From contig NZ_CAMFKW010000006.1 in assembly GCF_945957345.1 (NCBI RefSeq), forward strand, positions 1 through 64,000: 64,000 bases of DNA, read 5' to 3'. Numbering within the stretch: the stretch's first letter is position 1; every line of letters begins with the position of its first letter. Of this stretch, positions 1 to 64,000 are shown piece by piece. Origin of the DNA: an uncultured Allobosea sp. (lineage in GTDB: Bacteria > Pseudomonadota > Alphaproteobacteria > Rhizobiales > Beijerinckiaceae). The notes under the pieces are model-generated. The model made no database searches, was not told the origin of the DNA, and saw nothing but the letters and a program-made list of their open reading frames with translations. Both the position numbers and the translations under genes were made by a program.

Positions 1-81
1 ATGGGTGAGGAAGGCGCTGAGATCGCGGAAGCGGGGCAGGTCGCGGATCGGCAAGTGCAGGGGCTCCGGTTGCCGGACCAT
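1..81 (-). CDS. 5' end of an unrecognised gene, cut by the window edge
   Basis: The first 27 codons of a minus-strand frame begin with ATG at 79-81 and run off the window. Third codon positions are almost all G or C, as in the real genes here, while the opposite strand is less biased. The visible peptide (MVRQPEPLHLPIRDLPRFRD...) is not one I recognise. It is divergent from ubiT and shares the region with the Fnr-type box at 105-118, but no clear ribosome binding site is seen, so both gene and start are tentative. Confidence 0.35.
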   Translation of the reverse strand, partial: MVRQPEPLHLPIRDLPRFRDLSAFLTH

Positions 82-104
82 CGCTGCTGTGATTGCAGCC
101 GTCT

Positions 105-118
105 TTGCGCCTGCGCAA
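105..118 (+). promoter_or_regulatory. Fnr/NnrR-type box upstream of ubiT
   Basis: TTGCGCCTGCGCAA has perfect TTGCGC/GCGCAA arms around a 2-base centre. It lies 45 bases before the ubiT start and matches the boxes before pseudoazurin, nirK, norC and nap. It probably makes anaerobic ubiquinone synthesis respond to low oxygen or NO. Confidence 0.7.
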
Positions 119-163
119 CGAGTGCGGCGTCTGCCTGCCTAATCTTGGGACCGGAGGTGAGTG

Positions 164-712
164 ATGCCGGAACCGGAGACGACAGGATTGCTGGCGATGC
201 CGCCGCGATTGCCGCCATGGCTGTCGCGCGCGATGGAGCCTCTGCCGCTCGCACCCTTGCAGCCGGCTCTGGCGCTGATGCTTGCCTGTGTCGGCCGCAG
301 CTATCCCGATCTCTACGATCGCCTCGGCGAGCATGCCGAGAAGCGCTTCGGCGTCGATCCGACGGATCTGCCCCTGGCCTTCGTGCTTGAGCCGCGCCCG
401 GGCCGGCCAGTGGCACGCGCCGTGCGGACCCTGCCGGCGGGGCTCGATACCTGCATCCGCGGCCCGCTCGCGGGGCTGATCGGCATGGCCGAGGGCACGC
501 TCGACGGCGATGCTCTGTTCTTCTCGCGAGTTCTTTGGGTGGAGGGCGACGTCGCGGCTTCGCTTGCGTTGCGCAACGCGATCGACGACGCGCGCATCGA
601 TTTCGGCAAGCTGCTCCTGGGCGGTTTCGGGCCGCTTGGCGCCCGTCTTGCCGAATTCATACGGGTTCGCATGCGCGCGCGACCCGTCGCGGGAGGCTCC
701 TCATGGAACTGA
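164..712 (+). CDS. ubiT: UbiT, SCP2-domain accessory factor for O2-independent ubiquinone synthesis
   Basis: A 182-residue protein made almost entirely of one SCP2 sterol-carrier fold, the lipid-binding domain typical of UbiT. UbiT is thought to hold ubiquinone intermediates for the oxygen-independent hydroxylases UbiU and UbiV, both encoded directly downstream. ATG 164 is preferred over GTG 161 because GGAGG at 153-157 is well spaced for it. The stop overlaps the start of ubiU by 10 bases, so the two are probably translationally coupled. Membership rests on fold and on the ubiTUV order, which is diagnostic. Confidence 0.88.
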   Translation: MPEPETTGLLAMPPRLPPWLSRAMEPLPLAPLQPALALMLACVGRSYPDLYDRLGEHAEKRFGVDPTDLPLAFVLEPRPGRPVARAVRTLPAGLDTCIRGPLAGLIGMAEGTLDGDALFFSRVLWVEGDVAASLALRNAIDDARIDFGKLLLGGFGPLGARLAEFIRVRMRARPVAGGSSWN

Positions 713-1680
713 TCTGCCCGGCAGGAACGCCGGCCAGTTTAGAGGCCGCCGTCGAGGCGGGAGCCGATGCGGTCTATTGCGGCTTCCGCGACGAGACCAA
801 CGCGCGCAATTTCCCCGGCCTGAATTTTTCGCGCCATGAATTGAGAAAAGGCATCGCTTTAGCCCATCGCCACGGCGTCAAGGTGCTGGTCGCGATCAAT
901 ACCTTCGCGCGGGCCGGCTCTTTCGGGCTTTGGCAGGCGGCGATCGACGACGCCGTCGCGGCCGGGGCTGACGCCCTGATCCTTGCCGATCTCGCGACGC
1001 TCGACTATGCCGCGCGCCACCATCCGACGCAGCGGTTGCATGTCTCGGTCCAGGCTGGGGCCGCCAATCCCGATGCGATCCGCTTCTATGCCGAGAGCTT
1101 CGGTACCCGCCGGGTCGTACTGCCGCGCGTGCTCAACGTCATGGAGATTGCCTCGATCGTGCGTGAGAGCGCCTGCGAGACCGAGGTTTTCGTCTTCGGC
1201 GGCCTCTGCGTGATGGAGGAAGGACGCTGCTCGCTTTCTTCCTATGCCACCGGCCAGTCGCCGAACATGAACGGCGTCTGCTCTCCGGCAAGCCATGTCG
1301 CCTATACCGAGCGCGAGGGGCAGATCGTCTCGACGCTTGGCGGCTTTACCATCAACAGTTTCGGCAAGGACGAACCGGCCGGCTATCCGACCCTGTGCAA
1401 GGGCCGCTTCAATACCCCAAAGGGCTCGGGCTACATCTTCGAGGAGCCCGTCAGCCTCGATGCGGCGGTGATGCTACCGGCGCTCCGCGAGGCCGGCGTC
1501 ACCGCGCTCAAGATCGAGGGCCGACAGCGGGGCCGTGCCTATATCGCCGGCGTCGTCCGTTCCTTCCGCAACATCCTTGCCGCGCTCGACGAAGGGCACC
1601 GGGCGCCGATTTCCGGTCTTGCCGCCATGGCGGAAGGACAGGCGAGCACGGTGGGCGCCTATCGCAAGGGTTGGCGCTGA
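703..1680 (+). CDS. ubiU: UbiU, [4Fe-4S] U32-family O2-independent ubiquinone hydroxylase subunit
   Basis: A 325-residue U32 'peptidase' family protein. Cysteines at 169, 176, 193 and 232 fall at the positions I recall for the iron-sulfur ligands of E. coli UbiU. With UbiV it hydroxylates the ubiquinone ring without oxygen, with prephenate proposed as the oxygen donor, allowing quinone supply during denitrification. The N-terminal MELICPAGTP motif is typical of the family. ATG 703 has GGGAGG just upstream and lies inside the end of ubiT. Confidence 0.93.
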   Translation: MELICPAGTPASLEAAVEAGADAVYCGFRDETNARNFPGLNFSRHELRKGIALAHRHGVKVLVAINTFARAGSFGLWQAAIDDAVAAGADALILADLATLDYAARHHPTQRLHVSVQAGAANPDAIRFYAESFGTRRVVLPRVLNVMEIASIVRESACETEVFVFGGLCVMEEGRCSLSSYATGQSPNMNGVCSPASHVAYTEREGQIVSTLGGFTINSFGKDEPAGYPTLCKGRFNTPKGSGYIFEEPVSLDAAVMLPALREAGVTALKIEGRQRGRAYIAGVVRSFRNILAALDEGHRAPISGLAAMAEGQASTVGAYRKGWR

Positions 1681-1687
1681 AGGATTG

Positions 1688-2599
1688 ATGACGATGCAGA
1701 TCACCCTCGGTCCCGCGCTCTATCATTGGCAGCCGGAGCGCTGGCGCGATTTCTATTTCCGGATCGCCGACGAGGCTCCGATCGACACGGTTGTGGTCGG
1801 CGAGGCCGTCTGCTCCAAGCGCATGCCTTTCAAGCAGGACGACATCCCGGCCGTTGTCGAGCGGCTGGAGGCGGGGGGCAAGCGCGTGCTGCACGCGTCG
1901 CTGATCCTGGTCTCGCTGCCGCGCGAGCGCCGCCAGACCCGTGAACTGATGCAGGCCGCCGAGGTGGAGGTCGAGATCAACGACCTGACCTGTCTCGCCT
2001 CGCTCCGCGAAAGGGCCTTCGCAGTCGGCCCCTTCGTCAATGTCTACAACGAGGCGACGGCGGGCTTCCTGGCTGCGCGCGGCGCGACGCGCATCTGCCT
2101 GCCACCGGAATTGCCACTCCCTGCTGTGGCGGCGATCGCTGCTGCGGTGCCGCAAATCGCGGTTGAAGTCTTCGCTTTCGGCAAGGTGCCGTTGGCGATC
2201 TCGGCGCGCTGCTATCATGCCCGTGCGCACAAGCTCACCAAGGACAATTGTCGCTTCGTCTGCGAGAGGGATCCTGACGGCATGCCTGTCAAGACGCTCG
2301 ACGGCGCCGGATTTCTTTCGGTGAACGGAGTGCAGACCCTTTCGGACAGCTGCGCCAGCCTGCTGTGCGACCTTCCTGCGCTGGGTCGAGCCGGAGTGGC
2401 TTCGCTGCGTCTGTCCCCGCAATCCTGCGACATGGTGGCGGTCGCGCGGTTGTTCCGTGAGGTCATCGATGAGCGGATTGCTCCTGCGGATGCTGAAAGA
2501 CGGCTCGGGGAAATCTATCCGGATGTGCCGTTCTCCAACGGGTTCCTGCATGGAGCCCCCGGCCACATTCGATGGGAAGCGAGCGGCGCGCTGCGCTGA
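1688..2599 (+). CDS. ubiV: UbiV, [4Fe-4S] U32-family partner of UbiU
   Basis: A 303-residue U32 family protein. It has a cysteine near residue 42 (GEAVCSK) and a later C-x12-C-x3-C set (SARC...DNCRFVC), the same spacing as the UbiV cluster ligands. It forms a heterodimer with UbiU in O2-independent ubiquinone synthesis. Eight bases separate it from ubiU. ATG 1688 follows AAGG closely; ATG 1694 is an alternative. An open frame continues further upstream, but that part overlaps ubiU and is not the gene. Confidence 0.92.
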   Translation: MTMQITLGPALYHWQPERWRDFYFRIADEAPIDTVVVGEAVCSKRMPFKQDDIPAVVERLEAGGKRVLHASLILVSLPRERRQTRELMQAAEVEVEINDLTCLASLRERAFAVGPFVNVYNEATAGFLAARGATRICLPPELPLPAVAAIAAAVPQIAVEVFAFGKVPLAISARCYHARAHKLTKDNCRFVCERDPDGMPVKTLDGAGFLSVNGVQTLSDSCASLLCDLPALGRAGVASLRLSPQSCDMVAVARLFREVIDERIAPADAERRLGEIYPDVPFSNGFLHGAPGHIRWEASGALR

Positions 2600-2628
2600 A
2601 GCACTGCCAATAGGGGGAGGAACCTCTG

Positions 2629-2994
2629 ATGACGGCATGGCATGACGGAGATCAAGGTTTCGGGGGAGAGGCCGCAGCGAGTTCGGCAAGCCAGTTGATC
2701 GGTCGTCTGCGACGGGTTCTGCGTCCGGAAGAGTTGAATTGCGACTGCCGCGAGACGCTGAACGGAGCGCTCGCCCGCTTCGACGAGCAGGAACGCCGCC
2801 GTGAGGTGCGCCGGAGGCTTGCCGCCGCGCGCGAGCACAAGGAGCGCATCACCTCGATCCTGCATTTCCTGTCTGAGCTCGACGCGCTGACGGAAGCCGA
2901 AAGCGACCGGACCGTTTTCGAGGAATTCGCGCTGCTGTTCGTGGAGATCGCGCGCAGCGGGGAGGCCGCGGTCTCGGCGCTGCGCGGCCTGTAG
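2629..2994 (+). CDS. Small hypothetical protein downstream of ubiV
   Basis: A 121-residue soluble protein with a strong ribosome binding site (GGGGGAGGA, about 8 bases before ATG 2629). The middle is rich in Arg and Glu with heptad-like leucines (about residues 45-95), so it is probably helical. There is one CDC cysteine pair near residue 38-40. I do not recognise the family. It is 29 bases from ubiV and likely part of that transcript, ending before the pseudoazurin promoter. A role in anaerobic quinone or metal biology is only guilt by association. Confidence 0.6.
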   Translation: MTAWHDGDQGFGGEAAASSASQLIGRLRRVLRPEELNCDCRETLNGALARFDEQERRREVRRRLAAAREHKERITSILHFLSELDALTEAESDRTVFEEFALLFVEIARSGEAAVSALRGL

Positions 2995-3019
2995 GGCCCG
3001 TCCGCTCTCTCCTCGCTCT

Positions 3020-3033
3020 TTGCGCTGGCGCAA
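3020..3033 (+). promoter_or_regulatory. Fnr/NnrR-type box upstream of pseudoazurin
   Basis: TTGCGCTGGCGCAA, with perfect TTGCGC/GCGCAA arms, lies 79 bases before the pseudoazurin start. It is nearly identical to the ubiT box. Confidence 0.75.
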
Positions 3034-3111
3034 CAAGCCGGCGGCCCGCTCCCGCTAGTGTTGCGGTGCAGCGAGAAACCGATGCGTTCGCTGCGGTGAT
3101 GGAGAAGTCAG

Positions 3112-3564
3112 ATGTTCAGGACCATTCTTACCGGCGCGCTGATGGCGCTGGCGATCGCCGGCGCCAATGCGGCCGAGGTCGAAGTGAAGATGCTCAACAA
3201 GGGCGCTGCCGGCGCCATGGTGTTCGAGCCTGCACTCGTGAAGATCGCGCCGGGCGATACCGTGAAATTCGTGCCGACCGACAAGAGCCACAATGCGGAG
3301 AGCATTCCCGAGATGCTGCCGGCTGGGGCGGAGCCGTTCGCGGGCAAGATGAGCGAACAGATCGAGGTCACCTTCAAGGAAGCCGGTATCTACGGCATTC
3401 GGTGCAAGCCGCACTACGGCATGGGCATGGTCGCGATGGTGGTGGTCGGAGAGCCGACCAATATCGACGCCGCCAGCGCCGGCGCCGCCAAGGCTCCCGG
3501 CAAGGCGAAGCAGGTTTTCGCCGATCTCATCGCCAAGGCCGGCCAGCTCGCCAAGGCGCAGTAG
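3112..3564 (+). CDS. Pseudoazurin, periplasmic blue copper electron donor
   Basis: A 150-residue cupredoxin with a signal peptide (cleavage near ANAAE, residue 20-21). The type-1 copper ligands are all visible: His60 in KSHNAE, then Cys98, His101 and Met106 in IRCKPHYGMGM. Pseudoazurins pass electrons from the bc1 complex to copper nitrite reductase, and nirK lies about 5 kb away under the same class of box. A C-terminal Ala/Lys extension (after residue 118) is typical of the family. Confidence 0.93.
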   Translation: MFRTILTGALMALAIAGANAAEVEVKMLNKGAAGAMVFEPALVKIAPGDTVKFVPTDKSHNAESIPEMLPAGAEPFAGKMSEQIEVTFKEAGIYGIRCKPHYGMGMVAMVVVGEPTNIDAASAGAAKAPGKAKQVFADLIAKAGQLAKAQ

Positions 3565-3626
3565 TTCGACACCCGGCAAATGGGGCGCTGCCGGATCTTG
3601 CCCGGCCGCCGGAAGGACGGAAGCCC

Positions 3627-4832
3627 ATGGCACCCATACCGCGACTGCGGGCCTATGACGGGCCCGCGCTTCTGTCCTACGGCTTTCGGCCGTTCTTCCT
3701 TCTGGCGGCGCTCCAGGCCGGCCTGACCATCCTGGTCTGGCTGCCTTTCGTCGCCGGTCGCCTCGCCGTTCCGACGGCGTTCGCGCCGGTGGACTGGCAT
3801 GTTCACGAGATGCTCTTCGGCTACCAGTCGGCTGCGGTCGGCGGCTTCCTGCTGACCGCGATCCCGAACTGGACAGGTCGCCTGCCCGTGCAGGGCAGGC
3901 CGCTTCTCGTCCTCGTCCTCGCCTGGCTCGCCGGGCGCTTCGCCGTCTCAGCTTCCGCCTCTATCGGCTGGCCGATGGCCATGGTGATCGACGCGCTTTT
4001 CCTCACGCTGCTCGCCGGGGCAGCGGCGCGCGAGATCGTGGCGGGGCGCAACTGGCGCAATCTCAAGGTCGTGGCGCTGATCGGGCTGCTGCTGGCGGCG
4101 AATCTCGCGTTCCATCTGGAGGCGGGGCTGACCGGAAGCGCCGATTTCGCCCGCCGTTTCGCGATTGCCGTCGTGCTGATGCTGGTGATGCTGATCGCCG
4201 GGCGCATCGTGCCGAGCTTCACGCGCAACTGGCTGGCGCAGCGTGGTGCGGGGCGCATGCCGGTTCCGTTCGGCATCTATGACAAGGCCGTCCTCGCCAT
4301 CAGTGCCCTCACGCTCGCCGGCTGGGTCATCGTGCCGGATAACGCCGCGACCGGTGTCGCTCTGATGCTTGCCGCGGGGCTCCACCTCGTGCGGCTGGCG
4401 CGCTGGGCCGGCGATCGGACTCTGCGCAATCCCCTGCTCGTCATCCTGCATGTCGGCTATCTCTTCGTGCCGGTCGGCTTCGCGCTGACGGCCGCGGCGA
4501 GCTGCGGCTTGATCGCCGCTGCGGCCGGAAGCCATGCCTGGACAGCCGGAGCCTTCGGCACCCTGACGCTTGCCGTGATGTCGCGCGCCAGCCTTGGCCA
4601 TACCGGCCGCGCGCTCATCGCGACGCCCGCGACGCAGCTTTGCTATGGGCTCGTCGTCATCGGGACCGTGGCGCGCCTCTGTTCCGCGCTCGGCCATGGC
4701 CCGGCGATGCTGCTGCATGTGGCCGGATTGAGCTGGTCGCTGGCGTTCCTGGTCTTCGCATCGGCCTATTGGCGCGTGCTGACGGGCGCGCGCATCGCTG
4801 CGAGAGCGGCGTCGCCCGCTCAGCGCGCCTGA
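3627..4832 (+). CDS. nnrS: NnrS family membrane protein, NO-stress tolerance
   Basis: A 401-residue protein with about twelve membrane helices. It has the NnrS signatures SYGFRPFFLLAA near the N-terminus and DWHVHEMLFGYQ with NWTGR following. NnrS is a haem and copper membrane protein that protects cells against nitric oxide and is commonly NO-induced. ATG 3627 follows GGAAGGACGGAAG. It begins 62 bases after pseudoazurin and is probably co-transcribed with it. Confidence 0.9.
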   Translation: MAPIPRLRAYDGPALLSYGFRPFFLLAALQAGLTILVWLPFVAGRLAVPTAFAPVDWHVHEMLFGYQSAAVGGFLLTAIPNWTGRLPVQGRPLLVLVLAWLAGRFAVSASASIGWPMAMVIDALFLTLLAGAAAREIVAGRNWRNLKVVALIGLLLAANLAFHLEAGLTGSADFARRFAIAVVLMLVMLIAGRIVPSFTRNWLAQRGAGRMPVPFGIYDKAVLAISALTLAGWVIVPDNAATGVALMLAAGLHLVRLARWAGDRTLRNPLLVILHVGYLFVPVGFALTAAASCGLIAAAAGSHAWTAGAFGTLTLAVMSRASLGHTGRALIATPATQLCYGLVVIGTVARLCSALGHGPAMLLHVAGLSWSLAFLVFASAYWRVLTGARIAARAASPAQRA

Positions 4833-4943
4833 TTCCAGGGCAGCCTGGTGCGTCGCGCTGGGGAGCATTACCTGCCGGTCGGGGCGATCGCGCCGTATCC
4901 CCGCCAAATTGCTGGGAGAAGGCTGGAGCCCGGCAGGGGATGG

Positions 4944-5384
4944 ATGTCCGGAATGCGGTTGACACAGTTCAGCGAATACGCGCTGCGGCTCCTGATCTTT
5001 GCCGCCGCCCATCCGGGCCGTCTGGTCACCGTCGAGGAAGCTGCGGCCTCCTACGATATTTCGCGCGCGCATCTGATGAAGGTGGCGAACCTCCTGGTTC
5101 GCCATAGCTTCCTCAAGGGGGTGCGCGGCCGCTCGGGCGGGCTGGCGCTGGCGCTCGACCCAGGGGAGATCTCGCTGGGCGCGGTCATCCGTGCGACGGA
5201 GCCGGGCTTCTCCATCGTGGAGTGCTTCGGGGAGGCGGAGGGGCGCTCGCTGCTCAGCCTGGACCGGTGGCGCGGCATCCTGTCCGGGGCGGTGGAGGCT
5301 TTCCTGGCCGAGCTCGACAGGTATTCGCTGCGCGATCTCGCTGCCGATCCGGAGCGTTTCGGCATCGACCGCCCGGCCGCCTGA
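4944..5384 (+). CDS. Rrf2-family regulator, NsrR-like but short of cluster cysteines
   Basis: A 146-residue Rrf2 winged-helix protein (MRLTQFSEYALRLL, then ISRAHLMKVANLL as recognition region). It resembles NsrR, the NO sensor that uses three cysteines to hold a [2Fe-2S] or [4Fe-4S] cluster. Counting from Met 4953, Cys91 is present but the positions matching Cys96 and Cys102 are Glu and Ser. It may therefore sense differently or not hold a cluster. Start 4944 has GGGGATGG close upstream; 4953 is an alternative that fits the family alignment. It follows nnrS by about 110 bases. Confidence 0.85.
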   Translation: MSGMRLTQFSEYALRLLIFAAAHPGRLVTVEEAAASYDISRAHLMKVANLLVRHSFLKGVRGRSGGLALALDPGEISLGAVIRATEPGFSIVECFGEAEGRSLLSLDRWRGILSGAVEAFLAELDRYSLRDLAADPERFGIDRPAA

Positions 5385-5419
5385 GCGGCTCCATGTGATA
5401 TGCGACGGTTGCCAGATGA

Positions 5420-5433
5420 TTGCGTCGACGCAA
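5420..5433 (+). promoter_or_regulatory. Perfectly palindromic Fnr/NnrR-type box before a small gene
   Basis: TTGCGTCGACGCAA is a full 14-base palindrome matching TTG-N8-CAA. It sits 64-82 bases before the likely starts of the small gene at 5497/5515 and downstream of the Rrf2 gene, so it appears to drive that small gene alone. Confidence 0.65.
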
Positions 5434-5496
5434 AAAGCGGCCCAGCGGAACCTGTTAGACCGAGGCCGTCTTTCGGATGGTCCCGCCAGGGGAGCT

Positions 5497-5685
5497 GTGC
5501 CGCATTCCGGTGAGATGACGGCTCTCCTGCCGCGGGCCGTTGCAGGGAAGGCTGATGAAGCCGGCCTCTCCACCTTCGGCGCGCTATGGCAGGATCGCGT
5601 CCGCCGCATGCTCACCGAGCATGCCGACGATCCTAAGCTGATCCATCTCCACGACTGGGAGCAGGACGACGCCTCCAAGGCCTGA
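5497..5685 (+). CDS. Small orphan protein behind its own Fnr-type box
   Basis: A 62-residue protein if read from GTG 5497, 56 if from ATG 5515. AGGGGAG lies at 5488-5494, very close to the GTG. The peptide is acidic at the end (HDWEQDDASKA) and contains FGALWQDRVRRMLTEHADD. There is no signal peptide or membrane segment, and I do not recognise it. The frame stays open upstream through the regulatory box, but starts there would place the box inside the gene. It is convergent with the Crp/Fnr gene at 5755-6447. Confidence 0.55.
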   Translation: MPHSGEMTALLPRAVAGKADEAGLSTFGALWQDRVRRMLTEHADDPKLIHLHDWEQDDASKA

Positions 5686-5754
5686 GAGGCGTGTGGCCCG
5701 GCCGGCTCGTTCATGGCGTTCCGCAGGCCGCAATGATCCTGGCCGGCCGCGCCG

Positions 5755-6447
5755 CTATTTGATGGTCTCGGCCAGCCGTTTCAGGCCTGGGGCGTCGCAG
5801 ACCACCAGCTTCTGCCGGCCGCCCTCCACCAGCCCCTGCGTCTCCCAGGCGCTGAGGATGCGCGAGACCGTGTGCAGGGTTGTCCCCGTCATTTCGGCGA
5901 TGTCGCGGCGCGAGATCGGAAAGTCGACGCGGGTGCCGGTTTCGTCGGGCTTTCCGGCCTGGTCGATCAACCTCAGCACGGCATGGGCGACGCGGCGCTC
6001 GACCTCCTCGGTCGACATCTCGCGGATGCGGGTATGAGCTTCGTCGAGGCGCTGGCCGATGGTCCGTATGGCGTTCATCGCCAGGTGCGGATTGTCTTCG
6101 ACGAAGCTGTCCCAGGATTCGCTCGGCCATGCCGCGACAAGGCTGTCCACGGCCGCCGTGGCGGTTCCCGGATAGTCGGGGCGGCTGAGCGCGCGGGTGA
6201 AGCCGAACAGGTCGCCGGGATGGACGACCCTGACGATGATCTGCTGGCCGTCGCGCGTCACCTGCGTCACCTTCAGCCGGCCATGCAGCAGGAGATAGAA
6301 GGCCTTTGCCGGATCGCCCTGCTCGAAGACCGCCTCGCCCTGGGGGATGCGCCGTGCGCTGGATTGCGCGGTCATGCGGTCGAGCTGGGCATCGCTCATG
6401 GCCGCGAAGAGCGGGATGCTGCGCAGCACGCTGCGATCCAATGCCAC
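5755..6447 (-). CDS. Crp/Fnr-family regulator, NnrR/Dnr type
   Basis: A 230-residue regulator: cyclic-nucleotide-like sensor domain (residues 10-130), dimer helix, and C-terminal helix-turn-helix (ISRRDIAEMTGTTLHTVSRIL, about 177-197). There is no N-terminal cysteine cluster, so it is not an oxygen-sensing Fnr; this fits NnrR/Dnr proteins that respond to NO. HTVSR replaces the ETVSR of Fnr in the recognition helix. It lies downstream of the nirK-nirV-norEF operon on the same strand. It is a good candidate for binding the TTG-N8-CAA boxes. Confidence 0.88.
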   Translation of the reverse strand: MALDRSVLRSIPLFAAMSDAQLDRMTAQSSARRIPQGEAVFEQGDPAKAFYLLLHGRLKVTQVTRDGQQIIVRVVHPGDLFGFTRALSRPDYPGTATAAVDSLVAAWPSESWDSFVEDNPHLAMNAIRTIGQRLDEAHTRIREMSTEEVERRVAHAVLRLIDQAGKPDETGTRVDFPISRRDIAEMTGTTLHTVSRILSAWETQGLVEGGRQKLVVCDAPGLKRLAETIK

Positions 6448-6546
6448 GATGCTGTTTCCTATGGTGCTTTGAAAAGTGCTCGCGCCCGGCTCTTGCGCGG
6501 GCGGGGCGCACGATAAGACCGCAATCGTCGTGGCGGTTCAAGTGCG

Positions 6547-6816
6547 TCACGATAGCCCGGCCAGCGCGATCCGGGCGCCCGCCAGCAGGCAGACGACCGT
6601 GGCATAGGCGATAAGCGCGCCAGCAAGCACGGGGCTTTCGCGCCGCAGCCGCATGAAGCCCAGCACGATGAGCATCGCTTTCGTCAGACTGAGGGCCGCG
6701 ATCGCGGGACCACGAAGGCCGGAGGGCAGGACGGAGGCTGCAACGAGGCTCAGGCCCGTTGCTACGAATAGACTGGCAAGGACGGCCGGGAGGGGGAGAA
6801 CAGGGGGAAAGCGCAT
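6547..6816 (-). CDS. norF: NorF-like small membrane protein
   Basis: An 89-residue protein with three predicted membrane helices. It resembles the subunit-IV-like NorF encoded next to NorE in Paracoccus and Rhodobacter; the SLTKAMLIVLGFMRLRR segment is typical of the cytochrome oxidase IV-like family. It starts 1 base after the norE stop region. NorEF are not catalytic but improve NO reductase activity and lower NO build-up. Confidence 0.8.
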   Translation of the reverse strand: MRFPPVLPLPAVLASLFVATGLSLVAASVLPSGLRGPAIAALSLTKAMLIVLGFMRLRRESPVLAGALIAYATVVCLLAGARIALAGLS

Positions 6817-6817
6817 G

Positions 6818-7369
6818 TCAGCCGAGGTAGACGACGGGGAGGATCAGCAGCCAGACGAGGTCGATCAGGTGCCAGATCGTCGCGACGCCGGCGACATGGC
6901 GTGGAGTCGGCCGAAAGGCGACCAGCAGCAGCAAGCCGGAGACAAACAGGACATGGGCGAAGTGGAAGCCGACGATGAGCATGTAGAGCTCGCCCAGGCG
7001 CCCTTCCATCGCCGCCAGCGCCGGCAGCTCATGGGTGAACGCCGCGATCTTGAGGGCGCAGAAGATGAAGCCACCGAGAGCCGCGGCAAGGAGGTTGCCA
7101 CGTGGTTGCCGCCCAAAGGCGGCCCTGGCCGCGAAGAAGCCGCTGGAAACGAGGACGACTGTCGCCATGCCTGCGAGAGGGAGATCGAGCGTCTCGCGCA
7201 GTGCGGCCAGCGCCACCGGATCGAGCCATTCGAGCAGTAGGAAGGCGCCGAGCAGGACGCCGAAGACGATGAGCTCGCTCCAGACGAGAATCCAGAGCAG
7301 GAGCTCCATGCCGGCTTCGGGAACCGGCTTCGCGCCATCAAGGCTGCGGTTCGTGACCGCGACGGTCAT
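6818..7369 (-). CDS. norE: NorE, cytochrome oxidase subunit III-like protein
   Basis: A 183-residue protein with about five membrane helices and the subunit-III-like pattern (WSELIVFGVLLGAFLL; YMLIVGFHFAHVLFVSG; WHLIDLVWLLILPVVYL). This matches NorE of nitric oxide reductase gene sets. ATG 7369 overlaps the stop of nirV as ATGA, so the two are translationally coupled. An open frame extends upstream into nirV but without homology. norE and norF here travel with nirK rather than with norCBQD. Confidence 0.88.
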   Translation of the reverse strand: MTVAVTNRSLDGAKPVPEAGMELLLWILVWSELIVFGVLLGAFLLLEWLDPVALAALRETLDLPLAGMATVVLVSSGFFAARAAFGRQPRGNLLAAALGGFIFCALKIAAFTHELPALAAMEGRLGELYMLIVGFHFAHVLFVSGLLLLVAFRPTPRHVAGVATIWHLIDLVWLLILPVVYLG

Positions 7370-8253
7370 GCCGGCAGAAGCCGGTTCAGACCGGCAGGCA
7401 GGCGATCGCGCCAGCTCCGCTCGCGAACCAGCCGGAAGCCGAGATTGTCGGGCGGTGTCGCCACCGAGCAGCCGCCGGCCTTCGGGTTGCGGATGAAGAA
7501 TGTCATCGGCGCCCTGTGCTGGCCTTCGACGAGATAGATGCCGCAATTGCTGGTCTCGCCGGTCGTGCGGCCGGCCGCATCCAGCGCGACGCGGCGCAGG
7601 CAGGTCTGCGTCCATTCCCAGACATTGCCGGCGATGTCGTAGATGCCGTGCTCGTTGGCACCGAAGCTGCCGGCAGGCCGTGGGGCGGGATCGCTCGCCG
7701 CCTTGCGATTGGCTTCACGCTCGTAATCGGCGAGCCAGCGCCGGGCCGGGTTATCGGCGTCGACGTCGAGGCCGCGGGCATCGTCGACCAGTCGCGAGCC
7801 GGCGGCATGGGCCCATTCCCGGTCGGTCGGCAGGCGCCAGACCATGCCGGTTGCGCGCGTGAGCCAGGCGGCATAGTCGCCGGCATCGGCATGGCTGACG
7901 CCGGTCACGGGCAGGTCGCCGCGCGGCGCGGGGTTGTCGAGGCGCTTGCAGGCGCCGGCGGCGATGCAGCGTGCGTAATCGGCTGCGCTGACCTGATAGC
8001 GCATGATCTCGAGCGGCTGCGTGATTCTGATCGTGACGCGCGGTGCGTCGACCGGGCGGCCGGCGCGGCTGTATTCGCCATCGAGGCGGTGCAGCAGCGT
8101 CGTGGGTGGAACGAGCGCCGTCTGCGGCAGGGGAAAGGCGGGCGCGGGCCGGCGGATCGGCGCGGCGAGCATAAGGGCAGCGGCTCCAGCGAGGAGCATG
8201 AGGCCGAGCGAGGTCGTGAGCCCGGGCAGCGTCGGGCGTAGCGTGGTGGCCAT
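7366..8253 (-). CDS. nirV: NirV, formylglycine-generating-enzyme-like protein
   Basis: A 295-residue protein with an N-terminal membrane anchor or signal (about residues 12-31) and an FGE/SUMF1-type domain. Visible motifs are EIMRYQVSAADYARC, WRLPTDREWAHAA, YDIAGNVWEWTQTC and NLGFRLVR. NirV lies behind nirK in many denitrifiers; its exact role is not settled, with a part in NirK maturation suggested. It follows nirK by 58 bases and overlaps norE. Confidence 0.9.
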   Translation of the reverse strand: MATTLRPTLPGLTTSLGLMLLAGAAALMLAAPIRRPAPAFPLPQTALVPPTTLLHRLDGEYSRAGRPVDAPRVTIRITQPLEIMRYQVSAADYARCIAAGACKRLDNPAPRGDLPVTGVSHADAGDYAAWLTRATGMVWRLPTDREWAHAAGSRLVDDARGLDVDADNPARRWLADYEREANRKAASDPAPRPAGSFGANEHGIYDIAGNVWEWTQTCLRRVALDAAGRTTGETSNCGIYLVEGQHRAPMTFFIRNPKAGGCSVATPPDNLGFRLVRERSWRDRLPAGLNRLLPA

Positions 8254-8311
8254 GGTCGGAAACCTTGCGGGAGAAGGCCTCCCCGCGGCATGGCGGGGAG
8301 GCGGAGGCAGG

Positions 8312-9439
8312 TCAAATGCCGGCCGGAGCCCGGATCTGCTTCATCAGGTCGTCGTTCCACTCACCCTCGACCTTGAAATGGCCGGCTGCTCCGAGCTCGA
8401 AGGCCTCGATCAGGTTGTGATTGACATAGGCGTAGATGCCCGGCTGCAGGAAGGTGTAGAGCGCGGCGCCCGCGCAGCCGCCGGGGATGAACCAGGTCTC
8501 CAGGTCGCGCTCCGGCGCATTGCGGAACTTGCCGGTGGCCCAGACATAGTCGCCGTGCCCGCCGATCAGGTGGGGCCGCGTGTCGCGGTTGGCCTGAGAA
8601 TGCACGATCAGCACGGTTTCGCCGACCTTCGCGGTGAGGGCGTTCTTGCCGGTGAGCGCGCCGACCCTGCCGTTGAACACGATGTGGCTCGGCGTCAGCG
8701 TCCGCATCGCCTTGATGACGTCCTCATGCGCCTCGCCGGGACTGGCATAGCGCTTGAACTTGCCGTTCTCGTCGCGCGGCACATAGAAGTCCTGCTCGCC
8801 GACATAATAGACCTTGTCGTATTTCAGGGCCTTGCCCTGGCCGTCTTTCAGCCCGTCGCGCGGCAGTACCATGATGGCGCCGTTCATGCCCGCCGTGACG
8901 TGCCAGGGCACCATGCCGGGAGGGGCGCAATGATAGACGAACACGCCCGGCCGGGTGGCCTTGAAGCGCAGCACGACCCGCTCGCCGGGACTGACTTCGG
9001 TCAGACCTCCGCCACCGAGCGCTCCGGTCGACGCATGGAAGTCGATATTGTGCAGAAGCTCGTTGGTGTCGGCGTTGATCAGCGTCAGCTCGACATAGTC
9101 GCCTTCGTGCACGACCATCAGCGGGCCAGGCACCGTGCCGTTGAAGGTGAACGCGAAGGTCTCGGTGCCGGCATCGTCGAGGACGATCTTCTTCTCGTGG
9201 ATCGTCATCTCGAATTCGACGACCTTGGGGCCGCCGGTCGCGACCTGCTCATGCGCCTGCACGAAGGGTGGATCGACCAGTTTCGCCTTGACGCGCGGCA
9301 GCTTGGCGATGTCCGCGGCGGTGGCCCTGGTCATCACCGCCTGCGTCTGCGCCGGTGCCGAAGCGGCCTGGACGATCGCCCCGGTGGCCGCCGCTCCCGC
9401 CAGAATGCTGCGGCGGGTCAGTTTGAGCTCCTCGCCCAT
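8312..9439 (-). CDS. nirK: Copper-containing nitrite reductase (NO-forming)
   Basis: A 375-residue two-cupredoxin enzyme reducing nitrite to NO in the periplasm. A twin-arginine signal ([11 protein letters not shown]) is cleaved near residue 30. Type-1 copper ligands are the first His of HNIDFHA, the Cys of YHCAPPGM, the His of PWH and the Met of TAGM. Type-2 ligands are the second His of HNIDFHA, the His of YHC and the His of YVNHNLIEA. The catalytic Asp (NIDFH) and His (PHLIGGHGD) are present. Electrons should come from the pseudoazurin at 3112. It is the first gene of nirK-nirV-norE-norF. Confidence 0.97.
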
Positions 9440-9510
9440 GACTTGTCTCCTTGTCCAAGACCGGAATTCGACCGGTCATGAAGACTTTAGGAGGCTGGAA
9501 AAATCGGTCT

Positions 9511-9524
9511 TTGTTGCAGGGCAA
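9511..9524 (-). promoter_or_regulatory. Fnr/NnrR-type box upstream of nirK
   Basis: TTGTTGCAGGGCAA matches TTG-N8-CAA and lies 72-85 bases upstream of the nirK start. The inner bases are less symmetrical than in the ubiT and pseudoazurin boxes. Confidence 0.65.
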
Positions 9525-9551
9525 CATTCCGTGCGATCGCTGCCAAATTCG

Positions 9552-9836
9552 TCATTCGGCGGCGATCATCGCCGGCTCCCAGGCCGGCTCGTAGGTCAGG
9601 TTGACGGCGACGGAGCGGACGCCCTCGACGGCGCCCGCCGCCATGGCGACCGCCTGCTTCAGGAAGCCGGCCAGCGGGCAGCCACGGGTGGTCGTCGTCA
9701 TTGTGATCGCGACGGTGCCGTCCGGCGCGGCTTCGATCGCATAGATCAGGCCGAGATCGACGACGCTGCGTCCCATTTCGGGGTCGAGCACGTCGCGTAG
9801 CGCGATCTCGACGAGGCGTTCCAGGTTGGCACTCAT
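9552..9836 (-). CDS. DUF59/MIP18-type iron-sulfur assembly factor-like protein
   Basis: A 94-residue single-domain protein of the MIP18/PaaD/SufT type: DPEMGRSVVDLGLIYAIE and TTTTRGCPLAGFLKQAV, with the conserved Cys near residue 53. Such proteins act in Fe-S cluster assembly or delivery. ATG 9836 overlaps the stop of the DUF2249 gene as ATGA. It closes a four-gene operon (12069 down to 9552) that begins behind an Fnr-type box. A role in building or repairing Fe-S centres under NO stress is inferred. Confidence 0.8.
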   Translation of the reverse strand: MSANLERLVEIALRDVLDPEMGRSVVDLGLIYAIEAAPDGTVAITMTTTTRGCPLAGFLKQAVAMAAGAVEGVRSVAVNLTYEPAWEPAMIAAE

Positions 9837-10375
9837 CCGTGTGCCCTCCCGCCACCATGGCGCACGAGCAGGCGATAAGCCGCCCCGGATGCATCGAAAT
9901 TGCCGGCCCATTCGTGCTGGCGCTTGGCCAGTTCCGGGAAGAGGAAGACCGGTTCACGCGAGAGCAGCGCGAACAGCACGTCGCCGGGCTTCAGGTCCTC
10001 GAGCGCTTCCAGAATGCGGACCATCGGCTCGGGTGGCTCGAGATCGACGAGATCGAGCTCCTCGATGGGATCGCCCCAGGACAGGGCGGAGGGGCTGCTG
10101 CCGGTGGCGAGCCCGGCTTCGGTCTGCATCCCGGCTACGGGCGAGAACAGGACCTCCCAGTCGCCGCCGTCGAGCGCGCGGTCGCTGGCGGAAAAGCCGC
10201 GATTGGCCATGACCGAGAAGAGCGGCACCGGCCGGAACGGCGCGATGAGGCGCAGCGACTGGCCTGGAGCCAGCGCGCCGACGGCGTCCATGATCGCCTG
10301 GAACGGTTCCTCGCCGGCCCGCAGCAGTGGGCGCACGTCAAGCTCGCGGATGAGCGAGGCTTCTGGCTTCGACAT
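9833..10375 (-). CDS. Double DUF2249 domain protein
   Basis: A 180-residue protein with two DUF2249 repeats. Repeat 1 (about residues 8-72: RELDVRPLLRAGEEPF..., SLRLIAPFRPVPLFSVM) and repeat 2 (about 105-170: DLVDLEPPEPMVRILEAL, DVLFALLSREPVFLFPEL) share the same fold signature. DUF2249 resembles small TusA/SirA-like proteins and recurs beside denitrification genes, but its function is not known. ATG 10375 is chosen over an earlier in-frame Met because it follows AGGAGA. The upstream membrane-protein gene overlaps it by 38 bases. Confidence 0.82.
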   Translation of the reverse strand: MSKPEASLIRELDVRPLLRAGEEPFQAIMDAVGALAPGQSLRLIAPFRPVPLFSVMANRGFSASDRALDGGDWEVLFSPVAGMQTEAGLATGSSPSALSWGDPIEELDLVDLEPPEPMVRILEALEDLKPGDVLFALLSREPVFLFPELAKRQHEWAGNFDASGAAYRLLVRHGGGRAHG

Positions 10376-11735
10376 GAACAGGTCTCCTTTCCTCGGCCCG
10401 CGTGGCCAGCAATTGCGGGCGTTCATGCGCCGGCGGCCGGTCGGCAGCCTTGATCTCGGACAAGCGGCGGATCTGGACGAGTTCGACCATGAGGCCGGCG
10501 GTTCCGATCAGACAGAGCACCATGGCCAGACGGAAGCCGGCGGCCGCCTCGATGGCGAGCGTGGCCGCTCCCAGCAGGACCCCGCCATAGGAGAGCAGGA
10601 ACCACCTGCCGGTGCGCGGCATGGCGACGAGATCGCCGACGCGCGGCGCCGGGCCGCGTCCCAGCCGGGGAGCGTAGGTTTCGAGCCAGGTCACGAAGGA
10701 GACGATCTTCACGAGCTGCGCCAGCGTCAACCCGCCGAGCCAACCGAAGGCGATGAGGAAGACGAGGGCCGCGACGGGGCCGTCGCCGGCATGGGCAAGG
10801 ATGGCGGCCGGCAGCAGCGCCAGACCGAAGCCGAGCGCGATGAAGGCCGGGATGCTGGCGAGCATGTTGATTTCGAGCGCCTTGCGCCGACGCGCACGAT
10901 AAAGCGCGAGGATATCGCGGCCATAGAAGAGGCCCGCCGCGGCAAGCACGACGAGCACCGCCGCGATCCACCTGGCTCCCGGCTCGAAGCTTGCGAAAGG
11001 GGCGACGAGCCCGGCGAAGGCGAGGGCGAGGCCGAGGCCGGAGACCAACAGCACCGGCCGCACGCGGCGGGCCGGTGGCTCCGGAGCTATCATGAACATC
11101 ACGAAAAGTCGGTAGCTGACGCCGAAGGCAATGAGCCCGAGCCATCCGCCGAGACCGAGCAGGGCATGGAAGGGCAACCCGCCGGGAAGCAGTGCGACGG
11201 GCCCGAGCCAGCCGCTGCGTCCCGACAGAATCGTGGAGAAGGCCGTGCCACTGAGTGCCGTGATCGCGAGGCAGGCGAGGCCGGTGAGAACGAAGCGGGC
11301 GAACAGCGCCACGGGCCGCGTGCTCAGCAGCGTCGCCACGAGCATGAAACCCAGCAGGGAAAAGCCGCAGAGCAGGAACACGGCGCCCAGTGGCATCAGG
11401 TCGAGCGGAGCGTCGATCCAGCCGGCGAGGGTGGCAAAGCCGGTGCAGAGCAGGACCAGCCCGATGGCGAGCATGAACAGCGCCGGCAGGGCAAGCTTTG
11501 GGAAGGCGAGGGGCCGGGAGACCAGCACCGGCACGAATTGCAGCAGCGCCCCGGCCATGGCGAGGCTGAGCCAGCCGATCGCCACGAGATGGACGAGGAT
11601 GAGCGTTGCGGGCTCGGAGAGGCCGGCGGCGGGATAGCCTATGCCGGCGACGGCGAGAGCCTCGGCTGCGAGCAGGAAGGCGAGCGCGGCCGCGAAATAG
11701 CTCATCGTCCAGCGGGACAGCGATGCCATCGGCAT
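10338..11735 (-). CDS. Polytopic membrane protein resembling NnrS/haem-copper oxidase subunit I
   Basis: A 465-residue protein (463 if Met 11729 is the start) with about twelve hydrophobic helices. Helices carry His residues in oxidase-like settings: LVHLVAIGWLSLAMAGALLQ, FHALLGLGGWLGLIAFG and AILAHAGDG. This recalls NnrS and the oxidase subunit I superfamily, but the full ligand set of a terminal oxidase is not evident. It lies 25 bases behind the DUF2249 gene and overlaps the double-DUF2249 gene. A haem or NO-related membrane role is inferred. Confidence 0.75.
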   Translation of the reverse strand: MPMASLSRWTMSYFAAALAFLLAAEALAVAGIGYPAAGLSEPATLILVHLVAIGWLSLAMAGALLQFVPVLVSRPLAFPKLALPALFMLAIGLVLLCTGFATLAGWIDAPLDLMPLGAVFLLCGFSLLGFMLVATLLSTRPVALFARFVLTGLACLAITALSGTAFSTILSGRSGWLGPVALLPGGLPFHALLGLGGWLGLIAFGVSYRLFVMFMIAPEPPARRVRPVLLVSGLGLALAFAGLVAPFASFEPGARWIAAVLVVLAAAGLFYGRDILALYRARRRKALEINMLASIPAFIALGFGLALLPAAILAHAGDGPVAALVFLIAFGWLGGLTLAQLVKIVSFVTWLETYAPRLGRGPAPRVGDLVAMPRTGRWFLLSYGGVLLGAATLAIEAAAGFRLAMVLCLIGTAGLMVELVQIRRLSEIKAADRPPAHERPQLLATRAEERRPVHVEARSLAHPRA

Positions 11736-11760
11736 GGCTGCGGTCTCCCGGTTTCTCGGC

Positions 11761-12069
11761 TCAGTGGCCGCAGGTGCAGGAGTGGCCTTCGCCATGGCTG
11801 CCGCAATCGGCCGCATGGCTATCGTCGCCGGTTTCGTTGCGGCCGATCTCGACCTGCCAGATTTCCGGACCCTGCACGATGTAGTCCCAGGAATAGGCGC
11901 CGGGATAGCGCGCCTCGATCTGCCGGCGCAGCGGTGCGGGGTCATGGTCGTTGACGATCCGGAAGGCGTCGCCGGGGGAGAGCCGCTCCATGATGCCGAA
12001 GATCGTGGCATGGCGCACGACGGGCGGGATCGAGCGCACGTCGAGCGGTTCGAGAGGCTGGGTGGTCAT
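11761..12069 (-). CDS. DUF2249 protein with His/Cys-rich tail
   Basis: A 102-residue single DUF2249 domain (LEPLDVRSIPPVVRHATIFG; SWDYIVQGPEIWQVEIGR) followed by a tail of about 25 residues rich in His and Cys (HAADCGSHGEGHSCTCGH), which looks able to bind a metal. It is the first gene of the operon running to 9552 and has an Fnr-type box at 12138-12151. The function of DUF2249 is not known; metal handling or a redox link to denitrification enzymes is inferred from the tail and neighbours. Confidence 0.82.
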   Translation of the reverse strand: MTTQPLEPLDVRSIPPVVRHATIFGIMERLSPGDAFRIVNDHDPAPLRRQIEARYPGAYSWDYIVQGPEIWQVEIGRNETGDDSHAADCGSHGEGHSCTCGH

Positions 12070-12137
12070 GGTTAGGCTCCGGTTGCGGCCTCGATGCGGG
12101 CGGCTCTTCAGCCTAGCGGAGGTACTCCGGCGGCAAT

Positions 12138-12151
12138 TTGCCGAAGCGCAA
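12138..12151 (-). promoter_or_regulatory. Fnr/NnrR-type box upstream of the DUF2249 operon
   Basis: TTGCCGAAGCGCAA matches TTG-N8-CAA and sits 69-82 bases upstream of the start at 12069, the same distance as the nirK box from its gene. Confidence 0.65.
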
Positions 12152-12171
12152 ACAACGCGGTGTTGCCGGCG

Positions 12172-12327
12172 TCATTGTTCGAGGAAGAGCATGACGGCGA
12201 TGGCGAGCGACATCAGTATCGCCGCGGCGACGCCTCCCTTCTGCAGCACGCCCATCCGATAGAACAGCAAGGCCATCACGATGATGGCGGGCGTGGCGAC
12301 GACAAGACCCATCTGGGCTTCGGTCAT
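12172..12327 (-). CDS. 51-residue two-helix membrane protein behind norD
   Basis: MTEAQMGLVV... is a 51-residue protein with two predicted membrane helices (about residues 7-25 and 32-49) joined by a short basic loop (YRMGVLQKGG). ATG 12325-12327 begins 11 bases after the norD stop and is preceded by GGGGG. The composition is coherent and third positions are GC-rich. It appears to be the last gene of norCBQD. I do not recognise the family; it may be a small accessory subunit of the NO reductase. Confidence 0.6.
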   Translation of the reverse strand: MTEAQMGLVVATPAIIVMALLFYRMGVLQKGGVAAAILMSLAIAVMLFLEQ

Positions 12328-12338
12328 GGCGTCCCCCC

Positions 12339-14231
12339 TCAGGCGGCCAGTGCGCGGTAGATCGCCGGCAGGGCGGCCGGGAGACGCTCGAGCTTCGAGA
12401 CCAAGGCATGGCCATTGCGGCCGAAGAGATGCGGGATATAGGCGCGCGACTCGCGGTCGACCGTGACGGCGAAGACGCAGATACCGGCGCGGCGCGCCTC
12501 GATCACTGCCATGCGGGTATCCTCCATGGCGAAGCGCCCCTCGTAGTGATCGATGTCGTTGGGCTTGCCGTCGGTCAGGACGAGCAGGAGCTTGCGGCGA
12601 TCGGGCCGAGCCTTCAGCCCGGCGGCGGCATGGCGGATCGCGGTGCCGATGCGGGTGTAGTAGCCCGGCTTCAGCGCGGCGATGCGCGCTTCGACCGCCA
12701 GCCCCATCGCCTCGTCGAAGCGCTTCACCGTCTCGATCCGGACCCAGTCGCGCCGGCGCGAAGTGAAGGTCAGGATCTCATGACGGTCGCCGCAGGCGGC
12801 AAGCCCGTGGGCGAAGACGGTGAGCGCCTGTTTCTCGACATCGAGCACGCGCAGGTCGTCGAACCAGGAATCGGTCGAGAGCGAGACGTCCATCAGCGTC
12901 GTCACGGCGAGGTCATGCGCCTGAGGCCGGCTCGCGAGATGGATGCGGTCGCTGCCAGAGCCGCCCGCTGCGAGATCGGTCTGGCGGCGCACCACTGCGT
13001 CGAGGTCGAGATCGGGGCCATCGGTCTGGCCGCGCTGCGGTTCGCGCAAGGGACGCAAGGCCTCGAACTGGCGGCGGACCTGGCGCACCAGCGCGCGCGT
13101 CGCGGCGTCCTGCGTCGGGGGCGCCAGCTCCTGTTGCGCCATCGCGGCCAGCACCCGGCAATGATCCTCGCGATATGAGGCGCTGCGGAAGTCCCATTCC
13201 GGATAGGTCAGGGCGCCAGCGAGCGCGGTTTCGTCCATCGCCTCCGGCGGCAGATCGAGGTCGAAGCGGAAGCGCGAGGCGGGGCGGCCCTTGCGCTCGC
13301 TCAGCACCATGTCGTCGAGCTCGTCGGCGGCTTCGGGATCGTGCTCCTCGCTGTCGTCGGAGGGGCGGTCGACCGCAACCATCTCCGACATCGCCAGGAT
13401 CTTCTCGAAGCGATTGAGGATAAAGGGGCTGCGCTCGCGCCATTCTTCTGCCGTCTCGTCGCGGCTGGCGGCACAGGCTTTCATCTGCTCTTCGGCTTTG
13501 GCCGAGGCCGGTGGCGGCTGGTCCTCGTCGCGGCGGCGCGTGCGAGCCGGTGCGGCGGCGCTGGCCAGCGGCCAGAGCGGCACACCGAGCGCGGGCAGAT
13601 AGCCGGGTGGCGCCTTGAGTGGCCAGTTGTCGGCGGCGATATCGACCGCCCGGCTATCCAGCAGCGCGCGAATCAGCGCCTCGACCTTGGCCTCGGTGAC
13701 AGGCAGCCCGTCACGGCGCCGGCTCGCAAGCAGGGCGGAGGCCAGCCGGCGATAGACCGGGGCGAGCCCGGGAAAGGCACCGAGAACCACCGCGACCAGG
13801 GATTGGGCCGCAGTGATCGCGGCGAGATCGCGATGGAGCGGATCGGTTTGCGTGAGAGGCCGCGGAGGCATCGCGGCCAGGCAGGCGGCGAGCCAGATAT
13901 AGAGTTCGTGGTTGAGCCGGGCTTCCGGGAAGAGGGCGATCTCAGCCGGCAATTGCAAGCTGTCGGGCGTGCGCAGTGCTTGCGCCAGCCGCTCTTCGCC
14001 GAGGCCGACGCGCTGGCGCAGGTTGAGACGGTGACCGGCTGCGCGCTCGCGGGCCGGGACGATCCTGACGCCGGGCTCGCCGCCGAAGCCGCGGAAGCAG
14101 ACGGCGAGGGTCGGCACCATGCTGGCGAGCCTAACGGCAGCCTGCGGGTGATGCGGCAGGCTCGCAGTGTCGCCGACCAGCCTGTGCCAGAAGCGGCCGA
14201 CCGTCTCTTCCAGCTCGAGGAAATCCAGCAT
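12339..14231 (-). CDS. norD: NorD, VWA-domain NO reductase activation protein
   Basis: A 630-residue protein. The C-terminal third is a von Willebrand A domain with a MIDAS-like motif (TTLMDVSLSTDSW, then LVLTDGKPND). The middle is acidic and charged. NorD works with the AAA+ protein NorQ to activate NorCB, probably by helping insert the non-haem iron. It starts 9 bases after norQ. Length and domain order match known NorD proteins. Confidence 0.93.
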   Translation of the reverse strand: MLDFLELEETVGRFWHRLVGDTASLPHHPQAAVRLASMVPTLAVCFRGFGGEPGVRIVPARERAAGHRLNLRQRVGLGEERLAQALRTPDSLQLPAEIALFPEARLNHELYIWLAACLAAMPPRPLTQTDPLHRDLAAITAAQSLVAVVLGAFPGLAPVYRRLASALLASRRRDGLPVTEAKVEALIRALLDSRAVDIAADNWPLKAPPGYLPALGVPLWPLASAAAPARTRRRDEDQPPPASAKAEEQMKACAASRDETAEEWRERSPFILNRFEKILAMSEMVAVDRPSDDSEEHDPEAADELDDMVLSERKGRPASRFRFDLDLPPEAMDETALAGALTYPEWDFRSASYREDHCRVLAAMAQQELAPPTQDAATRALVRQVRRQFEALRPLREPQRGQTDGPDLDLDAVVRRQTDLAAGGSGSDRIHLASRPQAHDLAVTTLMDVSLSTDSWFDDLRVLDVEKQALTVFAHGLAACGDRHEILTFTSRRRDWVRIETVKRFDEAMGLAVEARIAALKPGYYTRIGTAIRHAAAGLKARPDRRKLLLVLTDGKPNDIDHYEGRFAMEDTRMAVIEARRAGICVFAVTVDRESRAYIPHLFGRNGHALVSKLERLPAALPAIYRALAA

Positions 14232-14240
14232 CGCAGCCTC

Positions 14241-15059
14241 CTAGATGAGGACCGCGCGGGCGATCTCGATCAGGCCGGCGCGAACCTCCGGCTCGTCGGT
14301 CAGCGGCTCGATGATCGCGGCCATCACCGCCTCCTGCCGGGGCAGGCCGGCGGCGATCAGGCTCGCGGCATAGACGACGAGGCGGGTCGAGACGCCTTCC
14401 TCGATATCCTGCCCCTTGAGCGTGCGCAGGCGCCTGGCGAGATCGACCAATGGCGCGACCGCGCCCTCGTCGAGGCCGCTTTCCTGCGCGACCACGGCGA
14501 TCTCCTGCTCGCGCGGCAGAAAGTCGAAGCTGATCGAGACGAAGCGCTGCCGCGTCGAGGGCTTCAGGTTCTTCAGCAGGTTCTGGTAGCCCGGATTGTA
14601 GGAGACCGCGATCATGAAGGAGGAGGGGGCGGCCAGCAGCTCGCCGGTGCGCTCCAGGGGCAGGATGCGCCGGTCGTCGGTGAGCGGGTGCAGCACCACC
14701 GCGACGTCCTTGCGAGCCTCGACGATCTCGTCGAGATAGCAAAGTCCGCCCTCGCGCACGGCCCGCGTCAGCGGCCCGTCGACCCAGACGGTCTCGCCGC
14801 CCTTGAGCAGGTGGCGGCCGGTGAGATCGGCGGCGGAGAGGTCGTCATGGCAGGCGACCGTGAAGAGAGGCAGGCCGAGCCTGGCGGCCATATGGGCGAC
14901 GAAGCGGGTCTTGCCCGAGCCGGTCGGCCCCTTCAGCAGCAGCGGCAAGCGCCGTTCCCAAGCCTTCTCGAACAGGAAGCGCTCGTTGCCGGACGCGGTA
15001 TAGGCGGGGATGTCGATGGAAGCGGGCGCCGGAAGCGGCGGGCGCGGGATCATGTTCAT
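14241..15059 (-). CDS. norQ: NorQ, MoxR-type AAA+ ATPase
   Basis: A 272-residue AAA+ ATPase with Walker A (LLKGPTGSGKTRFV, about residues 39-52), Walker B (GGLCYLDEIVEA) and sensor motif (FMIAVSYNPGYQNLLKNLKP). It partners with NorD to mature nitric oxide reductase. It lies 63 bases after norB and 9 before norD. Confidence 0.94.
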   Translation of the reverse strand: MNMIPRPPLPAPASIDIPAYTASGNERFLFEKAWERRLPLLLKGPTGSGKTRFVAHMAARLGLPLFTVACHDDLSAADLTGRHLLKGGETVWVDGPLTRAVREGGLCYLDEIVEARKDVAVVLHPLTDDRRILPLERTGELLAAPSSFMIAVSYNPGYQNLLKNLKPSTRQRFVSISFDFLPREQEIAVVAQESGLDEGAVAPLVDLARRLRTLKGQDIEEGVSTRLVVYAASLIAAGLPRQEAVMAAIIEPLTDEPEVRAGLIEIARAVLI

Positions 15060-15122
15060 CGCGAAAATCCGTGGAGCAGGGAAACGGAAGCCCGCCAGCC
15101 CGATGGCCGGCGGGCGGAAGCG

Positions 15123-16487
15123 TCATTCCGCCGGCTGGGCGAGCGCGATCGGATCGGCGTTGCGTTCGCGGCCAGGGACCAGCACGGCCCAGACGAACAT
15201 CAGCGCCGAGATCACCACCACGACGCCGGAGCCGAGCCGGATCCAGTAGAACAGGGCGATCTGGTCCTGCACTTCCATGAAGCTCTGGCCGAGTACCCGC
15301 TGGAGATGGGCCTGGACCACGCCGGCAAAGGTCAGCGCGAAGGTCATCACCGACATCGCCGTGCACATCAGCCAGAAGCTCGCGATCGAGAGCCACTGGT
15401 TGTAGGGCGCGCGGCCCTTCAGCTCAGGGACGGCATAGGCCATTACGGCGAGGTTCAGCATCACATAGGCGCCAAAGAAGGCGAGGTGGCCATGGGCGGC
15501 GGTGAGCTGCGTGCCGTGCGTGTAGTAGTTCACCGAGGAGAGCGTGTGCAGGAAGCCCCAGACGCCGGCGCCGAAGAAGGCCATCACCGAGCAGCCGATC
15601 GACCAGAGCAGGGCGGCCTTGTTGGGATGGTTGCGCCCGGCCTTCCAGGTCATCTGGACGGTGAAGATCACCATGGTGAAGAAGGGCGCGACCTCCAGCG
15701 TCGAGAACAGCGAGCCGATCCACTGCCAGTATCCGGGCGCGCCGATCCAGTAATAGTGGTGGCCGGTGCCGAGGATGCCCGAGAACAGGGCGAGCCCGAC
15801 GATGACATAGAGCCATTTCTCGACGACCTCGCGGTCGACGCCGTTGAGCTTGATCATCAGGAAGGCCAGCACGGAAGCCATGATCAGCTCCCAGACGCCC
15901 TCGACCCAGAGATGGATGACGTACCACCAGTACATCTTGTCCAGCGCGAGATTGGCCGGGTTGTAGAAGGCGAAGAGAAAGAAGATCGCCAGACCCCAGA
16001 GGCCGAAGAGCAGGATGTTGGTGACCGTGGTCTTGCGGCCCTTGAGCGAGGTCATGGTGATGTTGAACAGGAACATCAGCACGACGAGCACGATGCCGAT
16101 CTTGATCGCGAAGGGCTGCTCGAGGAATTCGCGCCCTTCATGGATGTGGAAGAGGTAGCCGACCACGGTGACCCCCGCGGCGATGAAGAAGATCCAGAAC
16201 TGCGCTACCGCGAGCTTCGGGCTGTAGAGCTCGGTCTGCGCTTCCTCCGGCAGCAGGTAGTAGGTCGAGCCCATGAAGCCGAGCAGCAGCCAGACGATCA
16301 GCGCGTTGGTGTGGATCATCCGCACGATGTTGAAGGGCAGGACGACAGAGAGCGTGTTGGGCAGGACATAGATCAGCCCCGCCACCAGCCCGAACGTGAC
16401 CTGCGCGACGAACAGCGCGAGCGCGCCGTAGAAGTAGAGCATCGCGACGCTCTGGGTCTGGTATCTCAAGGTATTGTAGCCTGGCAT
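15123..16487 (-). CDS. norB: Nitric oxide reductase catalytic subunit NorB
   Basis: A 454-residue, twelve-helix haem-copper oxidase relative that reduces two NO to N2O. Haem and Fe(B) histidines are seen in FNIVRMIHTNAL, VIHLWVEGVWELIMAS and GTGHHYYWIG; a catalytic glutamate lies in the WVEGVWELI helix. There is no quinol-oxidising N-terminal extension, so it is the cytochrome-dependent cNor type, in line with norC next door. ATG 16487 follows AGGAGAG; an earlier Met in frame overlaps norC and lacks homology. Confidence 0.96.
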   Translation of the reverse strand: MPGYNTLRYQTQSVAMLYFYGALALFVAQVTFGLVAGLIYVLPNTLSVVLPFNIVRMIHTNALIVWLLLGFMGSTYYLLPEEAQTELYSPKLAVAQFWIFFIAAGVTVVGYLFHIHEGREFLEQPFAIKIGIVLVVLMFLFNITMTSLKGRKTTVTNILLFGLWGLAIFFLFAFYNPANLALDKMYWWYVIHLWVEGVWELIMASVLAFLMIKLNGVDREVVEKWLYVIVGLALFSGILGTGHHYYWIGAPGYWQWIGSLFSTLEVAPFFTMVIFTVQMTWKAGRNHPNKAALLWSIGCSVMAFFGAGVWGFLHTLSSVNYYTHGTQLTAAHGHLAFFGAYVMLNLAVMAYAVPELKGRAPYNQWLSIASFWLMCTAMSVMTFALTFAGVVQAHLQRVLGQSFMEVQDQIALFYWIRLGSGVVVVISALMFVWAVLVPGRERNADPIALAQPAE

Positions 16488-16509
16488 GGCTCTCTCCTGT
16501 CGCGATGTC

Positions 16510-16962
16510 TCAGCCGGCATCGTTCGGCGGCCAGTTCTGGGTCTTGATCCGGCTCGTCCATTCCAGGAAATCGGCGAGATCGTTGAGTTCCTGTTCGGTC
16601 AGGTTGAACTGCGGCATCTGGCGCCGCCCCTCGATTCCGCTCGGCTGCGCCGCCATCCAGGCCTTCAGGCTCTCGCGGGCGCCGGCCGGGTCCTTGTCGC
16701 CGCCGTAGCGCTTCCAGACATTGCCGAGTTCGGGGGCGAAATAGGCGCCTTCGCCGAGCAGCGTGTGGCAGTTGATGCAGGCATTGCGCTCCCAGACATG
16801 CTTGCCGCGTGCAACCGCCGGGGTCAGCGTCGCCTCGTCGGTCGACTGCGTCCGCATGAACCAGTGACTGTGGGCGGTGAGCCCGACGAAGATGGCGAAG
16901 AAGAAGATCGACCCGCCGTAGAAGACATTTCGGGCTCCCGCCTTTGTCAGACGTTCGGCCAT
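16510..16962 (-). CDS. norC: Nitric oxide reductase cytochrome c subunit NorC
   Basis: A 150-residue protein with one N-terminal membrane anchor (about residues 14-31) and one c-type haem site, CINCH at 62-66, in the typical setting HTLLGEGAYFAPELGNVW. The axial Met is probably in GRRQMPQFNL. It passes electrons to NorB, whose gene begins 22 bases downstream. It is the first gene of norCBQD with an Fnr-type box about 110 bases upstream. Confidence 0.95.
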   Translation of the reverse strand: MAERLTKAGARNVFYGGSIFFFAIFVGLTAHSHWFMRTQSTDEATLTPAVARGKHVWERNACINCHTLLGEGAYFAPELGNVWKRYGGDKDPAGARESLKAWMAAQPSGIEGRRQMPQFNLTEQELNDLADFLEWTSRIKTQNWPPNDAG

Positions 16963-17070
16963 GCGTTCACCCTTCCGTTGCGCCTGGGGAGGCGTCGCCG
17001 GCAGCGCCGGCTCTGGACCCGCCGCTCAGGCAGGGATGACCGGTCTTATCGGGCGTGGGGGCAGGCCTCT

Positions 17071-17084
17071 TTGCGCTTCGGCAA
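17071..17084 (-). promoter_or_regulatory. Fnr/NnrR-type box upstream of norC
   Basis: TTGCGCTTCGGCAA matches TTG-N8-CAA and lies 109-122 bases upstream of the norC start, between norC and the second Crp/Fnr gene. Confidence 0.65.
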
Positions 17085-17151
17085 ACAATTCGCCGACGCA
17101 TCTGGGCTCATGGATCCGAGCCTGGCCGCGTCGCGCGGCGCGGCTTCGCTA

Positions 17152-17862
17152 TCAGCTGGTTTCCGGGGCGGCAGCGCGGGCCGTTGCGAGGTCGACCAGA
17201 GCCGGTACATTCCGGACCAGCAGTTCCCGCCTGCCGCCGCCGATGATGCGCTGCCGTTCCCAATGCGTGAGAATGCGGGATGCGCTGTGCAGGGTCGTTC
17301 CCGTGAGCGCTGCGATGTCCTGCCGCGTAATCGGGAAATCGACCCGAATGCTGTCCTCCTCATGCCGCCCTGCCTGATCGATCAGACGCAGGATGAGATG
17401 GGCGATGCGGCGGGGGACATCGAGACAAGCCATCTCGATGAGCCTGTCCTGAGTGACGGCCAGGCGGCGCTCGATAACCTGTAGCAGGCCCATGGCGAGG
17501 CCGGGCATGTCGAGCAGGAACCGGCTCCAGCTTGCCATCGGCCAGACGGCGAGCGTGCAGTCGCGCAGGACGGTGGCGGTGGTGGTCTGTCGGCGTCCCT
17601 GGGCGTCGCCCGTCGGCCCGAGAGGCTCGCCCGGGTGCTCGATCTGTAGGATTACGGCATCGCGATGCGCGCCGGCCCGCGAGAGCTTCACATGCCCGGA
17701 AACGATCAGGAAGAATTCGTCGACCTGCGCTCCTTCGGAAAACGCGCTCTCGCCTCTTGCCAGACAGCGCAATGACGCCGCCGAGGCGATGTCGCGTCGC
17801 TCTGTGTCGGACAGCGCCGCAAAGATCGGCAGCCTTCTCAGATTCTGGTCGGCGAATGTCAT
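17152..17862 (-). CDS. Second Crp/Fnr-family regulator, NnrR/Dnr type
   Basis: A 236-residue paralogue of the regulator at 5755-6447. It has a sensor domain, a dimer helix and helix-turn-helix (ITRQDIAALTGTTLHSASRIL, about 181-201). Single cysteines occur in SLRCLARG, RDCTLAV and EMACLD, but no Fnr-type cluster is present. Met 17862 aligns with the start of the paralogue; an upstream Met adds 20 unlike residues. It lies between norC and nap, transcribed toward norC, with its own Fnr-type box upstream, which suggests a regulatory cascade or autoregulation. Confidence 0.88.
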   Translation of the reverse strand: MTFADQNLRRLPIFAALSDTERRDIASAASLRCLARGESAFSEGAQVDEFFLIVSGHVKLSRAGAHRDAVILQIEHPGEPLGPTGDAQGRRQTTTATVLRDCTLAVWPMASWSRFLLDMPGLAMGLLQVIERRLAVTQDRLIEMACLDVPRRIAHLILRLIDQAGRHEEDSIRVDFPITRQDIAALTGTTLHSASRILTHWERQRIIGGGRRELLVRNVPALVDLATARAAAPETS

Positions 17863-17988
17863 GACCGCGCGATGGGGATGTCCGGCGCCGCCAGGGGCGG
17901 CCGGATGCCGAGGGCAAACCAAGGCGAGCTTTCCGTGTTTCGGACCGCTGCCCGTGACCTCAGCTAGTCGATTCCGTCTGAGGCGTGT

Positions 17989-18002
17989 TTGCGCTGCAAC
18001 AA
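17989..18002 (-). promoter_or_regulatory. Fnr/NnrR-type box upstream of the second Crp/Fnr gene
   Basis: TTGCGCTGCAACAA matches TTG-N8-CAA, 127-140 bases upstream of the start at 17862. It lies in the gene-free stretch 17863-18270, which otherwise holds only the napE box. Confidence 0.5.
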
Positions 18003-18123
18003 ACTCGGCGGTCGAAAGCTGCTCCAGGAATCGCTTTGCGCCATACGCCTGTCGGGCAAGCTACCGCACCACAGGCCGTGGCGGGAGAAGGGCGTCGCTT
18101 TCGAAGAATTCGAGCGGTTCAAT

Positions 18124-18137
18124 TTGCGCTACATCAA
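18124..18137 (+). promoter_or_regulatory. Fnr/NnrR-type box upstream of napE
   Basis: TTGCGCTACATCAA matches TTG-N8-CAA and lies 134-147 bases before the napE start. Confidence 0.6.
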
Positions 18138-18270
18138 ACTCAGCTCACAAAACGGGCGGGTCAGCGCTTGAGAGTCTGTACAGCGGCGAAGGGCTCCTTA
18201 TTCTCCTTTCTCGATCTCTAATCTGGCGACGGCGCGATAAGTGATCGCCCGTCTTGGAGAAGGAAAAGAG

Positions 18271-18465
18271 ATGGCGACGGAGACTGCGGGGGCGAGTGGC
18301 CCGGAAGCCGCTCCGGACCGGCCGACGAAACGGGCCGAGTTACTGGCTTTCCTGACGCTGGCCGTACTGATCTGGCCGATCGTCGCCGTGGGTGTCGTCG
18401 GCGGATACGGCTTCCTGGTGTGGATGTCCCAGATCATCCTGGGCCCGCCCGGGCCGCCGCATTGA
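18271..18465 (+). CDS. napE: NapE, small membrane protein of periplasmic nitrate reductase
   Basis: A 64-residue protein with a charged N-terminus and one or two hydrophobic segments (LLAFLTLAVLIWPIVAVGVVGGYGFLVWM in part), the NapE pattern. ATG 18271 follows GGAGAAGGAAAAGAG; an upstream in-frame ATG at 18241 has no such site. It heads napEFDABC. The role of NapE is not known. Confidence 0.88.
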   Translation: MATETAGASGPEAAPDRPTKRAELLAFLTLAVLIWPIVAVGVVGGYGFLVWMSQIILGPPGPPH

Positions 18466-18474
18466 GGCCGGGCG

Positions 18475-18984
18475 ATGGAACGCTCCGTCATCGATCGCGG
18501 GCGCCGTAATTTCCTGACGGGCCGGCGTCTTTCACGACCCGACAGGCCGCGCCCGCCCTGGGCCCGCGCGGCTTCCGTTGCGGCCGCCTGCACCGGTTGC
18601 GGTGCCTGCGTGCCCGCCTGTCCGCAGGGGATCATCGCGCTCGACGAAACCGGCCGGCCCGCCCTCGATTTCTCGCGAAACGACTGCAGCTTCTGCGGCG
18701 CCTGCGCCGAAGCCTGCCCTGAGCCGGTCTTCGACCGGGCCATTCCGGCCTTCGAGCATCGGGCCGTCATCGGCGCGGATTGCTTCGCCAGGCGGGGCAT
18801 CGTCTGCCAGAGCTGCGGCGATGCCTGCCCGGAAAGCGCGATCCGCTTCAAGGCCCGGCTCGGCGGCCCGGTTTTGCCGGAGCTGGCGACGGACCGGTGC
18901 AGCGGTTGCGGCGCCTGTGTCGCCGCCTGCCCGGCGCAGGCCGTCACCGTCAGCATGCCAGCGCTGGAGGCCGCCCATGCTTGA
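18475..18984 (+). CDS. napF: NapF, polyferredoxin of the Nap system
   Basis: A 169-residue cytoplasmic iron-sulfur protein. Cysteine motifs are CTGCGACVPACP, CSFCGACAEACP, CQSCGDACP with an upstream Cys, and CSGCGACVAACP, giving up to four [4Fe-4S] clusters. NapF is thought to act in NapA maturation rather than electron transfer to nitrate. It begins 9 bases after napE and its end overlaps napD by 8 bases. Confidence 0.93.
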   Translation: MERSVIDRGRRNFLTGRRLSRPDRPRPPWARAASVAAACTGCGACVPACPQGIIALDETGRPALDFSRNDCSFCGACAEACPEPVFDRAIPAFEHRAVIGADCFARRGIVCQSCGDACPESAIRFKARLGGPVLPELATDRCSGCGACVAACPAQAVTVSMPALEAAHA

Positions 18985-19264
18985 GCGTCCTCGTCCGCGC
19001 TTCCATCATATTTCGAGTGCCGTCGTCTCGGCCCTGCCGGCCAAGGTCGAGGCCGTTCTCGCCCGCATCGCAGAGCTTCCCGAGACCGAGATCCACCGGG
19101 TCGAGAACGGCAAGATCGTGATCGTGCTGGAAGGCTCCAGCACCGGTGTGATCGGCGACCGGCTCGCCGCCATCAGCCTGATCGACGGCGTGCTCTCGGC
19201 CAACATGGTGTTCGAGCAGATCGAAGACCTCGAAACCCTCGACGACCCCGGAGTGATCCCATGA
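18977..19264 (+). CDS. napD: NapD, chaperone for NapA maturation and export
   Basis: A 95-residue protein of ferredoxin-like fold ([51 protein letters not shown]). NapD binds the twin-arginine signal of NapA until the molybdenum cofactor is in place. It overlaps napF at its start and napA by ATGA at its end. Confidence 0.93.
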
Positions 19265-21762
19265 CCCTGTCCCGTCGCGAGATGCTGAAGGCGCAGGCGG
19301 CCGGCGTCGCCGCGCTCGCCGCCAATATGAGCGTGCCGGCCGAGGCGCAGCCGGTGACCGGCGGCGTCGATACCCTGCAGATCAAATGGTCGAAGGCGCC
19401 GTGCCGCTTCTGCGGCACCGGCTGCGGCGTCATGGTCGGCGTCAAGGAGGGCAAGGTCATCGCCACCCATGGCGACATGAAGGCTGACGTCAATCGCGGC
19501 CTGAACTGCATCAAGGGCTATTTCCTCTCCAAGATCATGTACGGCAACGACCGCCTGACCCAGCCGCTGCTGCGCAAGAAGAACGGCGTCTACGCCAAGG
19601 ACGGCGAGTTCACGCCGGTCTCCTGGGACGAGGCCTTCGACACCATGGCCGCCAAGGCCAAGGCGGTCCTCAAGGCCAAGGGCCCGACCGCGCTCGGCAT
19701 GTTCGGCTCCGGCCAGTGGACGATCTTCGAGGGCTATGCCGCGACCAAGCTGATGCGGGCCGGCTTCCGTTCCAACAATCTCGACCCGAACGCCCGCCAC
19801 TGCATGGCCTCGGCGGCCTATGCCTTCATGCGCACCTTCGGCATGGACGAGCCGATGGGCTGCTACGACGATTTCGAGCATGCCGACGCCTTCGTGCTCT
19901 GGGGCTCGAACATGGCGGAGATGCACCCGATCCTGTGGACGCGGGTGACGGATCGCCGGCTCGGCCAGCCGCATGTGAAGGTCGCGGTGCTCTCGACCTA
20001 CACGCATCGCAGCTCCGACCTCGCCGACATTCCGATCGTGTTCAAACCGGGCACGGACCTTGCGATCCTCAACTACATCGCCAACCACATCATCACGACC
20101 GGCCGCGTGAACACCGATTTCGTCGGCAAGCACACGACCTTCGTGAAGGGGGCGACCGAGATCGGCTACGGCCTGCGGCCCGACGATCCGCGCGAGGTCA
20201 AGGCGAAGAAGGCCGCCGACGTCACCGCGACGACGCCGATCGATTTCGAGGCCTATGCCGCTTTCGTGAAGGACTACACGCTGGAGAAGGTCTCGGCCCT
20301 GACCGGGGTCGAGCCCGGCTTCCTGCAGCAGCTTGCCGAGCTCTATGCCGACCCCAAGCGCAAGGTCACCTCGTTCTGGACGATGGGCTTCAACCAGCAT
20401 GTGCGCGGCGTCTGGGCGAACCAGCTCGTCTACAACCTGCATCTGCTGACGGGTAAGATCTCCGAGCCCGGCAACAGCCCGTTCTCGCTGACCGGCCAGC
20501 CCTCGGCCTGCGGCACGGCGCGCGAGGTCGGCACCTTCGCCCATCGCCTGCCGGCCGACATGACGGTGACCAACCCCGAGCATCGCAAGCATGCCGAGGA
20601 GATCTGGCGCGTCCCGAACGGGATCATCCCGGAGAAGCCCGGCTATCACGCGGTCGAGCAGGACCGGATGCTCAAGGACGGCAAGCTCAATTTCTACTGG
20701 ATCCAGGTCAACAACAACCTGCAGGCTTCGCCGAACAGCAGCAACGAGGCCTATCCCGGCTATCGCAACCCGGACAATTTCATCGTCGTCTCCGATGCCT
20801 ATCCGACGGTCACGGCGATGGCCGCCGACCTGATCCTGCCGGCCGCGATGTGGGTCGAGAAGGAGGGCGCCTACGGCAATGCCGAACGGCGCACCCATGT
20901 CTGGCACCAGCTCGTCCAGGCGCCTGGCGAGGCGCGCTCCGATCTCTGGCAACTGATGGAGTTCTCGAGGCGCTTCACCACCGACGAGGTCTGGCCGGCG
21001 GAGATCCTCGACGCCAACCCGAACTACAAGGGCAAGACGCTGTTCGACGTGCTCTATCGCAACGGCAATGTCGACAAGTTCGCGGCGAGCGAGATCGACC
21101 CCGAATACGACAATGTCGAAGCCAAGCATTTCGGCTTCTACGTACAAAAGGGGCTGTTCGAGGAATACGCCACTTTCGGCCGCGGTCATGGCCATGATCT
21201 CGGGCCTTATGATCTCTACCATCAGGTGCGCGGCCTGCGCTGGCCGGTGGTCGACGGCAAGGAAACGCTCTGGCGCTATCGCGAGGGGCTCGATCCTTAT
21301 GTGAAGCCGGGCAAGGGTGTCGAGTTCTACGGCAACAAGGACGGCAAGGCCCGCATCATCGCGGTGCCCTACGAGCCGCCGGCGGAATCGCCCGACGGCG
21401 AATACGACCTCTGGCTGGTCACCGGCCGCGTGCTGGAGCACTGGCATTCCGGCTCGATGACGATGCGTGTACCCGAGCTCTACAAGGCCTTCCCTGGCGC
21501 GCGCTGTTTCATGCACCCGGAAGATGCCCGCAAGCGCGGGCTCAACCAGGGTGCCGAGATCACGGTGATCTCGCGCCGCGGCGAGATGCGCACCCGCGTC
21601 GAGACGCGCGGGCGCAACCGCATGCCGCCCGGCGTGGTCTTCGTGCCCTGGTTCGACGCCAGCCAGCTCATCAACAAGACGACGCTCGACGCCACCGATC
21701 CCATCTCCAAGCAGACGGATTTCAAGAAATGCGCGGTCAAGATCGTTCCGGTCTCGGGCTGA
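19261..21762 (+). CDS. napA: Periplasmic nitrate reductase catalytic subunit NapA
   Basis: An 833-residue molybdoenzyme reducing nitrate to nitrite. A twin-arginine signal ([12 protein letters not shown]) is cleaved near residue 30. A [4Fe-4S] site follows ([10 protein letters not shown] and NCIKGYF), and the likely Mo-ligand Cys lies in [13 protein letters not shown]. The C-terminal molybdopterin-binding region ends near [10 protein letters not shown]. It overlaps napD (ATGA) and napB (TGATG). Length is normal for the family. Confidence 0.97.
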
Positions 21763-22232
21763 TGCGCTCGCGGACCTTCTTCGGGGCCGCCCTCGCGGCC
21801 GGCCTCGTCCTCGCCTTCGGCGCCGCCGTCTCGCAGGAGGGCGCGCCGGTGAAGATAGTGCCGCGCCTGACGGGCACGGCCGACCCGATGGCACTCGAGC
21901 GCGTGCCGGCGCTCGGCCGGCCGGTCGTCGACGACGTCCGGCGGATGCGGAACTATCCGGAGCAGCCCCCGGTGATCCCGCATGCGATCGACGGCTACCA
22001 GCTCACCCTCAACACCAATCGCTGCATGGACTGCCACAAGCGCGAGTTCACGGAAGGCTCGGGAGCGCCGATGATCAGCGTGACCCATTTCCAGGACCGC
22101 GACGGGCAGGTGCTCTCGGACGTGACGCCGCGGCGCTATTTCTGCACTGCCTGCCATGTCCAGCAGACCGATGTCGCGCCCCTGGTCCCGAACCGGTTCC
22201 AGGATGCCAAAGACATCGGCCGGAAGCCCTGA
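21762..22232 (+). CDS. napB: NapB, dihaem cytochrome c electron donor subunit
   Basis: A 156-residue periplasmic protein with a signal peptide (about residues 1-23) and two haem sites, CMDCH at 88-92 and CTACH at 128-132. The VPRLTGTADPMALE and RRYFCTACHVQQTD segments are typical of NapB. ATG 21762 overlaps the napA stop. Confidence 0.94.
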   Translation: MRSRTFFGAALAAGLVLAFGAAVSQEGAPVKIVPRLTGTADPMALERVPALGRPVVDDVRRMRNYPEQPPVIPHAIDGYQLTLNTNRCMDCHKREFTEGSGAPMISVTHFQDRDGQVLSDVTPRRYFCTACHVQQTDVAPLVPNRFQDAKDIGRKP

Positions 22233-22244
22233 GGCGCGTGCATC

Positions 22245-22958
22245 ATGGCCAGGCTCAAATCCCTCATTCTCTGGTGCTGGGGCGTCGTCGTCAGGTTCTG
22301 GCGCATCATCAGCCGACCGAGTGCCTATCTGCCGCTCGGCCTGCTGACGCTCGGCGGCTTCGTCGGCGGCGTGCTCTTCTGGGGCGGCTTCAACACGGCG
22401 CTGGAGATCACCAATACCGAGAAGTTCTGCACGTCCTGTCACGAGATGCGCGACAACGTCTATCAGGAGCTGCAATCGACGGTGCATTTCTCCAACCGCT
22501 CGGGCGTTCGCGCGACCTGCCCGGACTGCCACGTCCCGCATAACTGGACGGACAAGATCGCCCGCAAGATGCAGGCGTCGAAGGAAGTCTGGGGCAAGAT
22601 CTTCGGCACGATCTCGACGCGCGAGAAGTTTCTCAACCACCGGCTGGAGCTCGCCAAGCACGAATGGTCGCGGCTGAAGGCGAACGACTCGCTGGAGTGC
22701 CGGAACTGCCATTCCGCGGTCGCGATGGATTTCACCAAGCAGACCCGCCGCGCCGCCGAAATCCACGGGCGCTTCCTGACCACAGGCGAGAAGACCTGCA
22801 TCGACTGCCACAAGGGTATCGCCCATCTGCTGCCGGACATGAGGGGAATCGAACCCGGCTGGAAGGATGCGCCGGAGCTGCAGGGCAAGGGCAGCGCCTC
22901 CTGGCACGGGCCGGAGCGCGCGATGCGGACCTATCTGGCGGAGATCGAGACGCGGTGA
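22245..22958 (+). CDS. napC: NapC, membrane tetrahaem quinol dehydrogenase
   Basis: A 237-residue NapC/NirT protein with one N-terminal membrane helix (about 29-50) and four haem motifs: CTSCH at 62-66, CPDCH, CRNCH and CIDCH. It takes electrons from ubiquinol and hands them to NapAB, tying the operon to the ubiTUV-made quinone. No napG or napH is present. It is the last gene of the operon. Confidence 0.95.
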
Positions 22959-22991
22959 GGGGAGATACCGGGAACCGTCTGAGAGCGGATA

Positions 22992-23030
22992 CCGGTTTCG
23001 ATGGCCGATCCAGGCCGGTGGTGAAACCGG
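22992..23030. terminator. Hairpin between convergent napC and surE
   Basis: CCGGTTTC at 22992-22999 pairs perfectly with GAAACCGG at 23023-23030, and GGCC/GGCC in the loop can extend the fold. It fills the gap between two convergent genes, so it may end transcription from both sides. There is no T-run. Confidence 0.45.
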
Positions 23031-23780
23031 CTAGGGTGCGGCATTGAGGTCCATGACAAAATTCTGAGGCAGCGGGGCTCCGTCGGACCAGCAATGGCGG
23101 ACGATAGCGATGCGGCCTGCATCGATCAGGCTGTTCTCGTCGCCGGCCCTGTGGCTATGCGGTCGTCCGCGGCGGATGCGCCAGACGATACGATCGCCGT
23201 CTTCCGTCTTGATATCCGCAGCTCCAGCGATCTTGTCGCGGCCGATGGAGGCGAGTCCGGCTTCAGCCGGCAGCTCCCTGGGCAGGTTGACGCTGAGAAA
23301 GGCGCCTTCACGCACCCAGTCCTGGCGCTTGGCCCAGAGCCGCTCGATCAGCTTGGCCAGTGCAGCAACATCCTGCTCCTCGGACGTGCCGCCCTTGGTG
23401 CGTGAAAAGCCGATCGCCGGAATGTCCCAGAAGCTCGCCTCGCGCGCGATGGACAGCGTGCCGGAATAGGCGGCGTCCTCTGCGGCATTGCGCCCGTCAT
23501 TGACGCCGGAGAGCACGAGGTCTGGCAGGCCGCCATGGCGGAAAAGCACCGTCATCGCCGCAACGACGCAATCGGCCGGCGTTCCGTCGAGCGCGTAGAC
23601 CTGTTCCTCACGCCGTGTAAGCGTCAGATCGCGGTCGAAGGAGAGATGGTGGCTCGCCGCCGTCCATTTCCGTTCCGGCGCAACCACCCAGATGTCGGAG
23701 GCGACACGCGCAGCCGCGTGGCGCAGAAGGGCGATGCCGGGGGCGTCGATACCGTCATCGTTGGCGATCAGGATTCGCAT
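23031..23780 (-). CDS. surE: SurE, 5'/3'-nucleotidase
   Basis: A 249-residue SurE phosphatase with the metal-binding start MRILIANDDGIDAPGI, the APERKWTAASHHLS segment and DLVLSGVNDGRNAAED. SurE removes phosphate from nucleoside monophosphates and short polyphosphates. It is usually next to pcm or nlpD; here it is the last gene of an importer operon, 2 bases after a metallo-beta-lactamase-fold gene. This setting suggests a substrate-linked role. Confidence 0.93.
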   Translation of the reverse strand: MRILIANDDGIDAPGIALLRHAAARVASDIWVVAPERKWTAASHHLSFDRDLTLTRREEQVYALDGTPADCVVAAMTVLFRHGGLPDLVLSGVNDGRNAAEDAAYSGTLSIAREASFWDIPAIGFSRTKGGTSEEQDVAALAKLIERLWAKRQDWVREGAFLSVNLPRELPAEAGLASIGRDKIAGAADIKTEDGDRIVWRIRRGRPHSHRAGDENSLIDAGRIAIVRHCWSDGAPLPQNFVMDLNAAP

Positions 23781-23782
23781 GG

Positions 23783-24928
23783 TCAGATCTCGATGGTGTC
23801 GCCGGGCGTGAGGCCGATGACGAGCTTTGGAATATCGGCTGCGAGCATTGCGGCAGTCGCGGCATCACAGGAATGGGCGATGATGCGATCGGCGCCGCTT
23901 GCCGAGGCGAGCGTGACGTTCTCAGGCAATGTCGGATGGGTCGGGAAGCGCAGCCATTCGGCTTCGCCAGCGGCGAGCATGAGATCGGCCGGGCTGCCCT
24001 TGGGGATGCCGCCGGTCAGCAGGACCGGATGACGCTCACGGTGAGCCTGCGCGAGTGCGGCCTTGGAAGGCCCGGCGAGCCCCATGCCGTCATCGACGAG
24101 CAGCGCGGCCCGCGGCAGTGCCTGTCCTTCCTCCCAGAGCAGGGCCTCGGCAAATCGTGCCGAGAGGATATCGGCGGCGCCGGGCTTCAGCCAGGCTGCA
24201 GCCGAGATTTGTTGGGCCAGCGCTTCGCGCATCGCAGGATGGATCGCGATCGGCGTGTCGATCAGCCCGATCAGTTCAACGGAGCGGCCGGAGAGCGGCG
24301 TCGGCAGGACGGCGCCCTGCGGATGATCGGCGAGCCAGCGCTTGATAGCGGCGCCGCGCTCGGCGGCAGGGATGCGATCGGGGCCGTAGGAAGCATCGAC
24401 CAGCAGCAGGTCGCAGGGCGGCAGCGCGTCCATGGCGAAGACGGGGCTCGCGGGTACGACATCGCCGCAATAGCTGAGGCTGCGTCCCCCTGCGCTCAGA
24501 TGGCTCCAGATACCGCCGACGACATGACCGCTGCGGCCGGTGCGGATGGCGATCGAGCCGATGGCGAAATCCGCACCTGGCGCGACGATCTCGACGGGAG
24601 CCTGTCGAGCGAGGTCCCGCTCCTTCGGCGTGGCATAGGCGGCGAGCGTCGCGTCCGCCTCGGCAGCGGATTCGGCGGTCATCAGGATGCGGCCGGAAAA
24701 GCCGTTCGCAAGGCACCAGCCGAGCGCCGCGACATGGTCCTCATGGGCATGCGTGACGATGATCGCGTCGATGCGCTCGAGCTCCGCTCGCGTGATCGCC
24801 GGATAATAGGCTGTTCCGCGCGCGCTGGTATCGACGCCGACATCGAGGAGGAGCCGGGCCCCGCCATGCTCGACGCCGACGCAGGTCCGGCCCTTCTCGC
24901 CGATCCCGCCATGAATGCTCAGTCTCAT
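23783..24928 (-). CDS. Metallo-beta-lactamase-fold protein with beta-CASP-like features
   Basis: A 381-residue hydrolase. The metal motif THAHEDHVAALG is near residue 58-69, a further His lies in GRSGHVVGG, and an Asp in YCGDVVPASP. Later segments PTPLSGRSVELIGL and DRIIAHSCD recall the beta-CASP domain of RNase J/CPSF-type nucleases. The substrate is not known; RNA or a phosphodiester is possible. It lies 10 bases after the transporter ATPase and 2 before surE, so it belongs to that operon. Met 24928 aligns with the family N-terminus. Confidence 0.8.
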   Translation of the reverse strand: MRLSIHGGIGEKGRTCVGVEHGGARLLLDVGVDTSARGTAYYPAITRAELERIDAIIVTHAHEDHVAALGWCLANGFSGRILMTAESAAEADATLAAYATPKERDLARQAPVEIVAPGADFAIGSIAIRTGRSGHVVGGIWSHLSAGGRSLSYCGDVVPASPVFAMDALPPCDLLLVDASYGPDRIPAAERGAAIKRWLADHPQGAVLPTPLSGRSVELIGLIDTPIAIHPAMREALAQQISAAAWLKPGAADILSARFAEALLWEEGQALPRAALLVDDGMGLAGPSKAALAQAHRERHPVLLTGGIPKGSPADLMLAAGEAEWLRFPTHPTLPENVTLASASGADRIIAHSCDAATAAMLAADIPKLVIGLTPGDTIEI

Positions 24929-24938
24929 GCCGCCGGTC

Positions 24939-26030
24939 TCACGCAGCCTTGTCCAGGGAGACGCTCTCCGGGATGACCCAACCGTCCTGGATCGCGATCC
25001 GGATCGCGTCACCGGGCTGCGCCGGGGCGGGCTCGGTGGCATCGAGATGCAGCAGCGCACCGCTCGCAGCGTTGGAGCGGGCCTCGAGCCTGTAGTGCCC
25101 GCCCTGATAGGACAGGCGCTCGACGGCAGCTTGAAGTCCCGGTTCACCAGCGTGTGCGATCCCGATATCGCGCGCGCGCAGGCACAGCCTGGCCTCATTC
25201 GTGACCGGCTGGTCCGGTCGGCAGCGCACGACGGCCTCGACGCCGAGCACGCGGACCTTGCAACGGCCGGCCTGTGGTGGGGAAAGGATTGCCGCCGGCA
25301 GCACCATGCCCTCGCCGATGAAGCCGGCGACTGTCGTGTTCGCGGGTTCGCGATAGAGGACCGAAGGCGTGGCAAGCTGGAGCAGGCGGCCGCGATCCAT
25401 CACCGCGATGCGGTCGGCCAGCGCCATCGCCTCGGCTTGATCATGGGTGATGTAGACCATGGTCGTGCCGGTCCGCTCATGAAAGCGCGCGAACTCGTCC
25501 TCCATCGAGGCGCGCAGATGCACGTCGAGATTGGCGAGCGGTTCGTCCAGCAACACCAGCGAAGGCTCGGTCACGAGACAGCGGGCGAGCGCAACACGCT
25601 GGCGTTGGCCCCCCGACAACATGCCGGGCCGGCGCTCGGCAAAGCCGTTCAACCCGACGAGATCCAAGGCTGCGGCGACGCGGCGCGCCCGCTCCGGATC
25701 GCGTATGCCGGCGACGATCAGGCCGTAAGCGACATTCTCGGCGACGGTCATGTGCGGCCAGAGCGCATAGGACTGGAAGACGATCCCGAGCTTGCGATGC
25801 TCGGGTGGGACATGCCGATCCCGGGAGGAAACGAGCCGCTCGCCGATGCGGATGACACCGCCGTCGAGCTTGTCGAAGCCCGCAATCTGGCGCAGCAGCG
25901 TGGTCTTGCCACAGCCGGACGGCCCGAGAACCGCGAGGAACTCACCGTCCGCGACATCGATCGAAACGTCGTCCAGGGCGATGTAGGAGCCGAAGCGCTT
26001 TTGCGCCCGGTCGATGGTCAGTCGCGCCAC
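24939..26030 (-). CDS. ABC importer ATPase, FbpC/AfuC/PotA type
   Basis: A 363-residue ATPase with Walker A (GPSGCGKTTLL, about 34-44), signature LSGGQRQRVALAR, Walker B LVLLDEPLANLD and H-loop YITHDQAEAM, then a C-terminal TOBE-like region. It energises the permease and binding protein upstream. It overlaps the permease gene by 13 bases. Family members import ferric iron, 2-aminoethylphosphonate or sugar phosphates; the ATPase alone does not tell which. Confidence 0.9.
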   Translation of the reverse strand: MARLTIDRAQKRFGSYIALDDVSIDVADGEFLAVLGPSGCGKTTLLRQIAGFDKLDGGVIRIGERLVSSRDRHVPPEHRKLGIVFQSYALWPHMTVAENVAYGLIVAGIRDPERARRVAAALDLVGLNGFAERRPGMLSGGQRQRVALARCLVTEPSLVLLDEPLANLDVHLRASMEDEFARFHERTGTTMVYITHDQAEAMALADRIAVMDRGRLLQLATPSVLYREPANTTVAGFIGEGMVLPAAILSPPQAGRCKVRVLGVEAVVRCRPDQPVTNEARLCLRARDIGIAHAGEPGLQAAVERLSYQGGHYRLEARSNAASGALLHLDATEPAPAQPGDAIRIAIQDGWVIPESVSLDKAA

Positions 26031-27730
26031 GGCAGGACCCCCTGGGGCAATTTTTGAGCAAAAAGTGTCGTTGTTGCCATCAGGCCTACAGTGACGAGCA
26101 CCGTGATGGTCGCCAGCGCCGAGGCGTAAGTGGAATCGCCGCCTTGCTCGAAGGAGAACACGACCACGCCGAGCGTTTCCGCTCCGGACGACCAGAGCAG
26201 CGCCGAAACCGTCAGTTCGTTGAAGGCGGTAAGGAAGATCAGGAGCGCGCCCGCAATCGCCGCCGGAGCGACCAGCGGAAAGATGATGGTGACGAGGCGG
26301 CGCGGCAGGCCTGCACCAGCGACCTGCGCGGCCTCCTCCAGCGTCCGATCGATTTGCAGATAGCCACTGATCACCGGCCTGAGGCCGAGCACGAGAAAGC
26401 GCGCGAGATAGGCGAAGACGATGATCCAGACCGTGTTGTAGAGCGAGACGCCGACCAGCGGCAGCGGCTTGAGGAAGAGCAGGATCGCCGCGATGGCGAG
26501 CACGACGCCGGGCATGGCGTAGGGCAGCTCGGCCGCGAGGTTGAGCAGGCGCAGCGCACGCGATTTCTTCCAGACGATGAAATACCCGAGCGGAATGCAG
26601 ATCAGCACGATCAGGATCGCGGCGCCTGCCGACATCAGGAAGCTGTTGACGAAGGCACGCCTCGAGGCCGCGTGCTCGAACAGGACATAAGCGTAGTTCG
26701 CGAACGTGACGGTAGCAGCGTTGAGCGGGACGCCGAAAGCCGGGATCAGCGAGGTCGTCAGCAGGCCGAGCAGGGGCAGCGCGAGCACGAGGACGGCGAA
26801 GGTCCAGAGCAGGATCTCCACCGGCACCCGCCAGCGCCCGAGTTCGAAGGGGCGTGCGGCGCTCGAGGTTGTGGTGATGCGGAAGTCACGGCGGCGCATC
26901 ATGAAGTCCTGCAGCAGGATGCCGACCATGGCGATGACGCCGATCAGCAGCGACAGGATCGCGACCTCGGAGAGCACGCCTGGGCCGAGACCCGCGAGGC
27001 GCTGGTAGATCAGCGTCGGCAGCACGAGAAAATTGCCGGGGATTCCGAGGAAGGCCGGGATGCCGAAATTGCCGAGGCAGGAAACGAAGCAGAGCGCGAT
27101 GCCGGCGACCAGCGGCGGCGTCATCAGCGGCAGCACCACCGTGCGCAGCACCGTGAGCGGCCCCGCCCCGGCCGCAAGCCCTGCCTCGATCAGCTCTTTC
27201 GGCAAGGCGCGCAGGCCGGCGCGCAGGGTCAGGAAGACCAGTGGCGCATATTGCAGGCCAAGCAGCAGGATAATGCCTTCGCGCGTATAGAGCGGATTGC
27301 GGCTGCCGAGCGGCGGGGCCATGCCGATCAGCTTGAGCAGCGTGCTCGACGGGCCGAAGAGCTGGAGCCAGGCCAGCGCGGTGACCTGCGGCGCGATCAT
27401 CAGCGGCAGGACGAAGCAGAAGGTGAAGGCGTTGCGGGCGCGAATGTCGGTCAACGTCGCCAGCAAGGCCACCGTTCCGCCGATCAGGACGGAGAGCACC
27501 GTCCCGGATATCGCGACGACCAAGCTGTTCCATGTGGCAGTCCACGTCGCGGAACTGCCCAGCGCCTTGCCGAGCGCGGTCGTAGACAATTGCCCGCCGG
27601 GCGCGAAGCCCTCGACGACAAGGCGCCCGATCGGCAGCAGGGAAAGCAGCGCGACGAGGCCGACCAGCCCCCAAAGGAGGCCCGCCTCCTCGACGCGCGT
27701 GCGCAGCGTCGCGGTGTCGACGAAGGACAT
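26018..27730 (-). CDS. ABC importer permease, two-domain FbpB/AfuB type
   Basis: A 570-residue permease with two repeated halves of about six helices. EAA-like loops are seen near GLAAGAGPLTVLRTVVLPLM and EEAAQVAGAGLPRRLVTIIFPL. The double-length form is typical of AfuB/FbpB and PhnU-like systems. Met 27730 begins 16 bases after the binding-protein stop. Confidence 0.9.
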   Translation of the reverse strand: MSFVDTATLRTRVEEAGLLWGLVGLVALLSLLPIGRLVVEGFAPGGQLSTTALGKALGSSATWTATWNSLVVAISGTVLSVLIGGTVALLATLTDIRARNAFTFCFVLPLMIAPQVTALAWLQLFGPSSTLLKLIGMAPPLGSRNPLYTREGIILLLGLQYAPLVFLTLRAGLRALPKELIEAGLAAGAGPLTVLRTVVLPLMTPPLVAGIALCFVSCLGNFGIPAFLGIPGNFLVLPTLIYQRLAGLGPGVLSEVAILSLLIGVIAMVGILLQDFMMRRRDFRITTTSSAARPFELGRWRVPVEILLWTFAVLVLALPLLGLLTTSLIPAFGVPLNAATVTFANYAYVLFEHAASRRAFVNSFLMSAGAAILIVLICIPLGYFIVWKKSRALRLLNLAAELPYAMPGVVLAIAAILLFLKPLPLVGVSLYNTVWIIVFAYLARFLVLGLRPVISGYLQIDRTLEEAAQVAGAGLPRRLVTIIFPLVAPAAIAGALLIFLTAFNELTVSALLWSSGAETLGVVVFSFEQGGDSTYASALATITVLVTVGLMATTTLFAQKLPQGVLPWRD

Positions 27731-27746
27731 GCGCACCTGGCTGGGC

Positions 27747-28751
27747 TCAGTTGCCGAACATGGTGGCGAAGCGGGCCTTGTCGGCCTCGGTCGCCTTGAC
27801 CACGGCCGCGATGTCAGAGGCCATGACGTTGATCTTGGTGCCTTCCGGCAGCCAGGACGGCGAGCCGATGCTGGGCTTGGCCGGGATATAGCCCATCCAA
27901 AGCGCCAGCTTCTGCCCGGCATCGGAGAGAATGAAGTCGACGAAGGCCTTGGCGGCCGCCTCGTTCTTGGTCGACTTGATGATGGCGACGGGTTCGGTCA
28001 CGGCCGGGGCGCCTTCCTTCGGGAAGACGAAATCGATCGGGGAGCCCTGCTTCTTGGCGTTGTAGGCCATGAAGTCGACGAGCACGCCATAGGCCTTCTC
28101 GCCGGTTGCAACGGATTTCAGGACCGCGCCATTGCCGCGCACGGCGACAGCCTCGTTGGCTTTCAAGCCTTCGAACAGCTTCCAGCCGAGGTCGGGGCGC
28201 GCCGTCATGGTCGAGAGCATGATCGCGGCCGCGCCGGAATAGAGCGGGCTCGGCATCGAGATCTGGCCCTTGTAGGAGGGCTTGTCGAGATCGGTCCAGG
28301 AGGTCGGCTTCTCCTTGGCTGCGGTGTTGTAGGCGATGCCCGTCGTGATCAGCTTCGAGCCGAAATAGGTCTTGTCGGCGTCGAAGGAGCCGGGCTGGAA
28401 GCCGTCCGTCTTGGCGCCGGGATAGGCGAGGAGCTGGTTCTGGCTCTTCAGGATTTCCATGCTGGCGGCATCGGCGATCAGGAGCACGTCGGCGCCGGGC
28501 TGGCCGGCCGAGATCTCGGCGGCCAGCTTGCCCATCACCTCGGTCGTGCCGGAGCGGAAGATGTCGATCTCGATATTGGGATAGGCCTTCTTGAAGGCTG
28601 CCGTGGTCTGGGCGGCGTCCTTCTCGGGCTGCGAGGTGTAGAGCACGAGCTTGCCCGAGGGCGCCTGGGCGTAAGCGGGTGCGGCGGCCAGCAGGGCGGC
28701 GGCCGTCATCATCAATCCGCGCCGGGCGAAGCGGCGGCGTGTCAGAGTCAT
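27747..28751 (-). CDS. ABC importer periplasmic binding protein, FbpA/AfuA-like
   Basis: A 334-residue binding protein with an Arg-rich signal peptide cleaved near AYAQA (residue 28-29). The mature start GKLVLYTSQPEKDAAQTTAAF is typical of the iron/AfuA/aminoethylphosphonate binding-protein family. I see no clear Tyr-Tyr iron-binding pair, so ferric iron is not assured. It is the first gene of a five-gene operon that also encodes permease, ATPase, metallo-beta-lactamase fold and SurE. GGAGGAG precedes the ATG. Confidence 0.88.
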   Translation of the reverse strand: MTLTRRRFARRGLMMTAAALLAAAPAYAQAPSGKLVLYTSQPEKDAAQTTAAFKKAYPNIEIDIFRSGTTEVMGKLAAEISAGQPGADVLLIADAASMEILKSQNQLLAYPGAKTDGFQPGSFDADKTYFGSKLITTGIAYNTAAKEKPTSWTDLDKPSYKGQISMPSPLYSGAAAIMLSTMTARPDLGWKLFEGLKANEAVAVRGNGAVLKSVATGEKAYGVLVDFMAYNAKKQGSPIDFVFPKEGAPAVTEPVAIIKSTKNEAAAKAFVDFILSDAGQKLALWMGYIPAKPSIGSPSWLPEGTKINVMASDIAAVVKATEADKARFATMFGN

Positions 28752-28883
28752 GGTTTCGTCTCCTCCGTTGTCGCGATGTCGACCTTTACGCCAAATGCGC
28801 CGGTCGATCTTCGTGTCAGATCGTCATGTCGGATCATCTTTAGCCGATCGCCCGCGACGCGGTGCGACCGGCGGCATCTTCCT

Positions 28884-30119
28884 TCACAGAAGCAGCTCGG
28901 GGTTTTCAAGAGCCTCGCGCAGATCGGCCATGAAACGGGCCGCCGCGACGCCGTCGACGATGCGGTGATCCGAGGACAGCGTGAAGTTCGCCATCGGCCT
29001 GAGCACGATCTGGCCATCGCGCCCGACCGGCTTGTCGACGGTGCGGCCCACCGCGAGAATCGCGCCCTGCGGCGGATTGATGATCGCGGTGAACGAATCG
29101 ACGCCGTACATGCCGAGATTGGAGATGGTGAAGGTGCCGCCGCCGAGCTCGGCCGGAGTCAGCGTGCGCTTCGCCATGCCCTCGCGCAACCGGGCGAATT
29201 CGCGGGTCATGGCCCGCATGTCCATCGCGCCCGCATCGCGCAGCACGGGCACGACGAGGTCGCCGTCGCGCTCCATGGCGATGCCGATATCGATCCGCTC
29301 GTGGAAACGGGTCGCCTCGCCCTCGGCCGAGGCATTGATGACCGGGTGGTCGCGCAGGATGCGCGCGGCGACGCGAGCGATCAGCACGGTCAGGCTGGGC
29401 TTGGGCGCACCGATGCGCTCGTGGCGCTTGGCGAGGCGGCCGAGCAGGTCGCGCGCGGCGCTCATTTCGATCTCGGAGGTGAGATAGAAATGCGGGGCGG
29501 TCCGCATGCTCTCGGAAAGCCGGTTCGCGACGATGCGGCGGATGGCGGAGAAGGGTTGCAGGCGGCCTTCGGGAACGCTGGCCGCAGGAGCCGGGGCGGA
29601 GCGGGCGTCCTGCGCCGGAGTGCAGCACGGCCGCTGTTCCAGATGGCGCTTCACATCCGCTTCACTGACGCGGCCGCGCGGGCCGGTACCGGTCACCGTC
29701 TTGAGATCGAGCGCGTTCTGGCGGGCGATGCGGCGAGCGAGGGGGGTCGCGCGCAGGCCTGACGAGGCCGGTGCGACCGCATTCACCGGAGCGGCCGAGG
29801 CCTCTGCTTTCGGAAGCGATGTGGCAGCCGCCACGGTAGCCGCAGCGGCTGCCGGCTCGGACGGTGCGGTGGCGGCCTCACCGTCGAGGTAGATCCATGC
29901 AACAGGAGTTCCGACCGAGATCGGCACGCCGGTCTGCGCCTTGATGTTCCGGATCGCGCCGCTGGCGGGCGCCTCGACCTCCATCACGGCCTTGTTGGTG
30001 CCGATCTCGAAGATCGTGTCGCCCTGGCGGACCTGATCGCCTTCCTTGACATGCCAGGCCTCGATCGTGCCCGTCTCCATGTCCATGTCGACCTTGGGAA
30101 GGATGACCTCGATGGGCAT
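28884..30119 (-). CDS. Dihydrolipoamide acyltransferase E2 of a 2-oxoacid/acetoin dehydrogenase complex
   Basis: A 411-residue E2. It has a lipoyl domain (about 1-80, lipoyl Lys in GTNKAVMEVEAP), an Ala/Pro linker, a peripheral subunit-binding domain (ATPLARRIARQNALDL, GRVSEADVKRHL), and a catalytic domain ending with the His motif SSDHRIVDGVAAARFM. It transfers an acyl group from E1 to CoA. It is the last gene of the DRL-E1alpha-E1beta-E2 operon; no E3 is present, so a housekeeping E3 is presumably shared. Confidence 0.92.
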   Translation of the reverse strand: MPIEVILPKVDMDMETGTIEAWHVKEGDQVRQGDTIFEIGTNKAVMEVEAPASGAIRNIKAQTGVPISVGTPVAWIYLDGEAATAPSEPAAAAATVAAATSLPKAEASAAPVNAVAPASSGLRATPLARRIARQNALDLKTVTGTGPRGRVSEADVKRHLEQRPCCTPAQDARSAPAPAASVPEGRLQPFSAIRRIVANRLSESMRTAPHFYLTSEIEMSAARDLLGRLAKRHERIGAPKPSLTVLIARVAARILRDHPVINASAEGEATRFHERIDIGIAMERDGDLVVPVLRDAGAMDMRAMTREFARLREGMAKRTLTPAELGGGTFTISNLGMYGVDSFTAIINPPQGAILAVGRTVDKPVGRDGQIVLRPMANFTLSSDHRIVDGVAAARFMADLREALENPELLL

Positions 30120-31141
30120 CAGGCTTCCCCGCGACGGACGAGATTGGTGGCGGCGGTGACGATGTCGTCCTCCTGCGGGACGGCCGCCTTCTCCAGCACC
30201 GGGTTGTAGGGGATCGGCGCATCGGCGCCGCCGAGCCGGATGATCGGCGCATCCAGGAAATCGAAGACCTCGCTCTCGGCGATCATCGCCGAAATCTCGG
30301 CGCCGATGCCCATGGTCTTCACGCCCTCGTAGACGACGAGCAGGCGATGCGTCTTGCGCACGCTCTCGGCGATGGTGGTGAAGTCGATCGGGCGGATCGA
30401 GCGCAGGTCGATCACCTCGGCCGAGATGCCGTCGCCGGCCAGGCGTTCGGCCGCGGCCTCGGCCTTGCGGGCCATGATCGAGGAGCCGACGATGGTCACA
30501 TCCGTGCCCTCGCGGCGGATCGCGGCCTTGCCGATCGCGACGCGATAGGCCTCGGCCGGGACATGGCCCTTGGTCTTGTAGAGCAGCTTGTGCTCGAAGA
30601 TCAGCACGGGGTTGGGGTCGTCGATCGCCGCGAGCAGCATGCCCTTGGCATCATGCGGCGTGCTCGGCTGAAGGACTTTCAGGCCCGGCACATGGGCGAA
30701 CCAGGCTTCCAGGCTCTGGCTGTGCTGGGCGGCCGCACCTGTGCCCGAGCCGCCGGGCAGGCGCACCACCATCGGCACGCTCGCCTTGCCGCCGAACATG
30801 AAGCGGATCTTGGCCGCCTGGTTGACGAGCTGCTCCATCGCGAGCGTGACGAAATCCGAGAACTGGATCTCCAGCACCGGGCGCATGCCGGTGATCGCGG
30901 CGCCGACCGCGGCACCCGCAATGCCGAGCTCGCTGATCGGCGTATCGATCACGCGCTCCTTGCCGAAGCGGTAGACAAGGTCGCCGGAGACGCCGAAGGC
31001 GCCGCCATAGACGCCGACATCTTCGCCGAACAGGAAGACGCGGCTATCGGCCTCCATCGCCTGTCCGAGCGCCTCGCGCACGGCCTCGGCATAGGAAAGC
31101 TCGCGGATCTCGCTCACGGCTTCGAGCGTGTCAGAGGGCAT
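30119..31141 (-). CDS. E1 beta subunit, thiamine-diphosphate dehydrogenase complex
   Basis: A 340-residue transketolase-like beta subunit ([21 protein letters not shown] in part, [35 protein letters not shown]). With E1alpha it decarboxylates or cleaves a 2-oxo or ketol substrate. ATG 31141 is inside the end of E1alpha; a GTG at 31150 would add three residues. The stop overlaps the E2 start. The sequence fits acetoin, pyruvate or related complexes, so the substrate is open. Confidence 0.92.
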
Positions 31142-32147
31142 AGACGTCACGGGTCAGGTCTTTCGGATCGGGGTCCGGGCAGGCGCGGGCGAATTCGACG
31201 GCGGCGTCGATGTCGCGCTGGGCGTCCTCTTCGAGCTTCATCAGCGCGGCCGCATCGAAGCGGTCATGCGCCTTGAGCTCGTCCTCGAGCCGCCGGATCG
31301 GGTCCTGGTTGCGCCATTCCTCGATCTCCTCCTTGGAGCGGTAGAGATTGCGGTCGCTCTTGGAATGGCCGCGCCAGCGATAGGTCTTGCACTCGATCAG
31401 CGAGGGACCCTCGCCGGAGCGGGCGCGGGCGATCGCGACCTTCGCCACGGCGGCGACGCCGGCGAGATCGTTGCCGTCGAGGCAATGGCCGGGCATGCCA
31501 TAGGCCGCCGCGCGGTCGGCGACGTTCGGCACCGCCATGGCGCGGCCGATATCCATCGACATGCCGTATTTGTTGTTCTCGCAAACGAAGACGACCGGCA
31601 GCTTCCAGATCGAGGCCATGTTGAGCGCCTCGTGGAAGGCGCCTTCGTTCGAGGCGCCGTCGCCGAAGAAGACCATGCAGACGCGGCCGTTCTTCTGCGC
31701 CTTGATGCTCATCCCGACGCCGACCGCGATCGGCAGGCCGCCGCCGACGATGCCGTTGGCGCCGAGATTGCCGCCCTCGACATCGGCGATATGCATCGAG
31801 CCGCCGCGACCCTTGCAGTAGCCGGTCTCCTTGCCGAAGAACTCGGCGAACATCAGCTTGGGCTCTGCGCCGCGGGCGATGCAGTGGCCATGGCCGCGAT
31901 GGGTCGAGAGGATGTAATCGTGGGCTTCGAGCGGCAGCGTCGTGCCGACGGCGCTGGCTTCCTGCCCGATCGAGAGATGCATCGTGCCGTGGATCAGGCC
32001 GCGCATGTAGCTCGCCTCGGCGGCCTCCTCGAACTTGCGGATCAGGTGCATGCGGGTCAGCGCCTGCGCCATTGTCGCGTCGTCCAGCGCAGCGAGTTCC
32101 GGCCGCTGGTTCGGCTTCTGGTCAGCGCTCATGGGTTCAGCGCTCAT
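31131..32147 (-). CDS. E1 alpha subunit, thiamine-diphosphate dehydrogenase complex
   Basis: A 338-residue protein with the thiamine-diphosphate motif [18 protein letters not shown] and the following [36 protein letters not shown] is typical of E1alpha/AcoA proteins. Met 32147 overlaps the DRL-like gene by ATGA; Met 32132 is an alternative. The frame stays open far upstream, but that part is only the other frame of the DRL-like gene. Confidence 0.92.
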
Positions 32148-33505
32148 TCTTGGGCTCCGGAGGTCAGCGCGGCGATCATTGCGTCCTGGGCGCGGCGCAC
32201 CTCGACGATCTTCAGCCGTTCGTCGGGCGTGGCGTCGGCCAGCGTGATGAGTTCGCCCTTGCGGACGGGCCGGGTCATGGTCGCGCCCTGGGCGAGGCCG
32301 ATCGGCAGCGCCTTGCGCGCCTGCGCATCGGCGCGGGAGAGAGCGAAGCCGCGATAGCCGTATTCGCCGATGGCATCGAGCGTCTCGCCGATGGCGAGAT
32401 CGCGCTTGGCGACGCAGCCGACCTCGGAAGTCGGCACCGGCAGCGGGCGCATATGGCTCTGGTTGAAGATCACGGCGGCAGCGGCCGAGAGCGGCACTTC
32501 CAGGCTCGTCAGGTGATAGGGCCGGAAGAAGGAATAGTACGGGCCGGGGCCGAGATGCAGGTCGCTCATCCGCTCGCGGACGCGGGGATGGCGCATCTCG
32601 GCGACGGCGAAGACGCCGGGCGCGACGCCCTTTGCCACCGAGAAATCGACCACCCCCTTTTGCGAGAGCAGGCCGCCCTCTTCCTGCGGGCAGAAATAGT
32701 TCTGCAACTCGTCCTTGGGCGCGGCCGGGCCGTGCATGCCCGGGATGTCGGGCACGAAGCCGCAGGCATTGGCGATGGCGACCATCTCGACCATCGTCTT
32801 CGAGCCGTCGACGAACTCGACGAGCATGCGGGGGTTCATGTTCCGGCGGGTAGCTTCCTCGACATAGTCGGCCGGGACGGCGTCGATGCGGAACGGGTTG
32901 TTCTTGCCCTTGCCGGCAGCGACGACGGGATAACCCATGGCGCGGACGAAATTGATCAGTTCCATTGCGGCGGCCGGCTCGTCGCCGGCACCGAGCGTGT
33001 AGACGACGCCGGCCTTGGCGGCCTCGACCGCGAGATAGGAGCCGATGGTGATGTCGGCCTCGACATTCATCATCACGATATGCTTGCGCGCGGCGATCGC
33101 GGTCAGCGCGACGCGCGAGCCGGCCTCGGGATTGCCGGTGGCGTCGATGATGACGTCGACATGGGACGAGCGGCAGATCAGGTCGAGCGAGGTCGTTGCG
33201 GCGATGCGCCCCTTGCGGCGGGCGGTGTCCAGCCCAGCCTCGTCGGTGACGTTGTCGACCTCGCCCTTTCGCCCTGCGAGTGCGGCGGCCTCCGCGACGC
33301 GGTCCGGCGCGATATCGGCGACGGCGGCGATCTCGATGCCGGTCATCTGGGAGATCTGGACGACGATGTCGGTGCCCATCTGGCCGGCGCCGATCAGGCC
33401 GACGCGGACCGGCTTGCCTGCCTTGCCACGCAGTTCGAGCGCTTCGGCCAATGACAGGCCGGCAGCGGGCGCCGCCAAAGGCGGTTGCGTCAGGATCGCG
33501 GCCAT
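32144..33505 (-). CDS. DXR-like (DRL) / homoserine-dehydrogenase-like oxidoreductase with SAF domain
   Basis: A 453-residue NAD(P)-dependent protein. A Rossmann motif [14 protein letters not shown] is near residue 35, with [15 protein letters not shown] and [19 protein letters not shown] following. The C-terminal quarter (from about 360, [25 protein letters not shown]) looks like a SAF domain. From memory this matches the DRL family first described in Brucella, where one member replaces DXR of isoprenoid synthesis; other members have other substrates. As first gene of an operon with a ketol-cleaving complex and a SorC regulator, a catabolic role on a branched sugar derivative is inferred. Confidence 0.72.
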
Positions 33506-33527
33506 CTTTGTGGCATCTCCCTAAGGA

Positions 33528-33589
33528 CATATGTTCTTTTGGTGGAACAAAAGATCGGATCTTTCGTTCTGTCAAGCGCGCATATGTTC
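33528..33589. promoter_or_regulatory. Candidate SorC operator region: direct repeats flanking an inverted repeat
   Basis: CATATGTTC occurs at 33528-33536 and again at 33581-33589, 53 bases apart (about five helical turns). Between them GAACAAAAGAT (33545-33555) and ATCTTTCGTTC (33559-33569) form an inverted repeat with one mismatch. The region lies between the divergent DRL-like and SorC genes. Confidence 0.6.
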
Positions 33590-33659
33590 AAGTCGGTTGC
33601 TTTTCCCGCTTCGATCCTGCGATGCTGCGAAAGAGGTTGTGCAGCTTGGCGGCGGAACG

Positions 33660-34676
33660 TTGGAAGACATCATCGAGCCCGGACATTTTCACCGCGAGGA
33701 ACCGATCGCAGACGCCAAGGTCCGCGCGGCATGGCTCTATTATGTCGAGGGGTTGACGCAGGAGCAGATCGCCGAGGTGCTGGGCCTCAGCCGAATCAAG
33801 GTGGTGCGGATGCTGGCTGCGGCCCGCGCCGAGGGGCTGGTCAAGATTCGGATCGACGCGCGGTCCGCCCGGCAGGCCGGGCTGGAGCGCGGGCTTGTCA
33901 CCCGGTTCGATCTCGACGAGGCGGTGGTGGTGCCCGCGACCCGCGATCCCGCCCATGTCTCGGCGATGGTCGGCTATGCGGCGGGACTGTGGCTCTCCGA
34001 CAAGCTGACCGACGGGACGGCGCTGGCCGTCGGCTGGGGCCAGACGCTGCACCAGGCCCTACGCGGGATCCAGCCGCGCCAGCTGGAAAAGATGTCGGTG
34101 GTATCGCTGCTCGGCGGCCTGACCCATTCGCGCAGTATCAATCCCTCGGCGGTGGCGCGACGGGTTGCCGACATGTTCGGCGCCGATTGCTTCCAGCTCA
34201 CCGCGCCGGTCTTTGTGTCCGATGCTGCACTCCGGGACGCGCTTTGGCGGGAGCCGCCGTTGCGCGAGCTGCTGGAGCGCGCGCGCGCCGCAGATATCGC
34301 GCTGGTCAGCGTCGGCGACCTTGTCGCCGACTCGACCCTGTTCCGGGAGGGGCTGCTACCCCAATCCGATCTGACGTCGCTGCAGAATGCCGGCGCCGTC
34401 GGCGATCTGGTCTGCCACTTCATCGACGCCGAGGGCGAACTGGTCGATCATCCCGTCAATCGACGGATCATGGCCGTGAGTCCCGCCGATCTCAAGGGGA
34501 TCGCTCTGGTCGCGATTGCGGCGGGCGGTGCTCACAAGGAACAGGCGATCCGCGCCGCCCTGCTGGCGAGCAACGCCAGGGTTCTGATCACGGATGAAAG
34601 CGCTGCCGAAGCCCTCCTGGCCGAGAGCGCGTTCGCGCGCGGCGGGGAACGGCGGCTGCAAGCACAGGGGAGTTAG
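33660..34676 (+). CDS. SorC-family transcriptional regulator
   Basis: A 338-residue regulator if read from TTG 33660. The N-terminal helix-turn-helix (YYVEGLTQEQIAEVLGLSRIKVVRML) is followed by a sugar-binding effector domain (GLVTRFDLDEAVVVPA, GTALAVGWGQTLHQAL, LLGGLTHSRSINPSAVARRVA). SorC proteins respond to sugar phosphates and control sugar catabolic operons. No ATG suits the N-terminus: GTG 33639 and TTG 33660 are both possible, and the frame open from 33531 would include the operator. It is divergent from the DRL-E1-E2 operon and likely controls it. Confidence 0.82.
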   Translation: MEDIIEPGHFHREEPIADAKVRAAWLYYVEGLTQEQIAEVLGLSRIKVVRMLAAARAEGLVKIRIDARSARQAGLERGLVTRFDLDEAVVVPATRDPAHVSAMVGYAAGLWLSDKLTDGTALAVGWGQTLHQALRGIQPRQLEKMSVVSLLGGLTHSRSINPSAVARRVADMFGADCFQLTAPVFVSDAALRDALWREPPLRELLERARAADIALVSVGDLVADSTLFREGLLPQSDLTSLQNAGAVGDLVCHFIDAEGELVDHPVNRRIMAVSPADLKGIALVAIAAGGAHKEQAIRAALLASNARVLITDESAAEALLAESAFARGGERRLQAQGS

Positions 34677-34680
34677 GAAC

Positions 34681-35037
34681 ATGGCCAATAATCTCGAACT
34701 GTTCGCCCGCAACTCGCTCCAGTTCCGCCCCTCGGACATCAGGCTGATGCTCGAGCGGGTGCATTCGCACCTCGTAAAGCCCCGGATGTCGTCGGAGGAA
34801 CTGCTGGACGTCGTCAAAGGATTGGGCTTCGAGACGGTGGAAGCTTTCGGAGAGCACATCGGATTGGAGGCCCGGACTGCCGAGAGCTGGGCTCGCTACG
34901 GGCTGTCCCGGGACGCGGCGCAGTTGCTGCTCGCCCTTCTGAACTACCGCCACCGCCTGCTCGATGCGATGGACGATTTCGAAAAGACCACGCAGATTCC
35001 CCTGGACGGTTTCTTCGAGGCCCAGAAGCTACCCTGA
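34681..35037 (+). CDS. Hypothetical protein with helix-turn-helix-like segment
   Basis: A 118-residue soluble protein. GGGGAGTTAGGAAC precedes ATG 34681, 4 bases after the SorC stop, so the two are co-transcribed. The segment AFGEHIGLEARTAESWARYGLSRDAAQLLLALL looks like a Cro-type helix-turn-helix that may bind DNA. I do not recognise the family. It may modulate the SorC circuit or be unrelated. Confidence 0.65.
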   Translation: MANNLELFARNSLQFRPSDIRLMLERVHSHLVKPRMSSEELLDVVKGLGFETVEAFGEHIGLEARTAESWARYGLSRDAAQLLLALLNYRHRLLDAMDDFEKTTQIPLDGFFEAQKLP

Positions 35038-35620
35038 GTTCTGAAAGATCGGCTCCGCTCATTCTGCTGGTGCCCCGCTCCGGACAGGCGGGGTGACGAT
35101 GATCGCGGGCGAGGGCGCTGCCGATATCCAATCCACCAGGCCGGTAGCGTTGCGCCGTCGGTACCAGTGGTCAGCCAGGTGCGAACGGGGCGCGTTGCTC
35201 GCCTTCGGTTCGCAATTCCGGCATGCCTCGCCGGGCGTCACGCGCAATCGCCTCGCGGCCGTCGGATGCGCCGCCTCCGTGAACATGGTGCGCTGAACGC
35301 GGCCGCGACAAAGTGGCTCGTCTCCTGCGTCGGGCAGGCCGCCGGTCATGCCGGCTACGGCGCTCACTTGTCGATCGTCGTGAGGGCCCGACTCGAAGAT
35401 GTCCGTGCGGCCGAGCCCGGTCGTCGTCGCCCGAGGCGCGCTGTAGCTCGTCTCGACTGCTACGTTATCGGGCTCGGCGCGCCAATACGGCCTGGATCCC
35501 GCAAATCCCTCCGATCGAAGCTATGCCGCCGGCGCTCGGCTCCGATCGCTGGAGGCGGGGACAGGCCCGGGATTCGAGCGATCTAGGGTCGCTTGCACCC
35601 GTGAGACATTTAGGTTGCGT
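35038..35620. other. Gene-free stretch before the peptide ABC operon
   Basis: About 580 bases between the hypothetical gene and the AT-rich operator region. Several short frames are open on both strands, but none has a ribosome binding site, family resemblance or consistent third-position bias. No RNA gene was recognised. Confidence 0.5.
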
Positions 35621-35681
35621 TGATCACAATAAGTGCATACAGAATGGAATATAGATTGTATGCATTGAATGTTCACAATCA
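35621..35681 (+). promoter_or_regulatory. AT-rich promoter/operator of the oligopeptide ABC operon
   Basis: In an otherwise GC-rich region, TGCATACA at 35634-35641 and TGTATGCA at 35657-35664 form a perfect inverted repeat with a 15-base spacer. TCACAAT also occurs twice, at about 35624 and 35674. The region ends about 13-30 bases before the first permease gene. It is a likely site for a repressor such as a GntR-family protein, whose gene is not in view. Confidence 0.6.
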
Positions 35682-35693
35682 AGGCTCGTCGCC

Positions 35694-36635
35694 ATGCTCG
35701 CATTCCTCGCCAAGCGGATGCTCGCGGTCATCCCCGTGATGGCCATCGTCGCGGTCGTCGTCTTCCTCCTGTTGCGCTTGAGTCCGGGTGACCCGGCTTT
35801 GGTCATTGCCGGCGACAATGCCGATCCTGAAGCGGTGCAGCGCATCCGGGTCGCGCTCGGGCTCGATCAGCCGCTTGTGACGCAATTCTGGGTCTGGCTG
35901 CGGCACATGCTGTCCGGCGATCTCGGCACCTCGATCTTTTCGAAGCTGCCGGTGACGGACCTGATCCTGCAGCGCGCGGAACCCACCCTGTCGCTTGCGC
36001 TGGCGACGATGGTTTTCGCCATCGGCGTCGCCATTCCGCTCGGCACCATCGCGGGCGCCACCGCCGGGAGCTGGCTCGACCGCTCGCTGATGGCGGTCTC
36101 GGTGGTCGGCTTTTCGCTGCCGGCCTTCGTGCTCGGCTACTGCATGATCTATGTCTTCGCGCTGCAGCTCGGCTGGGCACCAGTGCAGGGCTTCACCAGC
36201 ATATCGAAGGGCTTCCTGCCCTTCCTGCACAGCATCGCGCTGCCGGCGCTGACGCTGGGCCTCGCCTATATGGTGCTGATCGCCCGCATCACCCGCGCCA
36301 GCGTGCTGGAGATGATGGGCGAGGATTTCATCCGCACGGCCCGCGCCAAGGGCGTGGTCGAGCGGCTGGTCGTCACGCACCATGCGCTGCGCAATGCCGC
36401 GATCCCGATCCTGACCATCATCGGCATCGGGGTCGCCCTGCTGATCAGCGGCGTCGTGGTGATCGAGACCGTGTTCAACATCCCCGGCATCGGCCGGCTC
36501 GTCGTCGATGCCATCCTGAAGCGGGACTATCCCGTGATCCAGGGCGTCATCCTGCTGTTCTCCGCCGTCTACGTCCTGATCAACCTGGCGATCGACGTCG
36601 GCTACGCGTTTCTCGATCCGAGGGTGCGCTACTGA
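35694..36635 (+). CDS. ABC permease, DppB type
   Basis: A 313-residue permease with six membrane helices and the DppB/OppB landmarks: N-terminal LAKRMLAVIPVMAIV, RLSPGDPA, and the EAA loop DFIRTARAKGVVERLVVTHHALRNA. It is the first gene of a permease-permease-ATPase-binding protein-M24 operon for import of a peptide or peptide-like solute. The stop overlaps the next start by one base. Confidence 0.93.
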   Translation: MLAFLAKRMLAVIPVMAIVAVVVFLLLRLSPGDPALVIAGDNADPEAVQRIRVALGLDQPLVTQFWVWLRHMLSGDLGTSIFSKLPVTDLILQRAEPTLSLALATMVFAIGVAIPLGTIAGATAGSWLDRSLMAVSVVGFSLPAFVLGYCMIYVFALQLGWAPVQGFTSISKGFLPFLHSIALPALTLGLAYMVLIARITRASVLEMMGEDFIRTARAKGVVERLVVTHHALRNAAIPILTIIGIGVALLISGVVVIETVFNIPGIGRLVVDAILKRDYPVIQGVILLFSAVYVLINLAIDVGYAFLDPRVRY

Positions 36636-37516
36636 TGACCCTGCTCTCCCCCGCTCAGGCCGACGAGGGGCCGCGCAATCCCTTCCTCGGCCTCGCCGCG
36701 CAGGCACTGCGCAACCCTTCCGTGCTGATCGGCGGCTTCATCGTCGCTGCGATCGTGATCATGGCCGCGGCGGCGCCGCTGCTGGGCACCGTCGATCCCG
36801 TGCGCATCAACCCGGCGATCCGGCTGAAGCCGCCTTCCGATCTGTTCTGGTTTGGCACCGACCTGTTCGGGCGCGACATCTACAGCCGCGTCGTCTATGG
36901 CGCGCGCAGCTCGCTCATGGTCGGCGTCAGCGTCGCCGCCTGCGCCATCGTCTTCGGCGTCGCGATCGGCCTCGTCACCGGCTATTTTCGCAGGCTCGAC
37001 GTCGTCGTCATGCGCGTCATGGACGGGCTGATGGCGATCCCGACCTTCCTGCTTGCGATCGCGCTGGTCTCGCTCACCCGTGCCAGCGTCGGCACCGTCG
37101 TCGCAGCCCTGACCATTCCCGAGATCCCCCGCGTCGTGCGCCTCGTGCGCAGCGTCGTGCTGACCGTGCGCGAGGAAGCCTATGTCGAGGCGGCGATCTC
37201 GGTCGGCACGCCGACGCCGCTGATCCTGCTGCGCCATATTCTGCCCTCGACCATCGCGCCGCTGCTGGTGCTCGGCACCTATGTCTGCGCCCAGGCGATC
37301 CTGGTCGAGGCGGCGCTGAGCTTCCTCGGCACCGGCCTGCCGCCGGAAATCCCGAGCTGGGGCAACATGATCTCGGAGGGGCGCACCTTCTTCCAGGTGA
37401 TGCCGCGCCTCGTCTTCCTGCCGAGCCTGTTCCTGGCGCTGACCGTGCTCGGCATCAACCTGCTCGGCGACGGCCTGCGCGACACGCTCGACCCGCGCAT
37501 CGCCAAGCGGATGTGA
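36635..37516 (+). CDS. ABC permease, DppC type
   Basis: A 293-residue permease of the DppC/OppC kind, with an N-terminal helix (about 30-52), FWFGTDLFGRDIYSRVVYGARSSL, and the EAA-like loop EEAYVEAAISVGTPTPLILLRHILP. It pairs with the DppB-type protein to form the channel. Confidence 0.93.
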   Translation: MTLLSPAQADEGPRNPFLGLAAQALRNPSVLIGGFIVAAIVIMAAAAPLLGTVDPVRINPAIRLKPPSDLFWFGTDLFGRDIYSRVVYGARSSLMVGVSVAACAIVFGVAIGLVTGYFRRLDVVVMRVMDGLMAIPTFLLAIALVSLTRASVGTVVAALTIPEIPRVVRLVRSVVLTVREEAYVEAAISVGTPTPLILLRHILPSTIAPLLVLGTYVCAQAILVEAALSFLGTGLPPEIPSWGNMISEGRTFFQVMPRLVFLPSLFLALTVLGINLLGDGLRDTLDPRIAKRM

Positions 37517-37527
37517 GGGGGATCGCC

Positions 37528-39129
37528 ATGACCGCTGCGCCTCTCGCCAACCTCCCCATCGTCGAGATCCGCGATCTCGCCGTGCCGCTGCCGGATGGCG
37601 GCGACCGGCGCAACGCGGTCGACGGCGTCTCCTTCTCCGTCGCCGAGGGCGAGATCGTCTGCGTCGTCGGCGAGTCCGGCTCCGGCAAGTCGATCACCGC
37701 CCAGGCGATCATGGGTCTCCTGCCCAAGATCTTCGTCAAGCCGAAGGGCGCGATCCTGTTCGAGGGCGAGGACCTGCTCAAGGCCACGCCGGCGCGGATG
37801 CGCAGCCTGCGCGGCAGCGGCATCGGCATGATCTTCCAGGAGCCGATGACCGCGCTGAACCCGGTCCACACCGTCGGCGCCCAGATCGACGAGGTGCTGC
37901 GCGCTCATCTCACGCTGCCGGCGCAGGAGCGTTTCGCCCGCGTCGTCAAGGCGATGGAGGAGGTCGGCCTGCCCGATCCCGAGCGGATGTACTATTCCTT
38001 TCCGCACCAGCTCTCCGGCGGCCAGCGTCAGCGCGTGCTGATCGCCGCCGCGCTGATCCTGCAGCCGCGCCTCCTGATCGCCGACGAGCCGACGACCGCG
38101 CTCGACGTCACCACCCAGAAGCAGATCCTCCAGCAGATCCGCGACCTCCAGCGCAGCCGCGGCATGGGCGTGCTGTTCATCACCCATGATATCGGCGTCG
38201 TCGCCGAGATCGCCGACCGGGTCGTGGTGATGAAATCCGGCAGGATGGTCGAGACCGGCAGCGTCGAGCGCATCCTGACCGCGCCCGAGGCCGATTATAC
38301 CCGCATGCTGATCGCTGCCGTGCCGACGCTGGAAGCGGCCCGGCCGGCCGGGCCCGTCCATGGCCCGCTCGCGCTCTCCGTCAAGGACATCGCCAAGACC
38401 TACACCATCCGCAGCGCCTTCGGCGGCATGCGCGAGATCGCGGCCTTGAAGCCGACCTCGCTGACCCTGCATCGTGGCGAGACGATCGGCGTGATCGGCG
38501 AGTCCGGCTCCGGCAAGTCCACGCTCGCGCGCTGCATCACCAAGCTGATCGAGCCGAGCTCCGGCGAGGCGACGCTGACCGGCGACGGCGCGCAGAAGCC
38601 CTTCCGCCGCCGCATGCAGATCGTCTTCCAGGACCCCTTTCGCTCGCTGAACCCGCGCCGCACGGTCGGCCAGTCGATCATCGAGGGGCCGATGAATTTC
38701 GGCACGACCAAGGCCGAGGCCTGGGAGAAGGCGCGCGAATTGATGGCGCTGGTCGGGCTCGATCCGGCGGCGCTCAACCGCTACCCGCACCAGTTCTCCG
38801 GCGGCCAGCGCCAGCGCATCTCGATCGCCCGCGCACTCGCCATGGAGCCCGAGATTCTGGTCGCGGACGAAGCCGTCTCGGCGCTCGACGTCTCCGTGCA
38901 GGCCCAGGTTCTGAAGCTGATCGACGACGTCCAGAAGCGCTTCAACCTCGCCATCCTGTTCATCACCCATGACCTGCGCGTCGCCGCCCAGATCTGCGAT
39001 CGGCTGCTGGTGATGCATCGCGGCGAGCTGGTCGAGCAGGGCAGCGTCCGCGCCGTCTTCTCGGCGCCGTCCCACGACTACACGCGCCGCCTGCTGGATT
39101 CGATCCCCGGACGACGCGCCGCTGCCTGA
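37528..39129 (+). CDS. Fused two-domain ABC ATPase (DppD-DppF type)
   Basis: A 533-residue protein joining two ATPase domains that are often separate genes. Domain 1 has Walker A GESGSGKSIT near residue 44, signature LSGGQRQRVLIAA and Walker B LLIADEPTTALD. Domain 2 (from about 275) has Walker [11 protein letters not shown], signature FSGGQRQRISIARAL and LVADEAVSALD. In domain 2 the usual P after DE is replaced by A. GAGGGGGA precedes ATG 37528. It powers the DppBC-type permease. Confidence 0.93.
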   Translation: MTAAPLANLPIVEIRDLAVPLPDGGDRRNAVDGVSFSVAEGEIVCVVGESGSGKSITAQAIMGLLPKIFVKPKGAILFEGEDLLKATPARMRSLRGSGIGMIFQEPMTALNPVHTVGAQIDEVLRAHLTLPAQERFARVVKAMEEVGLPDPERMYYSFPHQLSGGQRQRVLIAAALILQPRLLIADEPTTALDVTTQKQILQQIRDLQRSRGMGVLFITHDIGVVAEIADRVVVMKSGRMVETGSVERILTAPEADYTRMLIAAVPTLEAARPAGPVHGPLALSVKDIAKTYTIRSAFGGMREIAALKPTSLTLHRGETIGVIGESGSGKSTLARCITKLIEPSSGEATLTGDGAQKPFRRRMQIVFQDPFRSLNPRRTVGQSIIEGPMNFGTTKAEAWEKARELMALVGLDPAALNRYPHQFSGGQRQRISIARALAMEPEILVADEAVSALDVSVQAQVLKLIDDVQKRFNLAILFITHDLRVAAQICDRLLVMHRGELVEQGSVRAVFSAPSHDYTRRLLDSIPGRRAAA

Positions 39130-39166
39130 AGCACAGCAACAATATCCGCAAAAAGGGAGAGCCCGG

Positions 39167-40753
39167 ATGTTATCGCGCCTCAATAAGACATGCCGTGCCC
39201 TGCTGGCCTCCGCCTGCCTGCTCGCCGGACTCGGCGTGGCCGAGGCCACGACGTTGCGCTTCGTGCCCCATGCCGACCTGCAGGCGCTCGACCCGATGGG
39301 CTCGACCGCCGACATCGTGAAGATGCACGGCTTCCTGATCTACGACACGCTCTACAGCCTCGACGCGAACTTCGTCCCGCAGCCGCAGATGGTGAAGGAC
39401 CTGAAGATCTCGGACGATCGCAAGACCTATCGTTTCACCCTCCGCGACGGGCTGAAATGGCATGACGGAAAGCCCGTGAAGGCCGAGGACGCCACGGCTT
39501 CGCTGAAGCGCTGGATGGCGCGCGACGCCGCCGGCCAGCTCATGGGCCGCGTTCTCGTCGAGATGAAGATCGTCGACGACAGCACCTTCGAGCTCGTCTT
39601 CAAGGAGCCTTACGGGCTCGTGCTGGAATCGCTCAGCAAGGTCGCCTCGAACATCCCCTTCATCATGCCGAAGCGGGTCGCGGAAACCGACCCGTTTAAG
39701 GAGATCCAGGATTATACCGGCTCCGGCCCCTATCGCTTCGTCGCCAAGGAATGGGTGCCCGGCAACAAGGTCGTCTACGAGAAATTCGACGGCTACGTGC
39801 CGCGTTCCGAGCCGGCCAGCGCCTTCGCCGGCGGCAAGGTCGCCAATGTCGACCGCATCGAATGGCTGATCATCCGCGACCAGCAGACCGCGATGGCGGC
39901 GCTGCTCAGCGGCGAGATCGACGTCTGGGAAAACCCCTCGCTCGACCTGCTGCCGGTGCTGCAGGCGGCGCCGAACCTCGCGACCCAGGTCATCAACAAG
40001 ACCGGCAAGCAGGCGCAGCTCTATTTCAACCACACCCAGCCGCCCTTCGATAATCCGAAGGCGCGCCAGGCGATGTTCTGGCTGACCAAGCAGCAGGACT
40101 ACCTGCAGGCGATCAACGGCAACCCGGATTTCTACCGGACCTGCGCCTCCTTCTTCGTCTGCGGCACGCCGATGGAGACCGATGCCGGCCTCGAAGCCCT
40201 GAAGGCGCCCGATCCGGCCAAGGCCAAGGCGCTGTTCAAGGAAGCGGGGTGGGATTTCGCCAAGCCGATCGTCGTGCTCGACCCCACCGACGAGACCACC
40301 GCCCATCCCGCCACGGTCGTGACCGTGCAGGCGATGCGCGATATCGGCCTCAAGGTCGATGTCCAGGCAATGGACTGGGCGACGCTGCTCAAGCGCCGCA
40401 ACTCCAAGGAGCCGACCAGCAATGGCGGCTGGAACATCGTGCATTCCTATACCGGCGGCCAGGTCGTCACGACGCCGGTCTGGAGCATCGCCTTCTCCGG
40501 CGCCTGCGAGAAGGGCCTGTTCGGCTGGCCCTGCGACCAGACGATCGAGGACCTGCGCCTGAAATGGGCGATGGTCGACGGCGTCGAGGCCAAGAAGGCC
40601 GTCGCCGCCGAGTTCTCCCGCCGCGCTTTCGAGACCGGACACCATGTCCCGCTCGGCCAGTGGACGACCTATCTCGCCCGCTCGAAGAAGGTCACCGGCC
40701 TGCTGGAGACGCAGGACGTGCCGGCCTTCTGGAACATCAAGAAGGCCGACTGA
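39167..40753 (+). CDS. ABC periplasmic solute-binding protein, family 5
   Basis: A 528-residue family 5 (peptide/nickel) binding protein with a signal peptide cleaved near VAEATT (residue 25-26). Typical segments are LRFVPHADLQALDPMGSTA in part, YRFTLRDGLKWHDGKPVKAED and TGSGPYRFVAKEWVPGNKVVY. AAAAAGGGAGAG precedes the ATG. The solute is not known; family 5 proteins bind peptides, opines and other amide compounds. Confidence 0.92.
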   Translation: MLSRLNKTCRALLASACLLAGLGVAEATTLRFVPHADLQALDPMGSTADIVKMHGFLIYDTLYSLDANFVPQPQMVKDLKISDDRKTYRFTLRDGLKWHDGKPVKAEDATASLKRWMARDAAGQLMGRVLVEMKIVDDSTFELVFKEPYGLVLESLSKVASNIPFIMPKRVAETDPFKEIQDYTGSGPYRFVAKEWVPGNKVVYEKFDGYVPRSEPASAFAGGKVANVDRIEWLIIRDQQTAMAALLSGEIDVWENPSLDLLPVLQAAPNLATQVINKTGKQAQLYFNHTQPPFDNPKARQAMFWLTKQQDYLQAINGNPDFYRTCASFFVCGTPMETDAGLEALKAPDPAKAKALFKEAGWDFAKPIVVLDPTDETTAHPATVVTVQAMRDIGLKVDVQAMDWATLLKRRNSKEPTSNGGWNIVHSYTGGQVVTTPVWSIAFSGACEKGLFGWPCDQTIEDLRLKWAMVDGVEAKKAVAAEFSRRAFETGHHVPLGQWTTYLARSKKVTGLLETQDVPAFWNIKKAD

Positions 40754-40825
40754 GTCTTCCGCCCCTATCCGGCTGCGGCGCCCCGGCTGCCGCAGCCTCT
40801 CCCTTCACCGCCAAGAGACCCGACC

Positions 40826-41992
40826 ATGACCGAGACCTTCGACCGGCTGGCTTTCGCGCCGGAGGAATATCTGGCCCGCCGCGATGCTTTGCGCGCCCTG
40901 ATGGCCGAGCGCGGCATGGCAGCCGTCGTGCTCACTACGACCGAGAACACCTATTACCTCACCGGCTTCGGCTCGCTCGCCTATGGCGCGACGGCGCTGG
41001 TGATGCGCGCCGACGGCAAGGCGGCCTGGGTGATGCGCCGCACCGAGCTCAGCAATATCCGCGCGCTCAAGGACCAGCTCTGGGCCAATGAAGGCCTCGG
41101 CGTGACCGACGGGCAGGTCCATGCCGAGGTGCTGGAAGGGGCAATCGCCGATCTCGTCGGGCCGAACGCCGTGATCGGCGTCGAGTTCTCGGCCGTGCAA
41201 CCGATCCTGCGCAGCTTCCTCGGCCCGCTTGGCGGCGGCAGCCGCAAGGTCGTCGATGCCACCGGGCTGGTCGAGCATCTGCGCCGGATCAAGAGCCCAG
41301 CCGAGATCGCGCTGCTGAAGCGGGCCGGCGCGATCGTCGCCCAGTCCTGCCGCGACGGCTTCGCGGCGCTGCACGAGGGCATGACGGATAGCGCGCTCGC
41401 CGCCGTCGTCACCGACAGCCTGCTGCGCAACGGCAGCGACCGCGTGGCGCAGATGCCGAATGTCTGCGCCGGTCCGCGCACGGCGCGCGCGCATGTCACC
41501 TGGTGCGGGGCGCCGATCCGGCGCGGCGAGGTTATCAATGTCGAGCCTGCGGCCTCGGTCTTCGACTATCACACGCCGCTCTACCGGATCTATTCGCTCG
41601 GGCCGCCGCAGGACATCGTCCGCCGGATGTTCGACACCTGCCGCGAGGCGCTGGACGAGGGCTATGCCCGGGTCCGGCCCGGCATGACCTCGCACGAGGC
41701 CGCCCGCATCTTCGAGAGTGTGATCGAGAAGGCGGGCTTCGCCGAGAACATGGTGACGCGCCCGGCCTACAGCATCGGCGCGGCCTTCCCGCCGGGCTGG
41801 GGCGAGGACAGCGTCATGGCGATACGCCGGAACAGCGAGCAGGTGCTGGAAGAAGGCATGTGCTTCCATGTCGTGCCCTGCCTCTACATGGACGGCGTCG
41901 GCTGCGTTCCCGCCAGCCTGCCCTCCGTGCTGACCGCGAGCGGTTTCGAGCCGCTCGCCGACGGTGAGGTCACGCTCGACATCAAGGACTGA
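40826..41992 (+). CDS. M24-family creatinase/ectoine-hydrolase-like hydrolase
   Basis: A 388-residue protein of the pita-bread M24 fold: an N-terminal domain (about 10-145) and a catalytic domain. His223 (ARAHVTW) is kept, but the two Asp metal ligands of true aminopeptidases appear as Glu240 (VINVEPAAS) and Pro251 (HTPLYRI), and AAFPPGWGE replaces the usual His-containing segment. This is the pattern of creatinase and ectoine hydrolase (DoeA), which cleave non-peptide C-N bonds without metal. As last gene of the ABC operon, it probably hydrolyses the imported solute. Confidence 0.8.
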   Translation: MTETFDRLAFAPEEYLARRDALRALMAERGMAAVVLTTTENTYYLTGFGSLAYGATALVMRADGKAAWVMRRTELSNIRALKDQLWANEGLGVTDGQVHAEVLEGAIADLVGPNAVIGVEFSAVQPILRSFLGPLGGGSRKVVDATGLVEHLRRIKSPAEIALLKRAGAIVAQSCRDGFAALHEGMTDSALAAVVTDSLLRNGSDRVAQMPNVCAGPRTARAHVTWCGAPIRRGEVINVEPAASVFDYHTPLYRIYSLGPPQDIVRRMFDTCREALDEGYARVRPGMTSHEAARIFESVIEKAGFAENMVTRPAYSIGAAFPPGWGEDSVMAIRRNSEQVLEEGMCFHVVPCLYMDGVGCVPASLPSVLTASGFEPLADGEVTLDIKD

Positions 41993-42672
41993 GTCCTCTG
42001 CGTGCATGATCGCAATGGCACGGTTGGTTCGCTGATCTCCATGGCAGCGAGGCGGACCCGCCGCGAGCGGCCCGGACGATCCGCTCGCCAGGCCGTCGAT
42101 GCAGCGACAAGTGCGCTGTTCGAGAAGTGGCAAAGGGCGGAACCGTCGGGGGCTCCGGCCATCGGCGATGAGCTTCACCGGGTTGTATGCCTGCGCGCCC
42201 CGGCGGATTGCTCTGAGGCCGGCATCAACCATGTCGCAATACACCGGTTCTGTTGGAGAAGTCGCCGTTACCGCCAGACCGACGCCTGATTTCGTCGCCT
42301 TCGGACGGAGGGTGATGCAATGACGGCAGGCGGCAGACGGGGCAGGACGCTTCGTTCTACGGATTCATGTCGCCACGTCTTAGGAGGAGGATTACGATCG
42401 ACGTCGCCTCCGCTCGGCAATCCGACGTTCTCGGCGCTTGTTTTCAGATTTACGCTGGCAAACAGGCTGCCTTGAGGCCAGAGCGATGATCTGAGCGATC
42501 CGAGCTTAGCCTGCGGATATTGGGATACGCTGACAAAAAAGCTGTTTTCAAAATGCGATAACGTTCGCATTCGGCGGGTTACATTTTAAGCATTCTTAAG
42601 GTCGTCGCCTCCATGCTCCGATGAGCCTATCCACATTGCCCATGGCGGTGCTGGAGAGTTCTGGAAGCGCCG
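41993..42672. other. Gene-free stretch before the arabinose-lipid cassette
   Basis: About 680 bases with no gene I can support. Small frames exist (for example 42002-42289) but lack family resemblance. The last 150 bases are less GC-rich (ACAAAAAAGC..., CATTTTAAGCATTCTTAAGG) and probably hold the promoter of the cassette beginning at 42673. TTAAG/CTTAA at about 42584-42600 form a short inverted repeat. Confidence 0.5.
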
Positions 42673-44118
42673 ATGACCATCGCAAACTGGAATCCCGCCA
42701 AGATCACGCTGGTCGTGGATCTCGACGATGCGCTGATCCGGTCGGATTCGCTCTTGGAGACGTTCTGGTCGGCCTGTTCGGCGAGATGGTACACGCCCCT
42801 GGTCGCCGCCTCGGCGCTCATGCGAGGCCCGCTGGCGCTGAAGCAGCGGCTCGCGGAGATGTCCAATCTCGATCCGGCCAGCCTTCCCTATGACGAGGAG
42901 GTGCTCGGCATCATCCGGCGCTGGCGGGAGCATGGCGGCCGCATCGCGCTGGTGACGGCTGCCATCCAGGCGACGGCCGACCAGGTCGCGGCCCATCTCG
43001 GTCTGTTCGACGAGGTTCATGGCTCCGGCAACGGGGTCAACCTCAAAGGCAGCGACAAGGATCGCTTCCTGCGCGAGACATTCGGCGCGGCCGGCTACAC
43101 CTGCATCGGCGATACGACGGCTGGCCTGTCGAGCTGGACGGCCACTGCACAGGCGGTGTCGCTCGATCCGGGCCAGGCTGCCGCACGAGCGCGGTTTGAC
43201 GGGGCCGAGCAACCGGCGGTGCATCGTGCAGCTGCAACGGCGAAAACGCGCGATTACCTGCGCGCCTTGCGCCCGCACCAGTGGCTCAAGAACCTTCTCG
43301 TCTTCGTGCCGATGCTGGCGGCCCATCAGCTGACACTGCCGATGATGCTGCAATCCCTGCTGGCATTCGTGGCCTTCAGCCTGGTGGCGTCGAGCACCTA
43401 TGTGCTGAACGATCTGCTCGACCTCGCCGCCGACCGGGCGCATCCGCGCAAACGGCGCCGGCCCTTCGCGTCGGGCGCGGTCAAGATCAGTCACGGCACC
43501 TGGATGGTGCCTGTGCTCGGGTTGCTCGGCGGTGCCGTCGCCCTGATGAGCAGCCCGGCCCTGTTTGCCCTGCTGCTCGGCTACTCGGTGCTGACGACGC
43601 TCTATTCGCTTTGGCTGAAGCGGATGGTCGTGATCGATATCTGCCTGCTCGCGGTGCTTTACACCATGCGAATCCTGGCCGGTTCCGTCGCGACGGGCAT
43701 TCCGGCATCCGTGTGGCTGCTCGCGTTCTCCACCTTCTTCTTCTTCTCCCTTGCCAGTATCAAACGTCAGGCGGAATTGGTCGACGGGATCGCGTCAGAA
43801 ACGGTGCAGGCCCGAGGCCGAGGCTATCGCACCGACGATTTGCCGATCGTGAGCAACATGGCTGTGTCCTCCGGCCTTGTCTCGGTTCTGGTTCTGGCGC
43901 TCTACGCTAATTCGGAGCCGGTTCGGCTGCTCTATAACACGTATGAGTTTCTGTGGGGCGTGTGCCTGGTGCTGCTGTTCTGGAACAGCCGCATCGCGAT
44001 CCTCACGCATCGCGGGCAAATGCACGACGATCCCCTGGTTTTCGCAGCCTATGACCGCGTCAGTTATGGCTGCGCCGCCGTCATCGCAGCGCTCGCCCTG
44101 GCGGGCACCTGGTGGTGA
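42673..44118 (+). CDS. HAD-UbiA fusion, polyprenyl-phosphate phosphoribosyltransferase-like
   Basis: A 481-residue two-part protein. Residues 1-170 form a HAD-type hydrolase (TLVVDLDDALIRSD with DxD, a lysine in NLKGSDKDRF, and CIGDTTAG). From about 195 a UbiA prenyltransferase domain with several membrane helices follows (RPHQWLKNLLVF, NDLLDLAADRAHPRKRRRP). This UbiA subgroup includes mycobacterial Rv3806c and rhizobial NoeC, which move phosphoribose onto polyprenyl phosphate. The HAD part could then remove the 5-phosphate. It leads a five-gene cassette with DprE1/DprE2-like enzymes, which supports the call. Confidence 0.85.
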   Translation: MTIANWNPAKITLVVDLDDALIRSDSLLETFWSACSARWYTPLVAASALMRGPLALKQRLAEMSNLDPASLPYDEEVLGIIRRWREHGGRIALVTAAIQATADQVAAHLGLFDEVHGSGNGVNLKGSDKDRFLRETFGAAGYTCIGDTTAGLSSWTATAQAVSLDPGQAAARARFDGAEQPAVHRAAATAKTRDYLRALRPHQWLKNLLVFVPMLAAHQLTLPMMLQSLLAFVAFSLVASSTYVLNDLLDLAADRAHPRKRRRPFASGAVKISHGTWMVPVLGLLGGAVALMSSPALFALLLGYSVLTTLYSLWLKRMVVIDICLLAVLYTMRILAGSVATGIPASVWLLAFSTFFFFSLASIKRQAELVDGIASETVQARGRGYRTDDLPIVSNMAVSSGLVSVLVLALYANSEPVRLLYNTYEFLWGVCLVLLFWNSRIAILTHRGQMHDDPLVFAAYDRVSYGCAAVIAALALAGTWW

Positions 44119-44546
44119 GCAGCGTCGCGTTCGTTTTCCGCTACGTCGCCTTCGCGCTCGTGGCGACCGCAGGCAATCTCGGCACGCAACGCCTGGTGCT
44201 GCGGTGGGGCGACGAGGCCTTCGTCTACTACCTCGCACTGCTGGCAGGAACGCTGGTGGGGCTCGTGCTGAAGTATTGCCTCGATAAGCGCTGGATTTTC
44301 GGCGATGTGACGAGCGGAATTGCGGAGCACGGCCGGAAGTTCAGCCTCTACACGCTGATGGGAGTAGCGACCACCGCGATCTTCTGGGGAACCGAGACCT
44401 TGTTCTGGCTGGCCTGGAACGCCGAGGCCGCACGCGAGATCGGCGCCCTCATCGGCCTCTCCGTCGGCTATCTCGTGAAGTACCATCTCGATCGCCGCTA
44501 TGTGTTCGTCAGGGGACAGTCGGCGATGGACGGCGCGGCATGCTGA
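44115..44546 (+). CDS. GtrA-family small membrane protein, candidate flippase
   Basis: A 143-residue protein with four membrane helices and the GtrA motifs (RYVAFALVATAGNLGTQRLVL, KYCLDKRWIF, KYHLDRRYVF). GtrA proteins are thought to move polyprenyl-phosphate sugars across the membrane; Rv3789 plays such a part, or an anchoring part, next to DprE1/DprE2 in mycobacteria. GTG 44115 overlaps the stop of the UbiA gene; GTG 44112 is an alternative. Confidence 0.87.
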   Translation: MSSVAFVFRYVAFALVATAGNLGTQRLVLRWGDEAFVYYLALLAGTLVGLVLKYCLDKRWIFGDVTSGIAEHGRKFSLYTLMGVATTAIFWGTETLFWLAWNAEAAREIGALIGLSVGYLVKYHLDRRYVFVRGQSAMDGAAC

Positions 44547-45862
44547 TCTCCGGCTGGGGGCGCTACCCGCTGGAGGAGTGTGTTCTCCAGCAGCCACGTT
44601 CAGAAACCGACCTCCTCGCCCTTCTTGGACAGGGGCCGTTGATCGCCCGTGGCAATGGCCGGGGCTATGGCGACTGCGCCCAGAATGCGGCCTGCACCGT
44701 GGATATGCGGCGCTTCAACCGCATGCTGACCTTCGATCCCGCCACGGGCTGCCTGGCGGCAGAGGCGGGGGTGCTGTTATCCGATGTCATCGCCAGCTTC
44801 CTGCCGCGAGGCTGGTTCCCCACGGTCACGCCAGGAACGAAATACGTGACGGTCGGCGGAATGGTCGCGGCCGATGTCCATGGCAAGAACCACCATCGCG
44901 ACGGCTCGTTCGGCGCCTTCGTCGATTGGCTGGACGTTCTGGGTGCGGATGGCCAGGTTCGGCGATGCAGCCGCGATCAAAATGCCGAACTCTTCGCCTG
45001 GACGATCGGCGGCATGGGGCTGACCGGCGTGATCCTGCGCGCGGCGTTCCGGCTGCGCCGCGTGGAGAGCGCCTGGATCAGGCAGACAATCCTCCCGTCG
45101 CCCAACCTCGAGACCGCCATGCGGATATTCGAGGACCATGCGGCAGCGAGCTATTCGGTGGCCTGGATCGACTGCCTTGCGGGCGGTTCTGCATTGGGGC
45201 GCTCGATCATCGCGCTCGGCGAACACGCCATGGCCGCGGAACTGCCGGCGCCCTCGCGCACACACCCTTACGACGTACCGGCCAAAAAGAAGCTTCGCAT
45301 TCCCTTCGACATGCCTGCGGTGCTGATGAACAGCTGGACCGTCCGCGCCTTCAATGCCGCGTACTACCATCGCGAGGCCGGCAAGCGAGGCGAGAGACTG
45401 GTCGATTGGGACAGCTATTTCTATCCGCTCGACGCTCTCGCCGACTGGAATCGCATCTATGGGCGCCCGGGCTTTCTGCAGTTCCAGTGTGTGCTCCCGC
45501 TCGCCGGCGCGCATCGCGGCCTCACGGCTCTGCTGCGGGTGATCGCCGAAAGCGGGCAGGGTTCCTTCCTGGCCGTTCTCAAGCGTCTGGGGGGAGGGCA
45601 GGGCGGCGCGTTCTCTTTCCCGCTGGAAGGTTACACGCTGGCACTGGATTTTCCGGTGTCCAGCCGCTCGCTCGCTCTCATGGAGCGGCTGGACGAGATC
45701 GTTCTCGCCCATGGAGGGCGGTTCTACCTGGCGAAGGACAGCCGGCTCAGCGCGCGGACATTGCGCGCCTCCGACGACCGCGTCGCGCAACTTGTCGAGA
45801 TGCGGCGTGGCCTTGCTGCCACGTCGTTCCGGTCGAGCCAATCAGAGAGACTGCAGCTATGA
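44540..45862 (+). CDS. DprE1-like FAD-dependent decaprenylphosphoryl-ribose 2'-oxidase
   Basis: A 440-residue VAO-family flavoprotein. It has RGNGRGYGDCAQN and TPGTKYVTVGGMVAADVHGKNHH, very close to the DprE1 signature, and FYLAKDSR with Lys399 matching Lys418 of the mycobacterial enzyme. The position of mycobacterial Cys387 is Ala368 here (GYTLALDFP), 31 residues before the lysine in both. With the SDR downstream it should turn polyprenylphosphoryl ribose into the arabinose form through a keto intermediate. It overlaps gtrA by 7 bases and the SDR by 4. Confidence 0.9.
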   Translation: MLISGWGRYPLEECVLQQPRSETDLLALLGQGPLIARGNGRGYGDCAQNAACTVDMRRFNRMLTFDPATGCLAAEAGVLLSDVIASFLPRGWFPTVTPGTKYVTVGGMVAADVHGKNHHRDGSFGAFVDWLDVLGADGQVRRCSRDQNAELFAWTIGGMGLTGVILRAAFRLRRVESAWIRQTILPSPNLETAMRIFEDHAAASYSVAWIDCLAGGSALGRSIIALGEHAMAAELPAPSRTHPYDVPAKKKLRIPFDMPAVLMNSWTVRAFNAAYYHREAGKRGERLVDWDSYFYPLDALADWNRIYGRPGFLQFQCVLPLAGAHRGLTALLRVIAESGQGSFLAVLKRLGGGQGGAFSFPLEGYTLALDFPVSSRSLALMERLDEIVLAHGGRFYLAKDSRLSARTLRASDDRVAQLVEMRRGLAATSFRSSQSERLQL

Positions 45863-46596
45863 CTTCCGAACCCGTGCTTGTCGTCGGGGGCCGCTCCGAT
45901 ATCGGATTGGCCATCGCCCACCGCTTCGCTGCCGCGGGCCACGCCGTGCAGCTCGCGGCGCGCAATGTCACGACGCTTGCGGTCGACAAGGCCGATATCG
46001 AACTGCGCCATGGCGTGGCCGTGACGCTCTGCGAACTGGACATTCTGGCGACGGAATCCCTTCCGGGTTTCGTGGACCAGCTCGCGCCCCTGCCGGCGGT
46101 CGCGGTCTGCGTCGTCGGCCTGCTCGGAGACCAGGCTGCGGCGGAAACCGACCTGAAGGCTGCGGCGCTGGTCATGCGCAGCAATTACGAGGGGCCGGCG
46201 TTGCTGACAGGCTTGCTCGCAAACCGGTTCGCGAAGCGCGGACACGGCACGATCGTCGGCATCAGCTCCGTCGCGGGCGATCGCGGACGGGCGCGCAACT
46301 ACGTCTATGGTTCGGCCAAGGCGGGATACACTGCGTTCCTCTCCGGCTTGCGCAACCGGTTGGCAAAAACTCCGGTCCACGTCATGACGGTCCTGCCGGG
46401 CTTTGTGCGCACGCGCATGACGGAAGGGATGGCCCTTCCGCCGCGCCTTGTCGCTGCGCCGGAGGACGTGGCAGAGGCGATTTTCCGGGGCGTCGCGAAA
46501 CGCAAGGACGTCCTCTACACGAAGCCCGTATGGCGGCTCGTCATGGCGGTGATCCGCGCTCTTCCCGAGAGCGTCTTCAAGAGGACAAACCTGTGA
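45859..46596 (+). CDS. DprE2-like short-chain dehydrogenase
   Basis: A 245-residue SDR with an N-terminal NAD(P) motif (VLVVGGRSDIGLAIAHRFAAAG) and catalytic residues Ser (GISSVAGDRG), Tyr and Lys (YVYGSAKAGY). It matches DprE2, which reduces the 2'-keto intermediate to decaprenylphosphoryl arabinose. The C-terminus (RLVMAVIRALPESVFKRTNL) has a hydrophobic helix as in DprE2. ATG 45859 overlaps the oxidase stop. Confidence 0.88.
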   Translation: MTSEPVLVVGGRSDIGLAIAHRFAAAGHAVQLAARNVTTLAVDKADIELRHGVAVTLCELDILATESLPGFVDQLAPLPAVAVCVVGLLGDQAAAETDLKAAALVMRSNYEGPALLTGLLANRFAKRGHGTIVGISSVAGDRGRARNYVYGSAKAGYTAFLSGLRNRLAKTPVHVMTVLPGFVRTRMTEGMALPPRLVAAPEDVAEAIFRGVAKRKDVLYTKPVWRLVMAVIRALPESVFKRTNL

Positions 46597-47816
46597 GCGA
46601 CGCGACACGGATGTCGCAACTCGTCACAAGCCGCCTGATGCTCAAGGCCATTGTCGCGGTTTGCGCGTTGCTGGCGCTCGTGTCGGCAGTCCTGTTTCAG
46701 GCGCCGGGCCTGCTGGGGCGGGACAAGGCGGTCACGGATTTCGACGCCTTCTACATTGCCGGCACCATGGCGGGGCAAGGCAGGGCGGCCCAGTCATACC
46801 GAGCGGCCGAAATGATGGCGGAGCAGCGGGCGATCGACGGCAAAAACAACTTCATGCCCTGGACCTATCCGCCGCCCTATACCCTTTTCATGCAGGGCCT
46901 GGCACGACTTCCAATCGGCGCCGCCTATCTGCTGTTCATCACGCTGAGCTTCCTCCTTTATCTGGCGGTGCTCAGGCGGATCGCCGGTGCATACTTGCCG
47001 GGCGTGCTCATCGCGATCGCGCCGGCGCTGCTCCTCACGGTCCGGATCGGACAGAACGGCTTTCTCACGGGGGGGCTGGTCGGCTGGTTCCTGTGGGCAT
47101 TCATCCGCCAGCGTGCCGTTGCGGGCGTGCCGCTCGGGCTGATGGTCCTGAAGCCGCATCTGGCCTTCGGAATCGCTTTGCTCGCGCTGCTGGGGCGGCG
47201 CTGGAAGGCCATGGCGATCGCCGCCGGCATCGTCGTTGCGGCATTGCTGGCTGCCACGGCTTCATTCGGCTGGGGGATCTGGGCGGCCTTCCTGGGAGGG
47301 GTGCGGGAAGCTGGCGAGTTTCTGGCCGAGGGATATTATCCGCTGTTCCGGATGACCTCGGTTTATGCCGGCGTTCGGGCGGCGGGCGGATCGGCACCCC
47401 TTGCACTGGCCTTTCACGCGGCCGGTGCCCTGGCTGCCGCTGGATTCTTCCTCTACGGATGGTGGCGCGGCTGCGAAACGCGCTTTCTGGCGGCTATCGC
47501 CTGCGTCGCTTCGTTGTTCATCAGCCCTTACAGCTACGATTACGACCTGATGATATTCGGCGTTGCCCTGGCCTTCGTGTTGCCCGATCTGGTGGAGCGT
47601 GCTCGACCGCACGAGCTGGCGGGGATGCTGTTGTTGTCCTGGCTGGTCACCGGATATGGTCTTGCGATGAATGTGTTGAATGATGTTGCCAATAGCGGCA
47701 TTGCAACGCTCAAGTCACCGAGCGACTTCTTTTCCGTGTCCGGGATTCTGTTTCTTATATTGGTTGCCTTGGCCTACATGACCTTGCGTCGTCCGCTCGT
47801 GTCGGCGCAGGGCTAA
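46593..47816 (+). CDS. GT87/DUF2029-type polyprenyl-phosphate-sugar glycosyltransferase
   Basis: A 407-residue membrane protein with about ten helices and GT87 landmarks: DFDAFYIAG in the first outer loop, PWTYPPPYTLF, LMVLKPHLAFG and FISPYSYDYDLMIF. The Asp in DFD is the likely catalytic base. These C-type enzymes use polyprenyl-phosphate sugars outside the membrane. As last gene of the cassette it is the candidate arabinofuranosyltransferase; the acceptor is not known. GTG 46593 overlaps the SDR stop and has GAGGA 7 bases upstream; ATG 46611 is an alternative. Confidence 0.82.
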   Translation: MSDATRMSQLVTSRLMLKAIVAVCALLALVSAVLFQAPGLLGRDKAVTDFDAFYIAGTMAGQGRAAQSYRAAEMMAEQRAIDGKNNFMPWTYPPPYTLFMQGLARLPIGAAYLLFITLSFLLYLAVLRRIAGAYLPGVLIAIAPALLLTVRIGQNGFLTGGLVGWFLWAFIRQRAVAGVPLGLMVLKPHLAFGIALLALLGRRWKAMAIAAGIVVAALLAATASFGWGIWAAFLGGVREAGEFLAEGYYPLFRMTSVYAGVRAAGGSAPLALAFHAAGALAAAGFFLYGWWRGCETRFLAAIACVASLFISPYSYDYDLMIFGVALAFVLPDLVERARPHELAGMLLLSWLVTGYGLAMNVLNDVANSGIATLKSPSDFFSVSGILFLILVALAYMTLRRPLVSAQG

Positions 47817-47846
47817 GGCGGAATTTCTCATCTGAGCGCTTCCGGG

Positions 47847-47879
47847 GCAATTCCGCAGTTTCCCGAATTGCGGAATTGC
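47847..47879. terminator. Hairpin behind the arabinose-lipid cassette
   Basis: GCAATTCCGCA at 47847-47857 pairs perfectly with TGCGGAATTGC at 47869-47879 across an 11-base loop. It lies between two convergent genes. It could be a two-way terminator or part of the dispersed repeat that follows. Confidence 0.5.
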
Positions 47880-47947
47880 TCCGGGTCCCTGTTGCATCAC
47901 GTTGTCTCCAAGCGACCCGGCATCCACGCCGCGCGACGAAAATCGGA

Positions 47948-47972
47948 CCGAAAAGTGGAATCCACTTTTCGG
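47948..47972. repeat. Palindromic intergenic repeat of a kind common in Hyphomicrobiales
   Basis: CCGAAAAGTGGA and TCCACTTTTCGG are perfect 12-base arms around a single A. Similar CCGAAAA...TTTTCGG palindromes recur between genes in Hyphomicrobiales genomes (from memory). With the hairpin at 47847-47879 it makes a mosaic of about 150 bases with no coding potential. Confidence 0.6.
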
Positions 47973-47997
47973 ACGAATCCGATGCGATAACGATGAT

Positions 47998-48771
47998 CTA
48001 GGCGTGATGCAGGATCTGACCGAGGAACTTGCGCGTGCGCTCGCTCCGCGGGGCCGAGAAGAATTGCTCAGGCGGCGCCATCTCGACGATCTCGCCGGCA
48101 TCCATGAAGATCACGCGGTCGGCGACCTTGCGGGCGAAACCCATCTCATGGGTGACGCAGATCATGGTCATGCCGCTCTCGGCGAGCTCGACCATGGTGT
48201 CTAGGACTTCGCTGACCATCTCGGGGTCGAGCGCCGAGGTCGGTTCGTCGAAGAGCATGATCTTCGGGTTCATGCAGAGCGATCGCGCGATCGCGACGCG
48301 CTGCTGTTGGCCGCCCGAAAGCTGGATCGGGTATTTATGGGCCTGCTCGGGGATATGGACGCGCTCCAGAATCTTGCGGGCCGTCGCCTCGGCCTCCGCC
48401 TTGGGCGTGCCGCGCACCTTCATCGGCGCCAGCGTACAGTTCTCCAGCGCGGTCAGATGCGGGAACAGGTTGAAGCTCTGGAAGACCATGCCGATCTCGC
48501 GGCGGATGTCCTCGATGCCCTTGAGCTTGGCGTGGACGGTGGTGCCGTCGATGACGATTTCGCCCTTCTGGTGCTCTTCGAGCTGGTTGAGGCAGCGGAT
48601 CAGGGTCGACTTGCCGGAGCCCGAAGGACCGCAGATGACGATGCGCTCGCCGCGCGACACTGTGAGGTCGATATCGCGCAGGACGTGGAAGTCGCCATAG
48701 AACTTGTCGACCTTGCGCATCTCGATGATCGGGGCGCCGATCTCGGCTTCGGTTGAGGCGATAGCGGCCAT
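47998..48771 (-). CDS. Polar amino-acid ABC importer ATPase (GlnQ/AapP type)
   Basis: A 257-residue ATPase with Walker [29 protein letters not shown], signature [15 protein letters not shown] and Walker [13 protein letters not shown]. It is of the GlnQ/HisP kind. It is the last of four importer genes (permease, permease, binding protein, ATPase), 144 bases after the binding-protein gene, with a hairpin in that gap. Met 48771 fits the family start. Confidence 0.92.
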
Positions 48772-48868
48772 CTGGAAAACCGTTCTGGACTGGCTGTTGG
48801 AAGAAGAGCCCGGCCTATGACCGGGCGCTTCCGCTTTACGGGAACCAACGCGATCGCGCCGGCTCATA

Positions 48869-48897
48869 CGTCATCCCGGATCAAATCCGGGATGACG
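48869..48897. repeat. Perfect 13-base-pair hairpin between binding protein and ATPase genes
   Basis: CGTCATCCCGGAT at 48869-48881 pairs with ATCCGGGATGACG at 48885-48897 around CAA. This looks like a dispersed intergenic palindrome. In the transcript it could stabilise the upstream binding-protein message or reduce ATPase expression. Confidence 0.6.
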
Positions 48898-48915
48898 CCG
48901 TCGTTGCTTGGGCAA

Positions 48916-49752
48916 TCAGAATTTGCCGGATTCGAACACCGGCATCGGCGGCAGCTTCGGAAGCGGGATTCCGAACCACTTCTGGTTGATCTTGGAGAGT
49001 TCGCCATTGCCGTCGATCTCGGCGATGAACTTGTTGGAGAACTCGGCCAGTGCCGTGTCGGACTTGCGGAAGGCCATGCCGTTGGCCTGTTCCTTCAGCG
49101 TGATCTTCGGCTCGATGTTCAGCTGCGGATAGTCCTTGTTGAGCTGGGCAAGGATGGTGTTGCTGGCACCCATGGCCTGGACCTGGCCCGAGATCAGCGC
49201 CTGCAAGGTGGTGGCGTCGTCGTCGAAGCGCTTGAGCGGGGTGCCCTGCGGGGCGACGGCGCTGATCGCGATGTCCTGGGTCGAGGCGCGCGCGACACTG
49301 ATGGTCACGTTCTTCAGGTCTTCCGGCGTCTTGATGTTGAGGCTCTTGGGCGCCAGCACATAGATGGTCAGCGTGCTGTAGGGGTTGGAGAACAGCACCT
49401 GCTTCTGGCGCTCCGGGGTGATGCCGAAGGTCGCGATCAGCAGGTCGACCTTGTTGGTCAGCAGATAGGGGATGCGGTTCGGGCCGGTGACCGGCACGAG
49501 CTCCAGCTTGACGCCGAGCGACTTGGCCATCAGCGCCGCGACATCGGCATCGTAGCCCGCCGGCTGCTGATTGGCGTCGGTGCCGCCAAAGGGCGGGTAG
49601 TCGGTGAGCACGCCGACCATCAGCTTGCCGCGGGCCTTGATCTCGTCGGGCGTGGCGGCTTTGGCCGGCGCGGCGTGGAGCGCGGCGGCGGCCAGGCCCG
49701 CGACGGCCAGCGCGCCGAAGCTGCGGCGGCAAATCGATTTAAACAGCGACAT
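48916..49752 (-). CDS. Polar amino-acid ABC importer binding protein (family 3)
   Basis: A 278-residue binding protein with a signal peptide cleaved near LHAAPAKAA (residue 27-32). Family 3 hallmarks are GKLMVGVLTDYPPFGGTD, GYDADVAALMAKSLG and LVPVTGPNRIPYLLTNKVDLLIATFGITPERQ in part. It binds a polar amino acid or related compound. It sits within the same-strand run of CoA-linked catabolic genes, which suggests the ligand is fed to that pathway. Confidence 0.9.
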   Translation of the reverse strand: MSLFKSICRRSFGALAVAGLAAAALHAAPAKAATPDEIKARGKLMVGVLTDYPPFGGTDANQQPAGYDADVAALMAKSLGVKLELVPVTGPNRIPYLLTNKVDLLIATFGITPERQKQVLFSNPYSTLTIYVLAPKSLNIKTPEDLKNVTISVARASTQDIAISAVAPQGTPLKRFDDDATTLQALISGQVQAMGASNTILAQLNKDYPQLNIEPKITLKEQANGMAFRKSDTALAEFSNKFIAEIDGNGELSKINQKWFGIPLPKLPPMPVFESGKF

Positions 49753-49798
49753 GGACGTTCTCCTCTGAGGGGTAGGCTTGGTGTTGCATCGACGCTTT

Positions 49799-50449
49799 TT
49801 ATCGCGCGGCGACGAGGAGCTTCCGCTCCATCCTCTTGCTGTAGGCCGAGAGCGGCCTGCAGATGACGTAATAGAGCAGCGCGACCAGCGCGAAGATCGT
49901 GAAGGGCCGGAAGGTGGCGTTGTTGATGACCTGCGCCGCGCGCGTCAGCTCGACGAAACCGATGATCGAGGCGAGCGAGGTGCCCTTGATGAGCTGCACC
50001 AGGAAGCCGATCGTCGGGGGAATGGCGATGCGGACCGCCTGCGGCGCCAGGACGAGCACCATCTTCGGCCAGTAGCGCAGGCCGAGCGAGGTCGCCGCCT
50101 CCCATTGTCCGCGTGGCACGACCTCGATGGCGCCGCGCCAGATCTCGCCGAGGAAGGCGCTGGCATGGAGCGAGAGGCCGAGCGCGGCCGCCGTCCAGGG
50201 ATCGACCGACCAGCCGAACAGCCCCGGCACGAAAAAGGCGAGGAAGAGCTGCATCAAGAGCGGCGTGCCCTGGAAGACCTTGATGTAACCGGCCGAGGCG
50301 ACCCGCAGCCACTTATACTCGCCGGTGCGGGCGAGCGCGATCAGTGCGCCGCCGATCGCGCCGCCGAGGAAGGCGACGAGCGAGAGCAGCAGCGTCCAGC
50401 GCACTGCCATGATGATGTAGATGATATCGGCTGATCCGAGCGTGCGCAT
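49799..50449 (-). CDS. Polar amino-acid ABC importer permease
   Basis: A 216-residue permease with about five helices, of the HisM/GlnP kind (VFQGTPLLMQLFLAFFVP; EIWRGAIEVVPRGQWEAATSLG in part). It lies 9 bases after the other permease gene and 46 before the binding-protein gene. Confidence 0.92.
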   Translation of the reverse strand: MRTLGSADIIYIIMAVRWTLLLSLVAFLGGAIGGALIALARTGEYKWLRVASAGYIKVFQGTPLLMQLFLAFFVPGLFGWSVDPWTAAALGLSLHASAFLGEIWRGAIEVVPRGQWEAATSLGLRYWPKMVLVLAPQAVRIAIPPTIGFLVQLIKGTSLASIIGFVELTRAAQVINNATFRPFTIFALVALLYYVICRPLSAYSKRMERKLLVAAR

Positions 50450-50458
50450 CGTCTCACC

Positions 50459-51127
50459 TCACCGGGTTGGCTTGCGCAGGAAGGTGCGCTCGATGCCGGC
50501 GAAGACCGACCAGAAGAAGACGGAAAGGCCGAGATACATGCAGGTGACGATGAAATAGACCTCGAAGCTGCGGAAGGTGCGCGACTGGATATCGCCTGCC
50601 ACCGCGGTCAGCTCGCTCGCCGCGATCGCCGAGCAGACGCTGGTGTTCAGCATCAGCAGGATGAACTGGCTGGTCAGCGAGGGATAGATCGCCTGGATCG
50701 CAGGTTTCAGGATGATGTAGCGGAAGATCTGGAGCGGGCGCATGCCCAGCGACTTGCCGGCCTCGATCTGGCCCTTCTGGATGCTCTCGATGCCGGCGCG
50801 GATGATCTCGATGCCGTAGGCGCCGACATTCACCACCAGAGCCAGCAGCGCCGCGCCGTTGGATGAGAATTTCAGGCCGAGCGATGGCAGGCCGAAATAG
50901 ATCATGAAGATCTGGATGAGGAACGGCGTGTTGCGGATCAGCTCGATATATTCGTCGATGATCCAGACCAGCCATTTCGGCCCGGATGTCTTGCCGAGCG
51001 CGCCCGCGATCGAGACCACCATGCCGATCGCCATCGCCAGCGCCGAGAGCACGAGCGAATTGAACAATCCCTGCAACAGCTCGGGCCACGCCGCGAAGAC
51101 GTCGGCGAAGTCGAATTCATAGCTCAT
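50459..51127 (-). CDS. Polar amino-acid ABC importer permease
   Basis: A 222-residue permease of the HisQ/HisM kind (IELIRNTPFLIQIFMIYFG; EIIRAGIESIQKGQIEAGKSLG; five helices). It is the first gene of the importer, 111 bases after the SDR gene. This gap may hold a promoter of its own or simply part of a long transcript starting at the LacI gene. Confidence 0.92.
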   Translation of the reverse strand: MSYEFDFADVFAAWPELLQGLFNSLVLSALAMAIGMVVSIAGALGKTSGPKWLVWIIDEYIELIRNTPFLIQIFMIYFGLPSLGLKFSSNGAALLALVVNVGAYGIEIIRAGIESIQKGQIEAGKSLGMRPLQIFRYIILKPAIQAIYPSLTSQFILLMLNTSVCSAIAASELTAVAGDIQSRTFRSFEVYFIVTCMYLGLSVFFWSVFAGIERTFLRKPTR

Positions 51128-51238
51128 GCGGACCGCCCGTTCCGGGCCGCGAAAGCCGAGCCGCTTTCATGTGCCTTCCCCATCCGTTCCTCCTGGCCGG
51201 CTGGATCGCCGGCTTCTTCGCCCCGCCGCCGAGAATCC

Positions 51239-52000
51239 CTACAATCGCGGAATCAGCAAGCCGCCATCGACATTGATCACCGTTCCCGTTGCATAGGCGA
51301 ATTGTCCGCTGGTCAAGGCGGCGACCGCGGCGGCGACGTCCTCGCCTTCGCCCCAGCGTCCGGCGGGGATCAGCCCGTCGGCGATGCGCGCATCGTATTT
51401 GGCCGCGACCTTCGTCGTCATGTCGGTGCGGATCACGCCGGGGCGTACTTCGAAGACCGGAATGCCCTCCGGCGCGAGCCTGACCGCGAGCGCCTTCGCC
51501 CACATCGAGAGGCCGAGCTTCGAGACGCAATATTGCGCCCGATCGATCGAGACGAGCTCGGTCGAGGCCGAGGTGATGAAGACGATCGCGGGACGCTCCG
51601 GCCGGTCCGCCAGCATCGCCCTGGCGACTTCCTGGCTGAGGAAGGCGGCGCCGCGCAGGTTGATGTCCATCACGAGGTCGAAGCTCTCCTCGGTGATCTC
51701 CAGTATGTCGCCGCGCACGGGCGCGCCGATGCCGGCATTGGAGACGAAGAGGTCGAGCCGACCGAAAGCTGTCTTCACGTCCGCGACGAGGCCGGCATGG
51801 CTCGGGACCGCCGCGACATCGTGCCTGAAAAACCGGGTCTTCGCGCCGGCTGCCTGGAACAGCCTCGACGCTTCGGCGACGGCTTCGTCCTCGGCGATGT
51901 CGGTGAAAGCGATGTCGTAGCCGGCCTTGGCCAGCGCCACGCCGATCGCACGGCCGATGCCGCGCCGTGCGCCGGTGATGAGGGCAACGGGGCGCGTCAT
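51239..52000 (-). CDS. Short-chain dehydrogenase/reductase
   Basis: A 253-residue SDR with ALITGARRGIGRAIGVALA at the N-terminus, NAGIG, Ser in FITSASTEL, and the YCVSK catalytic motif. The end VINVDGGLLIPRL is typical. Met 52000 is 1 base after the enoyl-CoA hydratase stop. It probably oxidises or reduces a hydroxy/keto intermediate in the CoA-linked pathway here; the substrate is not known. Confidence 0.9.
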   Translation of the reverse strand: MTRPVALITGARRGIGRAIGVALAKAGYDIAFTDIAEDEAVAEASRLFQAAGAKTRFFRHDVAAVPSHAGLVADVKTAFGRLDLFVSNAGIGAPVRGDILEITEESFDLVMDINLRGAAFLSQEVARAMLADRPERPAIVFITSASTELVSIDRAQYCVSKLGLSMWAKALAVRLAPEGIPVFEVRPGVIRTDMTTKVAAKYDARIADGLIPAGRWGEGEDVAAAVAALTSGQFAYATGTVINVDGGLLIPRL

Positions 52001-52001
52001 C

Positions 52002-52775
52002 TCATTCTCCCCGGTAAGTCGGCGTGCGCTTTTGCTGGAAGGCGGAGACACCCTCCTTCACGTCGTCGGTATAGGAGACGAGCGAGCTTGCCAGAGTCTC
52101 CATGATCGCGCCGCTATCCTCGTCCTCGGCGGCGTTGATGAGTTGCTTGACGACAAGGTTCGCAACCGGGCCGCGCTGGCAGATGCGCTCGGCCAGGGCC
52201 TGCGCCGCTGCGAGCGCGCCGCCCTTCTCGACGACCTGGTCGACGATGCCGAGCGTCAGCGCCTGCTCGGCGGTGACGATCTCGCCGGTCAGCGCGAGGC
52301 GGCGCGCCACCTGCCCGCCGAGCCGCCGGACCAGCCGCTGCGTGCCCGACCAGCCGGGGATCATGCCGAGCCCGGTTTCGGGCAGGCCGATCTTGGCCTG
52401 GACCTCGCAGATGCGGATATCGGCGGTGACGGCGAGTTCGAGCCCGCCGCCGAGCGCATGGCCGTTCATCGCGGCGATGACCGGCGGCTTCATCCGCGCG
52501 AGCTTGTCGAAGACGCGGTGGCCGGAGCGGACCCAGCCTTGCCCCATTTCCAGTGGGGACAGCCCGCCCCAGGCGACGATGTCGCCGCCGGCGCAGAAGG
52601 CCTTGCCCTCGGCGGTCAGGATGACGGCGCGCACCGAACGATCGGCATCGATGGCATCGGCGAAGCGGCCGAGCAGGCCGACCATGACGTCGTCGAGTGC
52701 GTTGAGCTTTTCCGGGCGGGCGAGCGTGATCGTCGCGATGCCGGCGGCGATGTCGAGGCGGACGGGATCGCTCAT
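52002..52775 (-). CDS. Enoyl-CoA hydratase/isomerase family protein
   Basis: A 257-residue crotonase-fold protein. It has ITLARPEKLNALDD, the oxyanion segment FCAGGDIVAWG, MNGHALGGGLELAV and LPETGLGMIPGWSGTQRLVR, with Glu in the usual active-site positions. The start overlaps the CoA-transferase stop by ATGA. It likely hydrates an enoyl-CoA made by the acyl-CoA dehydrogenase on the other arm of the locus. Confidence 0.91.
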   Translation of the reverse strand: MSDPVRLDIAAGIATITLARPEKLNALDDVMVGLLGRFADAIDADRSVRAVILTAEGKAFCAGGDIVAWGGLSPLEMGQGWVRSGHRVFDKLARMKPPVIAAMNGHALGGGLELAVTADIRICEVQAKIGLPETGLGMIPGWSGTQRLVRRLGGQVARRLALTGEIVTAEQALTLGIVDQVVEKGGALAAAQALAERICQRGPVANLVVKQLINAAEDEDSGAIMETLASSLVSYTDDVKEGVSAFQQKRTPTYRGE

Positions 52776-54364
52776 GCCGCTCTCGCGGGGAGTTCGAGGC
52801 CGATGAGCGCCTCGTCGAAGAGCGCGGCGTCCATCAGCTTCAGCGGCTTCGGCACCAGCAGCGGGAATTCGCTCTGGGCGAGGATATCGCGCTCCAGATC
52901 GACGCCCGGCGCGATCTCGGTGACGACGATGCCCTCGGCCGTGAGCTTCATCACGCAGCGCTCGGTGACATAGGTGATGTCCTGGCCCTGGGCGATCGCG
53001 CGAGGGCCGGAGAAGGAGATATGCTCGACCGCCTCGACCAGCTTCTTCACCTTGCCTTCCTTCTCGATGACGAGTTTGCCGTCCGTGATCGCCAGCTTGG
53101 CAGCGGCGCTGAAATAGCCGGAGAAGACGATGCGCTTGGCCCGCGCGGTGATGTCGATGAAGCCGCCGGCGCCGGCTGTGACATGAGGACGCACGCCGAG
53201 CTTGGAGACATTGACGCAGCCCTGCCGGTCGATCTGCAGGAAGGAAAGCAGCGACATGTCGAAGCCCGCTCCCTGGAAATAGGTGAACTGGTAGGGGGAG
53301 GGGACGATCGCCTCGGCATTGGAGGCACAGCCGAACTGGAATTCGAGCAGCGGCACGCCGCCGACGGCGCCCTGCTCGATCACCCAGGTCACGGCGCCGT
53401 GCTGGCCTTCCTCGATCAGGATGCGCGGGACATTGGCGGAGATGCCGAAGCCGATATTGACGGCATCGCCATGGCGCAATTCCTGCGCGACGCGCCGTGC
53501 GATGACCTTGGCGACGTCGAAGGCCGGGGTCTCGAAGCTCGACAGCGGCCGGCGCACCTCGCCGGAGATGGCGGGATCGTAGACGGTCTGCGTTGTCTGC
53601 ATCTGGTCGGGCGCGACCACGATGGCATCGACGAGGATGCCCGGCACGAAGACGGCCTGGGTGTTGAGGCTGCCGGCCTCGACCACGCGCTTCACCTGCG
53701 CGATGACGATGCCGCCATTGTTGCGCACGGCCAGCGCCTGATCGAGCGGGCCGAGCAGGCCGCCCTCATGTTCGTAGGAGAGGTTGCCGCGCTCGTCGGC
53801 CGTGGTGGCGCGAATGATCGCGACCTTCGGCACGATGCTGCGGAAATAAAGCCAGTCCTCGCCGTCGAACTCGACGCGGCTGACGATCGGCTCGGCCATG
53901 GCGCGCGCGTTCATGGCGCAGCCCTGATGCCTGGGGTCGACGAAGGTGTCCATGCCGATCTTGGTCAGCACGCCCGGGCGCTTGGCCGCGGCCTCGCGAT
54001 GCATGTCGAACAGGATGCCGCTCGGGATGTTGTAGGCCGGGATCTCGTTGCCCGCGACCATCTTCCAGATCGCGGGCGGCTCGGCGGAGGACGGGCCGGA
54101 GGGGTAGGAGCCGCCCATGATCCGCGCCAGCAGGCCGGGCTTGGCGATATGGTCGACGCCCTTGACGCCCCACATGTCGCCGGCTGCGATCGGGTGCAGC
54201 GTCGTCAGGTTGCGCGGATGCCCTGACGCATCGAAGCGCCGGCCGATCGCTGCCAGCACAGCGTCCGGGCAACCGAGCCCGGATGAGGAGGAGACCGTGA
54301 CGATCGCATCGTCCGGGATCAAGGCAGCGGCTTCGTCGGCGGAGAGGATGCGAGGAAAGGCCAT
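52772..54364 (-). CDS. Acyl-CoA:carboxylate CoA-transferase (family I)
   Basis: A 530-residue two-domain CoA-transferase of the propionate CoA-transferase/YdiF kind, with alpha and beta parts fused. The N-terminal half has MAFPRILSADEAAALIPDDA and the C-terminal half carries the probable catalytic Glu in WVIEQGAVGGVPLLEFQFG (about residue 330). It activates a carboxylate by taking CoA from an acyl-CoA. It follows the LacI gene by 25 bases and overlaps the hydratase gene. Confidence 0.9.
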   Translation of the reverse strand: MAFPRILSADEAAALIPDDAIVTVSSSSGLGCPDAVLAAIGRRFDASGHPRNLTTLHPIAAGDMWGVKGVDHIAKPGLLARIMGGSYPSGPSSAEPPAIWKMVAGNEIPAYNIPSGILFDMHREAAAKRPGVLTKIGMDTFVDPRHQGCAMNARAMAEPIVSRVEFDGEDWLYFRSIVPKVAIIRATTADERGNLSYEHEGGLLGPLDQALAVRNNGGIVIAQVKRVVEAGSLNTQAVFVPGILVDAIVVAPDQMQTTQTVYDPAISGEVRRPLSSFETPAFDVAKVIARRVAQELRHGDAVNIGFGISANVPRILIEEGQHGAVTWVIEQGAVGGVPLLEFQFGCASNAEAIVPSPYQFTYFQGAGFDMSLLSFLQIDRQGCVNVSKLGVRPHVTAGAGGFIDITARAKRIVFSGYFSAAAKLAITDGKLVIEKEGKVKKLVEAVEHISFSGPRAIAQGQDITYVTERCVMKLTAEGIVVTEIAPGVDLERDILAQSEFPLLVPKPLKLMDAALFDEALIGLELPARAA

Positions 54365-54389
54365 GATCGCTTGTCTCTTCGGAAAGGGT

Positions 54390-55442
54390 TCATCCGGCGG
54401 CTGCGAGCGCGCGTTGATAGGCGCCGCAGGATTCGCGGATGACGAGATGGGCGGGGCCGATGAAGCTCTCGGCCTCGGCGGCGGGGTCGTTGATCTGCTT
54501 GAGCAGGAGGGCGGCGGCGCGCTCGCCGAGGCCGACGGGATCGACCGCGACGGTGGTCAAAGCCGGGGAGACATGGCGGGCCTCGCTGGTGTCGTCGAAG
54601 CCGACGATGGCGATGTCGCGCCCGACGACGAGGCCGTGGCGCGCGGCGGCGAGCATCGCGCCGATCGCGGTGACGTCGTTGTAGCAGACGACCGCGGTCG
54701 GCCGGTCGGCGAGCGAGAGCACCGCGCTCATCGCGCCGAAGCCGCCGTCGCGCGTCGGCATGCTCTCGAGGTTGAGCGCCGGGTCGATGCTGCGGCCGGA
54801 CGCTTCCATCGCCGCGAGGAAGCCGCCATGCCGCTCCTGCCGGACGACCATCGAATGCATGCCGCCGAGAAAGGCGATGCGCTCATGGCCGAGATTGATC
54901 AGGTGGCGGGTGACGCGGCTGGCGCCAACGAGGTTCTCGGGCACGACGACGCTGGTATCGGCGCCGGGCAAGCGGCGGATCGCCACCAGTAGCGCGGTGC
55001 CGGCCGCCTTGGCCCAATCGAGATGCTCGGGGCGCGTATCCAGGGCGGGGCAGAGGATGATGCCGCCGGCGCCATGCTCGCGCATCATCCGCATCACCTG
55101 GTCCTGCCGCACCACGCTCTCGGCGGTGTTGGCCATGAAGGCGACATAGCCCGCCATCTGCAGCACCTTCTCCACGCCGATGGCGAACTCGGCGAAGAAC
55201 GGGTTGGAGAGGTCGTTGAGGACGAGGCCGACGATGCGGGACTGCGCGTTGCGAAGGTTGGCGGCACCGCGATTATAGACATAGCCGAGCCGGTCCATGG
55301 TCTGCAGGACGTGCTGGCGGGTCTCGGGCTTCACCGCGCCGCGGCCGGTGAGGACGAGCGAGACCGTCGATTTCGAGACGCCGGCGGCGTCTGCGATCTC
55401 GATGATCGTCACCTTCCCCTTGCTGCTTTGCAACTGCGGCAT
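54390..55442 (-). CDS. LacI-family transcriptional repressor
   Basis: A 350-residue LacI protein: helix-turn-helix and hinge (VTIIEIADAAGVSKSTVSLVL, about 11-31, with LRNAQSRIVGLV after it), then a periplasmic-binding-like effector domain. It is first in its transcript and faces the DUF993-acyl-CoA dehydrogenase pair. Two identical perfect palindromes TGGAACGTTCCA lie in the gap and are its likely operators, so it probably controls both arms and itself. Met 55442 follows the usual N-terminus; an upstream open part would cover one operator. Confidence 0.93.
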   Translation of the reverse strand: MPQLQSSKGKVTIIEIADAAGVSKSTVSLVLTGRGAVKPETRQHVLQTMDRLGYVYNRGAANLRNAQSRIVGLVLNDLSNPFFAEFAIGVEKVLQMAGYVAFMANTAESVVRQDQVMRMMREHGAGGIILCPALDTRPEHLDWAKAAGTALLVAIRRLPGADTSVVVPENLVGASRVTRHLINLGHERIAFLGGMHSMVVRQERHGGFLAAMEASGRSIDPALNLESMPTRDGGFGAMSAVLSLADRPTAVVCYNDVTAIGAMLAAARHGLVVGRDIAIVGFDDTSEARHVSPALTTVAVDPVGLGERAAALLLKQINDPAAEAESFIGPAHLVIRESCGAYQRALAAAG

Positions 55443-55479
55443 GGTTTCGTCCCTGATGCGCGTGGCGCTCTTCTTTTCT

Positions 55480-55491
55480 TGGAACGTTCCA
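55480..55491. promoter_or_regulatory. LacI-type operator 1
   Basis: TGGAACGTTCCA is a perfect 12-base palindrome with a central CG, typical of LacI-family operators. It lies 38-49 bases upstream of the LacI gene start. Confidence 0.8.
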
Positions 55492-55573
55492 TTATCAGCG
55501 AATGGAGCAGTGCGCAATATGCCTCTTTCAAAGCCTTTATGGCCTCTGTATAAAGCTGGAAATACGTTTCATA

Positions 55574-55589
55574 ATTGGAACGTTCCAAT
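55574..55589. promoter_or_regulatory. LacI-type operator 2
   Basis: ATTGGAACGTTCCAAT is a perfect 16-base palindrome with the same core as operator 1, 96 bases apart centre to centre. It ends 18 bases before the DUF993 start, so it would block that promoter or ribosome access. Confidence 0.82.
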
Positions 55590-55607
55590 AAATCGTCGGA
55601 GGAAGCG

Positions 55608-56771
55608 ATGGTCGAGATCAGCCTGCCCCGCCTGGACGGCAGCAGCGAGCGCTACAGGCTGGCGCCGCCTTCGCCTTTTCCACAGACGGCCAAGCCCAAC
55701 GGCATCCGCACAGTCTATGCCGCCGCCCATGTCGTCGCCGACCCGCTGAAGCTGGTCGATCCCTGGAGGGAACCGGCCGTCGACTGGGACGCGACGCTCG
55801 CCTTCCGGCATCATCTCTGGGGCCTCGGCTTCAAGATCGCCGAGGCGATGGACACCTCGCAGCGCGGCATGGGGCTGGACTGGCCGAACGCGGCAGAGCT
55901 CATCACCCGCGTCCTCGCCGAGGCCAAGGTGACACCGGGCGCCGATCTCGCCTGCGGCGCCGGCACCGACCAGCTCGCCCCGCAGGAGGCCCGCAGCCTC
56001 GACGACGTGATCCGCGCCTATGAGGAGCAGATCGGCCATATCGAGGAGCATGGCGGCAAGATCATCCTGATGGCGAGCCGCGCGCTCTGCCGTGTCGCGA
56101 GGGGCCCGGACGATTATCTCGCCGTCTACGACCGCCTGATCCGCCAGTGCCGGGGCAAGGTGATCCTGCACTGGCTCGGCGAGATGTTCGATCCGGCGCT
56201 GGCCGGCTACTGGGGCAGCCGCGATTTCGAGCCGGCGATGGAGACCGTGCTCACCCTGATCCGCGAGCACGCCGACAAGATCGACGGCATCAAGATCTCG
56301 CTGCTTGACGCGGGCAAGGAGATCACGATGCGCCGCCGCCTGCCGGCGGGTGTCGTCATGTATACCGGCGACGACTTCAACTATGCGGAGCTGATCGGCG
56401 GCGACGAGCAGGGCTTCTCGCACGGGTTGCTCGGCATCTTCGACCCGATCGCTCCGGCTGCGGCTGCTGCCTTCGCCAAGCTGGAGGCAGGCGATCGCGC
56501 TGGCTTCCACGCCATTCTCGATCCCACCGTCGCGCTCTCGCGTCGGCTCTTCGAGGCGCCGACGCAGCACTACAAATGCGGCGTCGTCTTCCTCGCCTGG
56601 CTCAACGGCTTCCAGAACCATTTCCGCATGGTCGGCGGCGCGGAATCGGCGCGCGGCATCCTGCATTATGCCGATCTCTTCCGCCTCGCAGATCAGTCGG
56701 GGCTGCTGATCGATCCCGACCTGGCGGCGCGGCGGATGACCCATCTCTGCGCCCTCAACGGCGTCGTCTGA
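55608..56771 (+). CDS. DUF993 protein, dihydrodipicolinate-synthase-like aldolase fold
   Basis: A 387-residue protein of the DUF993 family, which is related to the DapA/aldolase TIM-barrel class. Landmarks are NGIRTVYAAAHVVADP, GLGFKIAEAMDTSQRGMGLDW, IDGIKISLLDAGKE (a lysine in the Schiff-base-like position) and GVVMYTGDDFNYAELI. No reaction is established for the family that I know. GGAGGAAG precedes ATG 55608; an earlier in-frame Met lies inside operator 2. It is followed after 14 bases by an acyl-CoA dehydrogenase gene. Confidence 0.85.
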   Translation: MVEISLPRLDGSSERYRLAPPSPFPQTAKPNGIRTVYAAAHVVADPLKLVDPWREPAVDWDATLAFRHHLWGLGFKIAEAMDTSQRGMGLDWPNAAELITRVLAEAKVTPGADLACGAGTDQLAPQEARSLDDVIRAYEEQIGHIEEHGGKIILMASRALCRVARGPDDYLAVYDRLIRQCRGKVILHWLGEMFDPALAGYWGSRDFEPAMETVLTLIREHADKIDGIKISLLDAGKEITMRRRLPAGVVMYTGDDFNYAELIGGDEQGFSHGLLGIFDPIAPAAAAAFAKLEAGDRAGFHAILDPTVALSRRLFEAPTQHYKCGVVFLAWLNGFQNHFRMVGGAESARGILHYADLFRLADQSGLLIDPDLAARRMTHLCALNGVV

Positions 56772-56785
56772 GGGGAGGGCAGGCC

Positions 56786-57934
56786 ATGCACGCTCCCCTG
56801 CTCGATGCCGAGATCTACGACCAGATCCGCGAGACCGCCCGGCGCTTCGCCGAGGATATCGTCAGGCCCGTCGCCAACGATCTCGACCGCGACGAGAGCT
56901 TTCCCGCCGAGATCTACGCCCAAATGGGCGAACTCGGTCTGTTCGGCATCACGGTGCCGGAGGAACATGGCGGCGCCGGGCTCGATACCTACGCTTACTC
57001 CATCGTCATGGAAGAGCTCTCGCGCGGCTATTCCTCGGTTGCCGACCAGTGCGGCCTCGTCGAACTGATCGGCACGTTGCTCACCCGCTACGGCACGCCG
57101 GAGCAGTTGGCGCGGCTGCCCGACATCCTCGCGGGCAAGACGCGCGTCGCCTATTGCCTGACCGAGGCCGAGGCGGGCTCCGACCTCTCGAACGTCCGCA
57201 CGACCGCGCGCGAGACGGCCGAGGGCTATGTCATCGACGGCGGCAAGCTCTGGATCCACAACGCGCCGGTCGCCGATCTCGGCTTCGTGCTGGCTTCGAC
57301 CGATCCTGCCGCCGGCCATCGCGGCATGAGCATCTTCCTGGTCGATCTCAACGCTCCGGGTGTCTCGCGCGGGCCGAAGGAGCACAAGATGGGCCAGCGC
57401 GCGAGCCAGGTGGGCGCGCTGACCTTCGACGGCGTCACGGTACCGCGCGAGGCGCTGCTCGGCCCCAAGGGGCGGGGCTTCCACATCATGATGAGCGTGC
57501 TGGAGAAGGGCCGGGTCGGCATCGCCTCGCTGGCGGTCGGCATCGCGCAGGCCGGCCTCGAAGCTGCGCTCGGCTATGCGCGCGACCGGCGGCAGTTCGG
57601 CAAGCCGATCCTCGACAATCAGGGCCTGCAATGGCTGCTCGCCGACATGGCCAAGGACATCGCCGCCGCCCGCGCTCTCGTCGAGCGCGCCGCGTTGCTG
57701 ATCGACCATGAGAAGCCCGCGACCTCGGCCTCATCGATGGCCAAGTGCTTCGCCAGCGACATGGCAGTGGCGCAGACCGCCAATGCCGTGCAGGTCTTCG
57801 GCGGCTCCGGTTATATCCGCGGCTTCGAGGTCGAGCGGCTTTATCGCGACGCCAAGATCACGCAAATCTATGAGGGTACCAACCAAATCCAGCGCACCAT
57901 CATCGCGCGGGAGTTGATCAAGAACGGCGCCTGA
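56786..57934 (+). CDS. Acyl-CoA dehydrogenase
   Basis: A 382-residue FAD enzyme with the family motifs YCLTEAEAGSDLSN, KLWIHNAPVADLGFV, GKPILDNQGLQWLLADM and the C-terminal YEGTNQIQRTIIAREL. The catalytic Glu is the one in IYEGTNQ. AGGGGAGGGCAGG precedes ATG 56786. It probably introduces the double bond used by the enoyl-CoA hydratase of the divergent arm. Confidence 0.93.
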   Translation: MHAPLLDAEIYDQIRETARRFAEDIVRPVANDLDRDESFPAEIYAQMGELGLFGITVPEEHGGAGLDTYAYSIVMEELSRGYSSVADQCGLVELIGTLLTRYGTPEQLARLPDILAGKTRVAYCLTEAEAGSDLSNVRTTARETAEGYVIDGGKLWIHNAPVADLGFVLASTDPAAGHRGMSIFLVDLNAPGVSRGPKEHKMGQRASQVGALTFDGVTVPREALLGPKGRGFHIMMSVLEKGRVGIASLAVGIAQAGLEAALGYARDRRQFGKPILDNQGLQWLLADMAKDIAAARALVERAALLIDHEKPATSASSMAKCFASDMAVAQTANAVQVFGGSGYIRGFEVERLYRDAKITQIYEGTNQIQRTIIARELIKNGA

Positions 57935-57940
57935 AGCCAA

Positions 57941-57963
57941 GTTGTGGCAGGCCCTGCCACAAC
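57941..57963 (+). terminator. Inverted repeat behind the acyl-CoA dehydrogenase gene
   Basis: GTTGTGGCAGG and CCTGCCACAAC are perfect 11-base arms around a single C, starting 6 bases after the stop codon. No T-run follows. It probably acts as a terminator or transcript end. Confidence 0.5.
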
Positions 57964-58055
57964 ATCACCGCGAAATGACCAGACCGGCTTCAGCCTGAGA
58001 CCGCATTTGAGCTGTCCGATGGGCCACTCATCGCCAACCTACAGGAGGATACTCC

Positions 58056-58418
58056 ATGCGAAAGGCCATGATTGCCATCAGTACCGCACTGCTTGTCTCT
58101 GGCAGCGCTCTGGCGCAAGCGCCGACCACGCCGACCCCGCCAGCTCAATCCGAGCCCTCCGACAACGAAAAGGCGGGGACGATCAAGTCTGTCAGCGTCG
58201 TCGACATGGATGCCTTGCCGGCGGCCGCCCAGGAGCAGGTGACGCAGCGGTCGAAGGCACAGCCAGCCGGTCAGATTCAACGAATCCAGGCTACGATCGA
58301 GAACGAGCCGAAGCTGAAATCGGCTCTCGCCACGAAGGGCTTCACCTCCCGTGACGTGGTGCTCGCCTCGCTCGACAATGACGGCGAACTGACCATCGTC
58401 GCCAAGCGGGCGTCGTAA
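58056..58418 (+). CDS. Small secreted protein of unknown function
   Basis: A 120-residue protein with a clear signal peptide (MRKAMIAISTALLVSGSALA, cleavage before QAPTT). A Pro/Thr-rich linker (TTPTPPAQSEP) leads to an acidic and alpha-helical region ending in FTSRDVVLASLDNDGELTIVAKRAS. TACAGGAGGATACTCC gives a strong ribosome binding site. I do not recognise the family. It stands alone between a hairpin and a convergent phosphoesterase gene. Confidence 0.75.
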   Translation: MRKAMIAISTALLVSGSALAQAPTTPTPPAQSEPSDNEKAGTIKSVSVVDMDALPAAAQEQVTQRSKAQPAGQIQRIQATIENEPKLKSALATKGFTSRDVVLASLDNDGELTIVAKRAS

Positions 58419-58428
58419 ACCCGGCGGC

Positions 58429-59130
58429 TCAGCCCTCCCGGACGATGCGGATCAGCTCCGCCTCGACCTCCGGGGGATGGCCGAGCTTTTCGAGCTTCGC
58501 GACCGTCGTTTCGATCGGGTAGTCGTAGCTGCGGAGTTCGAAGACGCCATCCTGCCAAACCGCGTAGCTTGGCCGCGGCTTACCTCGCCGTGGTTGGCCG
58601 ATACTGCCGGGATTGACGACGGTCTTGTTTCCGATCTGGCGGATGAAGGGCGTATGCGTATGCCCGACCAGCAACACGTCGGCGTCCACGCTGTCCAGTT
58701 CGGCCGCCCAACCCTCCGCATCTGCCAGCAGATAGCCGTAATGCGGGTCCGACGGTGTCGCGTGGACGAGCTGGAAGCGCGTTCCCTCGCGCTCGACCTT
58801 CACCGTCAATGGCAATTCGCGCAGGTAGCGCTTCTGCTCGTCGTTCAGCTCGGCTGAAGTATGGCGCCGCGTCGCCTCAGCCATGGCGCGAAATGCCGGC
58901 GTCCAGCGGCTGTCGTCGTCGAAGCCGACGGCATGGTCGTGATTGCCCTGGATCGCGATATCGGCCCTGTCGCGGAGGATTTCGAGGACCTCGCGCGGCT
59001 GCGGGCCGAAATTGACCTGATCGCCCAGCACCCAGAGTTCGTCGAAACTCCCTGGAATCATCTGGCTCTCGAAAAACACCTGCAGCGCATCGAGATTGCC
59101 GTGGATGTCGGAGATGATCGCGATTTTCAT
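58429..59130 (-). CDS. Metallophosphoesterase (YfcE/MJ0936-like)
   Basis: A 233-residue calcineurin-like phosphoesterase. Metal motifs are MKIAIISDIHGNLDAL (DxH), LWVLGDQVNFGP (GD), IQGNHDHAVG (GNHD), and VLLVGHTHTPFI (GHTH). This small cytoplasmic type hydrolyses phosphodiesters; the natural substrate is not known. Met 59130 sits directly before the DxH strand; a longer N-terminus has no family match. Confidence 0.9.
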   Translation of the reverse strand: MKIAIISDIHGNLDALQVFFESQMIPGSFDELWVLGDQVNFGPQPREVLEILRDRADIAIQGNHDHAVGFDDDSRWTPAFRAMAEATRRHTSAELNDEQKRYLRELPLTVKVEREGTRFQLVHATPSDPHYGYLLADAEGWAAELDSVDADVLLVGHTHTPFIRQIGNKTVVNPGSIGQPRRGKPRPSYAVWQDGVFELRSYDYPIETTVAKLEKLGHPPEVEAELIRIVREG

Positions 59131-59231
59131 AGGCCGGCTCGTCAAGGCTGTCGCGGCGGGTTCATGCTTGCCGCAACCCGCCGTCACCCCTGATTAGGCC
59201 TGCCGCTTCGCGAAGGCGAGCCCGACCGGGC

Positions 59232-59855
59232 TCATACCGGGATCAGGGTTGCGACATGGCGATCCATCGGCCGCTCGCTCCCCGCGAGGCCGGCGGCCAC
59301 GCCGGAGCGATCCGCCGGGCTGCGGTTCTGGCTGAGCTTGCGCTTGCCTTCGAGTGTCGCGATCGGCATGCGCAGGCCGACGATGCCCCGCAGTTGCGCC
59401 TGGATGAACTCCGGCGGAGCGTCGGAGACCGCCCAGGGCGCGGCGCGCTCGCCCTCGTGCAGGTTGGTGAGGCGCGTCACGACATTCAGCAAGCGGGCGG
59501 GATCGTCGAAGAACTCGACCGGGCCGGAAGCGTGGACCGTCACGTAGTTCCAAGTCGGCACGACCTTGCCGGTCTCCTGCTTCAGCGCATACCAGCTCGG
59601 CGTCACATAGGCGTCGGGGCCTGCGAATATGGCGAGGCCGTTGCCGACCGTGGGCGTGCGCCATTGCGGGTTCGCCCTGGCCAGATGCCCGTAGAGAACC
59701 CCATGCTCGCCCTCGCTTTCGTCGATGAAGAGCGGCAGCGGCGTCGCCAGCGGCCCCTCTGCCGTCGCGGTGATGAAGGTCGCGAGCCGCGCGGCGCGGA
59801 TCGTCGCCAGCAGGCTCGTCCTGTCCTCGTCGCGAAAGGCCGGTGGGGTGTACAT
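59232..59855 (-). CDS. PaiB-type FMN-binding protein
   Basis: A 207-residue PaiB family protein: MYTPPAFRDEDR, ATPLPLFIDESEGEHGVLYGHLARANPQW in part, WYALKQETGKVVPTWNYVTVHASG and MPIATLEGKRKLSQNR. PaiB proteins bind FMN; the Bacillus one is linked to repression of sporulation genes, but in proteobacteria they are probably FMN-linked enzymes. It is divergent from the MocR gene, with 75 bases between, suggesting MocR controls it. Confidence 0.88.
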   Translation of the reverse strand: MYTPPAFRDEDRTSLLATIRAARLATFITATAEGPLATPLPLFIDESEGEHGVLYGHLARANPQWRTPTVGNGLAIFAGPDAYVTPSWYALKQETGKVVPTWNYVTVHASGPVEFFDDPARLLNVVTRLTNLHEGERAAPWAVSDAPPEFIQAQLRGIVGLRMPIATLEGKRKLSQNRSPADRSGVAAGLAGSERPMDRHVATLIPV

Positions 59856-59910
59856 GCGGGAACTCCTTGTGCCGCCGCTGTCATGCCTGCAATCTGGACC
59901 TTCAGGAATA

Positions 59911-59941
59911 TCCAGTTCCAAGGGTTTTAAGTGGTCCAGTT
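59911..59941 (+). promoter_or_regulatory. Direct repeats near the MocR start
   Basis: TCCAGTT occurs at 59911-59917 and 59935-59941, 24 bases apart in the same direction. MocR regulators often bind such direct repeats. The second copy overlaps the GTG start region of the MocR gene. Confidence 0.4.
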
Positions 59942-61358
59942 GGAAGAGCAGGGCGTCGCCCGCCGGATCATCGCCGCGATCAAGCAGCGAATCCATGACG
60001 GAGAATACCGGCCGGGCGATCGTCTGCCGTCGAGCCGGGCGCTCGCCATCGAATGGGGCGTGTCGCGGACGACAGTCACGGCCGCCTATGGGCAGTTGAT
60101 CGCGGAGGGCTACCTGCTCAACCGCCCCGGCGCGCGCGCCGTCGTGGCACGTGGGCTTGCCGCGGTGCCTGTGCCGGAGGTTGCGGCTGCGACTGGGGCG
60201 CGAACCTTGTCCGATTTTGCCGAGCGCCTGCTGGCCTTGCCCGCGCCGGCCCAATTCCAGACGCATCGCGTCGCCGATCTCCGTTATGGCGACCTGAGCG
60301 GGGCGGATTTCCCGATGCTGGCCTGGCGCCGCGCTCTCAATCGGGCGAGCCTGCGCCGGGCCGAACGGTTGCGTTACAGCGATCCGCAGGGCTCAGCTCC
60401 ACTGAGGGCAGCGTTGCAGAGCTATCTGTGGCGCGCCCGCGGGATCAGTTGCAGCCCGGAACAGATCATCGTCGTCAATGGCTCGCAGCAGGGGCTCGAC
60501 CTCTGCGCCCGACTGCTGCTCGATCCCGGCGATAGCTTCGTCATGGAAGATCCCGGCTATGTGCTGGCGCGGCATGCCTTCGCGGCCTCCGGTGGCGTGG
60601 TCGTGCCCGTTGCCGTCGATCGTGAGGGCATCCGAACGGAGGGGCTGCCCACGGCACGATTGGCCTATGTCACGCCGTCTCATCAGTATCCGCTGGGCAG
60701 CGTCCTCTCGGCGGCGCGGCGGCGCGCCCTGCTGGACTGGGCTGCCGAAGCCGGGGCCGTGATCGTCGAGGACGATTACGATGGCGAGTACCGGCACGGC
60801 GTCGCGCCGATCCCGCCCTTGCAGACTTCTGCGCCGGACAAGGTGATCTATCTCGGCACGGTCTCGAAGACGCTGTCGCCGACGCTACGGCTGGGCTATC
60901 TCGTCGTGCCGCCCGATCTCTGCCGCATCTTCGCGGAGGCGAAGCGCCTGACCGACCGGCATACGCCGCTGCTGGAGCAGGAGGCGCTGGCGGAGTTCCT
61001 GGCCAGCGGCGGCTATGAACGCCATGTCCGCAGTATCCGGCGGCGGAATGCGGAGCGCCGGGCCGCGCTGCTACAGGCTCTCGCCGAGGAATGCGGGACG
61101 CGCCTGACGGTAACCGGCGCGGATACCGGCCTGCATGTCGTCGCCTGGCTGAACGGCGTCCCGGCGGAGCGCGAGGCGGCGATCGTCGCAGCGGCCCGCG
61201 AGGCCGGGATCGGCCTTTATCCGATCGGGCCGCTCTATGCCTCGGGAACGGAACGCCTGGCCGAGGCCGGTTTCGTCATCGGCTATGCGGCGCATGATGT
61301 CGAGGTGATCCGGCGTGGCGTCGCCGGGCTGGCCAAGGTGCTTGCGGCGGTTGCCTGA
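59931..61358 (+). CDS. MocR/GabR-type regulator (GntR helix-turn-helix fused to aminotransferase fold)
   Basis: A 475-residue regulator. The N-terminal winged helix (ARRIIAAIKQRIHDGEYRPGDRLPSSRALA in part, WGVSRTTVTAAYGQL) is followed by a PLP-binding aminotransferase-like domain (from about 115), with VIVEDDYDGEYRH and the PLP lysine in YLGTVSKTLSPTLRLGY. It starts with GTG 59931 and no good ribosome site, so it may have a very short leader. It likely regulates the divergent paiB. Confidence 0.9.
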   Translation: MVQLEEQGVARRIIAAIKQRIHDGEYRPGDRLPSSRALAIEWGVSRTTVTAAYGQLIAEGYLLNRPGARAVVARGLAAVPVPEVAAATGARTLSDFAERLLALPAPAQFQTHRVADLRYGDLSGADFPMLAWRRALNRASLRRAERLRYSDPQGSAPLRAALQSYLWRARGISCSPEQIIVVNGSQQGLDLCARLLLDPGDSFVMEDPGYVLARHAFAASGGVVVPVAVDREGIRTEGLPTARLAYVTPSHQYPLGSVLSAARRRALLDWAAEAGAVIVEDDYDGEYRHGVAPIPPLQTSAPDKVIYLGTVSKTLSPTLRLGYLVVPPDLCRIFAEAKRLTDRHTPLLEQEALAEFLASGGYERHVRSIRRRNAERRAALLQALAEECGTRLTVTGADTGLHVVAWLNGVPAEREAAIVAAAREAGIGLYPIGPLYASGTERLAEAGFVIGYAAHDVEVIRRGVAGLAKVLAAVA

Positions 61359-61361
61359 CGA

Positions 61362-61985
61362 TCAGCCGCGCAGGCCGCCGAGCATCAGGTCGCAATAATC
61401 CTGTGCGAAGGTGGCGGCGCGGCGGCCCTTGCCCGGCTTGAACCAGCGCACCATCCAGTTGAGCATCGAGAGGACGGCGCGGCTCGTCACATCGACGTCG
61501 ATCGGCCGGAAGGCGCCTCGGGTGATGCCGTCGGCGATGATTTGTCTCAGAGACTGTTCGTGCTCGTCGCGCAGCTTCTGCGCTTCGGCGATCATCACAA
61601 CATTCTCCATGCCGCCATAGCCGACGAGCATGGTGAGGAAGCCGTCATAGTGATCCTCGAAGAAATCGGCATGGGCGGTCATGAAGCGGGCCAGCGCCTC
61701 TTCCGGGCCGGAGGCGCCGGCCGTCGCTTGCGAAACATGCCGGCGCAAGCCTTCCAGCGTGCGCACGATGATCGCCTCGTAGATCTCCTGCTTGTTGGGA
61801 AAGTAATGGTAGATCGCCGCCTTGGTGACACCGACAGAGGTCGCGAGCTCGCTCAGCGATGTCCCGTCATAACCGTCGCGGGCGAAGAGTCGGGCGGCAT
61901 CGTCGAGGATGCGGTCGCGCGCGTTTTCGATGGTCGGCGGGCGACCCTGGCGTTTCGGTTTCAGGTCGCTGCTGGGGCGCGGCAT
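61362..61985 (-). CDS. TetR-family transcriptional regulator
   Basis: A 207-residue TetR protein with an N-terminal helix-turn-helix (DGTSLSELATSVGVTKAAIYHYFPNKQEI in part, about 39-65). The C-terminal ligand domain is not specific enough to name. It lies 6 bases after the CaiB gene on the same strand, so the two are co-transcribed and it probably controls the CaiB/acyl-CoA dehydrogenase region. It is convergent with MocR. Confidence 0.9.
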   Translation of the reverse strand: MPRPSSDLKPKRQGRPPTIENARDRILDDAARLFARDGYDGTSLSELATSVGVTKAAIYHYFPNKQEIYEAIIVRTLEGLRRHVSQATAGASGPEEALARFMTAHADFFEDHYDGFLTMLVGYGGMENVVMIAEAQKLRDEHEQSLRQIIADGITRGAFRPIDVDVTSRAVLSMLNWMVRWFKPGKGRRAATFAQDYCDLMLGGLRG

Positions 61986-61991
61986 GGCGTC

Positions 61992-63185
61992 TTAGCCGAT
62001 CGCACCGGAAGCGCGCAGGCGCTCGATCTGCTCTGGCAGTAGGCCGAGATGTTCCGCCAGAATCGCGTCGGTATGCTCCCCGACTGCGGGCGGCGGCGTC
62101 GGCTCCCGCTGTGGGCTCGCGGATAGGCGCAAGGGGCTGCGGACCGAGCGGAAGGTCCCGATCGTCGGCGCCGGCACGGAGAAGACGCTCTGGCGCAATT
62201 CCGCGATGTCGCTGGTCAAGGCCTGCCCGACGCTGCGGACATCGCCGGCTGGAACATCGGCGGCGTGCAGATCGGCCAGTGTTCCGGCAAGCTTCAGGCC
62301 GGCGAAATGCCGTTCGAGCAGGGGCAGCAGGGTTTCGCGATGCTCGGTGCGCTTGCGGTTGGTCGCATAGCGCGGGTCTTCCGCCAGCTCGGGCAGGCCG
62401 ATCACCCGGCAGAAGCGCCGGAACTGCTCGTTAGTGCCGACGGCGATAGCGATGCGGCCATCGCTGCAGGCGAAGATCTGGTAGGGCGCAATGCTGGGAT
62501 GGGCATTGCCGTAGCGGCCATGCTCCTTGCCGGTGTTGAGATAGCCCGAGGCGACATTCGCAAGGAGGAACAAGGCGCTGTCATTGAGCCCGATATCGAG
62601 CCATTGGCCCTCGCCGGTGCGCTCGCGCATGTAGAGTGCGGCAAGGACCGCCTGCACCGCGTTCATGCCGGTGACGAGGTCGATGAAGGCGACACCCAGG
62701 CGCATCGGCTCGCCGTCGCGCTCCCCGGTGATCGCCATGAAGCCGGATTCGGCCTGGATGATGAAGTCGTAGCCGGGGCGCTCCTCCTGTGCGTGGCCGC
62801 GGCCATAGCCGGAGATCGAGCAGACGATCAGGCGCGGATTGATCGCCTTGAGGTCGTCATAGGTCAGCTTGAACTTACGCAGCGAGGCCGGCCGGAAATT
62901 CTCGACGAGGATATCGGCCTGCTTGGCGAGCCCGACGATGATCTCGCGGCCCTCGGGCGTGCCGATATCGACGGCGAGGCTCTTCTTGTTGCGGTTGGCG
63001 CCGAGATAATAGGTCGAGATGCCCTCGACCGAGGGCGGCATCCAGCCGCGCGTGTCGTCGCCCGCGCCGGGCTGCTCGATCTTCCAGATCTCGGCGCCGA
63101 GATCGCCCAGCGTCATGGTCGCCCAGGGGCCGGCGAGGACGCGGGTGAGATCGAGGACCTTGATGCCTTCCAGTACCGCGCCCAT
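61992..63185 (-). CDS. CaiB/BaiF family (type III) CoA-transferase
   Basis: A 397-residue type III CoA-transferase: LEGIKVLDLTRVLAGPWATM, DLGAEIWKIEQPGAGDDTRG, YLGANRNKKSLAVDIGTPEG and the catalytic Asp in AFIDLVTGMNAVQAVLAALYMR in part. It moves CoA between an acyl-CoA and a carboxylate. It is divergent from the acyl-CoA dehydrogenase at 63298. Confidence 0.93.
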   Translation of the reverse strand: MGAVLEGIKVLDLTRVLAGPWATMTLGDLGAEIWKIEQPGAGDDTRGWMPPSVEGISTYYLGANRNKKSLAVDIGTPEGREIIVGLAKQADILVENFRPASLRKFKLTYDDLKAINPRLIVCSISGYGRGHAQEERPGYDFIIQAESGFMAITGERDGEPMRLGVAFIDLVTGMNAVQAVLAALYMRERTGEGQWLDIGLNDSALFLLANVASGYLNTGKEHGRYGNAHPSIAPYQIFACSDGRIAIAVGTNEQFRRFCRVIGLPELAEDPRYATNRKRTEHRETLLPLLERHFAGLKLAGTLADLHAADVPAGDVRSVGQALTSDIAELRQSVFSVPAPTIGTFRSVRSPLRLSASPQREPTPPPAVGEHTDAILAEHLGLLPEQIERLRASGAIG

Positions 63186-63211
63186 CGCCGCCCGCCTCGT
63201 GCTCTCGATAT

Positions 63212-63237
63212 TTACTTACCGGCTGGAAGGTATTTAA
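63212..63237. promoter_or_regulatory. Candidate TetR operator between caiB-like and acyl-CoA dehydrogenase genes
   Basis: TTACTTACC at 63212-63220 and GGTATTTAA at 63229-63237 form an inverted repeat with two mismatches and an 8-base spacer. The region is AT-rich and lies in the divergent gap. It is the likely site for the TetR protein encoded at 61362. Confidence 0.45.
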
Positions 63238-63297
63238 ATGTACTTCCTTGTCAAGGAAGCCCGAGGCGCCGGGCGCGGGCAAGCAAGGGAGAGGACG

Positions 63298-64000
63298 ATG
63301 GCCTTGGACAGCGAGACGATGCAGGGGCTGCTGGAGAGCGTGACGCGCTTCGTGCGCGAACGCCTGCGGCCGCTGGAACATCAGGTCGCGCAGGAGGATC
63401 GTATCCCGCCCGAGATCCGCCGGGAGATCGCGGATATGGGGCTGTTCGGCCTGTCGATCCCGGAGGAATATGGCGGGCTCGGCCTGACGATGGAGGAGGA
63501 GGTTCGGGTCGCCTTCGAGCTCGGCAAGACCTCGCCGGCTTTCCGCTCGCTGATCGGCACCAATAACGGCATCGGCTCGCAGGGGCTTATCATGGACGGC
63601 ACGCAGGAGCAGAAGCGGCGCTACCTGCCGCGCCTGGCCTCGGGCGAGCTGATCAGCTCCTTCGCGCTGACGGAGCCGGAAGCGGGCTCGGATGCGGCCT
63701 CACTGAAGACCTCGGCGCGGAAGGTCCAGGGCGGCTATGTCCTCAATGGCACCAAGCGCTTCATCACCAATGCCCCGCATGCCGGGCTGTTTACGGTGTT
63801 CGCCCGCACCGACCCATCTCAGCCCGGCGCGAAGGGCGTTTCGGCTTTCCTCGTCGAGGCCGGAACGCCGGGCCTTTCGCTCGGGCCAACCGACAGGAAG
63901 ATGGGCCAGAGTGGCTCGCATACCTCTGACGTGATCTTCGCGGATTGCCGCGTTCCCGCCGACGCGCTGCTCGGCGGGCGCGAGGGGCAGGGTTTCCGCA
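63298..64000 (+). CDS. Acyl-CoA dehydrogenase, 3' end beyond the window
   Basis: The first 234 residues of an acyl-CoA dehydrogenase, beginning at ATG 63298 with AAGGGAGAGGA upstream. FALTEPEAGSDAASLKT, NGTKRFITNAPHAGLFTVFA and KMGQSGSHTSDVIFADC are typical of the family. The catalytic Glu region would lie past the window. It is divergent from the CaiB-TetR pair and probably works with the CoA-transferase. Confidence 0.92.
   Translation, partial: MALDSETMQGLLESVTRFVRERLRPLEHQVAQEDRIPPEIRREIADMGLFGLSIPEEYGGLGLTMEEEVRVAFELGKTSPAFRSLIGTNNGIGSQGLIMDGTQEQKRRYLPRLASGELISSFALTEPEAGSDAASLKTSARKVQGGYVLNGTKRFITNAPHAGLFTVFARTDPSQPGAKGVSAFLVEAGTPGLSLGPTDRKMGQSGSHTSDVIFADCRVPADALLGGREGQGFR

Follow-up and report, generated by a model that had tools for sequence, protein, structure and literature searches.

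A probable D-arabinofuranosylation cassette with a GT87 enzyme in the transferase position in an alphaproteobacterium

Five overlapping genes in the window, the 64,000-nucleotide stretch of DNA analyzed here, probably encode a complete pathway of their own for attaching D-arabinofuranose, a sugar generally associated with the mycobacterial wall, outside the cytoplasm (extracytoplasmic pentofuranosylation). The cassette is a version of an already known pathway; what differs is its last gene, which encodes a glycosyltransferase of family GT87. We favor this reading because families and structures match for all five genes and the active-site residues of the UbiA, oxidase and short-chain dehydrogenase/reductase (SDR) proteins are conserved, and because the gene order is that of noeCNHOP, the first four genes recur in this order in 50 of 80 loci, and the window groups with one Novosphingobium locus in the oxidase tree as well as in the GT87 tree.

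In the proposed pathway, gene A would convert PRPP to polyprenyl-phosphoryl-ribofuranose; removal of the 5'-phosphate would fall to its HAD domain, possibly aided by a further phosphatase. Gene C would then oxidize C2 and gene D would reduce it back with inversion, giving polyprenyl-P-arabinofuranose. Gene B would carry this lipid donor to the periplasmic face, and gene E, a GT-C enzyme of GT87, would pass Araf on to an acceptor in the envelope, whether a glycan, a lipid or a protein. The analysis establishes the content, order and co-occurrence of the genes, their conserved residues and the predicted fold of gene E. Epimerization by DprE1/DprE2 has been shown in mycobacteria; for the cassette, we infer the identity of the sugar, its flipping and the role of gene E as Araf transferase. 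The carrier lipid is more likely undecaprenyl-P than decaprenyl, as PMC11127046 expects for Gram-negatives.

Results

Organization and recurrence of the cassette

The cassette comprises gene A (HAD-UbiA, 42673–44118, 481 amino acids), gene B (GtrA, 44112–44546, GTG start, 144 amino acids), gene C (DprE1-like oxidase, 44540–45862, 440 amino acids), gene D (DprE2-like SDR, 45859–46596, 245 amino acids) and gene E (GT87, 46593–47816, GTG start, 407 amino acids), all on the + strand and all with open reading frames. A preliminary description of this DNA had proposed five overlapping or abutting genes of these same identities at 42673–47816. The span is exact, neighboring genes overlap by 7, 7, 4 and 4 nt, and the identities are borne out by solved-structure matches and by profile searches, in which the Pfam matches of all five proteins exceed the gathering score. 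It is from the overlaps that transcription as a single unit would be predicted. No sigma-70-like promoter was found for the cassette in a consensus scan, which says little in a genome of 66% GC, and terminator-like sites do not exceed shuffle level.

Among 80 named loci, the set fetched with the oxidase (gene C), the donor quartet A-B-C-D is found in the same order on one strand in 50, and because of this recurrence we consider the arrangement to be beyond chance. Only six of the 80 have an E-like GT87 close to the oxidase gene; what is unusual about the cassette is that a GT87 fills the position of the transferase.

The window shares the IRBG74-type plasmid order of UbiA, GtrA (noeN position), DprE1-like, DprE2-like and membrane transferase with noeCNHOP (noeCHOP) of Azorhizobium caulinodans and Agrobacterium sp. 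IRBG74, in keeping with the parallel to noe genes drawn earlier; genes C and D are 57–60% and 60% identical, respectively, to their noe counterparts. In contrast, the nod-linked UbiA relatives of loci L034, L036 and L083 lack the HAD domain that the window protein carries, and the fifth gene of the window is a GT87 rather than NoeP. The preliminary description had also remarked on the lack of nod genes nearby, and NodA had no match in the entire 5.2 Mb assembly, with the same search positive in both controls. We reject Nod-factor arabinosylation as the function here on the basis of this absence and of the lack of similarity between gene E and NoeP.

Genes A and B: predicted synthase and putative flippase

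Gene A is predicted to be a polyprenyl-phosphate phosphoribosyltransferase with an N-terminal 5'-phosphatase domain (PRP-PPPRS). It matches the Pfam UbiA and HAD families at 77.8 and 31.5 bits and the NCBIfam model PRK08238 at 572 bits (cut-off 351), and the closest solved structure to its UbiA half by sequence is mycobacterial DPPR synthase (8j8j, E 1e-28). The UbiA domain has both the N-D-x-x-D-x-x-x-D motif and the R/E of the cytoplasmic loops; these residues, N246, D247, D250, D254, R365 and E368, are invariant in 14 aligned rows. They are numbered one below N247/D248/D251/D255/R366/E369 of Citrobacter ORF15, a HAD-UbiA protein for which PMC11127046 gives both synthase and phosphatase activity as proven.

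The HAD domain (42703–43167, + strand, approximately residues 11–165) is partly degenerate. The motif I Thr is replaced by Ala (DLDDA) and the last Asp of motif IV by Gly (GDTTAG), whereas D16 and D18 of motif I, the motif II Thr and the first motif IV Asp are retained. Of the 11 other HAD-bearing aligned rows, 10 have Thr and one has Ser at this motif I position, and all 11 retain the final Asp of motif IV. With these two substitutions at conserved positions, dephosphorylation by gene A may be weak. The earlier likening of this enzyme to Rv3806c needs amending: the protein is of the HAD-fused synthase type proven in Citrobacter, with partly eroded HAD motifs.

Gene B encodes a GtrA family membrane protein, predicted to be a flippase (or an anchor) for lipid-linked pentose, in the position of NoeN and Rv3789. 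It matches Pfam GtrA_DPMS_TM at 36.8 bits and NCBIfam gtrA_1 at 161 bits (cut-off 50), and its alignment holds 9 sequences. A phosphatase role was formerly guessed for NoeN; the cassette suggests that NoeN is a GtrA-type protein and more likely transports a lipid-linked sugar. In IRBG74, according to PMC5080398, deletion of noeP abolished and deletion of noeN reduced Nod-factor arabinosylation.

Genes C and D: a DprE-like pair

The closest solved structure to gene C by sequence is DprE1 (E 2e-80, residues 3–440 aligned), followed by cytokinin dehydrogenase as the next solved family (E 2e-10); Pfam assigns FAD_binding_4 at 72.4 bits. Residues H114, K116, Q314, Q316, K348 and K399 are invariant in 15 aligned sequences and align with solved DprE1 positions 132, 134, 334, 336, 367 and 418; from the DprE1 roles, we take them to be substrate-site residues. 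It is the single full-length DprE1-like oxidase of the genome, the four other matches being partial and at most 61 bits. The closest solved structure to gene D is DprE2 (E 8e-31; next, 3e-19), its Pfam match is adh_short at 100.5 bits, and its SDR residues S136/S137, Y150 and K154 are invariant in 13 aligned sequences. With DPPR synthase as the nearest structure for gene A, these matches uphold the parallel with mycobacterial DPA synthesis made in the preliminary description.

Its DprE1/DprE2 assignment stands as far as nearest solved homologs are concerned, but not at the level of equivalogs. Gene C scores 406 bits against NCBIfam DprE1 (NF053785), below the equivalog cut-off of 500, a cut-off also missed by six of six related genomes tested and exceeded by the Corynebacterium control. 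Gene D scores 193 bits against DprE2 (NF053786; cut-off 250), its best model being PRK07102 at 340 bits. Judged by these scores, genes C and D are DprE-like, below certified-equivalog level.

The sub-cut-off scores would also fit a pair that yields a product other than arabinose from the same lipid-ribose, or a pathway in which the added pentose is ribose or xylose, and PMC11127046 describes a related system that makes Xylf via a different SDR. However, DprE1 is far the best family for gene C (406 versus 36 bits for the next model), DprE2 is the best solved structure for gene D, the substrate-site residues are conserved, and the noe operon, to which both proteins are so similar, arabinosylates Nod factors. 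We consider a non-arabinose product improbable.

Gene E: a GT87 enzyme in the NoeP slot

Gene E matches Pfam GT87 (PF09594) at 99.8 bits, above the gathering score. No solved structure was matched by sequence at E up to 1, and its predicted structure has a PimE-like GT-C fold, with 14% identity to PimE in the structural alignment. It is a GT-C membrane glycosyltransferase, predicted to act as a pentofuranosyltransferase. An Asp-Phe-Asp sequence, D49-F50-D51 (46737–46745, + strand), lies at the start of helix 49–61, just past the first long transmembrane helix (14–36). In an alignment of 33 GT87 sequences, F50 is invariant and D49 is kept in at least 90%, making D49 the candidate catalytic Asp. 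Ten of the 11 cassette-clade rows retain D51, which no row among the 23 remaining GT87 sequences has.

PimE is a mannosyltransferase, and PMC8522060 describes GT87 as an alpha-1,2-mannosyltransferase family. Under one alternative, the donor would be made as proposed but used by an Araf transferase encoded at another site in the genome, and gene E would act with a different polyprenyl-P sugar, mannose for example. In the class, the majority of GT87 matches have no DprE1-like gene beside them. Against this, gene E overlaps the SDR gene by 4 nt, is the sole GT87 of its genome and occupies the NoeP slot. In addition, its clade in the GT87 tree has 11 members, 10 of which adjoin such a cassette, although nine of them were found via the oxidase, and at L072, L076 and L092 clade GT87s occur as tandem pairs after the SDR gene. 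GT87 also includes AftC, an Araf transferase of mycobacteria. Transfer of another sugar appears unlikely, and we retain arabinofuranose as the predicted substrate. In contrast to PimE, the E clade is linked to arabinose-donor cassettes, and its expected donor is a pentofuranose.

Two further relationships were considered and rejected. BLAST and profile comparison revealed no resemblance of gene E to NoeP (hhalign probability 0.1, NoeP profile of 3 sequences), and gene E has no detectable sequence similarity to the 500-amino-acid family beside the Paracoccus and Rhizobium cassettes (hhalign probability 0.3, profile of 8 sequences). Distant kinship with both may exist through the GT-C fold.

Origin and genomic surroundings

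The nearest relative of gene C is a Novosphingobium oxidase (70% identity), whereas the best oxidase match in the 40 genus-mates examined is 46%, and for this reason the cassette looks horizontally acquired. The window and one Novosphingobium locus form a pair in the oxidase tree and again in the GT87 tree (SH-aLRT 97 and 98); the oxidase tree left out actinobacterial DprE1 and a Rhodococcus plasmid match to gene C (36% of query, 37% identity). A scan of flanking proteins, ten in the window and nine at the Novosphingobium locus (L071), turned up no glycan-related gene, in agreement with the earlier remark that the acceptor is not evident.

If the cassette were a recent acquisition now silent or in decay, without present function, this would fit its absence from the genus-mates examined, the HAD motif losses, the missing promoter-like site and a GC content of 64.7% versus 66.5% (approximately 1.5 sd). 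We regard this as very improbable: all five frames are open, the invariant catalytic residues of A (UbiA), C and D are kept, and the promoter scan says little at this GC content.

Discussion

Step by step, the chemistry predicted for the cassette is that of the mycobacterial DPA pathway (Rv3806c, Rv3807c, DprE1, DprE2, Rv3789, Emb/Aft). It differs in having a fused HAD domain instead of a separate phosphatase gene, in that its one transferase is a GT87, in DprE1/E2 scores that fall short of the equivalog cut-offs and in its alphaproteobacterial host. With the three-component system of Citrobacter youngae (ORF15/ORF14/ORF12; Kelly et al. 2024, PMC11127046), it has in common a synthase of the bifunctional HAD-UbiA type whose UbiA active-site residues match, a GT-C enzyme and a candidate for the flippase. 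Where the Citrobacter system has a MATE flippase and a GT136, the cassette has GtrA and GT87; it differs further in its DprE1/E2-like pair, and the scan of flanking proteins showed no O-antigen genes. The same paper says that DprE1/E2 homologs accompany Araf-containing glycans and are carried by the Araf variants of such systems; the window unites synthase, flippase candidate, GT-C enzyme and the DprE1/E2-like pair in one cluster.

In weighing the pathway, we counted against it the sub-cut-off oxidase and SDR, the two HAD motif losses and PimE, a mannosyltransferase, as the only solved GT87 listed. Also counted were the dissimilarity of gene E to NoeP and to the 500-amino-acid family, the lack of glycan genes among the flanking proteins scanned, and the adjacency of GT87 and DprE1-like genes in only two of nine class genomes that have both, the window's genome included.

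It is about an even chance that the GT87 clade of gene E comprises dedicated polyprenyl-P-D-arabinofuranose transferases outside Actinomycetota, and that the four donor genes are a mobile plug-in taking different GT-C enzymes, the majority of the scanned ones falling outside every Pfam family. If so, the donor quartet marks a pool of unrecognized pentofuranosyltransferases and arabinosylated surface molecules in alphaproteobacteria. The cassette points to the GT87 clade as a testable transferase family, makes the acceptor accessible to a simple deletion test and provides non-pathogenic sources of DprE1/DprE2-like enzymes for mechanistic work. A complete set of donor and transferase genes, seemingly moving among alphaproteobacterial families, would make lipid-linked arabinosylation a widespread, exchangeable surface modification.

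Gene content and conservation of the cassette

The five genes of the cassette (42673–47816, forward strand) encode a HAD-UbiA protein (42673–44118), a GtrA protein (44112–44546), a DprE1-like oxidase (44540–45862), a DprE2-like SDR (45859–46596) and a GT87 membrane glycosyltransferase (46593–47816), the last a predicted pentofuranosyltransferase. The preliminary description regarded this as a complete arabinose-type cassette, and the five-gene set is indeed real and well preserved: residues of the UbiA domain, the oxidase and the SDR are conserved, and the order of the first four genes, the predicted makers of lipid-linked arabinofuranose (hereafter the donor quartet), is shared on one strand in 50 of the best 80 of at least 584 loci. 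Searching 84,980 species genomes with the oxidase gave at least 584 relatives, the best 80 being taken as the locus set. Within these 80, the other three quartet genes all lie near the oxidase in 55, and 5 of the 25 incomplete loci end at a contig edge; a UbiA relative of any kind is nearby in 68 and one whose alignment reaches the HAD part in 56. Oxidase matches occur in 44 of 385 alphaproteobacterial genomes (E 1e-60 or better) and in 34 of 149 family genomes (E 1e-30), the window's genome included in both counts, and in 75 of 72,556 plasmid records, with 64 of these covering at least 80% of its length.

Residues H114, K116, Q314, Q316, K348 and K399 of the oxidase are invariant in an alignment of 15 rows. 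Counted along the alignment, their counterparts in the solved enzyme are positions 132, 134, 334, 336, 367 and 418, which line its substrate site. The SDR retains the Ser-Tyr-Lys residues of its family. Neither protein passes its NCBI equivalog cut-off; these thresholds may derive from enzymes of actinobacteria. In the HAD-UbiA protein, N246, D247, D250, D254, R365 and E368 are invariant across 14 rows, each numbered one below its counterpart (N247, D248, D251, D255, R366 and E369) in Citrobacter ORF15, residues examined in PMC11127046 (section 7). In predicted mechanism the cassette matches the mycobacterial DPA pathway and the three-component systems of Kelly et al., 2024 (PMC11127046), section 12 of which places DprE1/E2 homologues in candidate systems for Araf-containing glycans.

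Judged by its motifs, the HAD domain is the likely weak point of the HAD-UbiA protein. Motif I reads DLDDA; among the 11 other rows with a HAD domain, 10 end this motif in Thr and 1 in Ser. Motif IV reads GDTTAG, its final residue being Asp in all 11 others, the Novosphingobium orthologue included; the second-position Asp of motif IV is kept, and is present in just 6 of the 11. The domain is missing altogether from the nod-linked UbiA proteins of three other loci (L034, L036 and L083). Section 7 of PMC11127046 shows that Citrobacter ORF15 with a mutated HAD nucleophile still forms some product, and loss of noeN lowers arabinosylation without abolishing it (see below), so an eroded phosphatase need not block the pathway.

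The GT87 transferase

An E-like GT87 gene, that is, a relative of the cassette's fifth gene, lies near the oxidase in 6 of the best 80 of at least 584 loci: Novosphingobium (L071), Erythrobacter (L074), Solirhodobacter (L076), Paenirhodobacter (L092), a MAG (L072) and, on the opposite strand, Bradyrhizobium altum (L143). When 33 GT87 proteins are placed in a tree, the window's protein falls within a fully supported 11-member set that excludes the other 22 (SH-aLRT 100). An oxidase-SDR cassette adjoins 10 of the 11, a count shaped by ascertainment, as these ten are the window itself and nine that entered via the oxidase scan; the eleventh, from class genome G506, has a DprE1-like gene a megabase off. 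A GT87 search independent of the oxidase, in 385 genomes, yielded 29 loci beyond the window's, of which 23 were treed and only that of G506 joined the clade. Across the 385 genomes, 33 have an E-like GT87, 44 a DprE1-like gene and nine both, against 3.8 expected from the products. The two genes are neighbours in only two of these nine, the window's and G205, whose GT87 (L051) falls outside the clade. The co-occurrence and neighbour counts speak against a general link between GT87 and DprE1-like genes.

The second Asp of an Asp-Phe-Asp motif (residues 49–51) is kept in 10 of the 11 clade members, L143 having Ala, and is absent at that position from the other 23 rows of the GT87 alignment. D49 is located just past the first transmembrane helix, where the catalytic Asp of GT-C enzymes is often found (PMC11127046, section 9). 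Tandem GT87 pairs occur downstream of the SDR at L072:4682–6813, where the second copy extends past the contig end, L076:12201–14640 and L092:12072–14578. The first L076 copy lacks the first Asp of the motif, the candidate catalytic residue, suggesting a two-enzyme or accessory role.

Searches of titles and abstracts among open-licence PMC papers listed none that connects GT87 with a cassette of this sort in proteobacteria. The cassette belongs to a known kind, and its last gene is the unusual one.

Origin and genomic setting

In an oxidase tree of 101 rows, the window pairs with Novosphingobium (SH-aLRT 97) and next with Erythrobacter (99), and both of these loci carry a GT87 relative. A DprE1-like gene is detected at E 1e-30 in 32 of 40 same-genus genomes, always at 42–46% identity; five such oxidases were included in the tree, where they group apart in a clade of their own, distant from the window. 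At five genus-mate loci (L158, L159, L160, L166 and L167) this different DprE1-like gene lies directly 3′ of a UbiA gene, and no DprE2-like SDR was detected by tblastn in 19 kb. The window's genome has no second DprE1-like copy of the genus-mate type. Oxidases from L088, L093 and L095, titled Nocardioides, Actinobacteria and Thermosynechococcus, sit inside the alphaproteobacterial clade, through transfer, contamination or mislabelled assemblies.

Seven genus-mates whose loci were compared share the amino-acid ABC transporter block directly 3′ of the cassette (four genes, 83–96% protein identity) with no cassette beside it, and the M24 peptidase gene directly 5′ has no match at 1e-60 among 40 genus-mates. 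The cassette therefore borders an accessory region, and its horizontal acquisition is probable. Its GC content is 64.7%, whereas equal-size stretches of the window average 66.5% (SD 1.2), which lends weak support to acquisition. Elsewhere, at 32144–34676, a gene for an oxidoreductase that has a DRL catalytic domain is divergent to one for a regulator with a sugar-binding domain, with an oligopeptide-type ABC transporter downstream; this region resembles a locus for sugar or polyol catabolism.

Comparison with the noe operon and variation in the fifth position

In Sinorhizobium alkalisoli and Agrobacterium pusense, nod-linked plasmids carry, in this order, UbiA, GtrA, oxidase and SDR genes and a gene for a 401-amino-acid membrane protein, close to nodABC. 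The IRBG74 version is named noeCNHOP, and Nod-factor arabinosylation is abolished by deletion of noeP and reduced by deletion of noeN, according to PMC5080398. Mapped by operon order, NoeP is the 401-amino-acid protein and NoeN the GtrA protein. As the noeN position holds a GtrA family gene (L036:7582–8004; L034:9582–10004), on this mapping a lipid-sugar transporter is a likelier identity for NoeN than the phosphatase guessed in PMC5080398. Microvirga sesbaniae has a third nod-type cassette (L083:8287–13268), with a NoeP relative 68–72% identical to the Agrobacterium and Sinorhizobium proteins, and NodA in its genome.

The parallel with noe drawn earlier holds for gene order but not for the family of the fifth gene, which is GT87 and not NoeP, and beyond the absence of nearby nod genes no NodA match was found in the whole assembly. 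Lacking both NoeP and NodA, the window's cassette does not belong to the noe operon family. Its GT87 protein has no detectable similarity to NoeP or to a 500-amino-acid family adjoining Paracoccus and Rhizobium cassettes.

Among 20 membrane proteins hand-picked for Pfam scanning from 132 near cassettes, 3 pass the cut-off (two GT87 and one AI-2E transporter), 1 has a weak PMT_2 match and 16 have no match at E 0.05. One passing GT87 adjoins a Paracoccus cassette on the opposite strand and is of a type that the window's GT87 did not detect in that locus; relatives adjoin three further cassettes. This second, distinct type, always on the opposite strand (L038:14712–15872 in Paracoccus; L141:13764–14951; L149:15257–16498; L164:5170–6939), accompanies cassettes of Paracoccus, Microvirga, Rhizobium and a family member. 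Given these swaps in the fifth position across loci, the donor quartet looks like a common plug-in to which exchangeable transferases are joined.
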